Shown here: positions 1-51,299 of the stretch, piece after piece
How positions within the stretch are numbered: the first letter of the stretch is position 1
How the letters are laid out: the number at the start of each line of letters is the position of its first letter
Source of the DNA: Methylotenera sp.
GTDB taxonomy: Bacteria > Pseudomonadota > Gammaproteobacteria > Burkholderiales > Methylophilaceae
Direction of reading: 5' to 3'
NCBI RefSeq assembly: GCF_013141425.1
Contig: NZ_JABFRA010000096.1
Location: forward strand, 1 to 51,299
DNA: 51,299 bases
Translations under genes and position numbers: made by a program
The notes under the pieces: generated by a model
Seen by the model: only the letters and a program-made list of their open reading frames with translations
Database searches by the model: none
Told to the model about the DNA's origin: nothing

Positions 1-681
1 GTTGGTGCTGGTTTTGTTGGCTTGATTTCATTATTTAATATTTTTGGTCGCTTTGTCTGGGCGACTTCGTCAGACAAATTAGGCCGTAAGCGCACTTACT
101 ATATATTCTTTGTGTTAGGTGCGATTATGTATTGCACCGCGACCTACGTGGCAGGCTTTAAATCCCTAGCATTGTTTGTGGCGGCTTTCTGCGTCATTGC
201 TTCTATGTATGGCGGCGGGTTTGCGACGATTCCTGCCTATTTGGCCGATATGTTTGGCACCCAGTTTGTGGGGGCGATTCATGGGCGTTTGCTTACGGCG
301 TGGTCTACCGCTGGTATTGTGGGGCCGGTTGTTGTGAATTATCTGCACGATACACGCGTGGAAGCTGGAGTTCCTTTTGATAAGATTTACGCGCCGATTT
401 TTATTGTATTAGCGGGTATGCTGGTGATTGGTTTTATTGCGAACCTATTGGTTAAGCCAGTGGCTGAAAAATATTACATGACGGATGCCGAGCTAGAGGC
501 TGAGCGTAAATTAGCCCATGAGAAATCTGTCGCAACAAATGGCGGAAAAGCAACTGCAAGTAGTAGCCCACAAGCCAATGGCCACCCAATATTGGTGGTC
601 TTTGCCTGGGCTTTAGTTTTGATACCGATTAGTTACGGCGTTTGGAGCACTGTGCAAAAAGCTTGGAGTTTATTTCACTAA
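1..681 (+). CDS. MFS transporter, OFA (oxalate/formate antiporter-like) type, 3' part
   Basis: The reading frame is open from the first base, so this is the C-terminal part of a larger gene. It encodes an inner-membrane major facilitator transporter. The visible part has the conserved cytoplasmic loop motif between helices (GRFVWATSSDKLGRKRTY) followed by about five hydrophobic segments, a pattern seen in the OFA (oxalate/formate antiporter) branch. After a hydrophilic linker rich in Ala, Ser and Gln (about residues 160-190 of the visible part), one last hydrophobic helix with the pattern PISYGVWSTVQKA resembles the separate 'MFS small subunit' peptide found beside OFA transporters, so that peptide seems fused here. 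The substrate cannot be read from this fragment; a small organic anion is the family expectation. Confidence 0.8.
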   Translation, partial: VGAGFVGLISLFNIFGRFVWATSSDKLGRKRTYYIFFVLGAIMYCTATYVAGFKSLALFVAAFCVIASMYGGGFATIPAYLADMFGTQFVGAIHGRLLTAWSTAGIVGPVVVNYLHDTRVEAGVPFDKIYAPIFIVLAGMLVIGFIANLLVKPVAEKYYMTDAELEAERKLAHEKSVATNGGKATASSSPQANGHPILVVFAWALVLIPISYGVWSTVQKAWSLFH

Positions 682-746
682 AGTAAGCGGCGAATATGCG
701 GTAAAATACACTTTTGTGAATTTGCATTAGTGATTAAGGAATATAC

Positions 747-1196
747 GTGAGAGAAATTGAGAAAAATTTAGAGGGTAAAGGCCTGCAAATTGGCGTGGTG
801 CTATCTAGATTTAATAGTGATATTGGTGATGGTTTACTTAGCGCATGTACGGCTGAGTTGTTAAATCTGGGTGTGGCGAGCGATGATATTACCATTGCAA
901 CTGTTCCAGGCGCATTAGAAACGCCATTGGTTTTGCAACACATGGCGATTAGTGAAAAATTTGATGCGCTGATTGCCTTGGGTGCCATTATTCGTGGTGA
1001 AACTTACCATTTTGAAGTGGTTTCAAATGAATCTGCGCGTGGTATTTCTGAAGTGCAATTCAATACAGGAATCCCTGTCGCTAATGCTGTATTGACCACC
1101 GAAGATGATGATCAGGCAATTGCGCGTATGCATGTAAAAGGCGCAGAAGCCGCGCAAGTGGCGGTTGAAATGGCTAATTTGATTCGGGCGCTATGA
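747..1196 (+). CDS. ribH: 6,7-dimethyl-8-ribityllumazine synthase (riboflavin synthesis)
   Basis: Lumazine synthase condenses 5-amino-6-ribitylamino-uracil with 3,4-dihydroxy-2-butanone 4-phosphate in the penultimate step of riboflavin synthesis. The 149-residue protein has the family length. It shows the N-terminal [12 protein letters not shown] substrate loop, the VPGALETP motif and [12 protein letters not shown], which holds the catalytic His. The start is GTG at 747, with an AAGGA ribosome site at 735-739; no nearby ATG fits. It overlaps nusB by 4 bases (ATGA), the usual ribH-nusB arrangement and a sign of translational coupling. No convincing sigma-70 promoter was found in the short gap after the transporter gene. 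Confidence 0.95.
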
Positions 1197-1726
1197 TGGT
1201 GGCGAAAGAGCAAGTTGTTCGTAGCCTAGTAGTAGGCGAAGGTAATAACGAAAGTAAGACAGCCCCTACAAAAAAGCCTTCTGCTAAAAAAAATAACGGA
1301 AAGAACCGCAGAAAATCACGCGAGTTGGTGTTGAAAGCGGTGTATAGAGGCATGTTAAATCAGTCGGAATTAGGCCCAATATTTCGCGATATGGCGGATG
1401 ATCCTGATTACAACAAGGCAGACGAGGCTTATTTTAAACAGTTGCTCGAGGCTGTAAGTAGCCATGTAGTCGAGCTGGATGAAAAATTGGCAAATTTCAT
1501 CGATCGAAAAGTTATAGAATTAAGCCCGATTGAGCATGCGATTCTAAGGATTTCTGGCTGTGAATTGATGTTCGATTTGAGTATTCCATACCGTGTAGTT
1601 ATTAATGAAGGCGTTGAGTTGGCCAAAATTTATGGTGGTGTCGATGGCCATAAATATATTAATGGTGTGTTAGATAAACTCGCTGCAGATGTACGGGGTG
1701 CTGAAGTTCAAAATGCTAGAATTTAA
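1193..1726 (+). CDS. nusB: transcription antitermination factor NusB
   Basis: NusB binds boxA RNA together with ribosomal protein S10 in rRNA antitermination complexes. The 177-residue protein carries the full NusB fold from about residue 40: [13 protein letters not shown], then [15 protein letters not shown] and [14 protein letters not shown], ending in the [13 protein letters not shown] segment. The first 40 residues form a Lys/Asn/Ser-rich, probably disordered extension that typical 140-residue NusB proteins lack. A double ATG (1193 and 1196) overlaps the ribH stop. The next gene is 106 bases away, and that AT-rich spacer has no clear terminator. Confidence 0.93.
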
Positions 1727-1832
1727 GCAAAAAGGCTTTTAAATAAGCAAAGTTTAAAAAGATTTGAATTTAAAACTCTAAATTTGAAACTAAGCAAAAC
1801 ATTGGACCGTTGCTTAATGCGGGCAAGCTAAT

Positions 1833-2672
1833 ATGAACCTGAGTGGCGTGTTAGAAATTGTACGGTTAACCGATGTGGGTTTGCTTCGCGACCATAACGA
1901 AGATACCATTGCTAGCGATGAAACCATTGGTTTAGTTTTACTAGCAGATGGAATGGGTGGCTATAAAGCTGGTGAAGTTGCGAGTGAAATCGCCATCTTG
2001 AGCATGACCGGAGAACTGAAAGATACGGTAGATAATCAGCGACCAGGCAGGGTGGATTTGGCGCTGGGTAAGCAGGCTGAAGCGCAACTCATTATAAATG
2101 CCGTAAAAAACGCGAATGAGGTGATTTACAGCGTTTCCCAAACTCAGCCACATTGCGCTGGTATGGGAACCACACTGGTGGTTGGCTTGTTTACTAACAA
2201 TAAAGTTTTGGTTGGTCACATTGGCGATTCGCGTATGTATCGCTTAAGAATGGGTGAATTAAGCTTACTTACCCGAGACCATTCGGTATTGCAAGAGCAG
2301 ATTCGACTGGGCTTGATTACAGTTGAGCAAGCTAGAAAATCGGCGCATAAAAATTTAGTTACACGAGCTTTGGGCGTAGATGAAACGGTTGAGTTGGAGC
2401 TAAACGAGTATGATGTTGCGGTAGATGACTTGTATCTAGTTTGTTCTGACGGTTTAACTGATTTGGTTGAAGATGAGGCAATAGAATCAACGTTGAATCT
2501 AGCATCCTCTGATTTAGAAAGTGCTGCAAAAACACTGGTAAAAATGGCGAATGACAATGGTGGTAGTGATAACATTTCTGTCATACTCGTTCGGGTGAAT
2601 GCGTCTTTTGGCTGTAAAGAAACATGGCTGGGCAATTTGGGCGTCGATAATTTCTTAGGTTGGTTAAAATAG
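1833..2672 (+). CDS. PP2C-type Ser/Thr protein phosphatase (Stp1/PppA-like)
   Basis: A metal-dependent phosphatase of the PP2C family, predicted cytoplasmic, that would remove phosphate from Ser/Thr residues. All key PP2C motifs are present in order: RDHNED near residue 20, LLADGMGG (metal-binding Asp, residues 37-43), GMGTTL, GHIGDSRMYR, LVCSDGLTD, and GGSDNISVILV near the C-terminus. The domain fills about residues 8-255, with a short tail. The gene is followed after 11 bases by an FHA-domain gene, a common partnership in Ser/Thr phosphosignalling. No kinase gene is present in this window, so the phosphorylated target and its kinase must lie elsewhere. Confidence 0.9.
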   Translation: MNLSGVLEIVRLTDVGLLRDHNEDTIASDETIGLVLLADGMGGYKAGEVASEIAILSMTGELKDTVDNQRPGRVDLALGKQAEAQLIINAVKNANEVIYSVSQTQPHCAGMGTTLVVGLFTNNKVLVGHIGDSRMYRLRMGELSLLTRDHSVLQEQIRLGLITVEQARKSAHKNLVTRALGVDETVELELNEYDVAVDDLYLVCSDGLTDLVEDEAIESTLNLASSDLESAAKTLVKMANDNGGSDNISVILVRVNASFGCKETWLGNLGVDNFLGWLK

Positions 2673-2683
2673 CAGGGTGGATA

Positions 2684-3514
2684 ATGGCTAAGCTGATTTT
2701 TTCTTTAGAGAATACAATTTTAAATGAATTCCAACTCAGCAAAGAGCGCACCAGTATTGGTCGTAGGCCGAGTAATGATATTCAAATTGATAATTTAGCG
2801 GTGAGTGGTGAGCATGCCGTTATTCTAAAAGTTGGCGACAATTATTATATTGAAGACCAAGACAGTACTAATGGTACCGAGGTTAACGCCAAGCTTGTGA
2901 AAAGTCATTTATTGCAAGCTGGAGACTTAATCGAGTTTGGTAAGCACCAATTAAAGTTTGTTAGTGATCCCAAGGTGAAAGAGGCCGCGAATAACGACGG
3001 TGGATTTGAAAAAACCATAATGATGCGACCCTCCGACTTTAAACACTTGCTGCAAACGCCAGATATTACAGGCCAAGACGTTACTACAGAAAACCAAGTT
3101 GTCGAGAACCAATCCTCCCAAAGTTCAACTGACGAATTAAGTTCAGTAGAGCAGCAAGCAGCATCAGATCAGGTACTACCAGATCAGACAGTGCCAAATC
3201 AATCAGTACCAGACCAATCGGTGAATTCTGTAAGTGAGAAGCCATTGGCAATTGGTCGAGTTCAAGTGCTAAATGGCTCCAGTGTTGGTCGTGAGTTGGT
3301 TTTGAATAAAGCCTTAACCACATTGGGCAAAACTGGTGTACAAGTTGCGGTAATTACCAAACGCCCACACGGTTATTTTATTACGCACGTTGAAGGTAAA
3401 GTATTTCCGGCGATCAATGGTACATCTGCAGGTGCGCAAGCCTATGCTTTACGTGACCATGATGTTATTGAAATTGCCGGGATAAAAATGGAATTTTATT
3501 TAGAGAAACTTTAG
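2684..3514 (+). CDS. FHA-domain protein with a second, degenerate FHA-like region
   Basis: FHA domains bind phosphothreonine peptides. The first domain (about residues 1-95) has the canonical pattern: TSIGRRPSNDIQI, then SGEHAVI and DSTNGTEVN. Next comes a linker rich in Gln, Ser and Val with a repeated five-residue unit (xDQ/NQ-S/T-V-P, about residues 155-185). The last 80 residues resemble a second FHA fold (LTTLGKTGVQVAVI ... DHDVIEIAGIKMEF) but lack the clear Arg/Ser binding pair. The frame stays open back to a TTG at 2660 inside the phosphatase gene. I chose ATG 2684 because AGGG lies six bases upstream and the FHA strand begins right there. It is probably co-transcribed with the phosphatase. 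Confidence 0.85.
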   Translation: MAKLIFSLENTILNEFQLSKERTSIGRRPSNDIQIDNLAVSGEHAVILKVGDNYYIEDQDSTNGTEVNAKLVKSHLLQAGDLIEFGKHQLKFVSDPKVKEAANNDGGFEKTIMMRPSDFKHLLQTPDITGQDVTTENQVVENQSSQSSTDELSSVEQQAASDQVLPDQTVPNQSVPDQSVNSVSEKPLAIGRVQVLNGSSVGRELVLNKALTTLGKTGVQVAVITKRPHGYFITHVEGKVFPAINGTSAGAQAYALRDHDVIEIAGIKMEFYLEKL

Positions 3515-3603
3515 GTTTTTGCTTTAATTAATAAATTCTCCAATACGAAATATAGTCGTTTGTATATTTTTGATGTCACTTGTAATGAATACGGCTACCT
3601 AGA

Positions 3604-5235
3604 ATGATAGATCAACAACATCCCTACTTGCTTAAACGCCTTGAGCGCCTCAATTCCATTGGCGTGGCACTTTCTGCAGAGCGCGATAATAAACGCTTGC
3701 TGGAAATGATTTTGTTGGGCGCGCAAGAAATCACCAATGCGGATGGTGGCACTTTATATACCATCACCGATGATAAACATTTGAAGTTTGAAATAATGAA
3801 TAATAAAACGCTTGGCATTTCGCTGGGCGGTACAACAGGTAAAGAAATCCCGTTCTTACCTATTCCAATGTATTTAGAAGATGGCAGTCAAAATTTAACA
3901 ACAGTAGCGGCTTATGCCACTTTAAATGATAAAACCGTCAATATTGAGAATGCTTATTTAACGCAGGATTTTGATTTTACAGGTACGCGTAAATTTGACG
4001 AGAAAACTGGCTACCACTCTCAATCTTTCTTGACCATACCGATGAAAAATCATGAGGAAGAAGTCATTGGTGTGTTGCAGCTAATCAATGCCATAGATGT
4101 TGATACCCATGAAATCATTCCTTTTTCCCTCGCCAATCAAAGTTTAGTTGAGTCCTTGGCTTCGCAAGCCGCAGTTGCGATGACAAATCATGATTTGATT
4201 GAAGGCCTAAAGGGTCTATTTGAGGCTTTCATCGAACTGATGGCGGAAGCCATTGACCAGAAATCACCTTATACTGGGGGGCACTGTAGACGTGTGCCTG
4301 AACTCACTATGATGCTGGCACAGGCTGCAATTGATACCAAAGTTGGGCCGCTGAAAGACTTTACCTTAAACGAAAAAGAATTTTATGAGTTAAAGATTGC
4401 AGGTTGGTTGCACGACTGCGGCAAAGTCACTACGCCAGAATCAGTGATGGATAAGCCAACTAAGCTTTCTGGTATCTTTGATCGCATTCAATTGGTTGAT
4501 CAGCGTTTTGAGTTGCTTAAGAGTCAAGCAGAATGCACTGCGCTTAAGAATCAACTTGCAATGCTGCGTAACGGCCAACTGGTTGACTTTGCCAAGTCTG
4601 CATCAGAACTCGAGGCATTTAATGCCAAGTGTGATGCAGACCGTGATTTTTTGCGAAAATCCAATTTCGGCAGTGAATCAATGACGCCTGAAGATCAGCA
4701 GCGCGTCATTGATATTGCAGCAACGCAACTGCAGGATTCGCATGGCAATGTGAGCAGTTTATTAAGTGAAAATGAGATTTATAACTTAAATATTGCTAAG
4801 GGTACATTAACCAACGAAGAGCGTGAAATCATCAACAACCACATTGTGGTGACTATTCATATGTTGGATTCATTGCCCTACCCGAATGGATTAAAACGCG
4901 TGCCGGAATATGCCTGTGGCCACCATGAGCGAATGGATGGTCGCGGATACCCGAAAGGCTTAACGCGAGAGCAAATGTCGGTGCCGGCTCGCGTAATGGG
5001 TATTGCGGACATCTTTGAGGCCTTGACATCAAAAGATCGACCTTATAAAAAAGCCAAAACGCTCACAGAGTCATTGCATATTTTAGGTAAAATGAAAGAA
5101 GATCAGCACATTGATCCAGATTTGTTTGATATTTTTGTGCGCGAAAAGGTTTATTTGAAGTATGCGCAACAATTTTTAGAACCCGAGCAAATTGACGAGG
5201 TAGATGAAGCTAAGATACCAGGCTATCAGCCATAA
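3604..5235 (+). CDS. GAF plus HD-GYP domain phosphohydrolase, probable cyclic-di-GMP phosphodiesterase
   Basis: The 543-residue protein has an N-terminal GAF sensor domain (about residues 15-197) and a C-terminal HD-GYP domain (about 205-525). The catalytic signature is intact: HCRRV (residue 227 on), LHDCGK (269-274, the HD pair), HHERMDGRGYP (440-450) and ADIFEALTSKDRPY. This supports cyclic-di-GMP hydrolysis to pGpG or GMP, although activity varies in the family. Between the HD pair and the HHE motif there is an extra stretch of about 105 residues (roughly 290-395), rich in charged residues, where a typical HD-GYP domain continues directly. No membrane segment is present. It lies 89 bases after the FHA gene on the same strand, so it may belong to that signalling cluster. 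Confidence 0.88.
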   Translation: MIDQQHPYLLKRLERLNSIGVALSAERDNKRLLEMILLGAQEITNADGGTLYTITDDKHLKFEIMNNKTLGISLGGTTGKEIPFLPIPMYLEDGSQNLTTVAAYATLNDKTVNIENAYLTQDFDFTGTRKFDEKTGYHSQSFLTIPMKNHEEEVIGVLQLINAIDVDTHEIIPFSLANQSLVESLASQAAVAMTNHDLIEGLKGLFEAFIELMAEAIDQKSPYTGGHCRRVPELTMMLAQAAIDTKVGPLKDFTLNEKEFYELKIAGWLHDCGKVTTPESVMDKPTKLSGIFDRIQLVDQRFELLKSQAECTALKNQLAMLRNGQLVDFAKSASELEAFNAKCDADRDFLRKSNFGSESMTPEDQQRVIDIAATQLQDSHGNVSSLLSENEIYNLNIAKGTLTNEEREIINNHIVVTIHMLDSLPYPNGLKRVPEYACGHHERMDGRGYPKGLTREQMSVPARVMGIADIFEALTSKDRPYKKAKTLTESLHILGKMKEDQHIDPDLFDIFVREKVYLKYAQQFLEPEQIDEVDEAKIPGYQP

Positions 5236-5253
5236 TGCAGCTAATCTGTTTCG

Positions 5254-6009
5254 TTATAACTTCATTGCGTGAAAACCCGTTTCATCACGCCTTAAGTAAC
5301 TACCTTGTTCATACCAATCGCCTAATACCCACCTTGTAATAGTGTGACCATCTAATTGAATTTGATGCTGATCTGGCCTGTGGGTATGACCATGTATCAA
5401 AATTTCTGGGTATTGAGTCTTTCTTAATAGTTGATTTACCGCTTGCTGATTCACATCCATAATTAACATGGATTTCTGAGATTTTTCTTGTTCACTTTGT
5501 AGGCGAATCGTTTCAATCTGTTTTTTTCTGGATTGTAATGACTGATTTAGAAAATTATTTTGCCATTGCGGGTCTCGTACTTGCAGGCGAAAAGCCTGAT
5601 AATCGATATCATCCGTACATAAGTGGTCGCCATGACTCAACAAGGTGCGAACACCCTGTAAATCAATCAAAATAGGGTCATCCAGTAGAGTCATTTTTGC
5701 GGCATCGCAAAATTGTTGTGAGATAAGAAAATCGCGGTTGCCATGCATGAAATAGATTTTTACGCCAAAATCGGCCAGCGCTCGAAAAGCATTCACAATT
5801 AGTTGGTGGTCTTCAAAATCGTCATCGCCCGCCCAATATTCAAATAAATCACCTAATATATAAAGCGCATTGGCCTGTATGGCGATGGTTTGTAGAAAAC
5901 TTAAAAACGCGGCAGTGATATGTGGTCGGCTGGCGCATAAATGCAAATCGGAAATAAATAAGTCGGGCTTGTACAAGCTCTGTCCTAATTTATTTCCGAT
6001 ATTCTTCAT
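5254..6009 (-). CDS. lpxH: UDP-2,3-diacylglucosamine diphosphatase LpxH
   Basis: LpxH hydrolyses UDP-2,3-diacylglucosamine to lipid X and UMP in lipid A synthesis, at the inner face of the inner membrane. The calcineurin-like metallophosphoesterase motifs are complete: ISDLHL, LGDLFEYWAGDD, MHGNRDFL, LSHGDHLCTDD and HGHTHRPD. The frame extends to a TTG at 6027; I prefer ATG 6009, giving 251 residues, close to the 240 of E. coli. Neither start has a clear ribosome site. It is convergent with the HD-GYP gene, with only 18 bases between them and no terminator. The next minus-strand gene upstream is ppiB. Confidence 0.93.
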   Translation of the reverse strand: MKNIGNKLGQSLYKPDLFISDLHLCASRPHITAAFLSFLQTIAIQANALYILGDLFEYWAGDDDFEDHQLIVNAFRALADFGVKIYFMHGNRDFLISQQFCDAAKMTLLDDPILIDLQGVRTLLSHGDHLCTDDIDYQAFRLQVRDPQWQNNFLNQSLQSRKKQIETIRLQSEQEKSQKSMLIMDVNQQAVNQLLRKTQYPEILIHGHTHRPDQHQIQLDGHTITRWVLGDWYEQGSYLRRDETGFHAMKL

Positions 6010-6067
6010 GTTAAACCGAGCAATCAATTTGAATTGGATTGGCTGAACTGTTTAACGCTAGCATTAA

Positions 6068-6559
6068 TTAACTTCGCGTTGCTTTTTCAATGACTACATT
6101 ATCTACGGGGACATCTTGATGGCCTTTACGGCTGGTAGTTTTGACTTTTTTGATTTTATCTACAACGTCTGTACCTGCTGTTACCTTACCAAATACACAG
6201 TAACCCCAGCCACTAGTAGTAGGTGCGCTGTGGTTTAAAAAGTCATTATTGCCTACATTGATAAAAAATTGGCTGCTGGCAGAGTGTGGGGCAGAGGTGC
6301 GCGCCATGGCAATGGTGTATTGGTCGTTAGCTAGGCCATTATCCGCTTCATTCTTAATTTCATCTGCAGATTCTTTTTGGTTCATGGTCGCGTCAAAGCC
6401 TCCGCCTTGAATCATAAAACCATCAATGACACGATGGAAAATGGTGCCGTCATAAAAGCCATTGTCGACATATTGTAAAAAGTTTGCGACAGTAATCGGC
6501 GCCTTTTCGGCATCGAGATCTAAAGTAATTTCGCCAAAGTTTGTTAGTAATTTAACCAC
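6068..6559 (-). CDS. ppiB: peptidyl-prolyl cis-trans isomerase B (cytoplasmic cyclophilin)
   Basis: A 163-residue cyclophilin that speeds proline isomerisation during protein folding. It has the catalytic [15 protein letters not shown] block, then the [14 protein letters not shown] and GYCVFGKV motifs of the family. There is no signal peptide, so it is cytoplasmic. The start is GTG at 6559, supported by an AAGGA seven bases upstream. It lies 34 bases downstream of a second cyclophilin gene with a signal peptide, so the two form a cytoplasmic/periplasmic pair, probably in one transcript running on to lpxH. Confidence 0.93.
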
Positions 6560-6593
6560 AAAATATCCTTATTAATAGTGTTGTAAATGTAGC

Positions 6594-7181
6594 CTATAAA
6601 GGCTGGGTGTTCAGTTTAACTTGATGAATCAGAATCGTGGATTTTGGTACGTTGTAATATGGACCCACATTAATGGTTGGGCTAATGCCGATTTCGCGCA
6701 CAACATCCATACCTTTTAATACCCGACCAAATACGCAGTAACCGATAGATTCAGCGTCAGGACCTTGATAATTAAGTGGTACGTTATTTTCCAGGTTGAT
6801 AAAAAATTGCGCCGTAGCGGAATCTGGGTCACTGGTTCTTGCCATGGCAATGGTACCTGGCTCGTTGCGTAAGCCATTGCCAGCTTCGTTGACGATGGGC
6901 GCTAATGTTTGTTTTTCCGACATGTCAGCATTAAAGCCACCACCTTGAATCATAAAATGATCAATCACACGATGAAAAATTGTCTCTTTGTAGAAACCGG
7001 ATTTTACATACTGTAAGAAATTAGCCACGGTTTTGGGCGCTTTTTCGGGATAAAGTTCAACAATAAAATTACCGTGGTTGGTCTCAAAAACCACTTGAGG
7101 GTTAGCGGCCAGTGCGGCGGGGCTTGCAAAGGTAGAGGTCGCAAAAACTGCCAGCATTAAAAAAGAGTAGAGTTTACGCAT
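6594..7181 (-). CDS. ppiA: periplasmic peptidyl-prolyl cis-trans isomerase A (cyclophilin)
   Basis: A 195-residue cyclophilin with a clear signal peptide: basic MRK start, hydrophobic core, and cleavage predicted after the Ala-rich ASPAALA at about residue 26. The catalytic motif [15 protein letters not shown], the AMARTSDPDSATAQFFINL block and GYCVFGRVLKGMDVV identify the family. It should act on periplasmic and outer-membrane proteins. The ATG start has an AAGGA seven bases upstream. Probably co-transcribed with ppiB and lpxH. Confidence 0.93.
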   Translation of the reverse strand: MRKLYSFLMLAVFATSTFASPAALAANPQVVFETNHGNFIVELYPEKAPKTVANFLQYVKSGFYKETIFHRVIDHFMIQGGGFNADMSEKQTLAPIVNEAGNGLRNEPGTIAMARTSDPDSATAQFFINLENNVPLNYQGPDAESIGYCVFGRVLKGMDVVREIGISPTINVGPYYNVPKSTILIHQVKLNTQPL

Positions 7182-7269
7182 GTGCTTCCTTAAAATTTAA
7201 GCGCTAATTTGAGAGAGTTGAAATTTTGCTACGAGGGTTTGGCTAATTTTTAATAACGCTTAAATGTCA

Positions 7270-8520
7270 TTAGGCTGCACCTTCGTAAATGATTTTCCAA
7301 GCATTGCCTTCCTGAATCCAGTATTGCCGTTTTTGCATTTTATTGGCTAAGCTGGGAGATTTGAAATCTTGTGTGAAATCAACCACTACAACTTTTTTAG
7401 CGCTGGCGTTGTCTGAACGATTATCGGTGGTTGGGTAGGCAAACATACTGATATTAGACAAGCTAATATCGACTTTAGGTTTGGCGGCCTGTACTTTGAA
7501 TTTATGTGCTGACCATTTTGGTAAATCGATTCCGTCACTTGAAAAATCTTGTGAGTAATGTGAAAGGTATTTTGGCGTATCTTGCGCTTTCCAGTCATTG
7601 AGCCAGGCTCTCATGGCGGCCTTTAATGCTTGTTCATCGTTATCAGCACTATCTGCATCTTTCCAAGTTAAGTTGTTGGCAATGACAACTGGCGTTTTGC
7701 CAGATTGTAAAACAGGAGAAAGTGCTTTTATATCTTGATTGGTCAGTACTACGCATCCATCGCTAGCATTTGGTGGGCGGCTGTAAGTGTTGCTGGGCGT
7801 TCCGTGCAGCCATATGCCTGAGCCACTTCTATTAAATCGAGAATCCCATTCATTGGGGTAATTAAGTGGGTAAGCGCCATCACCATACATGTCAGCCAGC
7901 GGCTGTGTTAGTTTTGGTTTAGCAAAATAAACACCAATCGGCGTGCGTTTGTCGCCTTCAGCCTGTTTGTTTACCCCATTTTTCCCTACGGTGACATAGT
8001 AATCAGCGATATAACTGAGGCTATCGCCGTTATTTTTGTACAGGTACAAACGTGATTTATCAGTATCAACCACAATGATGTGTGTTTGCTGCTCGCTAGG
8101 TGCTAATAAAAGATTGGGTAACTTATCCAAATTTTCGTTTGAAAGATAGCGTTCAATGCGCACACGCGCTTCAGCTTGTAAATCTTTTACCTCATCGGAT
8201 TTGTTGATATTGGCATTACCAAATGCCTGCAAGTGCTGTGCCTGCGCCATGAGTAAGTCACCGCGTACTAAATAGGCTAATTTAAAGTTTGGAATTTTGT
8301 TGATTAGTTCATCAATGGTATTTAACGCTTGCTGGTTTTTACCTTGGGTAATTTCCAGCAAGCTTTTTACCAGCAAGTTTTCTGCTAAACCAGTCAACTG
8401 GTTCAATTTAGGCTTAGGCAGTAAATTACCTAAATTATAGCTATTGACTGCCGTAGCGTTCCACGGCAAGAGTGTAATCGCCGCCAATATGATATAGCTT
8501 AGTGTTCTATTTAAAACCAT
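7270..8520 (-). CDS. L,D-transpeptidase (YkuD) with TPR-like N-terminus and NTF2-like C-terminal module
   Basis: A secreted cell-wall enzyme of 416 residues with a signal-like N-terminus. A helical TPR-like part (about 40-130) precedes the YkuD L,D-transpeptidase domain (about 145-285), which has HG at 239-240 and the catalytic motif SDGCVV with Cys at 256. Such enzymes form 3-3 crosslinks in peptidoglycan or attach proteins to it. The last 110 residues (about 305-416) form an NTF2/SnoaL-like module ending in WKIIYEG. The same kind of module ends the protein encoded just upstream (8624-9715), and the transpeptidase/NTF2 combination resembles the Cds6 family. The two genes are 103 bases apart on the same strand. 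Confidence 0.87.
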   Translation of the reverse strand: MVLNRTLSYIILAAITLLPWNATAVNSYNLGNLLPKPKLNQLTGLAENLLVKSLLEITQGKNQQALNTIDELINKIPNFKLAYLVRGDLLMAQAQHLQAFGNANINKSDEVKDLQAEARVRIERYLSNENLDKLPNLLLAPSEQQTHIIVVDTDKSRLYLYKNNGDSLSYIADYYVTVGKNGVNKQAEGDKRTPIGVYFAKPKLTQPLADMYGDGAYPLNYPNEWDSRFNRSGSGIWLHGTPSNTYSRPPNASDGCVVLTNQDIKALSPVLQSGKTPVVIANNLTWKDADSADNDEQALKAAMRAWLNDWKAQDTPKYLSHYSQDFSSDGIDLPKWSAHKFKVQAAKPKVDISLSNISMFAYPTTDNRSDNASAKKVVVVDFTQDFKSPSLANKMQKRQYWIQEGNAWKIIYEGAA

Positions 8521-8557
8521 ATTTTCAACAAATTATCCTAAAGAAACAAACTAGTAA

Positions 8558-8612
8558 TAAACAGGTAGACCGCTTGCTAACCCTAAAGTTAGCAATTCAA
8601 AATTCCTGTTTA
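8558..8612. repeat. nested inverted repeats between the TPR and L,D-transpeptidase genes
   Basis: Two perfect 8-base inverted repeats are nested. The outer pair is TAAACAGG at 8558-8565 and CCTGTTTA at 8605-8612. The inner pair is TTGCTAAC at 8574-8581 and GTTAGCAA at 8588-8595, with a 6-base loop. The flanks between the two stems are 8 and 9 bases long, so the whole can fold as one interrupted hairpin in RNA. No run of T follows on either strand, so it does not look like an ordinary terminator. It may be an mRNA processing or stability element between the two genes. Function is inferred only. Confidence 0.5.
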
Positions 8613-8623
8613 TAGGCTTTAGT

Positions 8624-9715
8624 CTAGCTACCTGCAATCTCTTGTTGAATGAACCAGTTATTACCTTCTTTTTTCAACACCAGTGTTTTGGTGGTGTAAA
8701 TCGGCTTGCCATCAGCTTGATACGATTGCTTAAAACGTACTTTAGCATTGTTTTCGTCGATGGCATTAATGTTGATATTCGATACTTCAACATTGATTTT
8801 AGCGGGTCGGTTGATGCGTTCACGGCGTTGCTGCTCCCAAGACTTGCGGCTTTCACCTTTGGCTGGCTTAAAGCTAGCGCCATAGCTGGCAAAATACTGC
8901 TCCAAGTTTTTGGATGACCATGCCTGCGCCCAAGCGTTGACCGCAGAAGTTAGTGCTTCGTCATTGTTTTTGGAAGCATCCACTGTTGGTTTTGCTGTCT
9001 CAGTCGTGGGTTTTATTGCTGCGGCAGTTGGTTTAGCCGCTGTAGCGTCAGCTTTTTTAACTTCAACTGGTTTGCTGTCAGCCAATTTAGTGTCAGCAGT
9101 TTTGCTATCAGCTGGACGAATCGGGTTGGCAACCGCTACTTTTGCATCAGTCTTGGCTTGCCCTTTAGAGGCAAGTGAGGTTTTGCTGCCAGTGCCAAAC
9201 AAATCTTTAATCAATGACAACTTGCCTTCAGCACGACTGTTGCTGGTATCCAACTGCAATGCCTTATCGTAAGCTTCAGAAGCCATGCGTGCATAGATGT
9301 CCCCTAGGTTTTCATGTGCGGTGGCATAGCTTGGATGCGTCTTTATCGCGGTTTCTAACGCCTTTCTGGCTTTATCAAACTGGCCTTGGTCGGCATAAAG
9401 TACGGCTAAATTGTTGTAAGGTTCAGGCAAATTAGGGAATTTTTCTGTCACATCGGTAAATGTTCTGATGGCTTCATCGCGGCGGCCTTGTTCTGCTAGT
9501 AATACGCCCTTCATAAACAATGCCTGTGCATTTTTTGGGTTGGCTTGTATGTAGACGTTTAACCGGTCAATCGCCGCCACCGCCTGGCCTTGGTCGGCCA
9601 TTTGCGAAATGTCTTTAAGCTCGTCAGCATGCGCAACGGGTGCCAACAGGCTTACCGAGAACACGAACAATGACCTTGTGATTAAAGAGTTTAGCAAAGA
9701 AATTAATTTATTCAT
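8624..9715 (-). CDS. secreted TPR-repeat protein with NTF2-like C-terminal module
   Basis: Begins with a signal peptide ending near PVAHA (residue 31 from this start). About four TPR repeats follow (roughly 35-165; for example GRRDEAIRTFTDVTEKFPNLPEPYNNLAVLYADQGQ). Then comes a long low-complexity linker rich in Ala, Lys, Thr and Pro (about 175-255), and an NTF2/SnoaL-like domain (about 255-363) related to the end of the neighbouring L,D-transpeptidase. The frame opens at TTG 9745; I chose ATG 9715 because it places the signal peptide at the start. The role is probably as a periplasmic or envelope partner of the transpeptidase; this is an inference from shared architecture and adjacency. Confidence 0.8.
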   Translation of the reverse strand: MNKLISLLNSLITRSLFVFSVSLLAPVAHADELKDISQMADQGQAVAAIDRLNVYIQANPKNAQALFMKGVLLAEQGRRDEAIRTFTDVTEKFPNLPEPYNNLAVLYADQGQFDKARKALETAIKTHPSYATAHENLGDIYARMASEAYDKALQLDTSNSRAEGKLSLIKDLFGTGSKTSLASKGQAKTDAKVAVANPIRPADSKTADTKLADSKPVEVKKADATAAKPTAAAIKPTTETAKPTVDASKNNDEALTSAVNAWAQAWSSKNLEQYFASYGASFKPAKGESRKSWEQQRRERINRPAKINVEVSNININAIDENNAKVRFKQSYQADGKPIYTTKTLVLKKEGNNWFIQQEIAGS

Positions 9716-9833
9716 TGTGATATACTTTTTCTGATTAACTGACAAAGCATAATTCTATCAATAGCCTAGCTAACATCCAATAGCTCATTTGGGATTTATG
9801 TACTATATTCGTAATAATTTCTAGATAATTCAC

Positions 9834-9845
9834 TTACTTAAGTAA
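9834..9845. promoter_or_regulatory. perfect 12-base palindrome in the divergent TPR/cysS promoter region
   Basis: TTACTTAAGTAA is a perfect palindrome in the AT-rich 199-base gap between the divergently transcribed TPR gene and cysS. Its position would suit an operator, but no regulator can be named and AT-rich palindromes of this length arise by chance. Confidence 0.25.
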
Positions 9846-9914
9846 TATTTAACATTATTTTTCATTTAAATCTTAACCAATCTTCCATTTAAATTTTATC
9901 TTCAAATTCACAAC

Positions 9915-11414
9915 ATGCTAAAAATTTACAATACCCTCGCGCGTGAAAAGCAAATTTTCACACCCATTGTTGCAGGTAAAGTCAGTATGTATGTCTGCGG
10001 TATGACCGTATATGACTACTGCCATTTAGGCCATGCGCGCGTAATGGTGGTGTTTGATATGGTTAGTCGATGGCTGCGAACTTCTGGTTTTGAGGTGATT
10101 TATGTACGTAACATTACCGATATTGACGATAAAATCATTAAACGCGCCAATGAGAATAATGAGACGATTGGTCAGTTAACGCAGCGTTTTATTGAGGCGA
10201 TGGATGAAGACTCTGCTAAATTAGGCGTACTGCGGCCTAATATTGAACCCAAGGCAACAAAGTACGTCGATGGCATGATAAAAATGATTTCGGCCTTAAT
10301 TAAAAAAGGCTTTGCTTATGTTGCCGCCAATGGCGATGTGTTTTATTCGGTAAATAACTTCGAAGGCTACGGCAAACTATCTGGTAAGTCGCTTGAAGAC
10401 TTGCGTGCAGGAGAGCGCGTAGAGGTTGATACGCATAAAAAAGACCCGATGGACTTTGTGTTGTGGAAATCGGTAAAGCCAAACGAGCCAAGCTGGGATT
10501 CGCCCTTCGGTGGGCCTAATGGCGGTAAGGGGCGCCCAGGTTGGCATATTGAATGTTCGGTGATGAGCTCAAATTTATTGGGTGAGCAGTTTGATATTCA
10601 CGGAGGCGGGCAGGATTTGCAATTTCCGCATCACGAAAATGAAATCGCACAATCTGAGGCTGCGCATAGCCATGATGGTAAGGCATGCCAAATGGTGAAT
10701 TATTGGATGCACAATGGTTTTGTGCGTGTGGACGATGAGAAAATGTCTAAATCTTTGGGTAATTTTTTTACCATTCGCACAGTGCTGGAAAAGTACGATG
10801 CGGAAGTCGTGCGTTTCTTTATTTTACGTGCGCATTATCGTAGCCCGCTCAACTATTCAGACAAACATTTAGACGATGCTAAGTTAGCGCTCACTCGCTT
10901 GTACACGGCTTTGCGTGGGCATGTAGTGAGTGACACTGCAATTGATTGGCAACACCCTCAATCAGCACGCTTTAAAGAGGCGCTGGACGATGACTTCAAC
11001 ACACCAGAAGCAATGGCCGTGCTGTTTGATTTGGCTAATGAAGTGAATAAAACTAAAGCAGTAGAAGCAGCTTCTTTGCTTAAAAATTTGGCTGGGGTTT
11101 TGGGGTTATTGCAGCGTGATGCAAATGAGTTTTTGCAGGGTGAGGTCATTATCAATGCAGGTGTAGGGCAATTAAACTTAGAGGGGCTTCCTGCAAAAAT
11201 AACTGGCACGGGAACATCAAGCCAAGCGCAATCAACACATGCAGTGGGCGAATTTACTGTTAGCAATAAAGGTATTGAGCAATTTATTGAGCAGCGTTTA
11301 GCTGCCAAAAAAGCAAAAAACTTCGCAGAAGCAGACCGTATTCGTAAGGAGCTCGCAGATGCGGGTATTATTTTAGAAGATTCGCCACAAGGAACGACCT
11401 GGCGTCGTGCCTGA
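9915..11414 (+). CDS. cysS: cysteine--tRNA ligase
   Basis: A class I aminoacyl-tRNA synthetase that charges tRNA-Cys. It has the HIGH-type motif in DYCHLGHAR, the zinc site residues (Cys of YVCGMTV, Cys of GWHIECSVM, His of [12 protein letters not shown]) and KMSKSLGN. The C-terminal anticodon-binding part contains the usual [19 protein letters not shown]. At 499 residues it is about 40 longer than E. coli CysS; the extra length lies mainly in a Gly/Thr/Ser-rich linker (about 415-435) before the last helical segment [20 protein letters not shown]. The ATG start lacks a clear ribosome site. Confidence 0.96.
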
Positions 11415-11451
11415 TTTTAATTAACAAAAAGAACTGAATAAGGAATTTGTT

Positions 11452-12678
11452 ATGCCAGTAAAATTAACTGCCCCAGAAGCCTCGTCCCTATTGCCTGTCA
11501 GGGGTGTTCAATTAGGATTTTCTGAGGCGCATGTACGCAAACCAAACCGTAAAGATGTGTTGGTGGTAACGTTGGCAGAAGGCAGTAAAGTGGCTGGCGT
11601 ATTCACCTTAAATCAGTTTTGCGCTGCGCCCGTCATTTTGTGTAAAGATTTTCTAGCGCAAAAAGCTGGAATTCGCGCTTTACTTGTGAATACTGGCTGT
11701 GCCAATGCGGGTACTGGTGAAGATGGTTTAAATCGCGCCAAACAAACTTGCGAGGCTTTGGGTGGATTGTTGAATTTGCAGGCAAACCAAATCTTACCTT
11801 TTTCTACGGGTGTAATTTTAGAGCCGTTGCCCGCAGATAAAGTCATTGCAGGCTTACCCGCAGCAATTGCCAATTTAAAAGAAGACAACTGGCTGAATGC
11901 CGCAGAAGCGATTATGACAACAGATATTGTTGCCAAAGGTACTTCCCGTCAAATTCAGCTTGGCGGTAAAACCATAACAATTACTGGCATCAGCAAGGGT
12001 TCTGGCATGATTCATCCCAACATGGCGACCATGTTGGGTTATGTGGCAACGGATGTGGCTGTGAGCCAATCTGCACTTGAAAGCATCATTCAATATGCAG
12101 TGAATAAGTCTTTTAATTGTATTACCGTAGATGGTGACACTTCAACCAATGATAGTTTGATTTTTATGGCGACTAATCTTGCTGGAAACGCTGAAATTAC
12201 TGAAGCGAGTGCTGACTATATTGTTTTGCGTGATGCGCTAAGCGCGGTAGCAATTGAACTGGCCCAAGCAATTGTGCGCGATGGCGAGGGTGCGACTAAA
12301 TTTATGACCGTTAAAATTGAAGGTGGCCGAGATGAAGCCGAATGTCGAAAAGTGGCTTATGCGATTGCCCATTCGCCTTTAATTAAAACGGCATTTTTTG
12401 CGTCCGACCCAAATCTAGGACGAATCTTAGCTGCGATTGGTTATGCAGGTGTTGATAAGCTGGATGTGAACGCTTTAAAGCTATACTTGGGTGATGTGTT
12501 GGTGGCTGAAAATGGGGGAAGAGCAGCCGCTTATCTAGAAGAGCAAGGTTCTGCAGTGATGAAAGAGTCTGAGATTTTAGTACGAGTGGATTTAGCGCGG
12601 GGTCAGGCTTCTTGTACCGTTTGGACTTGCGATTTTTCTTACGATTACGTCAAAATTAACGCAGATTATCGGTCTTAA
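11452..12678 (+). CDS. argJ: bifunctional glutamate N-acetyltransferase / N-acetylglutamate synthase
   Basis: ArgJ transfers acetyl from N-acetylornithine to glutamate in the cyclic arginine pathway, and in bifunctional forms also uses acetyl-CoA. The 408-residue precursor self-cleaves before the Thr in the conserved [13 protein letters not shown] motif to give two subunits. Other family marks are [31 protein letters not shown] and [15 protein letters not shown]. The ATG has AAGGA eight bases upstream. The stop codon is immediately followed by the ATG of the next gene, so argJ, the ATPase gene and the Nudix fusion gene look like one operon. Confidence 0.95.
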
Positions 12679-13554
12679 ATGAGTGATTTTAATCAACTGT
12701 TGCAACATGCGGAGGGCTTACTGGCTAAGTTAGAAGTCTTTGCGAAAAGCTCGTTTATTGCAACCGATTGGTCTGCAATTGCTTGGCGCTGGCAACACAA
12801 TAAGGGCTATGGTTATTTAGAAGCGATACCACATCCACACCTGATTCAACTGACGGATTTGCATCACATTGATCAGCAAAAAACCGAAATCGTACGAAAT
12901 ACCGCACAATTCGTTAAAGGCTTTACTGCCAATAATGTCTTGCTGACAGGCGCGCGTGGCACAGGTAAATCGTCTATCGTCAAAGCTTTGTTAAGCCAGT
13001 TTGCAAGCGAAGGCCTGCGTATCGTAGAGGTTGATAAGCAAGACTTAGTCGATTTGCCACAAATTACTGCCTTGCTTCGTGCGCGTGCTGAACGATTTAT
13101 TGTATTTTGCGATGACTTGTCTTTTGAGGCGGGAGATAGCGGCTATAAAGCGCTGAAGGTGGTGCTGGACGGCTCGGTGGCAACCACTGCTGATAATATT
13201 TTAGTCTACGCCACGTCGAATCGCCGTCATTTGATACCCGAGTTTATGGCCGAAAGTCTAGAAACACAGCATTTAGGCGGTGAGGTTAGGCCTGGGGATA
13301 CCGTGGAAGAAAAAACTTCCTTATCCGACCGCTTTGGCCTGTGGCTGGCATTTTACGCGTTTGACCAAGAGGAATATCTGACCATTGCCGCACAATGGTT
13401 GCGCTATTATGGCCTAGCTTCATTTGATGAAGCGGCTCGAACCGCCGCCTTGCAGTGGTCGCATACACGCGGCTCGCGTAGTGGTCGAATCGCGTACCAA
13501 TTTGCGCGAGATTATGCAGGCAGAAAACAGTTTGAAGCTACGCAATCAGTTTGA
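12679..13554 (+). CDS. DUF815-family AAA+ ATPase
   Basis: A 291-residue predicted cytoplasmic ATPase of the DUF815 family. It has a Walker A motif GARGTGKSS (about residues 94-102), a Walker B IVFCDDLSFE (about 140-149), a sensor-like YATSNRRHLIP and the conserved DTVEEKTSLSDRFGLWL block that marks the family. Biochemical function is not established. The start abuts the argJ stop with no gap, and the next gene begins three bases after its stop, so expression is probably coupled to both. Confidence 0.87.
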   Translation: MSDFNQLLQHAEGLLAKLEVFAKSSFIATDWSAIAWRWQHNKGYGYLEAIPHPHLIQLTDLHHIDQQKTEIVRNTAQFVKGFTANNVLLTGARGTGKSSIVKALLSQFASEGLRIVEVDKQDLVDLPQITALLRARAERFIVFCDDLSFEAGDSGYKALKVVLDGSVATTADNILVYATSNRRHLIPEFMAESLETQHLGGEVRPGDTVEEKTSLSDRFGLWLAFYAFDQEEYLTIAAQWLRYYGLASFDEAARTAALQWSHTRGSRSGRIAYQFARDYAGRKQFEATQSV

Positions 13555-13557
13555 TAG

Positions 13558-14547
13558 ATGAATAAGCTTAATGTTACACACGCAGCTGTTGGTGTTATTC
13601 AACGCGGCGATGGTGCGGTGCTGTTGGGTGAACGGCCGATTGGCAAGCCATGGGCAGGTTACTGGGAATTTCCTGGGGGTAAAGTCGAAGTCAATGAAAC
13701 GCCGATTCAGGCCTTAGTGCGCGAGCTGCGTGAAGAACTCGGCATCACGGTTAAGTCGCATTCGCCATGGCTGACCCGCACCTTTGATTACCCCGAAAAA
13801 CTGGATGCAAAAGGCCGGTTAGAGTCGGCGGCAAAAATCGTTAAACTCCATTTTTTTATCGTGACACAATGGGACGGCGAGCCGCAAGGATTGGAGAATC
13901 AAACCTTAAGCTGGCAGACGCCAGAAAAGTTAACGGTTTCGCCGATGCTGCCAGCAAACGCACCTATTCTATCTGCCTTGGGCCTTCCCCAAGTTTACGC
14001 GATTACCAACTTGCATGAACTGGGTGAAACCATGTTTTTTGCGCGCCTGAAAACCGCCTTAAATGGCGGTTTGCGTATGATGCAAATTCGTGAGAAGCAA
14101 TTGTCAGCAGAAGATTTCTTGGAATTTTCTAGGAAGGTAATCTCAATGGCAGAGCCGTATGGCGCTAAAGTTTTTTTGAACTCAGCAAATCTGTTAGAAG
14201 AATCTACTCTTTTGAGCTTAGGGGCTACAGGGCTGCATTTGACGTCGAATGATTTAATGCGGGCACAACAAAAGCCCGCTAACATACTCTGTGGGGCTTC
14301 TTGTCATAATCGCCAAGACTTAGCGCAGGCAGAAATACTCGGTTTGGATTACGTCCTGCTCTCACCTGTGCATGCAACACAGAGTCATGCTGAAGTAACC
14401 CCGTTGGGCTGGAAAAATTTCGCGAAATTAATCCAGGGGTATTCGCTCCCAGTGTATGCACTGGGTGGAATGCAGTTGGCAGACTTACATGAAGCTAAGC
14501 AAAACGGCGCACATGGGGTTGCTATGTTGCGCGGTGTGTGGCGTTAA
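13558..14547 (+). CDS. fusion of Nudix (MutT-like) hydrolase and ThiE/TenI-like domain
   Basis: The N-terminal half (about residues 1-140) is a Nudix hydrolase with the complete Nudix box, GGKVEVNETPIQALVRELRE followed by ELG, and is similar to MutT, which clears 8-oxo-dGTP. The C-terminal half (about 150-329) is a thiamine-phosphate-synthase/TenI-type barrel: MMQIREKQL, GATGLHLTSNDL, GASCHN, DYVLLSPVHATQSH and ALGGM. Fusions of this kind are widespread in beta- and gammaproteobacteria. Since several ThiE substrate-binding motifs are altered (GLHLTS rather than GVHLGQ), a true ThiE activity is doubtful. It overlaps the convergent PCu(A)C gene by 4 bases at their 3' ends. Confidence 0.88.
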   Translation: MNKLNVTHAAVGVIQRGDGAVLLGERPIGKPWAGYWEFPGGKVEVNETPIQALVRELREELGITVKSHSPWLTRTFDYPEKLDAKGRLESAAKIVKLHFFIVTQWDGEPQGLENQTLSWQTPEKLTVSPMLPANAPILSALGLPQVYAITNLHELGETMFFARLKTALNGGLRMMQIREKQLSAEDFLEFSRKVISMAEPYGAKVFLNSANLLEESTLLSLGATGLHLTSNDLMRAQQKPANILCGASCHNRQDLAQAEILGLDYVLLSPVHATQSHAEVTPLGWKNFAKLIQGYSLPVYALGGMQLADLHEAKQNGAHGVAMLRGVWR

Positions 14548-15059
14548 TGCTTGTGTGAGGCGGACTCTTTAGGCGCTTGTATATTTGCTTTTATATTTTG
14601 TTTGAACTGTTCATTGTTTTTGTTTTTAAAAGTCAGTACAAAATTTACATGTTCGCCAATATTCAGCGGTTTTTTTAAGTCGAATAGCATTAAATGGAAT
14701 CCGCCAGGAGCCAAACGGTAGGGCTTACCAGCTTCCAGCGCTAGGCTGTCCAGATTGCGCATTTTCATGATGCCATTTTCCATGGTCATGCTATGAATTT
14801 CAACACTTCCAGACGCATCGCTGATGGCGCTGACCAAGTCAAGGTTTTCTTTGCTGGTTAAGGTCATGTAAGCCGCACCAACTTCTTGCCCAGGGTTGGT
14901 CGGGCGCACCCAAGCCTCACTTATTGCAACAATATCATTGGTAGCGGTGTTGCCTAAGGAAAAAGCGAATGTGCTATTGATCGCAAGCAATAAAAATACA
15001 GCGTACTGGTTGAGCTTTCGCATTGCTTGTTTTGGCTGCGGAAAGTTATCAATATTCAT
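14544..15059 (-). CDS. periplasmic copper chaperone PCu(A)C
   Basis: PCu(A)C proteins deliver Cu(I) to cytochrome oxidase CuA or CuB sites in the periplasm. The protein shows the family's metal site: IHSMTMENGIMKMR followed by PGGFHLMLFDL, giving the His/Met set H-x-M ... M ... H-x-M. A hydrophobic signal segment (NQYAVFLLLAINSTFAFS) precedes the domain, and the C-terminus ends in a His-rich SHKH. The frame opens at GTG 15068; ATG 15059 and ATG 15023 are alternatives, and 15023 would put the signal peptide at the very start. The choice between them is uncertain. Confidence 0.88.
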   Translation of the reverse strand: MNIDNFPQPKQAMRKLNQYAVFLLLAINSTFAFSLGNTATNDIVAISEAWVRPTNPGQEVGAAYMTLTSKENLDLVSAISDASGSVEIHSMTMENGIMKMRNLDSLALEAGKPYRLAPGGFHLMLFDLKKPLNIGEHVNFVLTFKNKNNEQFKQNIKANIQAPKESASHKH

Positions 15060-15075
15060 AATATTCACTTAATTA

Positions 15076-15267
15076 TTAAAAATCTTCATTACCAATGTCA
15101 TCTGGTTTGGCCGTTACTGGAATTGCATATTGCTCACTGGCCCACAGCCCAAGGTCGATTAGTTTGCAACGCTCGCTACAAAATGGCCGAAAAGCATTAC
15201 TAGGAGAAAACTCGGATAAATTTTTGCAGTTAGGGCAAGCGACTAGACGTTTTTTAGTGGTAAGCAT
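15076..15267 (-). CDS. yacG: DNA gyrase inhibitor YacG (zinc protein)
   Basis: A 63-residue zinc-binding protein with the YacG arrangement VACPNCKNL ... [19 protein letters not shown], i.e. CxxC and CxxxC. YacG of E. coli binds zinc and inhibits DNA gyrase. The frame opens at TTG 15276; ATG 15267 gives the usual length. It sits in the pilD-coaE-zapD-yacG order typical of beta- and gammaproteobacteria. Confidence 0.9.
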
Positions 15268-15374
15268 TTGAATCAAAATTGTAAATGATGTGTAGGAGCG
15301 GTTATGTAAAACAAAAGTAATGCCAATTTAGTAGACTGTTTTAACAGAGTCTAGCGTTTAGTCACTTAAGCGAT

Positions 15375-16133
15375 TTATAAGTTGCAAAGCGTTAATGTAA
15401 AGTTGACATCTTCATCGAACTTTTGAGGTTTTTGCATAAAATCGAGTATGTTAAATCGAATATTAATCGCGTATTTATTGGCACTAACCTCAGGGAAGCA
15501 AGCAACGCCAACAGGGATGTCAATTTTGAGCATTTGCGCTGGTTTTGACCCTCCTAACATTTGTTGATACGTGCCATTGGGCGCGACTAATTTAGTGCTA
15601 GTGCCACTGCCACGCAATATGCGTAAAATAATCATAATAGCATCATGCATCGGAATTAAAGGATTAAGCCAATTTTGCAGGTCATTTCTTCGGCTAGTTT
15701 CGCCTAAGCCAAGCCAGTAATGGTAAGAAGGCACATCAAATTCACAGACGCCACCAGGAATGCCAGCACGCTGTTTGATGCTCATTAACCATTCGTTGGT
15801 ACGCAACGTTTGCCCGAGTTTAGTAGTCTCGATACGCAGAGCATCGGTAGCTACATCAATTTCTTTAAGTATGGCTTCTAATTTGGAGGCAGCAATCGCA
15901 GGGTTGCCTCGCAGAGTTTCCATGACGGTTCTTTGACGCACTAATTCTTGCAACAAATCGGACCTTAACTCGGAGCGATCAACAATATCCAGTATTTGTA
16001 ATAGTGTAAGAAGTGCGCTGTGGTGTTGATATTCATGACTTGCGTCGACGTTGTACAAAACCTTGGCGAACAAATCCTCTACACGTAAAAATGTGCGAAT
16101 GCGCTCGTTAAATGGATAATCGTAGCTAGGCAT
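15375..16133 (-). CDS. zapD: cell division protein ZapD
   Basis: ZapD (YacF) crosslinks FtsZ filaments in the cytoplasmic division ring. The 252-residue protein opens with the signature YDYPFNERIRTFLRVEDLF and continues with the all-alpha part (SELRSDLLQELVRQR) and the C-terminal beta part (NKYAINIRFNILDF). Length and neighbours match the family. It lies between yacG and coaE on the minus strand. Confidence 0.93.
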   Translation of the reverse strand: MPSYDYPFNERIRTFLRVEDLFAKVLYNVDASHEYQHHSALLTLLQILDIVDRSELRSDLLQELVRQRTVMETLRGNPAIAASKLEAILKEIDVATDALRIETTKLGQTLRTNEWLMSIKQRAGIPGGVCEFDVPSYHYWLGLGETSRRNDLQNWLNPLIPMHDAIMIILRILRGSGTSTKLVAPNGTYQQMLGGSKPAQMLKIDIPVGVACFPEVSANKYAINIRFNILDFMQKPQKFDEDVNFTLTLCNL

Positions 16134-16210
16134 GAATCAGCAAATTCTTAGCAAAATCGCAAATTATACATCATGAAGTATTGCCTGACTTTTAAAGTTG
16201 AGCTGAATTA

Positions 16211-16834
16211 TCAAATGTATTTGCTAACTATGCAAGTTTTAATGAACTTTTTATGAATTTCACGTATTTTTTCATGAAATTCTGTAATCGATTCGTTGTT
16301 TAAAATCACCTCGTCCGCGCCGTTTACGCGAGTGGCTCTTGAGGTTTGCGCGCGCATCATGGCCCGAACTTCTGCTTCTGTCATGTTGCCTCTTGCTAGT
16401 GCACGCTTTAGTTGTAAATTTTCATCGCAATCTATTACCAAAATGAGGTCAATGACATCGTTGTAGCGATTATTTTCAAACAACAGTGGAATCGCCAGAA
16501 TTTGGTAGGGAGGATTAAATTTTTGGTGGTTGTCTGCAAGCAGTTCTAGCGCACGTTGGTGAATAGCCGGATGCATCAAGGCCTCAAGCTTTATCCGCTC
16601 TGCTGGGTTGTCAAATATGTGCTTGCGTAATTTTGCGCGGTTTAAAGTACCTTCAGCATCAATAAAGTCTGCACCAAAAATGTGGCGGATTTCATTAAGC
16701 AAGGGCTGTTTCGTTGCGGTTAATTCATGTGCAATGACATCGGCATCGACAATGGGTATGCCTAAGGCTGCAAACTCTTTCGTGGCTTCACTTTTGCCCG
16801 AGCCAATGCCGCCTGTTAATGCGATTACCGTCAT
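16211..16834 (-). CDS. coaE: dephospho-CoA kinase
   Basis: CoaE phosphorylates the ribose 3'-hydroxyl of dephospho-CoA, the last step of coenzyme A synthesis. The P-loop GGIGSGKSEATKEF lies at the N-terminus, followed by VDADVIAHEL and, further on, AIPLLFENNRY and VIDCDENLQLKRALARGNMTE. The 207 residues agree with the family. Only 4 bases separate it from the upstream pilD gene, so the two are probably co-transcribed. Confidence 0.95.
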   Translation of the reverse strand: MTVIALTGGIGSGKSEATKEFAALGIPIVDADVIAHELTATKQPLLNEIRHIFGADFIDAEGTLNRAKLRKHIFDNPAERIKLEALMHPAIHQRALELLADNHQKFNPPYQILAIPLLFENNRYNDVIDLILVIDCDENLQLKRALARGNMTEAEVRAMMRAQTSRATRVNGADEVILNNESITEFHEKIREIHKKFIKTCIVSKYI

Positions 16835-16838
16835 GCAC

Positions 16839-17708
16839 TTAGGTTAAGTAATAGCTGGCAAGTTGTGGCCCAAAAAATAGTGCCGCAATGCCCCCGATGG
16901 CTAAAAATGGGCCAAATGGCATGGGTATTTCACGCCCGCGCTTTGTGAACACAATAAGGCTGATGCCAATCACTGCGCCTAATACGGAGGAGAGTAAAAT
17001 CACCGCTGGCAATAACTGCCAGCCAAACCAAGCGCCAATGGCTGCCAATAATTTAAAGTCACCATAACCCATGCCTTCTTTGCCCGTGACGAGCTTAAAT
17101 AGCCAGTAGATGGTCCATAAAATGAGATAGCCAGCCACTGCGCCTATTACGGCAGATTTTAAGTCGGTAAAGCCATAATTTAGATTAAATAACAGGCCTA
17201 GCCATAACAAAGGTAGCGTGATGTCGTCAGGCAATAATTGTGTGTCGAAGTCAATGAAAGTAAGCGATATCAGCGCAAAAGTTAAAATCCAAGCGTAAAT
17301 GGTGATGCTGGTATAGCCAAACTTCCAGCTTACTAAGCCAATCAATGCACCAGTAAGGGCTTCTATCAGTGGGTAACGCAGGCTGATAAGAGACTTGCAT
17401 CCGCTACATTTTCCCCTAAGAAATAAGTAACTAATTACAGGGATATTTTCCAGTGCAGTAATCTTGTGACCGCAAGTTGGGCAGGCTGAGCGTGGGTGTG
17501 CCAGTGTGTATTTGCTAGATTCTGGTACGGGTTGACCTTGCAATTCAAGGCAGTTGTTATTCCATTCACGCTCCATTATTTTTGGCAGTCGATGAATAAC
17601 CACATTTAAGAAACTGCCGACCATTAAACCAAAAATAACAGAAACTGAAATAAATAACGTGGTATTTTGTTGCAAAATATTAGAAATATCTGAAAATCCG
17701 CTGAACAT
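16839..17708 (-). CDS. pilD: type IV prepilin peptidase / N-methyltransferase PilD
   Basis: An inner-membrane aspartic protease that cleaves and N-methylates type IV prepilins and type II secretion pseudopilins. It has the N-terminal GSFLNVVIHRLP segment and a four-cysteine zinc motif (CPTCGHK ... CSGCKSLIS). Catalytic aspartates lie in FDTQLLPDDITLP and GMGYGDFKLLA. About seven further hydrophobic helices are visible, and 289 residues is normal. The ATG has AAGGA six bases upstream. In many relatives pilB and pilC precede pilD; here they do not, and the upstream 317 bases hold no gene. Confidence 0.95.
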   Translation of the reverse strand: MFSGFSDISNILQQNTTLFISVSVIFGLMVGSFLNVVIHRLPKIMEREWNNNCLELQGQPVPESSKYTLAHPRSACPTCGHKITALENIPVISYLFLRGKCSGCKSLISLRYPLIEALTGALIGLVSWKFGYTSITIYAWILTFALISLTFIDFDTQLLPDDITLPLLWLGLLFNLNYGFTDLKSAVIGAVAGYLILWTIYWLFKLVTGKEGMGYGDFKLLAAIGAWFGWQLLPAVILLSSVLGAVIGISLIVFTKRGREIPMPFGPFLAIGGIAALFFGPQLASYYLT

Positions 17709-18025
17709 AACAATCCTTAAAAATTAGAACATCATCATTTTGTAAACTAAAGGCATCATCGCATCGTTAATAGGGTTGTGGCAACAGTGGTGATTAAAAC
17801 AGTGACGATTAAATTTAAAGCTCCATTTAATTTAAAGCTCTATTTGGTATAAAGCTAAATAGAGTAAAATTTTCAGAAATATTGCCGTAAAGATTATATA
17901 AGCAGCAATTTTAATCGTGCTTTTAAACCTAGCCTCTTGAAATTGCAACTCACTGCCACAAGTATAATGTCATATTATAATAGGTGCATAAGTAATAATT
18001 GCAGCATCAGTAAGTAGGAAACAAC
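17709..18025. other. 317-base gene-free AT-rich gap upstream of pilD and the small unknown gene
   Basis: This divergent intergenic stretch contains no credible reading frame. It holds a short tandem repeat and inverted repeat at 17814-17864 (listed separately), a perfect TATAAT at 17963-17968 and the AGGA ribosome site (18016-18019) of the gene starting at 18026. A TTGAAA at 17937-17942 is 20 bases from the TATAAT, longer than the usual 16-18, so the promoter assignment is weak. Nothing else was recognised. Confidence 0.6.
17814..17864. repeat. 17-base tandem duplication followed by an inverted repeat
   Basis: ATTTAAAGCTCCATTTA is followed directly by a second copy, ATTTAAAGCTCTATTTG. The end of the second copy, CTCTATTT (17838-17845), forms a perfect 8-base inverted repeat with AAATAGAG (17857-17864). 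There is no T run, so it is not a plain terminator. It may be a regulatory site upstream of pilD or 18026, or simple AT-rich slippage. Confidence 0.4.
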
Positions 18026-18406
18026 ATGATGGAAATGAACCAACAAAATATAATCGAGCTTTTGCAAGCTGAACATAATCATCCTGAGTGGGATGAGCCT
18101 ATTGTCTGCCGAGTAGAGGTGGATTTGCCTGCTTGGCTCTCAAAGTTGGCGGGTGGCCGAGATTGGGAAGTTTATTCAGAAGCAGAGGAAGAAAACTGTG
18201 TAAGTTTTGCCATGCGCCAAGGTTCTACTCGTAACCCAAAACAAACGCCAAAACTGGCTGAAGTAACCTTGTATCACAACGGCTACGCCATTGTGGACGT
18301 GGATGGAAAATCTTTGTTTGATGGCACTTTGACTTCAGGGGCTAACGATTGCGCGCATTTAACTTATTTTCATGCGGATAGTGGTGAAAAAATTACGCTA
18401 AATTAA
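18026..18406 (+). CDS. small acidic protein of unknown function
   Basis: I do not recognise this 126-residue protein. It is hydrophilic and acidic, with no signal peptide or membrane segment. Notable stretches are PAWLSKLAGGRDWEVY, a run of acidic residues (SEAEEEN) and a predicted beta-rich C-terminal half (AEVTLYHNGYAIVDVDGKSLFDGTL). The coding call rests on a good ribosome site (AGGA six bases before ATG), an uninterrupted frame with typical codon use, and a TATAAT upstream. It stands alone, convergent with ispB. Confidence 0.7.
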   Translation: MMEMNQQNIIELLQAEHNHPEWDEPIVCRVEVDLPAWLSKLAGGRDWEVYSEAEEENCVSFAMRQGSTRNPKQTPKLAEVTLYHNGYAIVDVDGKSLFDGTLTSGANDCAHLTYFHADSGEKITLN

Positions 18407-18466
18407 TTATTCAAGATTGAGTAGTTTAAGTTACTAGAAAAAATAGTTAATTTCTGATTTACAAGC

Positions 18467-19465
18467 TTAATAGCTTCTCGATACGGCAAATTCTGCTAAT
18501 GTGTAGAGGGCTTGTTTGTAGTTAGAATCTTTAAAGTGTGCGATTGAATCGCAAGCCAATGCAGATTCCTTTGTTGCTATTGTCCGCACATGTTGTAGCG
18601 CCCCTGTGCGCTCAACCGCGCTTAGCACAGAGGGTAAATCATTGAGGCCACCGTTTTCAATGGCGTTTTTAATGATTTTTGTTTCTTTCGCTGTGCCATG
18701 ACGCATGGCATAAAGTAAGGGTAAAGTGGGTTTTCCTTCACTTAAATCGTCACCTAGATTTTTACCGATTTCCACTACATTGCCACTTAAGTCCAACACG
18801 TCATCAATGAGCTGAAAAGCCGTGCCGATGTGCATGCCATATTTGCTTAAAGCCGATTCCTCGGCGGCAGAGGCGTTGCTAATAATAGCGCCAAGTCGGG
18901 TTGCGGCTTCGAATAACTTGGCGGTTTTGTAGTGTATGACCTGTAGATAAGCTTCATCGGTAATATCTGCATTATGCACATTGAGCAGTTGCAACACTTC
19001 ACCCTCTGCAATGATATTTGTCGCGTTGCTCAACACTTCCATCACTCGCATATTTTGCACTGCAACCATCATCTGAAAAGCCCGCGAATAAACAAAATCG
19101 CCCACTAGTACACTAGCGGCATTGCCAAATATAGCATTGGCGGTATTTTGGCCGCGGCGTTTGGCTGATTCATCCACGACATCATCGTGTAGCAAGGTGG
19201 CAGTGTGAATAAATTCAACAACCGCTGCCAGTTGGTGATGCTCAGGTTTAATTGTGCCAAATAGGCCAGCGGAAAGTAATACCAGCATGGGGCGCAAGCG
19301 TTTTCCGCCACTATTGATAATGTAATGCGCAACCTGATTTACTAGGGTAACGTCAGAATGAAGCGAATGTTGTATGACAGCATTGACAGCCTGAATATCT
19401 GCCAAGACGCAGGATTGTATGGCGTCTAAAGGTGAAGAATTAGTTAGAGTGTTGCTTTGCGTCAC
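18467..19465 (-). CDS. ispB: octaprenyl (polyprenyl) diphosphate synthase
   Basis: A trans-long-chain prenyltransferase that makes the isoprenoid tail of ubiquinone. The 332 residues show GGKRLRPMLVLLSAGL, the first aspartate-rich motif in LLHDDVVDESAKRRG and the second in FQLIDDVLDLSG, with GDDLSEGKPTLPLLYA after it. The start is GTG at 19465 with an AGG-type ribosome site. It diverges from rplU, the standard ispB/rplU arrangement in beta- and gammaproteobacteria. The exact chain length of the product cannot be read from the sequence. Confidence 0.93.
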   Translation of the reverse strand: MTQSNTLTNSSPLDAIQSCVLADIQAVNAVIQHSLHSDVTLVNQVAHYIINSGGKRLRPMLVLLSAGLFGTIKPEHHQLAAVVEFIHTATLLHDDVVDESAKRRGQNTANAIFGNAASVLVGDFVYSRAFQMMVAVQNMRVMEVLSNATNIIAEGEVLQLLNVHNADITDEAYLQVIHYKTAKLFEAATRLGAIISNASAAEESALSKYGMHIGTAFQLIDDVLDLSGNVVEIGKNLGDDLSEGKPTLPLLYAMRHGTAKETKIIKNAIENGGLNDLPSVLSAVERTGALQHVRTIATKESALACDSIAHFKDSNYKQALYTLAEFAVSRSY

Positions 19466-19625
19466 GATAATAAACCTAAAAAAGTAGTGGACATTTTAAC
19501 ACAGGCAATTTTTATGTATGTGTTGCTGTTTGCTAACAAGTTTATAAATAGTAAGATTATTTTTCATGGTTTTAGGCGCAGTCGTAGCATCGCTGTATTT
19601 TTTTGATTTAGATGAACATTATGAT

Positions 19626-19653
19626 TTGCTTTGCTAGATTATTTGCGTATAAT
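19626..19653 (+). promoter_or_regulatory. sigma-70 promoter of rplU-rpmA
   Basis: TTGCTT at 19626-19631 and a perfect TATAAT at 19648-19653 are separated by 16 bases, 38 bases upstream of the rplU ATG. Position and match suggest the main promoter of this ribosomal protein operon. Confidence 0.65.
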
Positions 19654-19690
19654 GCCGAGTTCTTTAGAAAGCGTAATTTAAGGCTCAATC

Positions 19691-20056
19691 ATGTATGCTG
19701 TAATTAAAACTGGTGGTAAGCAATATCGCGTAGTTCCTGGCGAAAGATTAAAAGTTGAAAAATTAGAAGTTGAAGTTGGCGGCACAGTAACGCTAGATCA
19801 AATTCTAGTGGTTTCAGATGGCGACAATACAACTATCGGTGCGCCTATCATTAACGGCGCCACTGTTAAAGCTACCGTGCTTTCACATGGCCGTGGTGAT
19901 AAAGTGATGATTTTCAAATTCCGTCGTCGTAAGCATTATCGTAAAACACAAGGTCATCGCCAAAGTTTTACTGAAATCCAAATCGGCGAGATTTTAGCTG
20001 CGGGACAAACAGCAGCAAAGCCAGCAAAAGCGAAAGCTACTAAAGCTGTAGCATAA
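19691..20056 (+). CDS. rplU: 50S ribosomal protein L21
   Basis: L21 binds 23S rRNA in the large subunit. The first 103 residues match the family: [25 protein letters not shown], and [16 protein letters not shown] with FTEIQI. An extra tail of about 18 residues, made mainly of Ala and Lys ([13 protein letters not shown]), follows the normal end. Ribosomal protein S20 in this window carries a longer tail of the same kind. rpmA follows after 33 bases. Confidence 0.97.
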
Positions 20057-20089
20057 TTGACTGAATCAATAAGACTTAAGGATTAAATC

Positions 20090-20350
20090 ATGGCACACAA
20101 AAAAGCAGGCGGTAGTTCACGTAACGGTCGCGATTCTCATTCACAACGACTAGGTGTTAAAGCTTTTGGCGAAACAGTTGTAACAGCTGGCAGTATTATT
20201 GTCCGTCAACGTGGCACTAAAATGCACGCAGGCGAAAACGTTGGCATGGGTAAAGATCATACTTTGTACGCTAAAGCAGACGGTAAAGTATCTTTTGCAA
20301 TTAAAGGCGCTTTAAAACGCCACACTGTAAGCATTATTGTTGCAGCTTAA
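20090..20350 (+). CDS. rpmA: 50S ribosomal protein L27
   Basis: L27 reaches the peptidyl transferase centre with its N-terminus. The 86-residue protein begins [20 protein letters not shown] and contains [17 protein letters not shown], all diagnostic. A good AAGGA ribosome site lies upstream. A strong terminator follows at 20368-20396. Confidence 0.98.
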
Positions 20351-20367
20351 GTTAATATAACTTTATT

Positions 20368-20396
20368 AAAGCCTCATCGTTTGATGGGGCTTTTTT
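20368..20396 (+). terminator. Rho-independent terminator after rpmA
   Basis: An 11-pair stem (AAAGCCTCATC / GATGGGGCTTT, one G-T pair) with a 4-base loop and a run of T. It lies only 20 bases before the obgE start, so it may attenuate readthrough into obgE. Confidence 0.85.
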
Positions 20397-20412
20397 ATTT
20401 GGTAAACTCTAA

Positions 20413-21510
<1,098 letters not shown>

Positions 21511-21512
21511 CA

Positions 21513-22631
21513 ATGAAATCGTTACTGCTTGATGCAAAAGTTATTGTGGTAAAAGTTGGTTCCAGCTTGGTTACCAATAACGGTAACGGCCTCGACAAAG
21601 TGGCGATTGCTGCTTGGGCTGCGCAAATTGCCGCCTTGGTGCAACAAGGTAAGCAGATTGTGTTAGTTTCAAGTGGTGCAGTAGCGGAAGGCATGCAGCG
21701 GTTAGGTTGGAAAAAGCGCCCAGTTGCAGTAAATGAATTGCAAGCGGCAGCAGCAGTTGGTCAAATGGGGCTAGTGCAGATGTACGAAAGTTGCTTTACT
21801 CTACATCAGTTGCATACGGCGCAAGTCTTGCTGACACACGATGACTTGGCGGATAGAAAGCGGTACTTAAATGCACGCAGTACTTTACGCACTTTGCTCG
21901 ACTTGAAGGTTATTCCAATCATCAATGAAAATGATACGGTTGTGACTGACGAAATTCGTTTTGGTGATAACGATACCCTAGGCTCCTTAGTGGCTAATTT
22001 GATTGAAGCTGATACATTGGTGATTTTAACGGACCAACAGGGCTTGTATTCTGCTGATCCACGTAAAGATATCGATGCGAAATTCATACAGCATGCTACT
22101 GCAGGAGATGTCGCACTAGAAAAGATGGCGGGTGGCGCAGGCACTAGTGTGGGTACGGGCGGTATGCTAACTAAAATACTGGCAGCAAAAAGGGCGTCGC
22201 GCAGTGGTGCTAATACGATTATCGCGTCAGGTCGTGAAAAAAATGTGCTTGTTCGATTGTCAGCTGGCGAGGTGATTGGTACACATTTACAAACCACAGA
22301 GATGAAAACAACAGCACGTAAGCAATGGCTGGCCGATCATTTGCAATTGCGCGGAAAATTAACTTTAGATGCAGGTGCGGTAAAGGTAATCAAGCAGGAT
22401 GGAAAAAGCTTGCTGCCTATTGGTGTGATTGCGGTTGAGGGTAATTTTGAGCGTGGCGAAGTGGTTGCCTGCTTCGGCCAAGATGGTGTGGAACTGGCGC
22501 GTGGATTGGTCAACTATTCTGCGATTGAGGCTAGCCGAATTATGCGCAAATCTAGTCGAGATATAGAACAGATATTGGGCTATGTCGAGGAAGCCGAATT
22601 GATACACCGCGATAATCTTGTGTTGTTATAA
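21513..22631 (+). CDS. proB: glutamate 5-kinase
   Basis: ProB phosphorylates glutamate in the first step of proline synthesis. The amino-acid kinase domain (about residues 8-260) shows [40 protein letters not shown] and [11 protein letters not shown]-terminal PUA domain (about 280-365) follows. The 372 residues match the family. It is linked tightly to obgE, and proA is not in the window. Confidence 0.95.
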
Positions 22632-22704
22632 AATTTTTACTGAATATAGCTAAGTTTGAATTTTTGGTCACTTTAATAAGTAAAGTATGGCAAGGAAAAC
22701 ATCA

Positions 22705-23202
22705 ATGAGTAAACAACCTTTAGTGGCAATTATTATGGGTTCAGATAGCGATTGGCCAATTATGAAAGCTTCTGCGCAAATGTTGGCAGATTTTGGCATT
22801 GCCTACACGGCGGAAGTAGTTTCTGCGCACCGCACCCCCGACTTGATGTTTACTTTTGCAGAAACTTCCGCAAAAAAAGGCTATCAGGTGATTATTGCCG
22901 GTGCTGGCGGAGCGGCACATTTACCAGGTATGGTGGCAGCCAAAACCACGTTGCCAGTGCTAGGTGTGCCAGTGCCTTCTAAACATTTGCAAGGACAAGA
23001 TTCACTGCTTTCTATTGTGCAGATGCCCAAAGGGATTCCTGTCGCAACCTTTGCGATAGGCGAGGCGGGCGCTGCCAACGCAGGGTTATTTGCAGCATCA
23101 ATATTAGCCAATCATGACGCTGCCTTGGCACAGAAGTTAATTGAGTTTCGTGCCAAGCAGGCTGCTAAAGTTGAAGCGATGGAGCTTACGGATAAGCCCT
23201 AA
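22705..23202 (+). CDS. purE: N5-carboxyaminoimidazole ribonucleotide mutase
   Basis: PurE converts N5-CAIR to CAIR in purine synthesis. The 165 residues include the diagnostic [20 protein letters not shown] and [14 protein letters not shown]. The frame opens at an ATG at 22687, but the AAGGA at 22692-22696 lies inside that extension and 8 bases before ATG 22705, so 22705 is the start. purK follows after 59 bases and supplies its substrate. Confidence 0.95.
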
Positions 23203-23261
23203 TGTCTTATTCCATGCGTGAAATTTCGTTAAAAATCTAAATTTATTAGCATACAAACTAT

Positions 23262-24428
23262 ATGAGCCACAATTTTCAAGATCCAATTCCAGTCATTTTG
23301 CCACCCGCCATGCTAGGCATGTTAGGCGGTGGTCAGCTCGGTCGTTTTTTTGTCATTGCGGCACACGAGATGGGTTATAAGGTTACGGTGTTAGACCCGG
23401 ACGCCAATAGTCCTGCTGGAAAAATTGCAGATGTGCATATTTGTGCAGCTTTTGATGATAAGTCTGCATTGCTAAAGCTGTCCAATACTTGTGAAGCAAT
23501 CAGCACCGAGTTTGAAAATGTGCCAGCAGATTCCTTGTCCTTTCTGGCGGAAACCAAGCCTGTGCGACCAGGAGCTTATAGTGTCGCCATCGCGCAACAT
23601 CGCGTAAGTGAGAAAAACTTCCTTAAACATGCGGGTTTGCCAGTTGCCCCGTTTGAAGTTATTAATCAAGTTGAAGACTTGCCAGAAGATGGCAGTGATA
23701 TTTACCCTGCGATTCTAAAAGTGGCGAGATTTGGCTACGACGGCAAAGGTCAGGCCCGAGTAAAAAATCAACATGAAGCACAAGCGGCCTTTGCCCAGTT
23801 TGAGCGTGAAGAGTGTGTGTTGGAAAAAATGTTGAAACTGGATTATGAAGTTTCTGTTGTGCTGGCACGTGATGTGCACGGTAACGTGGCAACGTACCCG
23901 ACATCAGAAAACAGCCATTTAAACGGCATATTAGATATTTCCATTGCGCCTGCGCGCGGTCGTGATGCGATTAGCCATCAAGCGCAAAAGTTGGCGATTT
24001 TAGTGGCTGAAAAATTATCTTACATAGGTGTGATGGGTGTGGAGTTTTTTGTATGTGATGGCGAGTTATTGGTCAATGAGATAGCACCAAGGCCGCATAA
24101 TTCTGGCCATTACACCATAGATGCCTGTGTTACAAATCAATTTGAACAGCAGGTGCGTGCGATGACAGGCTTACCTTTAGGTAGTGCAAGACAGCATAGT
24201 TCGGCAGTCATGGTGAATTTATTGGGTGATATCTGGCCTGAAGATGATAAAGCCGCTCCGCAATGGCAACTAGCTTTAACTAATGCGCAACTTAAAATGC
24301 ACCTTTACGGCAAACAACAAGCCCGGCCTGGCAGAAAAATGGGACACTTTACGGTGATTAATGTTAGCCGTGATGAAGCAATTAAGCAGGCAATGCAGGC
24401 GCGCGCCGATTTGAATATTGGCAACTGA
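23262..24428 (+). CDS. purK: 5-(carboxyamino)imidazole ribonucleotide synthase
   Basis: An ATP-grasp ligase that makes N5-CAIR from AIR, bicarbonate and ATP, feeding PurE. Marks are GMLGGGQLGRFFVIAA at the N-terminus, STEFENVPADSL, LKVARFGYDGKGQ, the ATP-grasp EKMLKLDYEVSV, and NEIAPRPHNSGHYTIDAC. Its 388 residues are normal. A strong bidirectional terminator follows, shared with the convergent rpsT. Confidence 0.95.
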   Translation: MSHNFQDPIPVILPPAMLGMLGGGQLGRFFVIAAHEMGYKVTVLDPDANSPAGKIADVHICAAFDDKSALLKLSNTCEAISTEFENVPADSLSFLAETKPVRPGAYSVAIAQHRVSEKNFLKHAGLPVAPFEVINQVEDLPEDGSDIYPAILKVARFGYDGKGQARVKNQHEAQAAFAQFEREECVLEKMLKLDYEVSVVLARDVHGNVATYPTSENSHLNGILDISIAPARGRDAISHQAQKLAILVAEKLSYIGVMGVEFFVCDGELLVNEIAPRPHNSGHYTIDACVTNQFEQQVRAMTGLPLGSARQHSSAVMVNLLGDIWPEDDKAAPQWQLALTNAQLKMHLYGKQQARPGRKMGHFTVINVSRDEAIKQAMQARADLNIGN

Positions 24429-24456
24429 GTTGAGTAGAGTAAAATAAATACAAAAT

Positions 24457-24486
24457 AAAAAAGCCGAACTTAAGTTCGGCTTTTTT
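24457..24486. terminator. bidirectional terminator between purK and rpsT
   Basis: An exact 30-base palindrome: six A, then GCCGAACTTAAGTTCGGC, then six T. Read from either strand it gives a GC-containing stem followed by a T run, so it can end both the purK and the rpsT transcripts. Confidence 0.92.
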
Positions 24487-24506
24487 CTAGTTGCGTGTAA
24501 ATCTAA

Positions 24507-24923
24507 TTATTCAGATTTAGCTTTTGCGGCTGCCTTGGCTTTTGGTGCGGCTTTTGCCTTCGGCGCTGCGGCATCTGCAACTTTAGCTTTTTTAGCAACA
24601 GCGGCTTTAGGTGCAGCCTTGGCTTTTGGCGCAGCTTTCGCTACAGTTAAAACAGCATCGCCTGGCAACGCCTTAATTGCGGCATACAAGCGACTTTTAT
24701 GACGTGAAGCTTTGTTTTTGTGAATAATGTTTTTATCTGCAATGCGATCAATCACGCTAACATTTTCGCTATACGCAGCTACTGCAGCGACTTTATCGCC
24801 AGACTCTACAGCTTTAATAATTTTCTTAATCGCGGTACGCAAAGTAGAACGCAAGCTTGCATTGTGAGCGCGCTGCTTAACTGCTTGACGAGCACGTTTT
24901 CTTGCTTGTGCGGTATTTGCCAT
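24507..24923 (-). CDS. rpsT: 30S ribosomal protein S20 with long Ala/Lys/Pro tail
   Basis: S20 binds 16S rRNA. Residues 1-90 match the family: [37 protein letters not shown], and [14 protein letters not shown]. The protein continues for another 48 residues of low-complexity repeats ([10 protein letters not shown] units), making 138 residues against 87 in E. coli. The tail is highly basic and probably disordered. An AGGAAAG ribosome site supports the start. The coding bases of the tail form a repeated gct/ttt/gcc pattern. Confidence 0.95.
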
Positions 24924-25109
24924 CTATGTTTCTTTCCTAAAAGGTGCTAAAAGCTATTAAAAATACGAAGCCCATAATCATAGCTATTTTATGAATATAT
25001 TGCAAGTTTAAATCGTGTAAATATCCTAGCGAATTCCCGCATGTTATTAAGTAGCATGTTAAAATCGCCTAAATATGTTGTTAATAAGCAATTTTTCTCA
25101 AATTCAATT

Positions 25110-26654
25110 ATGAATCTACTCAAAGCCTTGGCCAAAGTTGGTAGTATGACCTTTGTCTCACGGATACTGGGTTTTGTGCGCGATACGCTGATTGCACGCG
25201 TGTTTGGTGCGGGAATGTTAAGCGATGCTTTCATCGTTGCGTTTAAAATCCCCAATTTATTACGTAGAATTTCGGCAGAAGGTGCTTTTAGCCAAGCATT
25301 TGTGCCAATTTTGGGCGAATATAAAACACAGCGTAGCTTTGATGAAACACATAATCTCATCAATCGCGTAGCTACTTGGATGGGCGTGCTTTTAGTGGCT
25401 ATTACCTTGCTTGGCATGTTGGCGGCACCTTGGATCGTCACGCTGATTGCGCCTGGTTTCCGAGCAAACCCTGAAAAAATGCAACTAACCGTTGAGTTGT
25501 TGCGGATTACTTTTCCTTATATTTTCTTTATCTCCTTAGTTTCAATGGCTGGCGGGGTGTTGAATACCTACAATAAATTTGGCATTCCAGCGTTTACGCC
25601 TGTCTGGCTCAACGTTTCTATGATTGCAGCGGTTTTATTTTTTGCCGAGCATTTTTCTGAACCTATTAAAGTGCTGGCTTGGGCGGTATTTTTTGGTGGA
25701 TTTTTGCAGTTAATTTTTCAGATTCCATTCTTAAGGCAAATTGGACTCTTGCCGAAACTTGATTTTCACCTGAACGATGAAGGAGTTTGGCGTATTTTGA
25801 AGCTGATGGGGCCTGCGGTTTTAGGGGTTTCTGTCGCGCAGATTTCGCTGATTATTAATACAGTCTTCGCCTCGTTTTTAGTGACGGGTAGTGTGAGTTG
25901 GCTTTATTATGCAGATCGATTGATGGAGTTTCCAACAGGGGTCTTAGGCGTTGCTTTGGGGACGATTTTATTGCCAAGCTTATCGAAAGCTTATGCAGGT
26001 AAAGAACAGAATGAATATTCGCAATTATTGGATTGGGGCTTACGCCTGACCTTTATACTTGCGGCTCCTGCCGCAGTTGCGCTTGCGGTTTTGGCGGTAC
26101 CTTTGGTAACGGCCTTATTTCATTACGGCAAGTTTACCGCAGACGATGTAGCCATGACGCAGCAAGCGCTTATTGCTTATAGTATAGGTTTGTTAGGCTT
26201 GATTCTTGTAAAAATACTGGCCCCAGGGTTTTATGCGCGACAAAACATCAAAACACCAGTTAAAATTGCCATATTTACCCTAATAACGACGCAGCTAATG
26301 AACTTTATATTTGTATTTGTGTTGGATTTAAGACACGCAGGGTTGGCCTTGTCGATTGGCCTAGCGGCCTGTATTAATGCCTCGCTGCTTTATTACCATT
26401 TACGCAAGGCGAATGTCTATCAGCCGCAGCCAGGCTGGTTTGTTTTTTTACTAAAACTCGCCGTCGGCCTAAGCGTTATGGGGATAGTGCTCCATTTTGC
26501 CATGGGTGATGGCAATGCTTGGCTACAATTTGGATTATCTAAACGACTATTGTATCTAAGCGGATTGGTACTCTTAGGAGGTGGGGCTTACTTTGCAACA
26601 CTGATGTTACTTGGGTTTAGACCGCGTGATTATATTCGTAGGGTGGTACGCTGA
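25110..26654 (+). CDS. murJ: lipid II flippase MurJ
   Basis: MurJ moves lipid II across the inner membrane for peptidoglycan synthesis. The protein has about 14 hydrophobic helices and the family motifs [64 protein letters not shown] and [11 protein letters not shown]. The frame is open back to ATG 25041, but family members start at [12 protein letters not shown], so I use ATG 25110, giving 514 residues (E. coli 511). Neither start has a strong ribosome site. The stop overlaps the ribF start by one base. Confidence 0.94.
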
Positions 26655-27550
26655 TGCAAATTTTCCGTCATATTCCAAACCAGCAACAGCAAGCGTGTGC
26701 GTTGGCGATTGGTAATTTTGATGGCATGCATCTGGGTCATCAAGCCTTATTGAAACAACTGACTGAAACAGCAAAATCACTCGGTTTAACTTCTGCTGTA
26801 ATGACATTTGAGCCGCATCCGCGCGAGTTTTTTTCACCAGAAACTGCGCCTGCGCGACTTAGTTCCTTACGAGAAAAGCTCGAGCATTTTGCTGAAGCGG
26901 GTGTAGAAGTCGCCTATGTCTGTCGTTTCAATCGACGGCTTGCTGGACTCACTCCACAAGCGTTTATGCAAAATATTTTACGAGATGCACTTAATGCGCA
27001 GGCCATTCTAGTTGGTGAAGATTTTAGATTCGGTGCAATGCGCGCTGGCTCTATTTTAGACTTTTTAGAGGCTAAGTTTAATCTGATAAGTTTGTCTCAA
27101 GTGGATTTAGAAAATGCACGGGTTTCGAGTACTCGTGTACGCTCAGCATTGGCTTCAGGCGATTTAAATGAAGCGAGATTATTGCTAAATCGACCCTATA
27201 GCATCAGCGGAAAAGTCGTACATGGCGCCAAACTTGGTCGTCAGTTGGGCTTTCCTACGGCGAATGTACTGATGCGCCACGAGCGGCCAGCCTTAACTGG
27301 TGTGTATGCAGTGAATTTAGATGGATTAAACGCGGTGGCAAATTTAGGCATTAGGCCAACAATAGCCGGTATTTCTAAGCTGAAATTAGAGGTGCATGTA
27401 CTTGATTTTAATGCTGATTTATATGGAAAGCATGTACATGTCGAGTTTCTGCATAAAATACGTGATGAAGCAAAGTTTGATGGATTAGATGCCTTAAAAG
27501 CACAAATTGCGCTGGATGTAGAAGCAGCTAGAATTTTTTTCAAGAAATAA
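26654..27550 (+). CDS. ribF: bifunctional riboflavin kinase / FAD synthetase
   Basis: RibF makes FMN and then FAD. The N-terminal adenylyltransferase domain shows GNFDGMHLGHQALL and TFEPHPREFF. The C-terminal flavokinase domain shows GAKLGRQLGFPTANVL and GVYAVNL. The 298 residues are normal. It shares one base with the murJ stop (TGATG). The order murJ-ribF-ileS-lspA is common in betaproteobacteria. Confidence 0.96.
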   Translation: MQIFRHIPNQQQQACALAIGNFDGMHLGHQALLKQLTETAKSLGLTSAVMTFEPHPREFFSPETAPARLSSLREKLEHFAEAGVEVAYVCRFNRRLAGLTPQAFMQNILRDALNAQAILVGEDFRFGAMRAGSILDFLEAKFNLISLSQVDLENARVSSTRVRSALASGDLNEARLLLNRPYSISGKVVHGAKLGRQLGFPTANVLMRHERPALTGVYAVNLDGLNAVANLGIRPTIAGISKLKLEVHVLDFNADLYGKHVHVEFLHKIRDEAKFDGLDALKAQIALDVEAARIFFKK

Positions 27551-27598
27551 AATACAAGAAATAAAATATTGAGAAGTAACTAACTTAAGAAATAAACT

Positions 27599-30508
27599 AT
27601 GACTGAAGAAGCTAAAGATTCAAAGTACAAATTAAATTTGCCTGAAACAACATTCCCTATGCGGGGTGATTTAGCCAAACGCGAACCTGCCTGGCTAAAA
27701 GAATGGCAAGATAAGAAGTTATATGAGCGCATTCGCAAAGCCCGTAATGGCGCTAAGAAATTCATTCTGCACGATGGCCCACCGTATGCAAACGGCGATA
27801 TTCACATTGGTCACGCCGTTAATAAAATATTAAAAGACATTATTATTAAATCTAAAACTCTGAGTGGTTTTGATGCACCTTATGTTCCAGGATGGGATTG
27901 TCACGGCTTGCCGATTGAGTTAGTGGTTGAAAAGAATCACGGTAAAAATATTGACCCAGCTAAATTCCGCGAATTATGCCGCGCTTATGCAGCGGAACAA
28001 GTAGAAAAACAAAAGAAAGACTTCATTCGTTTGGGTGTACTGGGAGATTGGGATAATCCTTATCTGACCATGGATTTTAAAACCGAGGCCGACATCATGC
28101 GTGCTTTGGGTGAGATCTATAAAAACGGCTACTTATATCAAGGTAGCAAACCCGTACATTGGTGCGTGGATTGCGGTTCAGCGCTGGCAGAAGCGGAAGT
28201 TGAGTATGAAGATGTGAACTCGCCTGCGATTGATGTGGGGTTTAAAGTGGAGTCGGAAGGGCTTAACAAATTATTTGATTTGCTTACCGTTACTGGAGCG
28301 CAAGATATTCGTGAACAAATTCAGGCGGGTCGATTAAGAGATTATGAAAGAGGCGCGTCTTTCTTTTCTGGTAGTCCAGTATATGCTGTTATTTGGACAA
28401 CTACGCCATGGACATTGCCCGCGAATCAAGCTGTAAGCGTACATCCAGAGTTTGATTATGATTTTATTCAAACTAGCAAAGGGCTGTTAATTCTTGCCCA
28501 TGAGCTTGCTGCAAGCACGTTGAAACGATATGGCGAAGAAAATTATAGAGTCCTCGGTTCTTGTAAAGGTCTTGCGTTAAAAGGTTTACTAATAAACCAC
28601 CCATTCGATAACCGCCAAGTGCCTATCATCTGTGGTGACCACGTTACAACTGATGCAGGTACAGGCTTAGTGCATACCGCTGCTGCGCACGGGAACGATG
28701 ACTGGTTGGTGATGCGCGCTAACTTCCCAAATGAAAAGCCACGTGTGTTAATGGGTGGTGACGGCAAATTCTTTAATAGTGAATTGGTTGAGTTTGAGGC
28801 GATTCGTGGTTTAAGTCGCCAAGAAGCCAATAAAGTGATTTTAGCGGCGATGACCGAGAGTGGTGCTTTGCTTGCAAGTGCACGCTTAAATCATAGCTTT
28901 CCACACTGCTGGCGCCATAAAACGCCCTTGATGCAATTGGCGACACACCAGTGGTTTATTGGTATGTACGAGCAAGATGCGGTTGGTATTAGTTTGCGCG
29001 AATACGCCAATAAAGCGGTAGATGCGACGGAGTTCTTCCCGGCTTGGGGTCGTGCACGATTAGAAGCGATGATTAAAAATCGCCCAGATTGGTGCGTATC
29101 GCGTCAGCGTAACTGGGGCGTGCCAATGCCATTTTTTGTGCACAAAGAATCCGGCGAGCCGCATCCACAAACCGCAGATTTATTGGAAGCAGCAGCCTTG
29201 TTGGTTGAGAAAAGTGGTGTTGAAGCCTGGTTTAGCCTAGATGAAACGGCATTCCTGCAAGCCAATACCAGTGCGGCTTCCAGGGCGGTTAATCATGACT
29301 ATAAAAAGGTGACTTACACCTTAGATGTTTGGTTTGATTCAGGTGCAACACACGCGGCTGTACTTAAACGTCGACCTGAACTGCAATTCCCTGCAGATTT
29401 GTATTTAGAAGGCTCAGACCAGCATCGTGGCTGGTTTCAGAGCTCATTGTTAACGGGTTGTGCCATTGATGGTCGTGCCCCTTACGATGCCTTGCTTACA
29501 CACGGTTTTGTGGTGGATGGCTCAGGCCATAAAATGAGTAAATCCAAAGGCAACGTGGTTGCGCCACAAAAGGTGATGGATACCTACGGCGCGGATATTT
29601 TACGTTTATGGGTTGCCTCTACGGATTATTCAGGTGAACTCACCATTTCAGACGAGATTTTGAAACGCGTTGCGGAAAGCTATCGCCGCATTCGTAACAC
29701 CATGAAGTTTCTATTGGCAAATATCGCTGATTTTGACGAAAAAAAAGACTTGTTGCCAGTGAGCGAGTGGCTAGAAATAGACCGTTACGCGCTACATTTA
29801 ACGCAAAAGCTGCAGACAGAAGTGCTGGCGGATTATGATCGCTATGAGTTTCATTTGGCCGTACAAAAATTCGTGAGCTTCTGCTCCGAAGATTTGGGCG
29901 GCTTCTATTTAGATATTCTTAAAGATAGACTCTATACCGCAGGTGAAAGCTCGCATGCGCGTCGTGCTGCGCAAAGCGCCCTGCATCACATCACGCATAG
30001 CATGTTGCGTTTAATCGCACCTATTTTGAGTTTTACCGCGAATGAGATATGGCAAATTTTAGGTATTGAGGCAGATAGCACTGTGTTTGAGGATGTTTGG
30101 TATGTGTTGCCTGAGCATGGTCTGAGTGCAGAGCGTATTAATGACTGGGAAGCCATTATTTTAACCCGTGGCCAAGCTGCAAAAGAGATTGAAGTGTTGC
30201 GCACAGCGGGTGAGGTTGGCTCATCATTGCAAGCTGAGTTGGATTTTTATGTGGCGGCTGGAAGTTTTAATGCGTTGCAAAGTTTAAATGATGACCTGCG
30301 CTTTGTGATGATTACTTCCAGTGCAAAAGTTTACAAAACCGTGAATGAATCTGAACAGAAAATTGTTGTTAAAGCGAGTGCGCACAAAAAATGCGACCGT
30401 TGCTGGCATTACCGCGCTGACGTAGGTTCCGATGCTGAGCATCCGCATATTTGTGGTCGATGTGTAAGCAACTTATTTGGCAAAGGTGAGGTGCGTAAAT
30501 ATGCTTAA
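27599..30508 (+). CDS. ileS: isoleucine--tRNA ligase
   Basis: A class I synthetase of 969 residues. It has the HIGH motif in [17 protein letters not shown], the [11 protein letters not shown] editing-domain motif, KMSKSKGN, and a C-terminal zinc finger (CDRCWHYR ... CGRCVSN). Compared with E. coli IleS, about 20 extra residues lie just before [11 protein letters not shown] (around residues 225-260). They are hydrophilic and keep the frame, so this looks like a lineage insertion and not an error. Downstream is a short repeat-bearing gap and then lspA. Confidence 0.96.
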
Positions 30509-30525
30509 AGAAAATATTTATACCG

Positions 30526-30633
30526 CGTCATTCACGCGCAGGCAAAAATCCAGTCAGGCTAGGAGTGCTGGAATGTTTGTAAATGTGACGATTTTGGAAA
30601 ATTGTCTGAATTCTCGCCTGCGCGGGAATGACG
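30526..30633. repeat. MITE-like palindromic element with 18-base terminal inverted repeats
   Basis: CGTCATTC-A-CGCGCAGGC at 30526-30543 and its near-exact reverse complement GCCTGCGCGGGAATGACG at 30616-30633 (one mismatch) bracket a 72-base centre. The arms resemble the widespread dispersed sequence GTCATTCCCGCGCAGGCGGGAAT, related to the dRS3-type repeats of Neisseria. The element nearly fills the ileS-lspA gap. In RNA it would form a long hairpin just before the lspA ribosome site. Confidence 0.7.
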
Positions 30634-30643
30634 GGATTTGACA

Positions 30644-31108
30644 ATGGGATTACTTTATAAATGGTTCGGTATTAGTGCCGTTGTAGTTGCGCTTGATTTA
30701 TACACCAAACATTTGATACAAGACGCTTTTGCTTACGGTGAAATGCTTACCTTCACTAGCTTTTTTGACTTGGTGCATTATCATAATGAAGGCGCTGCTT
30801 TTGGTTTTTTAGCACAGGCTGGTGGCCTGCAAAAATGGTTCTTTAGTGGGGTTTCGTTAATTGCAATTTTTGTAATCAGCTATTTGTTGCATAAGCATCG
30901 GACTGAGAAACTTTTCTGTTTCGGATTGGCCCTAGTGTTAGGTGGTGCGATTGGTAATTTGTATGATCGCCTCACATTGGGTTATGTGGTCGATTTTTTA
31001 AATTTTCACTACCAAGACTTATATTGGCCAGCGTTCAATGTTGCCGATAGTGCAATTTGCGTAGGCGTAGGCCTGCTATTGTTGGATAGTTTTAAAAAAC
31101 CAAATTAA
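30644..31108 (+). CDS. lspA: lipoprotein signal peptidase (signal peptidase II)
   Basis: LspA cleaves signal peptides of prolipoproteins in the inner membrane. The 154-residue protein has four hydrophobic helices and both catalytic-aspartate motifs (GNLYDRLTLGYVVDF and FNVADSAICVG), plus the HNEGAAFGFL motif. The frame opens at TTG 30638, but ATG 30644 is the better start. It lies directly after the repeat element, which may affect its translation. Confidence 0.95.
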   Translation: MGLLYKWFGISAVVVALDLYTKHLIQDAFAYGEMLTFTSFFDLVHYHNEGAAFGFLAQAGGLQKWFFSGVSLIAIFVISYLLHKHRTEKLFCFGLALVLGGAIGNLYDRLTLGYVVDFLNFHYQDLYWPAFNVADSAICVGVGLLLLDSFKKPN

Positions 31109-31134
31109 AACGAAATTCACTGTAAAGGTGCAAT

Positions 31135-31785
31135 ATGCCGGATTGGACAAAATTAATTGCAGGTAAAATTGCGATAGCCCAAAAATCAAAAGTGCAAGGA
31201 AGCGTAGCAGGTAAGCCCAACGCCAATATTCGCGTACCTGCCGGCCAAAAACAAGTCAGTAATTTCCCCATTTTAGATTTAGGTATCAAGCCGTGGATAG
31301 GTACGGCAGAATGGCAATTAAGGGTATTTGGCTTTGTTGAAAATGAGCTTAATCTAGATTGGGCTGCCTACAAGGCCTTGCCACAAATCACTGATATTTC
31401 AGATTTTCACTGTGTAACGCGTTGGAGTCAGCTCGATATGGATTGGCAAGGCGTGCGTGTTCGTGATGTACTTGCGTTGGCAAAACCATTAAGTAGCGCT
31501 AAATTCGCCACCATGCATGGCTATGATGGCTACACCACAAATCTGCCGATTGAAGCCTTGCTGGATGACGACGTGCTGATTGCGCATAGCGTGTTGGGGC
31601 AGACCTTAACTAAAGACCATGGCGGCCCAGTACGTATGGTGGTGCCAAAACGCTACGCTTGGAAGGGCACAAAATGGTTAAAAGCTATTGAACTGCACGA
31701 GCATGATAGATGTGGCTTCTGGGAAGTGCGCGGCTATCATAATGATGCAGATCCTTGGCTAGAGCAGCGCTTCAGTGACGAGTGA
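31135..31785 (+). CDS. sulfite-oxidase-like molybdopterin oxidoreductase
   Basis: A 216-residue protein of the sulfite oxidase / YedY-type molybdopterin fold. The molybdenum-ligand cysteine lies in DFHCVTRWS (about residue 98), with the family patterns MHGYDGYTTNLPIEAL, LTKDHGGPVRMVVPKRYAWKGTKWL, and GFWEVRGYHNDADPW near the end. No signal peptide is present, so it appears cytoplasmic, unlike the Tat-exported YedY. Substrate unknown. An AAGG ribosome site lies before the ATG. It follows lspA by 26 bases. Confidence 0.87.
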   Translation: MPDWTKLIAGKIAIAQKSKVQGSVAGKPNANIRVPAGQKQVSNFPILDLGIKPWIGTAEWQLRVFGFVENELNLDWAAYKALPQITDISDFHCVTRWSQLDMDWQGVRVRDVLALAKPLSSAKFATMHGYDGYTTNLPIEALLDDDVLIAHSVLGQTLTKDHGGPVRMVVPKRYAWKGTKWLKAIELHEHDRCGFWEVRGYHNDADPWLEQRFSDE

Positions 31786-31816
31786 AAATTGGTAGGGCGA
31801 TTTTCAGGCCTATTGC

Positions 31817-32128
31817 ATGATTGATATCGATTTTACGTTTACTGGTAAATGCTGGCTGTGGCAGGGCAAGGGCACTTGGCATTTTATTACTCTGCCGCAA
31901 GATAAATCTGAAGAAATTAAGTTTTTTAGTGATCACCATTTTGGCAAAAGGCGTGGCTGGGGTTCGATACGTGTGACGGCGAATGTCGGTGGAACTGAAT
32001 GGGAAACTTCGATTTTCCCATCAAGTAGCCTAGACTCCTATATCTTGCCCGTAAAAGCTGACGTGCGACGAAAACAAAAAATCGTGGCTGAAGATGAAGT
32101 AGTGGTGATGCTAAAAATTAGAATCTAG
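31817..32128 (+). CDS. DUF1905 domain protein
   Basis: A 103-residue protein matching the small DUF1905 family by its FTGKCWLWQGKGTWHFITLP start, the GWGSIRVTANVGGTEWETSIFP core and the YILPVKADVRRKQKIVAEDEV end. The function of the family is unknown. No signal or membrane segments. It is convergent with the ArsR gene 13 bases away. Confidence 0.8.
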   Translation: MIDIDFTFTGKCWLWQGKGTWHFITLPQDKSEEIKFFSDHHFGKRRGWGSIRVTANVGGTEWETSIFPSSSLDSYILPVKADVRRKQKIVAEDEVVVMLKIRI

Positions 32129-32141
32129 TCTTACATTTAAC

Positions 32142-32492
32142 TTATTGAGCGGACTGCTGAGTAAAAGTAAACAACTTGCTAATATCTGCTTCAGAATTCA
32201 ACCTTGCGCCTATTTGGCCGCACACTAGCTCACAAAGCGCGTAAACACTTGGGTCTGCGATGCTGTAGAACACACAGGTGCCGCGTGATTCTCTTTTAAC
32301 TAAGCCATATTGATCAAGCAGGGAAAGGTGCTTTGAAATGTTGGCTTGTGTGCCGCCAGACATTTCTGTTAACTGGCTGACATTTTTTTCACCATCTTGT
32401 AACGCGTTAAGCACCTTAAGGCGCATAGGTTCTGCAAGTGCCTTAAAGTATTTGGCCACATGTTGAAGTGCTCTGTCATCAAGTTTACTCAT
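32142..32492 (-). CDS. ArsR-family transcriptional repressor
   Basis: A 116-residue winged-helix regulator: KALAEPMRLKVLNALQDGEKNVSQL, then the recognition helix region GGTQANISKHLSLLDQYGLV and the wing KRESRGTCVFYSI. Cysteines are at 73 (wing), 87 and 91 (C-terminal helix, C-x3-C). The classical ArsR CVC pair in helix 3 is absent, so sensing would rely on the C-terminal helix and wing, which may suit a thiol, persulfide or metal signal. It is transcribed away from the RND operon, with a palindrome inside the operon's promoter between them, so it probably represses that operon. Confidence 0.88.
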   Translation of the reverse strand: MSKLDDRALQHVAKYFKALAEPMRLKVLNALQDGEKNVSQLTEMSGGTQANISKHLSLLDQYGLVKRESRGTCVFYSIADPSVYALCELVCGQIGARLNSEADISKLFTFTQQSAQ

Positions 32493-32548
32493 ATTTAGTA
32501 CTCACTACAGTTCTAGAAATTAATGAAATTATACACTGAATTTATATG

Positions 32549-32577
32549 TTGACTATATAGCTATATGGTAATATAGT
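32549..32577 (+). promoter_or_regulatory. promoter of the RND efflux operon with an operator in its spacer
   Basis: TTGACT (32549-32554) and TATAGT (32572-32577) are exactly 17 bases apart. The spacer contains the perfect palindrome ATATAGCTATAT (32555-32566), extended with one mismatch to ACTATATAGCTATATGGT (32552-32569), and ATATAG occurs again at 32571-32576. A dimeric repressor bound here would block RNA polymerase. The nearest candidate is the divergent ArsR protein; this pairing is inferred. Confidence 0.7.
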
Positions 32578-32633
32578 AATTAAATATTAGCCAAAGAGTC
32601 AATGATTTTTATTAAATTTAAGGGATAGTTATC

Positions 32634-33692
32634 TTGATAAATCAAGGTGTTAAATTAAACCAGTACTTATTGGTGTTGATGATTGGTCTTACTGGTGCTA
32701 GTTATAGTGCGATATCCTGTGCTGCGCCTTTGGCGACGGTCACAATTAAGCAAACGGAAGCTGAAGCCACTTATACTGCTGAAGGTGTCATTGAAGCTGT
32801 TAAAAGTAGCGCTATTGCACCTCAGGTTTCAGGCAGTATTACTTTGCTCACAGTAAAAGCAGGTGATGTGGTAAAGGCTAGTCAGCTGTTGGCGCATATT
32901 GATACCCGTATGGCTAACCAGCAAGCTGCCACAAATCAGGCGCAGGTTGCGGTAGCGCAAGCGCAGTTATCGGTAGCACGTAAGGAGTTTGAACGAAAAA
33001 GCAGACTGTATGCAAAACAATATATCAGCCAAGCTGCGATGGAGCGTGCTGAATCTGACTTTAAAACAGCGGAAGCACAAACTAAAGCGCAGTTAGCGCA
33101 AGCTGGTATGGCGAATGTGGAAACAGCTTTGCATACGATTAATGCACCCTACGCAGGTGTAGTCGCTGAAGTACTAGCAGAAGTAGGCGATATGGCGATG
33201 CCAGGCCAGCCATTGTTAGTGATGTATGATCCAAGGGGTTTGCGTGCTACGGTGAATGTGCCACAAAGTCAGCTAAAAAATCTTAATTATAGCGCTAGTG
33301 TGAAAGTGTTGGTTTCATCAGCGAATGATGCAGAACGTGAGTTGGTCAGTACTCAACTTACAGTGTTACCCAAAGCTGATGCTGTCAGCAATATGTCCGC
33401 AGTGCGTTTAAGCCTGCCTATGCATTTAACGAGTGTGAGGCCAGGTATGTTTGCTAGAGCGCTGTTGCCTGTGATTGGTGTTAAGGCGCAAGGCAAAATT
33501 ACAGTACCTACAAAAGCAGTTATTAAGCGTAGCGAATTGCTAGCAGTGTACGTGCTCAGTCAGCAAGGTAAGCCGCAGTTAAGACAGGTGCGTTTAGGCC
33601 GTAAGCAAGGTGACAATGTACAAGTGTTAGCTGGACTCAAGGCAGGAGATGTTGTGGCGCTTGACCCAATTGCGGCGGCAAACTTGAAGTAG
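32634..33692 (+). CDS. RND efflux periplasmic adaptor (membrane fusion protein)
   Basis: A 352-residue adaptor that links an RND pump to the outer-membrane channel. It has an N-terminal export signal, possibly a lipoprotein type with Cys in SAISCAAP. The lipoyl half-motifs are present (SGSITLLTVKAGDVVKASQLLAHID ... NAPYAGVVAEVLAEVGDMAMPGQPLL), with a coiled-coil hairpin rich in Ala/Gln (about 100-160) and the C-terminal membrane-proximal part. The start is TTG at 32634, supported by AAGGGA eight bases upstream; the next ATG would remove much of the signal. It is the first gene of the operon and ends two bases before the pump gene. Confidence 0.9.
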   Translation: MINQGVKLNQYLLVLMIGLTGASYSAISCAAPLATVTIKQTEAEATYTAEGVIEAVKSSAIAPQVSGSITLLTVKAGDVVKASQLLAHIDTRMANQQAATNQAQVAVAQAQLSVARKEFERKSRLYAKQYISQAAMERAESDFKTAEAQTKAQLAQAGMANVETALHTINAPYAGVVAEVLAEVGDMAMPGQPLLVMYDPRGLRATVNVPQSQLKNLNYSASVKVLVSSANDAERELVSTQLTVLPKADAVSNMSAVRLSLPMHLTSVRPGMFARALLPVIGVKAQGKITVPTKAVIKRSELLAVYVLSQQGKPQLRQVRLGRKQGDNVQVLAGLKAGDVVALDPIAAANLK

Positions 33693-33694
33693 GG

Positions 33695-36600
33695 ATGTCT
33701 GTGACTATTCAGAACAACACCGCAACAAATGATGACAAATTAGTAAGCGCCAATTTGGGTATCTCAGGTCGCATCGCAAAGTATTTTCAAACAGCACAAA
33801 TTACGCCATTAATAGCCCTAGTCGCCATGCTGCTAGGGCTATTTGCAGTGTTGGTGACGCCACGCGAAGAAGAGCCACAAATCAATGTGACGATGGCGAA
33901 TGTATTGATTCCATTTCCAGGTGCTTCTGCGAAAAATGTCGAGCAAATGGTCTCTATTCCAGCCGAGCAGGTGTTGTCGCAAATTGCAGATATAGAGCAT
34001 GTTACTTCAGTCTCACGTCCTGGCATGTCGATCATTACCGTGCAGTTTCAAGTCGGTGTGCCGCGGACTGAAGCATTGGTTCGCTTGTACAACACAATTC
34101 AATCCAACCAAGACTGGTTGCCTAAAAATTTAGGTGTTGGCACACCGATTGTTAAGCCAAAAGGTATCGATGATGTGCCGATTGTTACCGCTACATTGTA
34201 TGCAAAAAACAACCAAGATGGTGCATATGAGCTTGAGCGCGTAGCACATGCGCTAGAGGCGGAAATTAAGCATGTAAAAGGTACGCGTGAGGTGGTCACG
34301 CTTGGGGGGCCAGGCCGTGCAGTAAATATTGATATTGACCCAGATAGAATGGCGGCAGCGAATATTACGATTGCCGATATGCGTCGCGCCTTGCAATCAG
34401 CCAATCTTGGTGCGCCACTTGGCGAAGTCACGAATAACAACCAATCTATTGCGGTTGAAGTAGGTAAATATTTTACCGATGCTGAAGATATTGCTCAATT
34501 AGTGGTTGGATTGCATGACGGACATCCTGTGTATTTGGGTGAAGTGGCAGATATTCATGATGGCCCGCTTCCAGCTGAGCGCTATGTTTGGTATGGTGAA
34601 GCGGGTAAGGATAATGTTGAATCGCCAGCCGTCACAATTAGCATCACTAAAAAACCAGGCCAAAACGCAGTGGCAGTGGCGGAAGCGGTGATTAAGCAAA
34701 TTGATAGCTTAAAGAACGTGTTAATTCCTTCAGGTGTGGAAGTTAAAATCACCAGAAACTATGGCGAAACAGCTAATGAAAAAGCGCAAAAACTCATACA
34801 GAAGCTCATTTTTGCTACTTCTGCGGTCATACTTTTAGTGTTTTTTGCATTGGGTAAGCGCGAAGCGGCAATCGTCGGTATTGCTGTCGTGCTCACTTTA
34901 ATGGCGACGCTCTTTGCCTCATGGGCTTGGGGCTTCACGCTAAATCGCGTTTCATTATTCGCCTTAATTTTCTCAATCGGGATATTGGTGGATGATGCCA
35001 TTGTGGTGGTTGAAAATATTCACCGTCATATGAAGCTTAATCCCTCATTAAGTTTGACTGAGATTATCCCGACCGCGGTTGATGAAGTGGGTGGCCCAAC
35101 CATTTTAGCCACACTGGCGGTGATTGCTGCGTTATTGCCGATGGCATTTGTCAGTGGTTTGATGGGCCCGTATATGAGCCCGATACCAATTAACGCCAGC
35201 ATGGGCATGCTCATTTCACTGGCGGTAGCATTCATTGTGACCCCTTGGTTATCACGACTATGGTTGCGTCACAGCCAACATGAAGATGCTGTGACTAAGC
35301 GGATTGCACCAATCTTCACGCGCTTATTTGCGCCATTTTTAGACGATAGAAACGGTAAAAAAAATAGACGGAAATTAAGCTTTGCCGTGTTGGGCTTAAT
35401 CGTTATTTCACTTATCCTGCCTGTTGGTCAATTGGTGGTGATGAAGATGTTGCCGTTTGATAATAAATCTGAATTCCAAGTGGTGGTGGATATGCCAGTA
35501 GGCACGCCTCCAGAAAAAACAGCCAGCGTACTACATGCCATGACTGCATATTTGGCAACCGTGCCAGAAGTGACCAATTACCAAGCTTATGTAGGCTTAG
35601 CTGCTCCAATCAATTTTAATGGCTTGGTGCGTCAATACTATTTAAGAAGCGGTGGTGAAGTCGGTGATATTCAAGTGAATTTGGTGGATAAACATCATCG
35701 AAACGACAAGAGCCATGTGATTGCTAGCCGCGTACGTCCAGCACTACAAAAAATTGCTCAAAAGATGAGTGAAAATGGACAAATTGTTAAAGTGAAGGTC
35801 GTTGAAGTTCCACCTGGACCGCCTGTGATTTCACCAATAGTGGCAGAAATTTACGGCCCAGATGACGCTGAAAGATTGAGAATTGCTAGGCAAGTTCATC
35901 AGGTGTTTGATAAGGCAGATGGTATTGTAGATACCGATGATAGCGGCATAGCCGACGCGAAAAAAATCGAATTAGTTGTCGATAAAAAGAAAGCAGCCTT
36001 ATTGGGGGTAACGCAAGCGGCCATCGTGAGCACTTTGCGTACAGCTTTAGCGGGCGAAGATGTGACCTATATGCACGATGCCAGCAAGTATCCAGCGGGT
36101 ACACGTTTGCGATTACCAGTTGAATCACAGGCAGATACAGAAGATTTACTGAAATTATCGGTCAATACATCAACTGGAAAATTAGTGCCTATACGTGAAC
36201 TGGTCACGATAGAAGATACCTTGCGTGAACAGCCTATTTATCACAAAGATTTATTGCCAGTGAATTACGTGGTAGGCGATATGGCGGGCAAGCTAGATAG
36301 CCCACTGTACGGCATGTTTGGCATGCGTGATGCGGTGAGTGAAATCCAAGTGCCAGGTGGTCGATTAGGTGAAACCTTTATCTCGCAACCAGAAGATACC
36401 CAACGCGGTTACGCACTGAAATGGGATGGTGAATGGCAGGTAACTTATGAAACTTTCCGTGATATGGGTGCGGCCTATGCCGTTGGCTTGATATTGATTT
36501 ACCTTTTAGTGGTTGCGCAATTCGGCTCATATTTAACACCACTCATCATCATGGCACCAATTCCTCTCACCATCATTGGAGTGATGCCAGGTCATGCCTT

Positions 36601-36952
36601 GTTAGACTCACAATTCACGGCAACCTCGATGATAGGCATGATTGCGCTGGCAGGTATTATCGTTAGAAACTCGATTCTACTCGTCGACTTTATTAACTTA
36701 GAGGTTGCATCTGGTAAGCCATTTAAAGAGGCTGTGGTGAACTCTGCCATTACCCGCGCTCAACCCATTATGCTCACGGCATTCTCGGCGATGTTAGGTG
36801 CATTTTTCATACTAGACGACCCCATTTTTAATGGCCTCGCAATTTCACTGATATTCGGTATTTTTGTATCAACGGTGCTGACATTAATCGTTATCCCACT
36901 GCTGTATTTTGTGGCGTATCGACATCAACATCCACATCATCCATCATTTTAG
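33695..36952 (+). CDS. RND efflux pump, inner-membrane permease
   Basis: A 1085-residue proton-driven RND pump with 12 predicted helices and two large periplasmic loops. The helix-4 proton relay is present in SIGILVDDAIVVVENIHRH (Asp 433 and 434), and the second-half motif AGIIVRNSILLVDFI is clear. The sequence resembles the AcrB/HAE branch more than the CusA metal branch, but the substrate cannot be read directly. A GTAGGG ribosome site overlaps the adaptor stop. Operon partners: adaptor upstream; DUF2892 protein and TolC channel downstream. Confidence 0.92.
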   Translation: MSVTIQNNTATNDDKLVSANLGISGRIAKYFQTAQITPLIALVAMLLGLFAVLVTPREEEPQINVTMANVLIPFPGASAKNVEQMVSIPAEQVLSQIADIEHVTSVSRPGMSIITVQFQVGVPRTEALVRLYNTIQSNQDWLPKNLGVGTPIVKPKGIDDVPIVTATLYAKNNQDGAYELERVAHALEAEIKHVKGTREVVTLGGPGRAVNIDIDPDRMAAANITIADMRRALQSANLGAPLGEVTNNNQSIAVEVGKYFTDAEDIAQLVVGLHDGHPVYLGEVADIHDGPLPAERYVWYGEAGKDNVESPAVTISITKKPGQNAVAVAEAVIKQIDSLKNVLIPSGVEVKITRNYGETANEKAQKLIQKLIFATSAVILLVFFALGKREAAIVGIAVVLTLMATLFASWAWGFTLNRVSLFALIFSIGILVDDAIVVVENIHRHMKLNPSLSLTEIIPTAVDEVGGPTILATLAVIAALLPMAFVSGLMGPYMSPIPINASMGMLISLAVAFIVTPWLSRLWLRHSQHEDAVTKRIAPIFTRLFAPFLDDRNGKKNRRKLSFAVLGLIVISLILPVGQLVVMKMLPFDNKSEFQVVVDMPVGTPPEKTASVLHAMTAYLATVPEVTNYQAYVGLAAPINFNGLVRQYYLRSGGEVGDIQVNLVDKHHRNDKSHVIASRVRPALQKIAQKMSENGQIVKVKVVEVPPGPPVISPIVAEIYGPDDAERLRIARQVHQVFDKADGIVDTDDSGIADAKKIELVVDKKKAALLGVTQAAIVSTLRTALAGEDVTYMHDASKYPAGTRLRLPVESQADTEDLLKLSVNTSTGKLVPIRELVTIEDTLREQPIYHKDLLPVNYVVGDMAGKLDSPLYGMFGMRDAVSEIQVPGGRLGETFISQPEDTQRGYALKWDGEWQVTYETFRDMGAAYAVGLILIYLLVVAQFGSYLTPLIIMAPIPLTIIGVMPGHALLDSQFTATSMIGMIALAGIIVRNSILLVDFINLEVASGKPFKEAVVNSAITRAQPIMLTAFSAMLGAFFILDDPIFNGLAISLIFGIFVSTVLTLIVIPLLYFVAYRHQHPHHPSF

Positions 36953-36963
36953 GAGAATTAAGT

Positions 36964-37173
36964 ATGACTTCATGGAAACTCGTTCGTATTATTGCTGGCT
37001 TGTTGATTCTATTATCACTCGCACTAGGTGTGGCAGAAAGCCCATTATTCGTTAGTCAGTATTGGTTATATTTCACCGCTTTTATTGGTGTTAATCTATT
37101 TCAAAGCGGCCTTACCAACTGGTGTTTGATGGAAAATATTCTGCGCAAAATTGGTGTTCGTGGTGGTTGCTAA
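36964..37173 (+). CDS. DUF2892 (YgaP-like) small inner-membrane protein
   Basis: A 69-residue protein with two predicted membrane helices (VRIIAGLLILLSLALGVA and YWLYFTAFIGVNLFQSGL), followed by NWCLMENILRKIGVRGGC with two cysteines. This matches DUF2892, the membrane part of the YgaP rhodanese. DUF2892 proteins often accompany sulfur-related genes, which fits the SQR at the end of this cluster. AGGAGA ribosome site before ATG. Its role in the pump operon is unknown. Confidence 0.83.
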   Translation: MTSWKLVRIIAGLLILLSLALGVAESPLFVSQYWLYFTAFIGVNLFQSGLTNWCLMENILRKIGVRGGC

Positions 37174-37186
37174 TCAGTTGCTGAAA

Positions 37187-38581
37187 ATGTTGAATTTAAC
37201 TCTAAAAAATCATTTCCGCCCTCTGTTCGCCGCACTGTTTATGATCAGCGCAAACAGCGCTCAAGCAGCGGACTTAATAGATGCGTGGCATGCAGCGCAG
37301 GCAAAAGACCCTACCTTCAGTGCTGCGCGTGCAGGTGCTGAAGCAGGAAAAAAGAAGAATGACCAAGCCAAAGCACTAAGCCAGCCACAAGTGACCGCAT
37401 CAGTTGGCGTTGGTGGTGCAAATACTTACAATAAAATCAGTGATGCACAATTTTCTGCACCTGGATTTGGTAGTTCAGGTGGCGCGGCTTTCAAAACGCA
37501 GACAGATTTAGGCGCAGATTTACGTTGGAATATTAATGCTGAAAAATCGCTCTATAACGCAGAGCGCAGCAGCATGGCGCAACAGTTGAATAAGCAAGCG
37601 CAATTAGCCGATGTGAAGTTTAGCGCGGAAGAGCAACAATTAATGTTACGCGTTTCTAAAGCCTACTTTGATGTGTTGCTGGCTGAAGATACTTTAGCTT
37701 CAGTGAAAAGGCAGCGTACGGCAGTGGCGAAGGCGCTAGAAGTCGCCAAGGGCCGTTTTGCTGAAGGTGATGTGGCGATTATTGATACGCACGAAGCACA
37801 GGCAAGAGATGATGCGCTAGTTTCACAAGAGTTAGAAGCAGATAGTAATTATCAGCTTGCAGTTGCAGCGCTGGCGGATTTAACAGGCCCTACAGAACAA
37901 GCATTGGCTCGCCCTGCAGAGCAGGCCAGTTTTCAGAGTTTAGATGCAGGGCAACTGAATGATTGGTTAGCCTTAGCACAAACTAACAGCCCATATCTGC
38001 ATATGCAGCAACTTCATCAAGGCATTGCACATGATGAAATCAATAAACATCGATCATCAACTTCACCAGTAGTGAACTTGGTTGCGCAAGCAGGTGGTGA
38101 AGAAATGCGTGGTGTTGTGGGCAGTAATCGTTCAGATTTGAGTAATCACAGTTTGAGTGTTGGCCTGCAATTAACCATCCCTTTATTTACTGGCGGTATG
38201 CGCGATGCCAAATACGCAGAAGCCGTTGCACTAGAAGCGCAGGCTAAAGATGAAACAGAAGCATCGCGACTACGCGCTGGTCAACAAGCACGCGCTGCTT
38301 GGCTTGGAGTAGCTGTCGGTAAAAGTAAAATTAAAGCAACCGAGCAAGCCTTGCATTCATCAAAAGTGAAATTGGATGCGACTGAGCTAGGCAAAGATGC
38401 TGGCGATAGAACCACACTCGATATTCTTAATGCAGAACAAGATTACTTTATGACGAGAACTGCTTTGTATCGTGAGCGTTATCAAATGCTTTTGTCCTAT
38501 TTGAATCTAGCCGCAGTGGCTGGTTCATTAGATGAAAAGCGTTTAGTGGAAGTGAATTCGCTTTTGACGCTTAAGTTGTAA
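37187..38581 (+). CDS. TolC-family outer-membrane efflux channel
   Basis: A 464-residue outer-membrane factor with a signal peptide (cleavage after SANSAQAA). The two-fold repeated TolC architecture of long helices is visible (RVSKAYFDVLLAEDTLASVKRQRTAV ... RFAEGDVAIIDTHEAQAR; and again in the C-terminal half with GQQARAAWLGVAVGKSKI ... DRTTLDILNAEQDYF). The frame opens at TTG 37151 inside the DUF2892 gene; ATG 37187 gives a proper signal peptide and a 13-base gap. It would complete the tripartite pump with the two genes upstream. Confidence 0.9.
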   Translation: MLNLTLKNHFRPLFAALFMISANSAQAADLIDAWHAAQAKDPTFSAARAGAEAGKKKNDQAKALSQPQVTASVGVGGANTYNKISDAQFSAPGFGSSGGAAFKTQTDLGADLRWNINAEKSLYNAERSSMAQQLNKQAQLADVKFSAEEQQLMLRVSKAYFDVLLAEDTLASVKRQRTAVAKALEVAKGRFAEGDVAIIDTHEAQARDDALVSQELEADSNYQLAVAALADLTGPTEQALARPAEQASFQSLDAGQLNDWLALAQTNSPYLHMQQLHQGIAHDEINKHRSSTSPVVNLVAQAGGEEMRGVVGSNRSDLSNHSLSVGLQLTIPLFTGGMRDAKYAEAVALEAQAKDETEASRLRAGQQARAAWLGVAVGKSKIKATEQALHSSKVKLDATELGKDAGDRTTLDILNAEQDYFMTRTALYRERYQMLLSYLNLAAVAGSLDEKRLVEVNSLLTLKL

Positions 38582-38656
38582 GTTTTAAGTAGGTAAGTAG
38601 TAAGTGAAAAGTAGTTATAACAATAAATAGGGAAGTTAATCCTAGTGAAAAATTAA

Positions 38657-39955
<1,299 letters not shown>

Positions 39956-39986
39956 GTTTTTCGCTCTGATTTGGTAGTATGATGAT

Positions 39987-40014
39987 CCAACTGAACTTGC
40001 TTCAGTTGGTTTTT
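39987..40014 (+). terminator. Rho-independent terminator after the sulfide:quinone oxidoreductase gene
   Basis: A perfect 9-pair stem CCAACTGAA / TTCAGTTGG with a 5-base loop and TTTTT after it. It marks the end of the efflux/SQR cluster. Confidence 0.9.
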
Positions 40015-40080
40015 CTATTTTAGTATAAGTAATTTGTCTTCAGTTTTAAGTATGCTTCCACGATTGGATTTGCACGCACG

Positions 40081-41013
40081 ATGAAATATAAAGACTACTA
40101 CGAAATTTTAGGTGTTGCCAAAACGGCAAGCCAAGATGAAATCAAAAAAGCTTACCGAAAGCTTGCCCATCAATATCACCCCGATGTTTCAAAAGACCCC
40201 GCAGGTGAAGAGAAATTTAAGGAGATTGGAGAAGCTTACGCCACCTTGAAAGACTTGGAGAAGCGTGCGGCTTACGATGAATTAGGTCGCTATCCATCTG
40301 GTCAAGAGTTCAAACCACCTCCCAACTGGTCTGGTAGTCAAGGTGGTCAGGGATATTCGTTCGACGATGTAGATTTAGCCGATTTATTCACAAGTTTTAC
40401 TAAAGCGCGGCAAGGTGGCCAACATCAAGGCCATAAAATGCCGATTCCTGGGCAAGACTATGAATTAGCGATACAGATTACGCTTGAAGATGCCTATCAC
40501 GGAACGACCGTTGATTTAAGTTTTACGGTGCCTGAATATGATGCACAAGGCCAATTGAAGCGTGTGCCACACACCTTTAAGGCACGTATTCCCAAGGGCG
40601 TGACTGATGGCCAAAAAATGTTGCTTCGAGGCAAAGGTGGAAAAGGCGCGAACGGAGGCGCAAACGGAAATCTTTATTTGAATATCAGTTTTATTCCACA
40701 CCGATTATTCCGTGTGGTTGACCATGATATTTTTATTGACTTGCCGTTAACAGTGACAGAGGCTGCTTTAGGTGCGACGGTTGAAGTGCCAACCTTAGAA
40801 GGGGCTGTTAATCTCAAAGTGCCTGCTGGAATCGCGAGCGGGCAGAAACTTCGAATTGGCAAACGCGGCTTGCCAAAACATAATCAAGAGAACGGCGATC
40901 TTTTTGCTATTGCACAAATTGTGGTGCCCGCAAAACCAAGTGATAAAGAGCGTGAATTGTTTAAAGCATTATCCGAAGCTTCAATATTTAATCCACGCGC
41001 ACATTTTGAATAG
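40081..41013 (+). CDS. cbpA: DnaJ-class co-chaperone CbpA
   Basis: A J-domain protein that stimulates DnaK. The J domain (residues 1-70) has the HPD motif in AHQYHPDVSK. A Gly/Gln-rich linker (about 85-120) and the two C-terminal substrate-binding beta domains follow (PGQDYELAIQITLEDAYHGTTVDL; IDLPLTVTEAALGATVEVPTLEG). It lacks the zinc-finger Cys repeats of true DnaJ, as expected for CbpA. 310 residues. cbpM follows after nine bases, confirming the assignment. Confidence 0.93.
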   Translation: MKYKDYYEILGVAKTASQDEIKKAYRKLAHQYHPDVSKDPAGEEKFKEIGEAYATLKDLEKRAAYDELGRYPSGQEFKPPPNWSGSQGGQGYSFDDVDLADLFTSFTKARQGGQHQGHKMPIPGQDYELAIQITLEDAYHGTTVDLSFTVPEYDAQGQLKRVPHTFKARIPKGVTDGQKMLLRGKGGKGANGGANGNLYLNISFIPHRLFRVVDHDIFIDLPLTVTEAALGATVEVPTLEGAVNLKVPAGIASGQKLRIGKRGLPKHNQENGDLFAIAQIVVPAKPSDKERELFKALSEASIFNPRAHFE

Positions 41014-41022
41014 GAGCAAGCC

Positions 41023-41340
41023 ATGAATATTGAATTTTCTGAAATACTGTGGCTCGACAATCAACACGAAGTTTCGTTAGATGAACTTATCGCGCTTTCA
41101 GGCTTGTCGTTGCAAGAAATACAACACTTGGTGGCGAGTGGTGCGCTTAAACCGAATAATCCAGCAGAGGATCATTGGCATTTTAATAGTCATTGCATCG
41201 TTTCGATACGCACACTTTGTAAGCTTAAACAGGATTTTGAACTCGAGCCGAATGCCTTTGCATTAACACTGTTATTTCTTGAGCGTATTCGAACGTTAGA
41301 GCTTCAATTGCAAAAATTAAATCAAAATAGTTCAGATTAA
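41023..41340 (+). CDS. cbpM: chaperone modulator CbpM
   Basis: A 105-residue MerR-like protein that binds the J domain of CbpA and inhibits it. It shows the helix-turn-helix-like SLDELIALSGLSLQEIQHLVASGAL and the C-terminal helix LLFLERIRTLELQLQKLNQ. A strong AGGAG ribosome site precedes the ATG. Operon with cbpA. Confidence 0.88.
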   Translation: MNIEFSEILWLDNQHEVSLDELIALSGLSLQEIQHLVASGALKPNNPAEDHWHFNSHCIVSIRTLCKLKQDFELEPNAFALTLLFLERIRTLELQLQKLNQNSSD

Positions 41341-41400
41341 AGTGTGATTTAAACAAAATAATTTAGCAGTAAGTCTTAGTCTAAAGTCAGTGCATTCTAC

Positions 41401-42366
41401 TTAGTTTGCAGGTTGATTAGACTGCTTTTTAGGTAAGATTCTGTTTGCCACTTCAAATAGTCCAACGCAAACTGCACCAACCAATATACCAATAACGCCA
41501 TCCAACACTAGGGGGGATATCGCAGCTAAAAATCCGCCAAAAGTTGGCAAATGGTGTAAGGTTTCAGCCAGATGCTCGCTGGCGTGATGTATGGCTGGAA
41601 TGCCGTGCCCGATAATGCTGCCACCCACCAAAAACATCGCCGCCGTTCCTAATATTGTTAAGCCGCGCATGAGCTTTGGTGCAAAGGCAAGTAATAAACT
41701 GCCGATTTTACGCAATACTTGTTTGTAGACGCTTTTGCCTTTTTTTAGCATTAAATGCAGGCCGAGGTCATCCAACTTGACAATGCCAGCTACCAAGCCA
41801 TACACGGCAATGGTAATGACGATGGCGACAATCGAAACAACCGCAACCTGTTTACTAAAGGTTTGGTCCGCGACTGTGCCAAGTGCAATGACAATAATCT
41901 CGGCGGATAAAATAAAGTCTGTGCGAATAGCCCCTTTAATTTTATCTTTTTCAAGCACGACTAAGTCAACTTTTGGGTCTGAAATGGCCTGCGCTATTTC
42001 TGTTTCGTGCTGCTTCACTTCTTTGCCACTGTGTAAAAATTTGTGTAATATTTTTTCAAAACCCTCAAAACATAAATACGCGCCACCTATCATGAGTAAA
42101 TAGAGAATGGCACTGGGCAGAAAATAACTAATCGCTAAGGCGGCGGGCACTAAAATCAGCTTATTGAGCAATGAACCTTTTGCAACAGCCCAAACCACAG
42201 GTAGTTCACGTGAGGTATCCACACCAGAAACCTGTTGTGCGTTCAATGCCAGATCATCACCCAGTACCCCAGCGGTTTTTTTTGCGGCAACTTGTGTCAT
42301 CACCGATACATCATCAAGCATCGTTGCGATGTCGTCTAAAAGTGCGAGTAAACTACCTGCGGCCAT
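41401..42366 (-). CDS. DUF808 (YedI-like) inner-membrane protein
   Basis: A 321-residue membrane protein of the DUF808/YedI family: [45 protein letters not shown] is condensed in the first 45 residues (key parts [31 protein letters not shown]). Then come [12 protein letters not shown] and [15 protein letters not shown], and about eight helices. Molecular function is unknown. It is convergent with cbpM 61 bases away, with no clear terminator between. It is followed upstream by regA on the same strand, 27 bases apart. Confidence 0.85.
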
Positions 42367-42392
42367 AATATTTTATTGTTTCTAATTAATTT

Positions 42393-42968
42393 TTAGTCAA
42401 TTACAGTTTGATTTTTACTTGGGGGCTTGCTTAATTTTCTTTGTAAGCTACGCCTATGCATGTTTAAGCTACGTGCAGTAGCCGAGATATTACCACCATT
42501 CTCGGCCAGCACGCGCTGTAAATGTTCCCATTCTAATCGGTCAATCGTGAGTGGGCTACTCGTCAACTCAACTGCATCATCCCCTGACTTTCTTTCAAAG
42601 GCTGCAACAATATCATCAGCATCTACGGGCTTTGCTAAATAATGTGTTGCACCAAGTTTGATTGCCTCGACTGCGGTAGTAATGCTGGCATAGCCTGTCA
42701 ACACTACAATGCGAGTGCCTGCGTCAAGGCTGCTGAGTTGGCGCACCAAAACTAACCCAGAGTTTCCTGCCATTTTCAAATCTACTAAAGCATATTCAGG
42801 GGCATCTTTTTGTGCAAGCGCGAACGCATTTTCAGCACTCGTTGCAGTAGTCACTAAAAAACCGCGCTTACGCAACGCTGGTGCAAGTACACTTAAAAAT
42901 TCTTTATCATCGTCTACCAAAAGTAAGGTCGGTTTTTCGTCAGATGAATTCATAATAATTTTATTCAT
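42393..42968 (-). CDS. regA: RegA/PrrA-type redox response regulator
   Basis: A 191-residue response regulator. The receiver domain has the acidic triad DDD at 19-21, phospho-acceptor Asp63 in ALVDLKM, Thr in VLTGYAS and Lys in AKP. The C-terminal Fis-type helix-turn-helix (about 158-180, GGNISATARSLNMHRRSLQRKL) is the DNA-binding part and is diagnostic for the RegA/PrrA/ActR family. ATG 42968 has AAAGGA seven bases upstream. The sensor kinase gene lies 10 bases upstream in the same operon. Likely targets are the GCGnCA-N3-TGnCGC boxes found nearby. Confidence 0.9.
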   Translation of the reverse strand: MNKIIMNSSDEKPTLLLVDDDKEFLSVLAPALRKRGFLVTTATSAENAFALAQKDAPEYALVDLKMAGNSGLVLVRQLSSLDAGTRIVVLTGYASITTAVEAIKLGATHYLAKPVDADDIVAAFERKSGDDAVELTSSPLTIDRLEWEHLQRVLAENGGNISATARSLNMHRRSLQRKLSKPPSKNQTVID

Positions 42969-42978
42969 TTATTTTCCT

Positions 42979-44298
42979 TTAACTTTTCACCATCAATTTG
43001 GCCAGTGGTAGTTTTACAGTAGTGAGCACGCCGCCTTCCGCGTGATTGACTAATTTGAGTTCGCCCTCATAACGTCCCAATGTGGTTTGAGTTAAATACA
43101 GCCCTAAACCCATGCCTTGCTCATTTTTTGAGGTAAAAAAAGGCTTGCCTAGTTGTTTTTCGATTTCAGCACTCAAGCCCTTGCCAAAATCTCTGATAGC
43201 GATGTTCAGCATTTTTTCATTCCAATTGGCGTTCAAAAGTACGCGCTCGGGCGATTCGTCTGCCGCGTTATCAAGTAAGTTCTGGATGGCCTGAGTCAAT
43301 GTTCTATCCATGTGAATCATTGGATTAAGTGGATTTTTTGTAAGATTCACCACTAGCTCAGTTGCAGGGCGCGTATCTCGCCAGCGTTGAATGGCATCCT
43401 CTAAAAAATCTGAGAGTGGCAAGCCTTGCCCCTCGTCCGCTCGAGCTTGTCCCGCGTTACGCGTAATTGACGATAGAATTTCCTTACAGCGAGATATTTG
43501 ATTCCGTAACATTTGCAATTGATTTAATGTTTCAGGATGGTTTTGAAAGTCATTCGATAGTTCTTTGCTAATCACAGCCATGGTGGCCAATGGCGTACCT
43601 AGTTCGTGTGCGGCACTGGTTGCGAGAGTGCCAAGTGCTAACATACGTTCACTTTCTAAAGATTTTTCTCGGATGGTTGCCACAATGCGGTCGTAATCAC
43701 GTAGGCTTTGACCGATGCGGGTGACAAAAAACGCAATAATACCCGCACTGACTACAAAGCCTAGCCACATACCTACCAGGTGAATGTCAAGCGATTTTCC
43801 TGCCACATAATGCATGTGTAAGTGTGAAAGAGGAACATAATAAAACACCAAAATAGAATAAAACGTGACGGCTGTTGCGCTAAGCAGCCAAGCATATTTT
43901 CTTCTCAATGCAACCGCTGCCACAGTAAGCGGTAATAAATACATCCACACCAGCGGATTGCTGTAGCCGCCCGTAAAGTAAAACAGCACAGTAAGTGCAA
44001 TTAAATCTCCCAGTAGTTGAAATGACAGCTCCCGATCGCTGACATTGCTATGCCTCCTTAAGCGCAGCATGGTGATGAGGTTAAGCAATAACATGCCGCC
44101 AACTGCAAATGCAATTGGTAGTTTAGGCAGTGGAATGCGCAGATAAAACAGCGCCAACGTGGCTGCAAGCATGAAGGTAATCATCACATTGCGTAGTAAA
44201 AACAAGCGCTGCATATTTCGGCGTGAGGGATTTTCCAGCGCGTGTTGGTGGAGAGATTCTAGCAATAGTGAGTGATTTTTGGCAGACATAATAGGCAT
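42979..44298 (-). CDS. regB: RegB/PrrB-type redox sensor histidine kinase
   Basis: A 439-residue membrane kinase with about six helices in residues 30-195. The RegB quinone-site motif GGxxNPx appears as GGYSNPL (110-116). The H-box is SAAHELGTPLAT with phospho-acceptor His231, and the conserved redox-active Cys lies in ISRCKEIL (Cys271). N and G boxes follow (NLLDNAADESPE, DFGKGL, GMGLGLYL). RegB relays respiratory redox state to RegA. It starts at ATG 44298 or 44289; neither has a good ribosome site. It diverges from the cytochrome gene pair at 44490. Confidence 0.92.
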   Translation of the reverse strand: MPIMSAKNHSLLLESLHQHALENPSRRNMQRLFLLRNVMITFMLAATLALFYLRIPLPKLPIAFAVGGMLLLNLITMLRLRRHSNVSDRELSFQLLGDLIALTVLFYFTGGYSNPLVWMYLLPLTVAAVALRRKYAWLLSATAVTFYSILVFYYVPLSHLHMHYVAGKSLDIHLVGMWLGFVVSAGIIAFFVTRIGQSLRDYDRIVATIREKSLESERMLALGTLATSAAHELGTPLATMAVISKELSNDFQNHPETLNQLQMLRNQISRCKEILSSITRNAGQARADEGQGLPLSDFLEDAIQRWRDTRPATELVVNLTKNPLNPMIHMDRTLTQAIQNLLDNAADESPERVLLNANWNEKMLNIAIRDFGKGLSAEIEKQLGKPFFTSKNEQGMGLGLYLTQTTLGRYEGELKLVNHAEGGVLTTVKLPLAKLMVKS

Positions 44299-44326
44299 TA
44301 TATAGAGATTTTATCGCTTTAGAATG

Positions 44327-44340
44327 TGACATATTGTCGC
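44327..44340. promoter_or_regulatory. RegA-like dyad box 1a, upstream of regB
   Basis: TGACATATTGTCGC; on the minus strand GCGACA-ATA-TGTCA, almost identical to the box at 47411-47424. Its reverse-strand flank TGACGC also matches the flank of that box. It is centred about 35 bases from the regB start and would overlap the -35 region of a regB promoter with TAAAAT at 44313-44308, so autoregulation is possible. A further half-site GCGACA lies at 44356-44361. Confidence 0.6.
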
Positions 44341-44370
44341 GCGTCAGGGGGCCGCGCGACAAGTAGCCGC

Positions 44371-44384
44371 GCGACATCATGTCA
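44371..44384. promoter_or_regulatory. RegA-like dyad box 1b, upstream of the cytochrome gene pair
   Basis: GCGACA-TCA-TGTCA, the same dyad with the same 3-base spacer. A possible -10 (TAATAT, 44409-44414) begins about 32 bases from its centre, the spacing expected of an activator bound next to RNA polymerase. Confidence 0.6.
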
Positions 44385-44464
44385 CTTCCGCAACATTTTT
44401 TTTAGTTTTAATATCCTGCCAGTTTTACGTTCAAATCCATTTTTGTATTTTAAGGGGAGTAAAA

Positions 44465-44497
44465 ATGAAGCGCTGTCAGGAGGAATATCATGTTTGA
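44465..44497 (+). CDS. possible 10-codon leader peptide overlapping the cytochrome gene start
   Basis: ATG at 44465 has an AGGGGAG ribosome site six bases upstream. It opens a 10-codon frame (MKRCQEEYHV) whose TGA lies 5 bases inside the main gene beginning at 44490. The main gene's own AGGAGG site lies within this short frame, so translation of the two could be coupled. It could equally be chance. Confidence 0.35.
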   Translation: MKRCQEEYHV

Positions 44498-45884
44498 CTA
44501 TCCGATTTTTGAAATGCCGTTTATTGGACATCGTTTGCTATTTGCATTTGATGCGATTTTGCATGTGTTTATCTCGCATGGTGCTGCAGTGGGCGGCAGT
44601 ATTATTTTGGCACTCACCCAGTGGCTCGCCATTAAAAATAACGACCATAAGCTAGATGCACTTTCTTACAAAATTTTATTTACGTTTTTTATTTTAGCTA
44701 CTGCCGTTGGTGCGTTGACGGGTATCGGTATTTGGATACACATTAATATCATCAACCCTGCTGCGATTGGTGCGCTACTTCGCGTATTCTTCTGGAAATG
44801 GTTTATTGAGTGGATTGTCTTTAATGCTGAGATGATACTCTTACTGTGGCTGTTCCTGATATGGAAAAAACATCCGCTTGGCACACAAGGTAAGAAAAAA
44901 GTCTTTAATTTGGTTCTATCTTATGCGGTTGCTTCATGGCTCACCATGGCGATTATTACAGCGATTTTAGGCTTTATGATGACCCCAGGTAATTGGTTGA
45001 AATCATACTTCCCAGCTGAGCCAGATTACATGGCAGCGCTGTTCAATCCGTCTTGGATTCCTTCACTTGGCTTCCGCACGTTCTGGTCAATTGCTTGGGC
45101 AGCGGCTATGGCGATGTTGCTGACTTGGTTTTTCACTAAAAAAGATTTGGAACTACGCCAAAAAGCCATGCGTTTATTCGGCACGGTGTTGTTGGTCTGC
45201 ATTCCATTTTTTGTGTTGTTTGGCGCTTGGTATTACGCACAGTTTCCACAAGCCGCCAAAGACTTATTTTGGATGGGCGCGATTACACGTCGTTTAGCGG
45301 CACACCCTGAATATGCCACATATTTAATAGTTGCACTTTCAAGCATGGTATTAATTGGCGCGGTTTCTTTATATACCAAACCAAAACACGCACCTGTGTT
45401 TTTAGCGGTGATGATGTTAATCGGCTCAATGGGCTTGATTGGTGAGTTTGAGCGCGTGCGCGAATTTGTGCGTAAGCCGTACATCATCTACGACTACATG
45501 TATGCCAATGGCGTGCGTGTGGCCGATGTACCTTACCTCAACAAAACGGGCTACTTAAAACACGCTGCGTTTGTGCCGCCAGAGTTCCGTGAGGTGAACG
45601 AGCAAAACAAACTGGTGGCAGGTAAATATCTCTATCAAATGCAATGCCGTTATTGCCACACGACCAATGGTATTAACTCAGTGAAAGCGCGTACCGCTGG
45701 CTTGAGTGAAGAGGCAATCTATATTCGTATCGGTTCATTAAACTCACCCGCTACGCCGTTTATGCCGCCGTTTACAGGCACTGATGCCGAACGCAAGGCA
45801 TTAGCTGCCTATTTAGCTTCACTGGCAACGCACGATAAACCTGCGCTCGCTTATCAAAAACAATTAGATGAGGTGAAAAAATGA
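44490..45884 (+). CDS. CydA-like membrane protein fused to cytochrome c domain, subunit 1
   Basis: A 464-residue inner-membrane protein with about eight helices (residues 15-310) and a C-terminal cytochrome c domain. Helix 1 reads RLLFAFDAILHVF, matching the CydA R-x-x-F-A-x-x-A-x-x-H pattern, so His25 corresponds to the haem b595 ligand of cytochrome bd. Glu107 and Glu114 (FIEWIVFNAE) resemble the Glu pair near the CydA haems. No obvious Q-loop is seen, and the R-x-x-H motif of CydA helix 5 is missing here but present in the next protein. The cytochrome c motif is CRYCH (386-390), with a likely Met ligand in PFMPPF (Met425). Strong AGGAGGA ribosome site. It overlaps the next gene by 4 bases. 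Confidence 0.75.
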   Translation: MFDYPIFEMPFIGHRLLFAFDAILHVFISHGAAVGGSIILALTQWLAIKNNDHKLDALSYKILFTFFILATAVGALTGIGIWIHINIINPAAIGALLRVFFWKWFIEWIVFNAEMILLLWLFLIWKKHPLGTQGKKKVFNLVLSYAVASWLTMAIITAILGFMMTPGNWLKSYFPAEPDYMAALFNPSWIPSLGFRTFWSIAWAAAMAMLLTWFFTKKDLELRQKAMRLFGTVLLVCIPFFVLFGAWYYAQFPQAAKDLFWMGAITRRLAAHPEYATYLIVALSSMVLIGAVSLYTKPKHAPVFLAVMMLIGSMGLIGEFERVREFVRKPYIIYDYMYANGVRVADVPYLNKTGYLKHAAFVPPEFREVNEQNKLVAGKYLYQMQCRYCHTTNGINSVKARTAGLSEEAIYIRIGSLNSPATPFMPPFTGTDAERKALAAYLASLATHDKPALAYQKQLDEVKK

Positions 45885-47230
45885 CCGATTTTAGAATCAT
45901 TCCTGGTGACATTCCGTTGCCATTGCCCACCATGGGGCTGGAGTTCATGGAACCATTTTTCCACGGTCTGTTGATTGTGGCTTGGGTAGTGCATATTCTG
46001 TTTATTAACGTGTTGCTGGGGGCGTCGCTTGCCTCAGTATATTTCAATAGTAAAGGGCATAAAGAGAAAAATCCAATCTATGACCGAGTGGCCTACTTGC
46101 TCACCACACCTGTAACCATTTCAGAGAACATGGGCGCGCTATGGGGGGTGGCACCGCTCTTGCTAGTGAGTATATTGCTTACGCCTTTGTTTTACTCGTC
46201 ATCTATTATGATTTCGCCGCATTGGTTGCATATCATATACGGTAACGTGGTGGCGTTCTTGCTCTCGTATTTGTATAAATATACTTGGCATACGCTAGAG
46301 CATCGCAAAACCTTACACATTTTTATTGGTACAGTTGGAGTAGCGTTGTTCTACACCCTTCCATGGGCATTTATGGCTAACGTGCAACTCGCTATGACAC
46401 CAAGCACTTGGACATACACCACTCATTTTTGGGACGCGCTACTACGCGCGGATACATTCTTCCGCTTGGTGCACTTTTACTTAGCCACTTTTGCAGTAAC
46501 AGGCGTGTTTATGTTGGTGTATGGTATGTACAAACGCAAAAGTGATAATGCAGAAGACCGTGAAGCAGGTGTGGTGCTTACCCGTACAGGTAAAACATGG
46601 TTCATTATCCCCACTGTGCTTAACTTCTTTGTAGGCCCATTGGTGCTGTTTAGCTTTCCTGATTACGGTATTGAAGCTTTTTTTGAAAATGGTTATTTCT
46701 GGGGCATCCTCCTCACCGTAGCTTTAGCACTATTTTCGCTATACCTATTATTGAAAGACTTTTTCAATGATGACCTACCTGCAAAACGTGTGTGGACGGT
46801 GGTTGCAGTAATGGTTGTTGCTATTCTTTCAATGGCTAGCTTACGCCACGGTATGCGTATGGGCTTGGTTAAACCTGTGTTAGACGCCTCACACGCTAAA
46901 ACAGAACGCTTTCAAAGAGAATCACTCGCAGCGTTTGAAGAAGCTAAAAATACCCCTGCAACGCCAGTGGCAACACAAGCCAATGTGCACGCAGGTCAAT
47001 CTTTGGCAGAAAAACATGGTTGTTTAGCTTGTCACAATGCAGACATCAAAGTGGTTGGCCCAGCCTACAAAGACGTAGCGGCTAAAGCTTACACGGCAGA
47101 CCAAATTGTGGAATTGGTTAAAACACCCAAACCAGAAAACTGGCCAGGTTACATGCCAATGCCACCCATGCCGCAAGTGCCTGCTGAAGATGTTAAGCAG
47201 ATTGCAGAATGGATTAACGGCTTAAAGTAA
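45881..47230 (+). CDS. CydA-like membrane protein fused to cytochrome c domain, subunit 2
   Basis: A 449-residue inner-membrane protein with about eight helices (residues 28-325) and a cytochrome c domain at the end (CLACH, 381-385; likely Met ligand in YMPMPPMP). Helix 1 carries His38 (VAWVVHILFINVLLG), aligned with the CydA helix-1 His. The stretch FFRLVHFYLATFAVTG (His198) closely matches CydA helix 5, whose His binds haem b558. The Glu pair of CydA is replaced. Together with the preceding protein it would rebuild the full residue set, as in CydA-CydA'-type heterodimers. Substrate could be oxygen or another acceptor, with electrons arriving through cytochrome c; this is inference. Confidence 0.73.
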   Translation: MTDFRIIPGDIPLPLPTMGLEFMEPFFHGLLIVAWVVHILFINVLLGASLASVYFNSKGHKEKNPIYDRVAYLLTTPVTISENMGALWGVAPLLLVSILLTPLFYSSSIMISPHWLHIIYGNVVAFLLSYLYKYTWHTLEHRKTLHIFIGTVGVALFYTLPWAFMANVQLAMTPSTWTYTTHFWDALLRADTFFRLVHFYLATFAVTGVFMLVYGMYKRKSDNAEDREAGVVLTRTGKTWFIIPTVLNFFVGPLVLFSFPDYGIEAFFENGYFWGILLTVALALFSLYLLLKDFFNDDLPAKRVWTVVAVMVVAILSMASLRHGMRMGLVKPVLDASHAKTERFQRESLAAFEEAKNTPATPVATQANVHAGQSLAEKHGCLACHNADIKVVGPAYKDVAAKAYTADQIVELVKTPKPENWPGYMPMPPMPQVPAEDVKQIAEWINGLK

Positions 47231-47351
47231 AGGGCTTTAATATCCTTACCTACTTACAAGTGAGGGTGTACGTGTTTAGAAATTAAATTACGTAGCAAAT
47301 TTGCTCTTGATATAAATCAACTTTTATTAAAATTATTGAATTCCCCCTTTG

Positions 47352-47379
47352 CCCAGCACCTCGGTGTTGGGTTTTTTTT
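47352..47379 (+). terminator. Rho-independent terminator after the cytochrome gene pair
   Basis: CCCAGCACC and GGTGTTGGG form a nearly perfect stem (one G-T pair) followed by eight T. It separates the cytochrome pair from the next gene, which has its own regulatory boxes. Confidence 0.88.
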
Positions 47380-47395
47380 CAATAAAATCAACGGT

Positions 47396-47424
47396 GCGTC
47401 ACATTGACGCGCGACAATTTGTCA
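47396..47424. promoter_or_regulatory. two adjoining RegA-like dyad boxes upstream of the DUF2244 gene
   Basis: GCGTCA-CAT-TGACGC (47396-47410) is a perfect dyad and is followed without a gap by GCGACA-ATT-TGTCA (47411-47424). Both have the same 3-base spacer. A consensus TATAAT at 47450-47455 begins about 32 bases from the centre of the second box, the same spacing as box 1b to its putative -10. Confidence 0.65.
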
Positions 47425-47449
47425 TATTACTTGGGGAGTATTAATTCTT

Positions 47450-47455
47450 TATAAT
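47450..47455 (+). promoter_or_regulatory. -10 element upstream of the DUF2244 gene
   Basis: A perfect TATAAT 34 bases before the start codon. No good -35 lies 16-18 bases upstream, which fits a promoter that depends on an activator bound at the adjoining dyad boxes. Confidence 0.5.
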
Positions 47456-47488
47456 TTTAACATTATGTAATTTAGGCAAAACTTACAA

Positions 47489-48019
47489 ATGCACAATATT
47501 GATTACGAACAAGATTTTAGGCAGGGGTATGAAGCTTCATTGATAGCAGCAGCGAAAACGGATTTAGGCAAACAATTTTCAATGACTACAAGACCTCACG
47601 CTTCGATTTCCAAGAAAACGGCACTCTATGTTTTATCTGTCATAGCGCTGGTTATGATGGTAGTAGCGATGTGTTTCGCATTCATTGGCGCTTGGCCAGT
47701 TTTAATTTATGCCGTTTTGGTATTGCTTGGATTAAGTGCAGGGTTTCAGCACACCTTAAAACAATCGCAGAATTATGAGAAAATCATGATTAAAGACAGC
47801 ACCTTACAGATAAAAAGCCGAATGCTGGCACAAAATAAAGAAGTTGAAATGAACCCTTTATGGGCAAAAGTGGTGATGGAATGCCAATCTCATGGCGATT
47901 GCCGGTACCTTGCTCTACGCTCACATGGCCGTGAGACTGAGGTTGGGCGTTATTTAAGTACGGAAGGCCGCTTTACTTTGGCGACAGAGCTGAAACGGCA
48001 ACTGCAAAAGAACAGATAG
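47489..48019 (+). CDS. DUF2244 family membrane protein
   Basis: A 176-residue protein with two central helices (ALYVLSVIALVMMVVAMCFAFIGAW and PVLIYAVLVLLGLSAGF), then a C-terminal cytoplasmic part (NYEKIMIKDSTLQIKSR ... HGRETEVGRYLSTEGRFTLATELKRQL). This fits DUF2244. Members often lie near cytochrome c oxidase genes, but no cox gene is present here; instead it follows the CydA-like cytochrome pair. The N-terminal 30 residues are hydrophilic and longer than usual. Weak ribosome site. It has its own promoter region with two dyad boxes. Confidence 0.78.
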   Translation: MHNIDYEQDFRQGYEASLIAAAKTDLGKQFSMTTRPHASISKKTALYVLSVIALVMMVVAMCFAFIGAWPVLIYAVLVLLGLSAGFQHTLKQSQNYEKIMIKDSTLQIKSRMLAQNKEVEMNPLWAKVVMECQSHGDCRYLALRSHGRETEVGRYLSTEGRFTLATELKRQLQKNR

Positions 48020-48102
48020 TTTAACCATATCACTCAGATTATTTTGCCTCACTGATTTATCCTAACCAAGCCAGTAATTCACAACTATTGACCTGTATCC
48101 CT

Positions 48103-48138
48103 GCGACAATTTGACGCATTCCGTAAAGTGGCTATATC
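48103..48138 (+). promoter_or_regulatory. RegA-like dyad box overlapping the promoter of the TonB receptor gene
   Basis: GCGACA-ATT-TGACGC (48103-48117) is a full dyad with a 3-base spacer. It overlaps TTGACG (48111-48116), which sits 16 bases from TATATC (48133-48138). A protein bound here would cover the -35, which suits repression or close activation. Confidence 0.6.
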
Positions 48139-48154
48139 AAATACAATTCCAGTT

Positions 48155-48163
48155 GATAATGAT
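48155..48163 (+). promoter_or_regulatory. possible Fur half-site before the TonB receptor gene
   Basis: GATAATGAT equals the first nine bases of the 19-base Fur consensus, but the other half does not match. It lies between the predicted promoter and the ribosome site. Iron control is expected for a siderophore receptor, yet this match alone is weak. Confidence 0.3.
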
Positions 48164-48176
48164 CAAGGGGAAAGTC

Positions 48177-50441
48177 ATGATAAAGAAGTTAACTTTAAGC
48201 ACGCTATTGCTTTGTAGTAGCCAGGTAGTCCTTGCAGAAGATACAGTGAATGGGGCAACGGAAGCCAACGCAACGCAACTTGATTCGATTCAAGTACGTG
48301 CAACACAAGAGACAGGCTATGCGGTAAAAAACTCGTCTTCAGCTACTAAAACCGATACTCCAATAAAAGAAATTCCACAATCTATTCAAGTTCTGCCACG
48401 GCAACTAATGGATGATCAGCAAAATGTGACAGTGGGTGAAGCACTTAAAAATGTTAGTGGTGTGGTAACAAATGATGCATTCTCAACCCCCTCATTTGAG
48501 GCTACAAAAATTAGAGGATTCAAAGCTGAACAACTTCTCGACGGTTTTACGCAGTACTACAATTCAGGTGACCGTGAAAGTTTAGTTAATGTGCAAAAAA
48601 TTGAAGTGTTAAAAGGGTCGAATGCCGTTCTATTTAGTGGGGGTTCTGGCTCGCCAGTAGGTGGTGTGGTCAACATTACCTCAAAGTTACCTCAAGCAAA
48701 CGCGTTTGGAGAGCTCGGAGTTAAAGTTGGAACTGATAGCTTTGTACAGCCGTTTTTCGATATTAATCAGCCCATCAATGATAATGTGCTGTTTCGCATT
48801 ACTGGTGAATATACACGCGCCGATAGCAATACGGACGTGGTTGAGCAAAAACGCTACAACATTAATCCAGTCATTACGTTTACCAATAACGAAACAACTT
48901 CTTTGACCTTGCAGGGTAAGGTTTCTCGCTGGAGGCAGCAAGACTATCAAGGTTTGCCGGCGACAGGCACGGTTGCGGGCAATTTTAAACTCAAGTCAAA
49001 ATTGTTCATTGGAGACAAAGGCTTACCTGACAGTACCACAGAGTTTGATGGTATTTGGGCAACGCTGGACCATAAACTCAATGATGTTTGGTCTTTTAAT
49101 GTAAAGGGCAGATACGCAGAGTCAGAGTTTGATCAAAAGGCTCAGGCACTTAGTGGTAACTCCCCAGATCGTGCTGATATTAGCCCCACGAGCTTTTCAA
49201 TCTACAACACGCAGTTATTTCAAGAGCAAACCGAAAAAACGATATTGGCTAACGCCACTGCCAAATTTGATTGGGGAGCCACTAAAAATACCGTGTTGCT
49301 TGGTGCCGATTACAGCAAATTCAAAGACAAAGGCTTTATCGATCTGGACGCGGCATTTGATGCTGACACGCTTAAAGTGCTTGCCGCAGGTGCATTAGTT
49401 TTTCCGGCACCAGCTGATTGTGCCACGGCGGCGCTCTTTAGTTTTCCGTGCTCAACGCCAGTGGATTTGACCAACCCCAGTTTTACACCTTATAGCAAAC
49501 CGGGTGCAGGCGTGAACAACAACTTTGTGACCAACACCACCTATGGTGCCTACGCGCAATGGCAAAGCACCATTGCAGACAGGCTGCACCTGTTGGCCAG
49601 TTTACGCCAGGCTCACGTAGAAATTGATTTTACTGGCCCGGAACTGGACATGACGGCCACCATTAACAATGCGCTGCTAGGTAACTTTGTATCCGTTTAT
49701 CAACAAGCTAATGCCAACACCGAGAAGAATAAATTGCTACCAAGAGTTGGTACTGTTTTTGATGTTACAGATAGTATTTCTGTATTTGCTAACTATAGTG
49801 AAGGTTTGCGGGGACAACCTTTTGCATTATTTAGCGGTACACCAAAACCAGAAGAAACTCGCCAGCGCGAAGCAGGCATTAAGGTTGATACAGGCAATTT
49901 AACAGGTCAATTGGCAATTTATCATATTGATAGAAGCAATGTGGCTATTTCAGATCCAGCAAGCCTTACGCGTTCATTAACCAATGGCGAGCAACGCTCA
50001 CGTGGGTTTGAAACCGATTTAACATGGCAAGCGACGCCCTCGCTTAAATTCCTTGGCAACTATGCCTACACCGATGCGGAATTTACCAAGAATGCCAGCA
50101 CCACGGTCGTCAGCGGCAACCAGTTGCAAGGCGTGCCGAAAAATAGTGCCCGGCTTTGGGCAAATTACAATTTTGCATCATTGGGTGTATCAGGCCTGAG
50201 TGCAGGCTTAGGTGCGTATTGGCAATCAGAAGCCTATGTAGACAATGCCAATACCTTTAAGGCTGATAGCTACCACACGATTGATGCTGCAATTAATTAT
50301 CAAACAGCTCGCTACAATGTTGGCTTGACGGTAAAAAACCTGACCAATGAAGATTACTACCAGTTCTATAATTATCTAGGTGGTCGCATTGCGCCAGATA
50401 ACGGCACACAAGCCTATCTGTCAGTCTCAATGAAATATTAA
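48177..50441 (+). CDS. TonB-dependent siderophore receptor
   Basis: An outer-membrane receptor of 754 residues. A signal peptide ends near residue 20 (QVVLAED). The plug domain follows (KEIPQSIQVLPRQLMDDQQ ... TVGEALKNVSGVV ... KIRGFKAEQLLDG ... EVLKGSNAVLFSGGSGSPVGGVVNI), then a 22-strand barrel ending in the aromatic AYLSVSMKY. The pattern resembles the FhuE/FpvA ferric-siderophore group; the ligand is unknown. A loop holds two cysteines (APADCATAALFSFPCSTP), probably a disulfide. The frame opens at TTG 48111, but ATG 48177 has AAGGGG six bases upstream and starts the signal peptide. The next gene starts two bases after its stop codon. Confidence 0.92.
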   Translation: MIKKLTLSTLLLCSSQVVLAEDTVNGATEANATQLDSIQVRATQETGYAVKNSSSATKTDTPIKEIPQSIQVLPRQLMDDQQNVTVGEALKNVSGVVTNDAFSTPSFEATKIRGFKAEQLLDGFTQYYNSGDRESLVNVQKIEVLKGSNAVLFSGGSGSPVGGVVNITSKLPQANAFGELGVKVGTDSFVQPFFDINQPINDNVLFRITGEYTRADSNTDVVEQKRYNINPVITFTNNETTSLTLQGKVSRWRQQDYQGLPATGTVAGNFKLKSKLFIGDKGLPDSTTEFDGIWATLDHKLNDVWSFNVKGRYAESEFDQKAQALSGNSPDRADISPTSFSIYNTQLFQEQTEKTILANATAKFDWGATKNTVLLGADYSKFKDKGFIDLDAAFDADTLKVLAAGALVFPAPADCATAALFSFPCSTPVDLTNPSFTPYSKPGAGVNNNFVTNTTYGAYAQWQSTIADRLHLLASLRQAHVEIDFTGPELDMTATINNALLGNFVSVYQQANANTEKNKLLPRVGTVFDVTDSISVFANYSEGLRGQPFALFSGTPKPEETRQREAGIKVDTGNLTGQLAIYHIDRSNVAISDPASLTRSLTNGEQRSRGFETDLTWQATPSLKFLGNYAYTDAEFTKNASTTVVSGNQLQGVPKNSARLWANYNFASLGVSGLSAGLGAYWQSEAYVDNANTFKADSYHTIDAAINYQTARYNVGLTVKNLTNEDYYQFYNYLGGRIAPDNGTQAYLSVSMKY

Positions 50442-50442
50442 G

Positions 50443-51299
50443 ATGGACCGCAGAAAATTTATTAAGCTTACTTCAAGCGCCAGCGCGGCTATTGCGCTTG
50501 CAAAACTTAGTGTCAGTCATGCGGATGAAGCAGAGCAACAAACGCATCTAGCGACAAACGATTCCGCCGAGCAACAACATTTAGATGCAATGCAACGCTA
50601 CGCAAGTTTGACTGGTGGCAGCAAGGTGGTCATTGGCATGCTGGTGTACCCTGGCATGTTTTTGCAAGACTTAGTCGGGCCGCTGGCGGTGTTTGAGGCA
50701 TTGATGAATCGGGATATTCATTTGGTTTGGAAAAATCTAGAACCTATTGCGAATGAAAAGCCTGAGCACAAAGCGCTCATTCCAGTTACACCCACATCCA
50801 CATTTAAAGATTGTCCTAAAAACCTAGATGTATTGTTTGTGCCTGGTGGCGTTCCTGGCACGCTTACCATGATGGAAGATCCAGAAGTGCTAGCATTCTT
50901 AGCAGAGCAAGGAAAAACTGCAAAATACATCACTAGCGTCTGCACAGGCTCGCTCATCTTAGGTGCAGCAGGGTTGTTAAATGGCTACAAAGCAACTTCC
51001 CATTGGGTGACGTTAAATGTACTTGCTGAGCTTGGAGCAATTCCAACAAAAGGTCGAGTGGTTGTTGATAGAAACAGAATCACTGGCGGCGGCGTGACTG
51101 CTGGCATTGATTTTGGTTTAAAAATTGTAGCCATGTTACGCAATGAAGATTACGCAAAAGCTGTTCAGCTTTACCTTGAATATAACCCAGAACCACCCTT
51201 CGATGCGGGCTCCCCAGAAAAAGCCCCACCCGTAGTCACACAATTCCTTAATGATATGTTTGCAGAGCTAGTTAAAACTTCAAAGCAAACAGCAAAACG
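50443..51299 (+). CDS. Tat-exported DJ-1/PfpI family protein, isonitrile hydratase-like (3' end beyond window)
   Basis: The frame is open from ATG 50443 to the window edge (285 codons), so the stop is missing. The N-terminus DRRKFIK followed by an Ala/Ser-rich hydrophobic stretch is a twin-arginine export signal, with cleavage likely near SVSHA. The DJ-1/PfpI domain (about residues 60-235) has the nucleophile elbow ITSVCTGSLILGAAGLL with the catalytic Cys, then ATSHWVTL and ITGGGVTAGIDFGLK. These closely resemble isonitrile hydratase of Pseudomonas. Export to the periplasm is unusual for that enzyme. It begins one base after the receptor stop, so the two are surely coupled. Confidence 0.85.
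   Translation, partial: MDRRKFIKLTSSASAAIALAKLSVSHADEAEQQTHLATNDSAEQQHLDAMQRYASLTGGSKVVIGMLVYPGMFLQDLVGPLAVFEALMNRDIHLVWKNLEPIANEKPEHKALIPVTPTSTFKDCPKNLDVLFVPGGVPGTLTMMEDPEVLAFLAEQGKTAKYITSVCTGSLILGAAGLLNGYKATSHWVTLNVLAELGAIPTKGRVVVDRNRITGGGVTAGIDFGLKIVAMLRNEDYAKAVQLYLEYNPEPPFDAGSPEKAPPVVTQFLNDMFAELVKTSKQTAK

Follow-up and report, generated by a model that had tools for sequence, protein, structure and literature searches.

Two overlapping genes in the stretch of 51,299 nucleotides analysed here (the window, from Methylotenera sp.) encode a pair of proteins, A and B, that would together form a CydA-CydA' heterodimer reducing O2 with electrons from a periplasmic cytochrome c. Judging from sequence comparison, we put the probability of this reading at roughly 0.7. 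The genes lie next to a divergent regulatory locus, and the features discussed below are as follows.

42393..42968, minus strand: response regulator of the RegA/PrrA/ActR family (NF033791, 186.1 bits, cut-off 250)
42979..44298, minus strand: redox histidine kinase of the RegB/PrrB/ActS family, divergent from gene A (NF033792, 257.1 bits, cut-off 350)
44326..44385: four contiguous 15-bp units resembling RegA/RegR boxes (GYGNC-N5-GNCRC), between regB and gene A
44490..45884, plus strand: gene of subunit A (464 aa), CydA-like, eight helices and a C-terminal haem c domain
45881..47230, plus strand: gene of subunit B (449 aa), CydA' paralogue, eight helices and a C-terminal cytochrome c551-like domain

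Architecture and homology of the two subunits

The two genes share four bases (ATGA overlap), and reading frames, structural models and Pfam agree with the original prediction that each protein consists of about eight helices plus a single haem c domain. The predicted models, which are of low confidence (mean pLDDT 63.7 for A and 65.6 for B), contain eight long helical stretches followed by a C-terminal domain, which in both proteins matches cytochrome c family PF13442 above the cut-off of 27 bits (A, 36.5 bits; B, 27.9 bits). The c domain of B is most similar to cytochrome c551/552 (E 7.1e-15 to 2d0s_A in a phmmer search of PDB sequences). With helix limits set by eye, ten Lys/Arg residues were counted in the presumed inner-side loops of A and likewise ten in those of B, as compared to four and one, respectively, in the outer-side loops (ends and c domain excluded). 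This bias fits an eight-helix plan with both termini outside, so the N-terminus and the haem c domain should be periplasmic. The connection between helices 6 and 7 of A comprises ~24 residues, again with limits set by eye, which bears out the predicted absence of a Q-loop.

By sequence, A is clearly a homologue of CydA. A profile built from 16 A sequences matched CydA of Geobacillus (5doq_A) over helices 1–5 with an E-value of 2e-11, and H25, E107 and E114 of A fell on H21, E101 and E108 (positions counted from the alignment). The A proteins of four relatives exceed the PF01654 cut-off of 26.2 bits (two Zoogloea genomes, 40.4 and 39.7; a sister-clade genome, 28.5; Azonexus, 26.3), two other sister-clade A proteins stay below it (23.7 and 20.6 bits), and A of the window yields no match to this CydA family in Pfam. 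The profile comparison and the relatives' Pfam scores thus back the proposed membership in the cytochrome bd superfamily. In a Foldseek search with the model of A, ranks 1–10 were bd-oxidase chains, taken as CydA by chain letter and length (query-normalised TM-scores 0.44–0.51; seven matches with E <= 0.001). Other comparisons returned little: phmmer searches of PDB sequences with single A and B proteins matched the c domains and gave chance-level hits for the membrane part, and hhalign comparisons with nine close CydA sequences, too shallow an alignment to be of use, yielded low probabilities for A or B (4.2, 1.3 and 1.4).

Homology of the core helices of B to CydA is indicated by its paralogy to A, a sub-threshold Pfam match and Foldseek matches of a low-confidence model. 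It is weaker than for A, given that the B profile matched c domains and no CydA among PDB sequences. A and B are paralogous (hhalign probability 93.9, E 1.6e-7) and neighbours in the loci where both could be read; two co-encoded CydA paralogues, as in CydAA', are therefore present, just as had been predicted. B of the window reaches 16.9–18 bits against PF01654 (E 6.4e-4; cut-off 26.2) and was the sole B to match, relatives' B proteins giving no match in the genomes searched. Ranks 1–9 of the Foldseek search with the B model were again bd-oxidase chains taken as CydA by chain letter and length (query-normalised TM-scores 0.42–0.54; one match with E <= 0.001).

Conserved residues and putative haem ligands

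The motifs named in the original prediction, R15-x-x-F-A-x-x-A-x-x-H25 and E107/E114 in A as well as R195-L-V-H198...T-G and H38 in B, are present as described. They represent more than chance, since H25, E107 and E114 are kept in 26/26 A rows of the alignment and H38 and R195 in 26/26 B rows. Invariant over the A rows (25 different) are H25, H30, E107, E114, R196, E321, R324, E325, R328, K329 and P330, the CxxCH motif and M425, R15 being kept in 14 of the 26. The corresponding residues of B (26 rows, 24 different) are H38, R195, R322 and R326, with H198 kept in 14 rows. The last helix of A carries a further motif, E325-x-x-R328-x-P330, missing from the earlier residue list.

With its neighbours, this motif (E325-x-x-R328-K-P330-Y) resembles E-Y-G-R-Q-P-W of canonical CydA, in which E445 (E. 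coli numbering) is a ligand of the high-spin haem. E325 was placed on E445 by motif spacing and an insignificant HMMER segment (-3.8 bits). Because the last-helix Glu motif is conserved together with H25, E107 and E114, A seems to contain the whole two-haem site of CydA, minus the low-spin His: the putative ligands of two high-spin haems and the helix-3 Glu pair (H25, E107, E114 and E325) each occur in 26/26 rows. The low-spin haem b558 of CydA is held by His186 and Met393. None of the three positions that follow R196 in A is a His, B has H198 at the third position behind R195, and a counterpart of Met393 could be placed in neither protein; the canonical arrangement, with both low-spin ligands on one subunit, is hence not found. 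B would supply the low-spin-type H198 plus H38 and H323, with putative roles in haem binding. The idea that the proteins share the residues of one CydA holds in so far as B adds the H198 missing from A. An even sharing of one active site was rejected, as the putative active-site residues all lie in A, where each of the 26 rows keeps them.

Three putative ligand positions of B differ between the clades, and the difference follows the haem c domain in all but one case, which is a new observation. Positions 165/198/323 are M/H/H in all 13 group-I rows, each with one haem c motif. In the 13 rows of the sister clade (group II), H165 and E323 are constant, position 198 is Phe in 12 and His in one (locus L120). 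Twelve of these B proteins have no haem c motif, and L120 B has two in a fused tail. The same two clades separate at 100/100 in a maximum-likelihood tree built from 25 A proteins; its midpoint root serves drawing only, and a long-branch warning applies, to the L121 sequence above all. The exceptional L120 protein (5867-7684, minus strand; 606 aa) is a fusion of B to a dihaem cytochrome c tail with two CxxCH motifs and mixes the residues of both clades (H165, H198, E323), making it a possible intermediate.

The rewired ligand set of B, the extra haem c domains and weaker Foldseek matches to subunits of alternative complex III would also suit an electron-transfer or quinone-linked module that uses the CydA fold as a membrane conduit and has no terminal reductase activity. 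We regard this as unlikely: a conduit would not need the high-spin ligand set that A keeps in 26/26 rows, alternative complex III ranks below CydA among the Foldseek matches listed, and the window's ORFs include no further catalytic subunit in the operon.

Distribution, candidate donor and acceptor

The pair is sparsely distributed. With protein A of the window as query, and its own genome counted throughout, matches were found in 4/100 genomes of the family, including 2/11 of the genus, and in 9/399 genomes of the order, eight of them spanning the helices. The A profile detected 27/369 genomes of the class (9 helix-spanning, 1 partial, 17 c domain only) and 14/398 of the phylum (3 helix-spanning, 11 c domain only). 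Named carriers (10 loci) include Methylotenera, Methylophilus, Zoogloea, Azonexus and Magnetococcales, and the nearest named relatives, Methylotenera and Methylophilus, agree with the suggestion that the host is a probable methylotroph. Two loci deserve mention in their own right. In L012 (6001-7340; Methylophilaceae, same genome as L004), the reading frame of B is interrupted near residue 85, through sequencing error or decay, so that B lies in two frames next to an intact A. In genome G742 (L121, 3581-9031), a group-I pair with both c domains lies ~1 kb from a gene of the methane/phenol hydroxylase family (PF02332), which we take to be mmoX of soluble methane monooxygenase.

The genome of the window has four COX1-family matches, whose scores and lengths suggest aa3, cbb3 (two contigs) and cNOR. 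No canonical CydA was found in it and CydB (PF02322) had no match. With the short helix 6-7 loop of A, neither the Q-loop nor the CydB partner of a canonical quinol-oxidising CydAB was found. Eleven distinct group-I carriers were considered after G487, G489 and G492 had been dropped as apparent duplicates of G084, G036 and G021. All those searched have haem-copper matches, five of the 11 have full-length canonical CydA above cut-off (G021, G036, G486, G491 and G495), and G490 has a CydA fragment; the need for the enzyme is therefore not obvious in group I. Haem-copper matches were likewise obtained in 10/10 other pair carriers searched.

The sister clade is more telling. Genes for a flavoprotein resembling that of flavocytochrome c sulfide dehydrogenase and for cytochrome c lie beside the pair in 8/11 group-II loci with flanking sequence; two of the eight flavoproteins were checked in Pfam (FCSD_central, E 2.4e-37 and 1e-38) and the other six by tblastn against one of these. 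The flanking stretches of L119, L120 and L124 contain no such flavoprotein gene. Five pair-carrying genomes of family f20 (G118, G164, G207, G245 and G281) were searched for COX1-family proteins and none matched; all five have CydA and CydB. The sulfide dehydrogenase cluster could be read in three of them (L125, L126 and L127), the flanks in G164 and G207 being too short. Electrons from sulfide dehydrogenase would thus arrive on cytochrome c in cells in which no haem-copper oxidase was detected to accept them. This combination is new here; it is the strongest evidence on the two substrates, though indirect, and speaks for cytochrome c as the donor and for O2 as the acceptor. The haem c domains and the donor system encoded in the sister operons accord with cytochrome c as the donor first proposed, while the acceptor, which the original prediction had left open, now appears somewhat less so, with O2 as the candidate to which the sister clade points.

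Mechanistically, a small soluble cytochrome c would dock on the haem c domains, and its electrons would pass via a haem held by B (H198, H38 and H323) to A, whose two high-spin haems would reduce O2 to water. Protons may enter via E107/E114, in keeping with the proton entry proposed for the Glu pair of CydA. Together with the aa3- and cbb3-like enzymes of the window's genome, the pair would bring the number of terminal oxidases to three, and it would serve some redox or oxygen range.

The same electron path could instead end in reduction of NO at the two-haem site of A, making the pair a bd-fold nitric oxide reductase. Several neighbourhoods invite this thought: in the window's genome, NirK and the cNOR-like COX1-family match share a contig, ~4 kb apart; a NosL gene lies ~1.6 kb (L014) and ~0.7 kb (L015) downstream of B; and a bacterial globin gene (PF01152) directly follows B in L008 (7409-7783) and L012 (7358-7777). 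However, NirK exceeds the cut-off in only 2/11 distinct pair-bearing group-I genomes (the search covered NirK among the nitrite reductases), two genomes with the pair, G488 and G036, lack both a NirK match above cut-off and a NOR-sized COX1 match, and the sister operons feature sulfide dehydrogenase rather than denitrification genes in 8/11 loci. We consider an NO-reducing function quite improbable, and an enzyme of denitrification tied to NirK/NOR was rejected for want of linkage across genomes. A quinol oxidase with a cryptic quinol site and haem c domains that merely store electrons, as the top structural matches, bd oxidases known to oxidise quinol, might suggest, is highly improbable in view of the missing Q-loop (helix 6-7 connection of A, ~24 residues) and the cytochrome c donor system of the sister operons.

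Upstream boxes and place among bd-type enzymes

The RegB and RegA assignments are best NCBIfam matches, both below model cut-offs. The window contains seven box matches where 2.09 would be expected, a number seen in 0/100 shuffles. At least two boxes occur in 8/11 regions upstream of A, exactly contiguous in six, and in each of the eight the observed count was reached by 0/1000 shuffles; the upstream regions of L010, L011 and L013 contain none (the stretch was set by length for L010, L011 and L013-L015). In L012, the boxes lie ~100 bp before A and a regB-like gene lies more than 1 kb off, beyond another gene, so here the boxes should serve the pair. An FNR box was sought in the 11 upstream regions and found in none. 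Two further RegA-like boxes are present in the window, at 47396-47410 before a DUF2244 gene and at 48103-48117 at the start of a TonB-dependent receptor gene, and L136 and L138 also have boxes of this kind close to receptor-like genes.

The boxes resemble a published RegR site, GNGRCRTTNNGNCGC (PMC5506826), and the site at R. capsulatus cydA, GTGACAATTTGTCCC, in the available text of a study in which RegA activates cydAB and cbb3 genes in air (PMC5359404). From this likeness we infer that the pair is under RegB/RegA control via the putative tandem boxes that precede A, in the manner of cydAB and ccoNOPQG under RegA in Rhodobacter capsulatus; the boxes with adjacent regBA are new here. Dedication of regBA to the pair was rejected, because RegB is general in the genus (matches of at least 294 bits in 41/52 genomes) and the pair occurs in 2/11 genus genomes searched. 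In two genomes without the pair (L136 and L137), regBA is one receptor-gene block from cbb3 genes, and L141 (G1213, outside the pair search) has a similar layout, all genes being named by eye. In L136 and L137, both of the genus, lspA/ileS-like genes flank regBA on one side; the opposite side has the receptor gene, followed by cbb3 genes. The corresponding gap in G084 holds the pair, next to regB, which suggests insertion or loss there.

Compared with canonical CydAB (5doq, 6rko and others), A has in common the fold, the helix-1 His, the Glu pair and the last-helix E-x-x-R-x-P; the pair differs in having no Q-loop, no CydB found in the genome, haem c domains, and the low-spin-type His on the partner subunit. 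The archaeal CydAA' of Caldivirga, a heterodimer of CydA paralogues that acts as a quinol oxidase, likewise replaces CydA-CydB by two CydA paralogues but is not known to carry haem c domains. Murali, Gennis and Hemp reportedly introduced the names OR-C and OR-N for branches of the bd superfamily in 2021. OR-C is the haem c-bearing branch and is not known to have a quinol site, and the pair shares its CydA-like core, haem c domain and lack of such a site. Judged by these features, the pair is most likely a CydA-CydA' enzyme that uses cytochrome c to reduce O2 and stands close to the OR-C kind.

OR-C is in use as a family name (PMC13189123). Two haem c domains per pair, RegA boxes, sulfide dehydrogenase operons or a ligand switch in B were not found in the available text on OR-C, nor was a CydA pair controlled by RegA or linked to sulfide dehydrogenase found in a literature search that did not extend to the 2021 OR-C paper. 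For the OR-N CydAA' of Nitrospinota and Nitrospirales, two CydA paralogues are proposed to pair, with cytochrome c as proposed donor (PMC10839748, PMC12342949); the Nitrospinota paper states that neither the subunit make-up nor the function of OR-N has been confirmed by experiment (PMC10839748). Like the pair described here, OR-N thus combines two CydA paralogues with a proposed cytochrome c donor. It is a separate subfamily by name, and the available OR-N text does not describe a terminal haem c domain on each subunit.

More tentatively, at somewhat less than even odds, the sequences may describe two CydA paralogues that work as a stand-alone cytochrome c oxidase, B having turned into a haem relay (M165/H198/H323 with haem c versus H165/F198/E323 without, one mixed), with a whole sulfide-to-oxygen chain in most operons of the second clade and RegB/RegA control in methylotrophs. 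The clade-wise ligand switch makes the haem roles testable.

Oxidation of cytochrome c by O2 is the textbook role of copper-containing haem-copper oxidases. If our reading is true, a copper-free enzyme of the bd fold would be a second way to burn cytochrome c with O2. In three f20 genomes, the pair is clustered with sulfide dehydrogenase and cytochrome c genes and no haem-copper enzyme was detected, so standard annotation would leave their cytochrome c without an oxidase. Respiratory chains of methylotrophs and sulfide oxidisers would then have to be read differently from their genomes.
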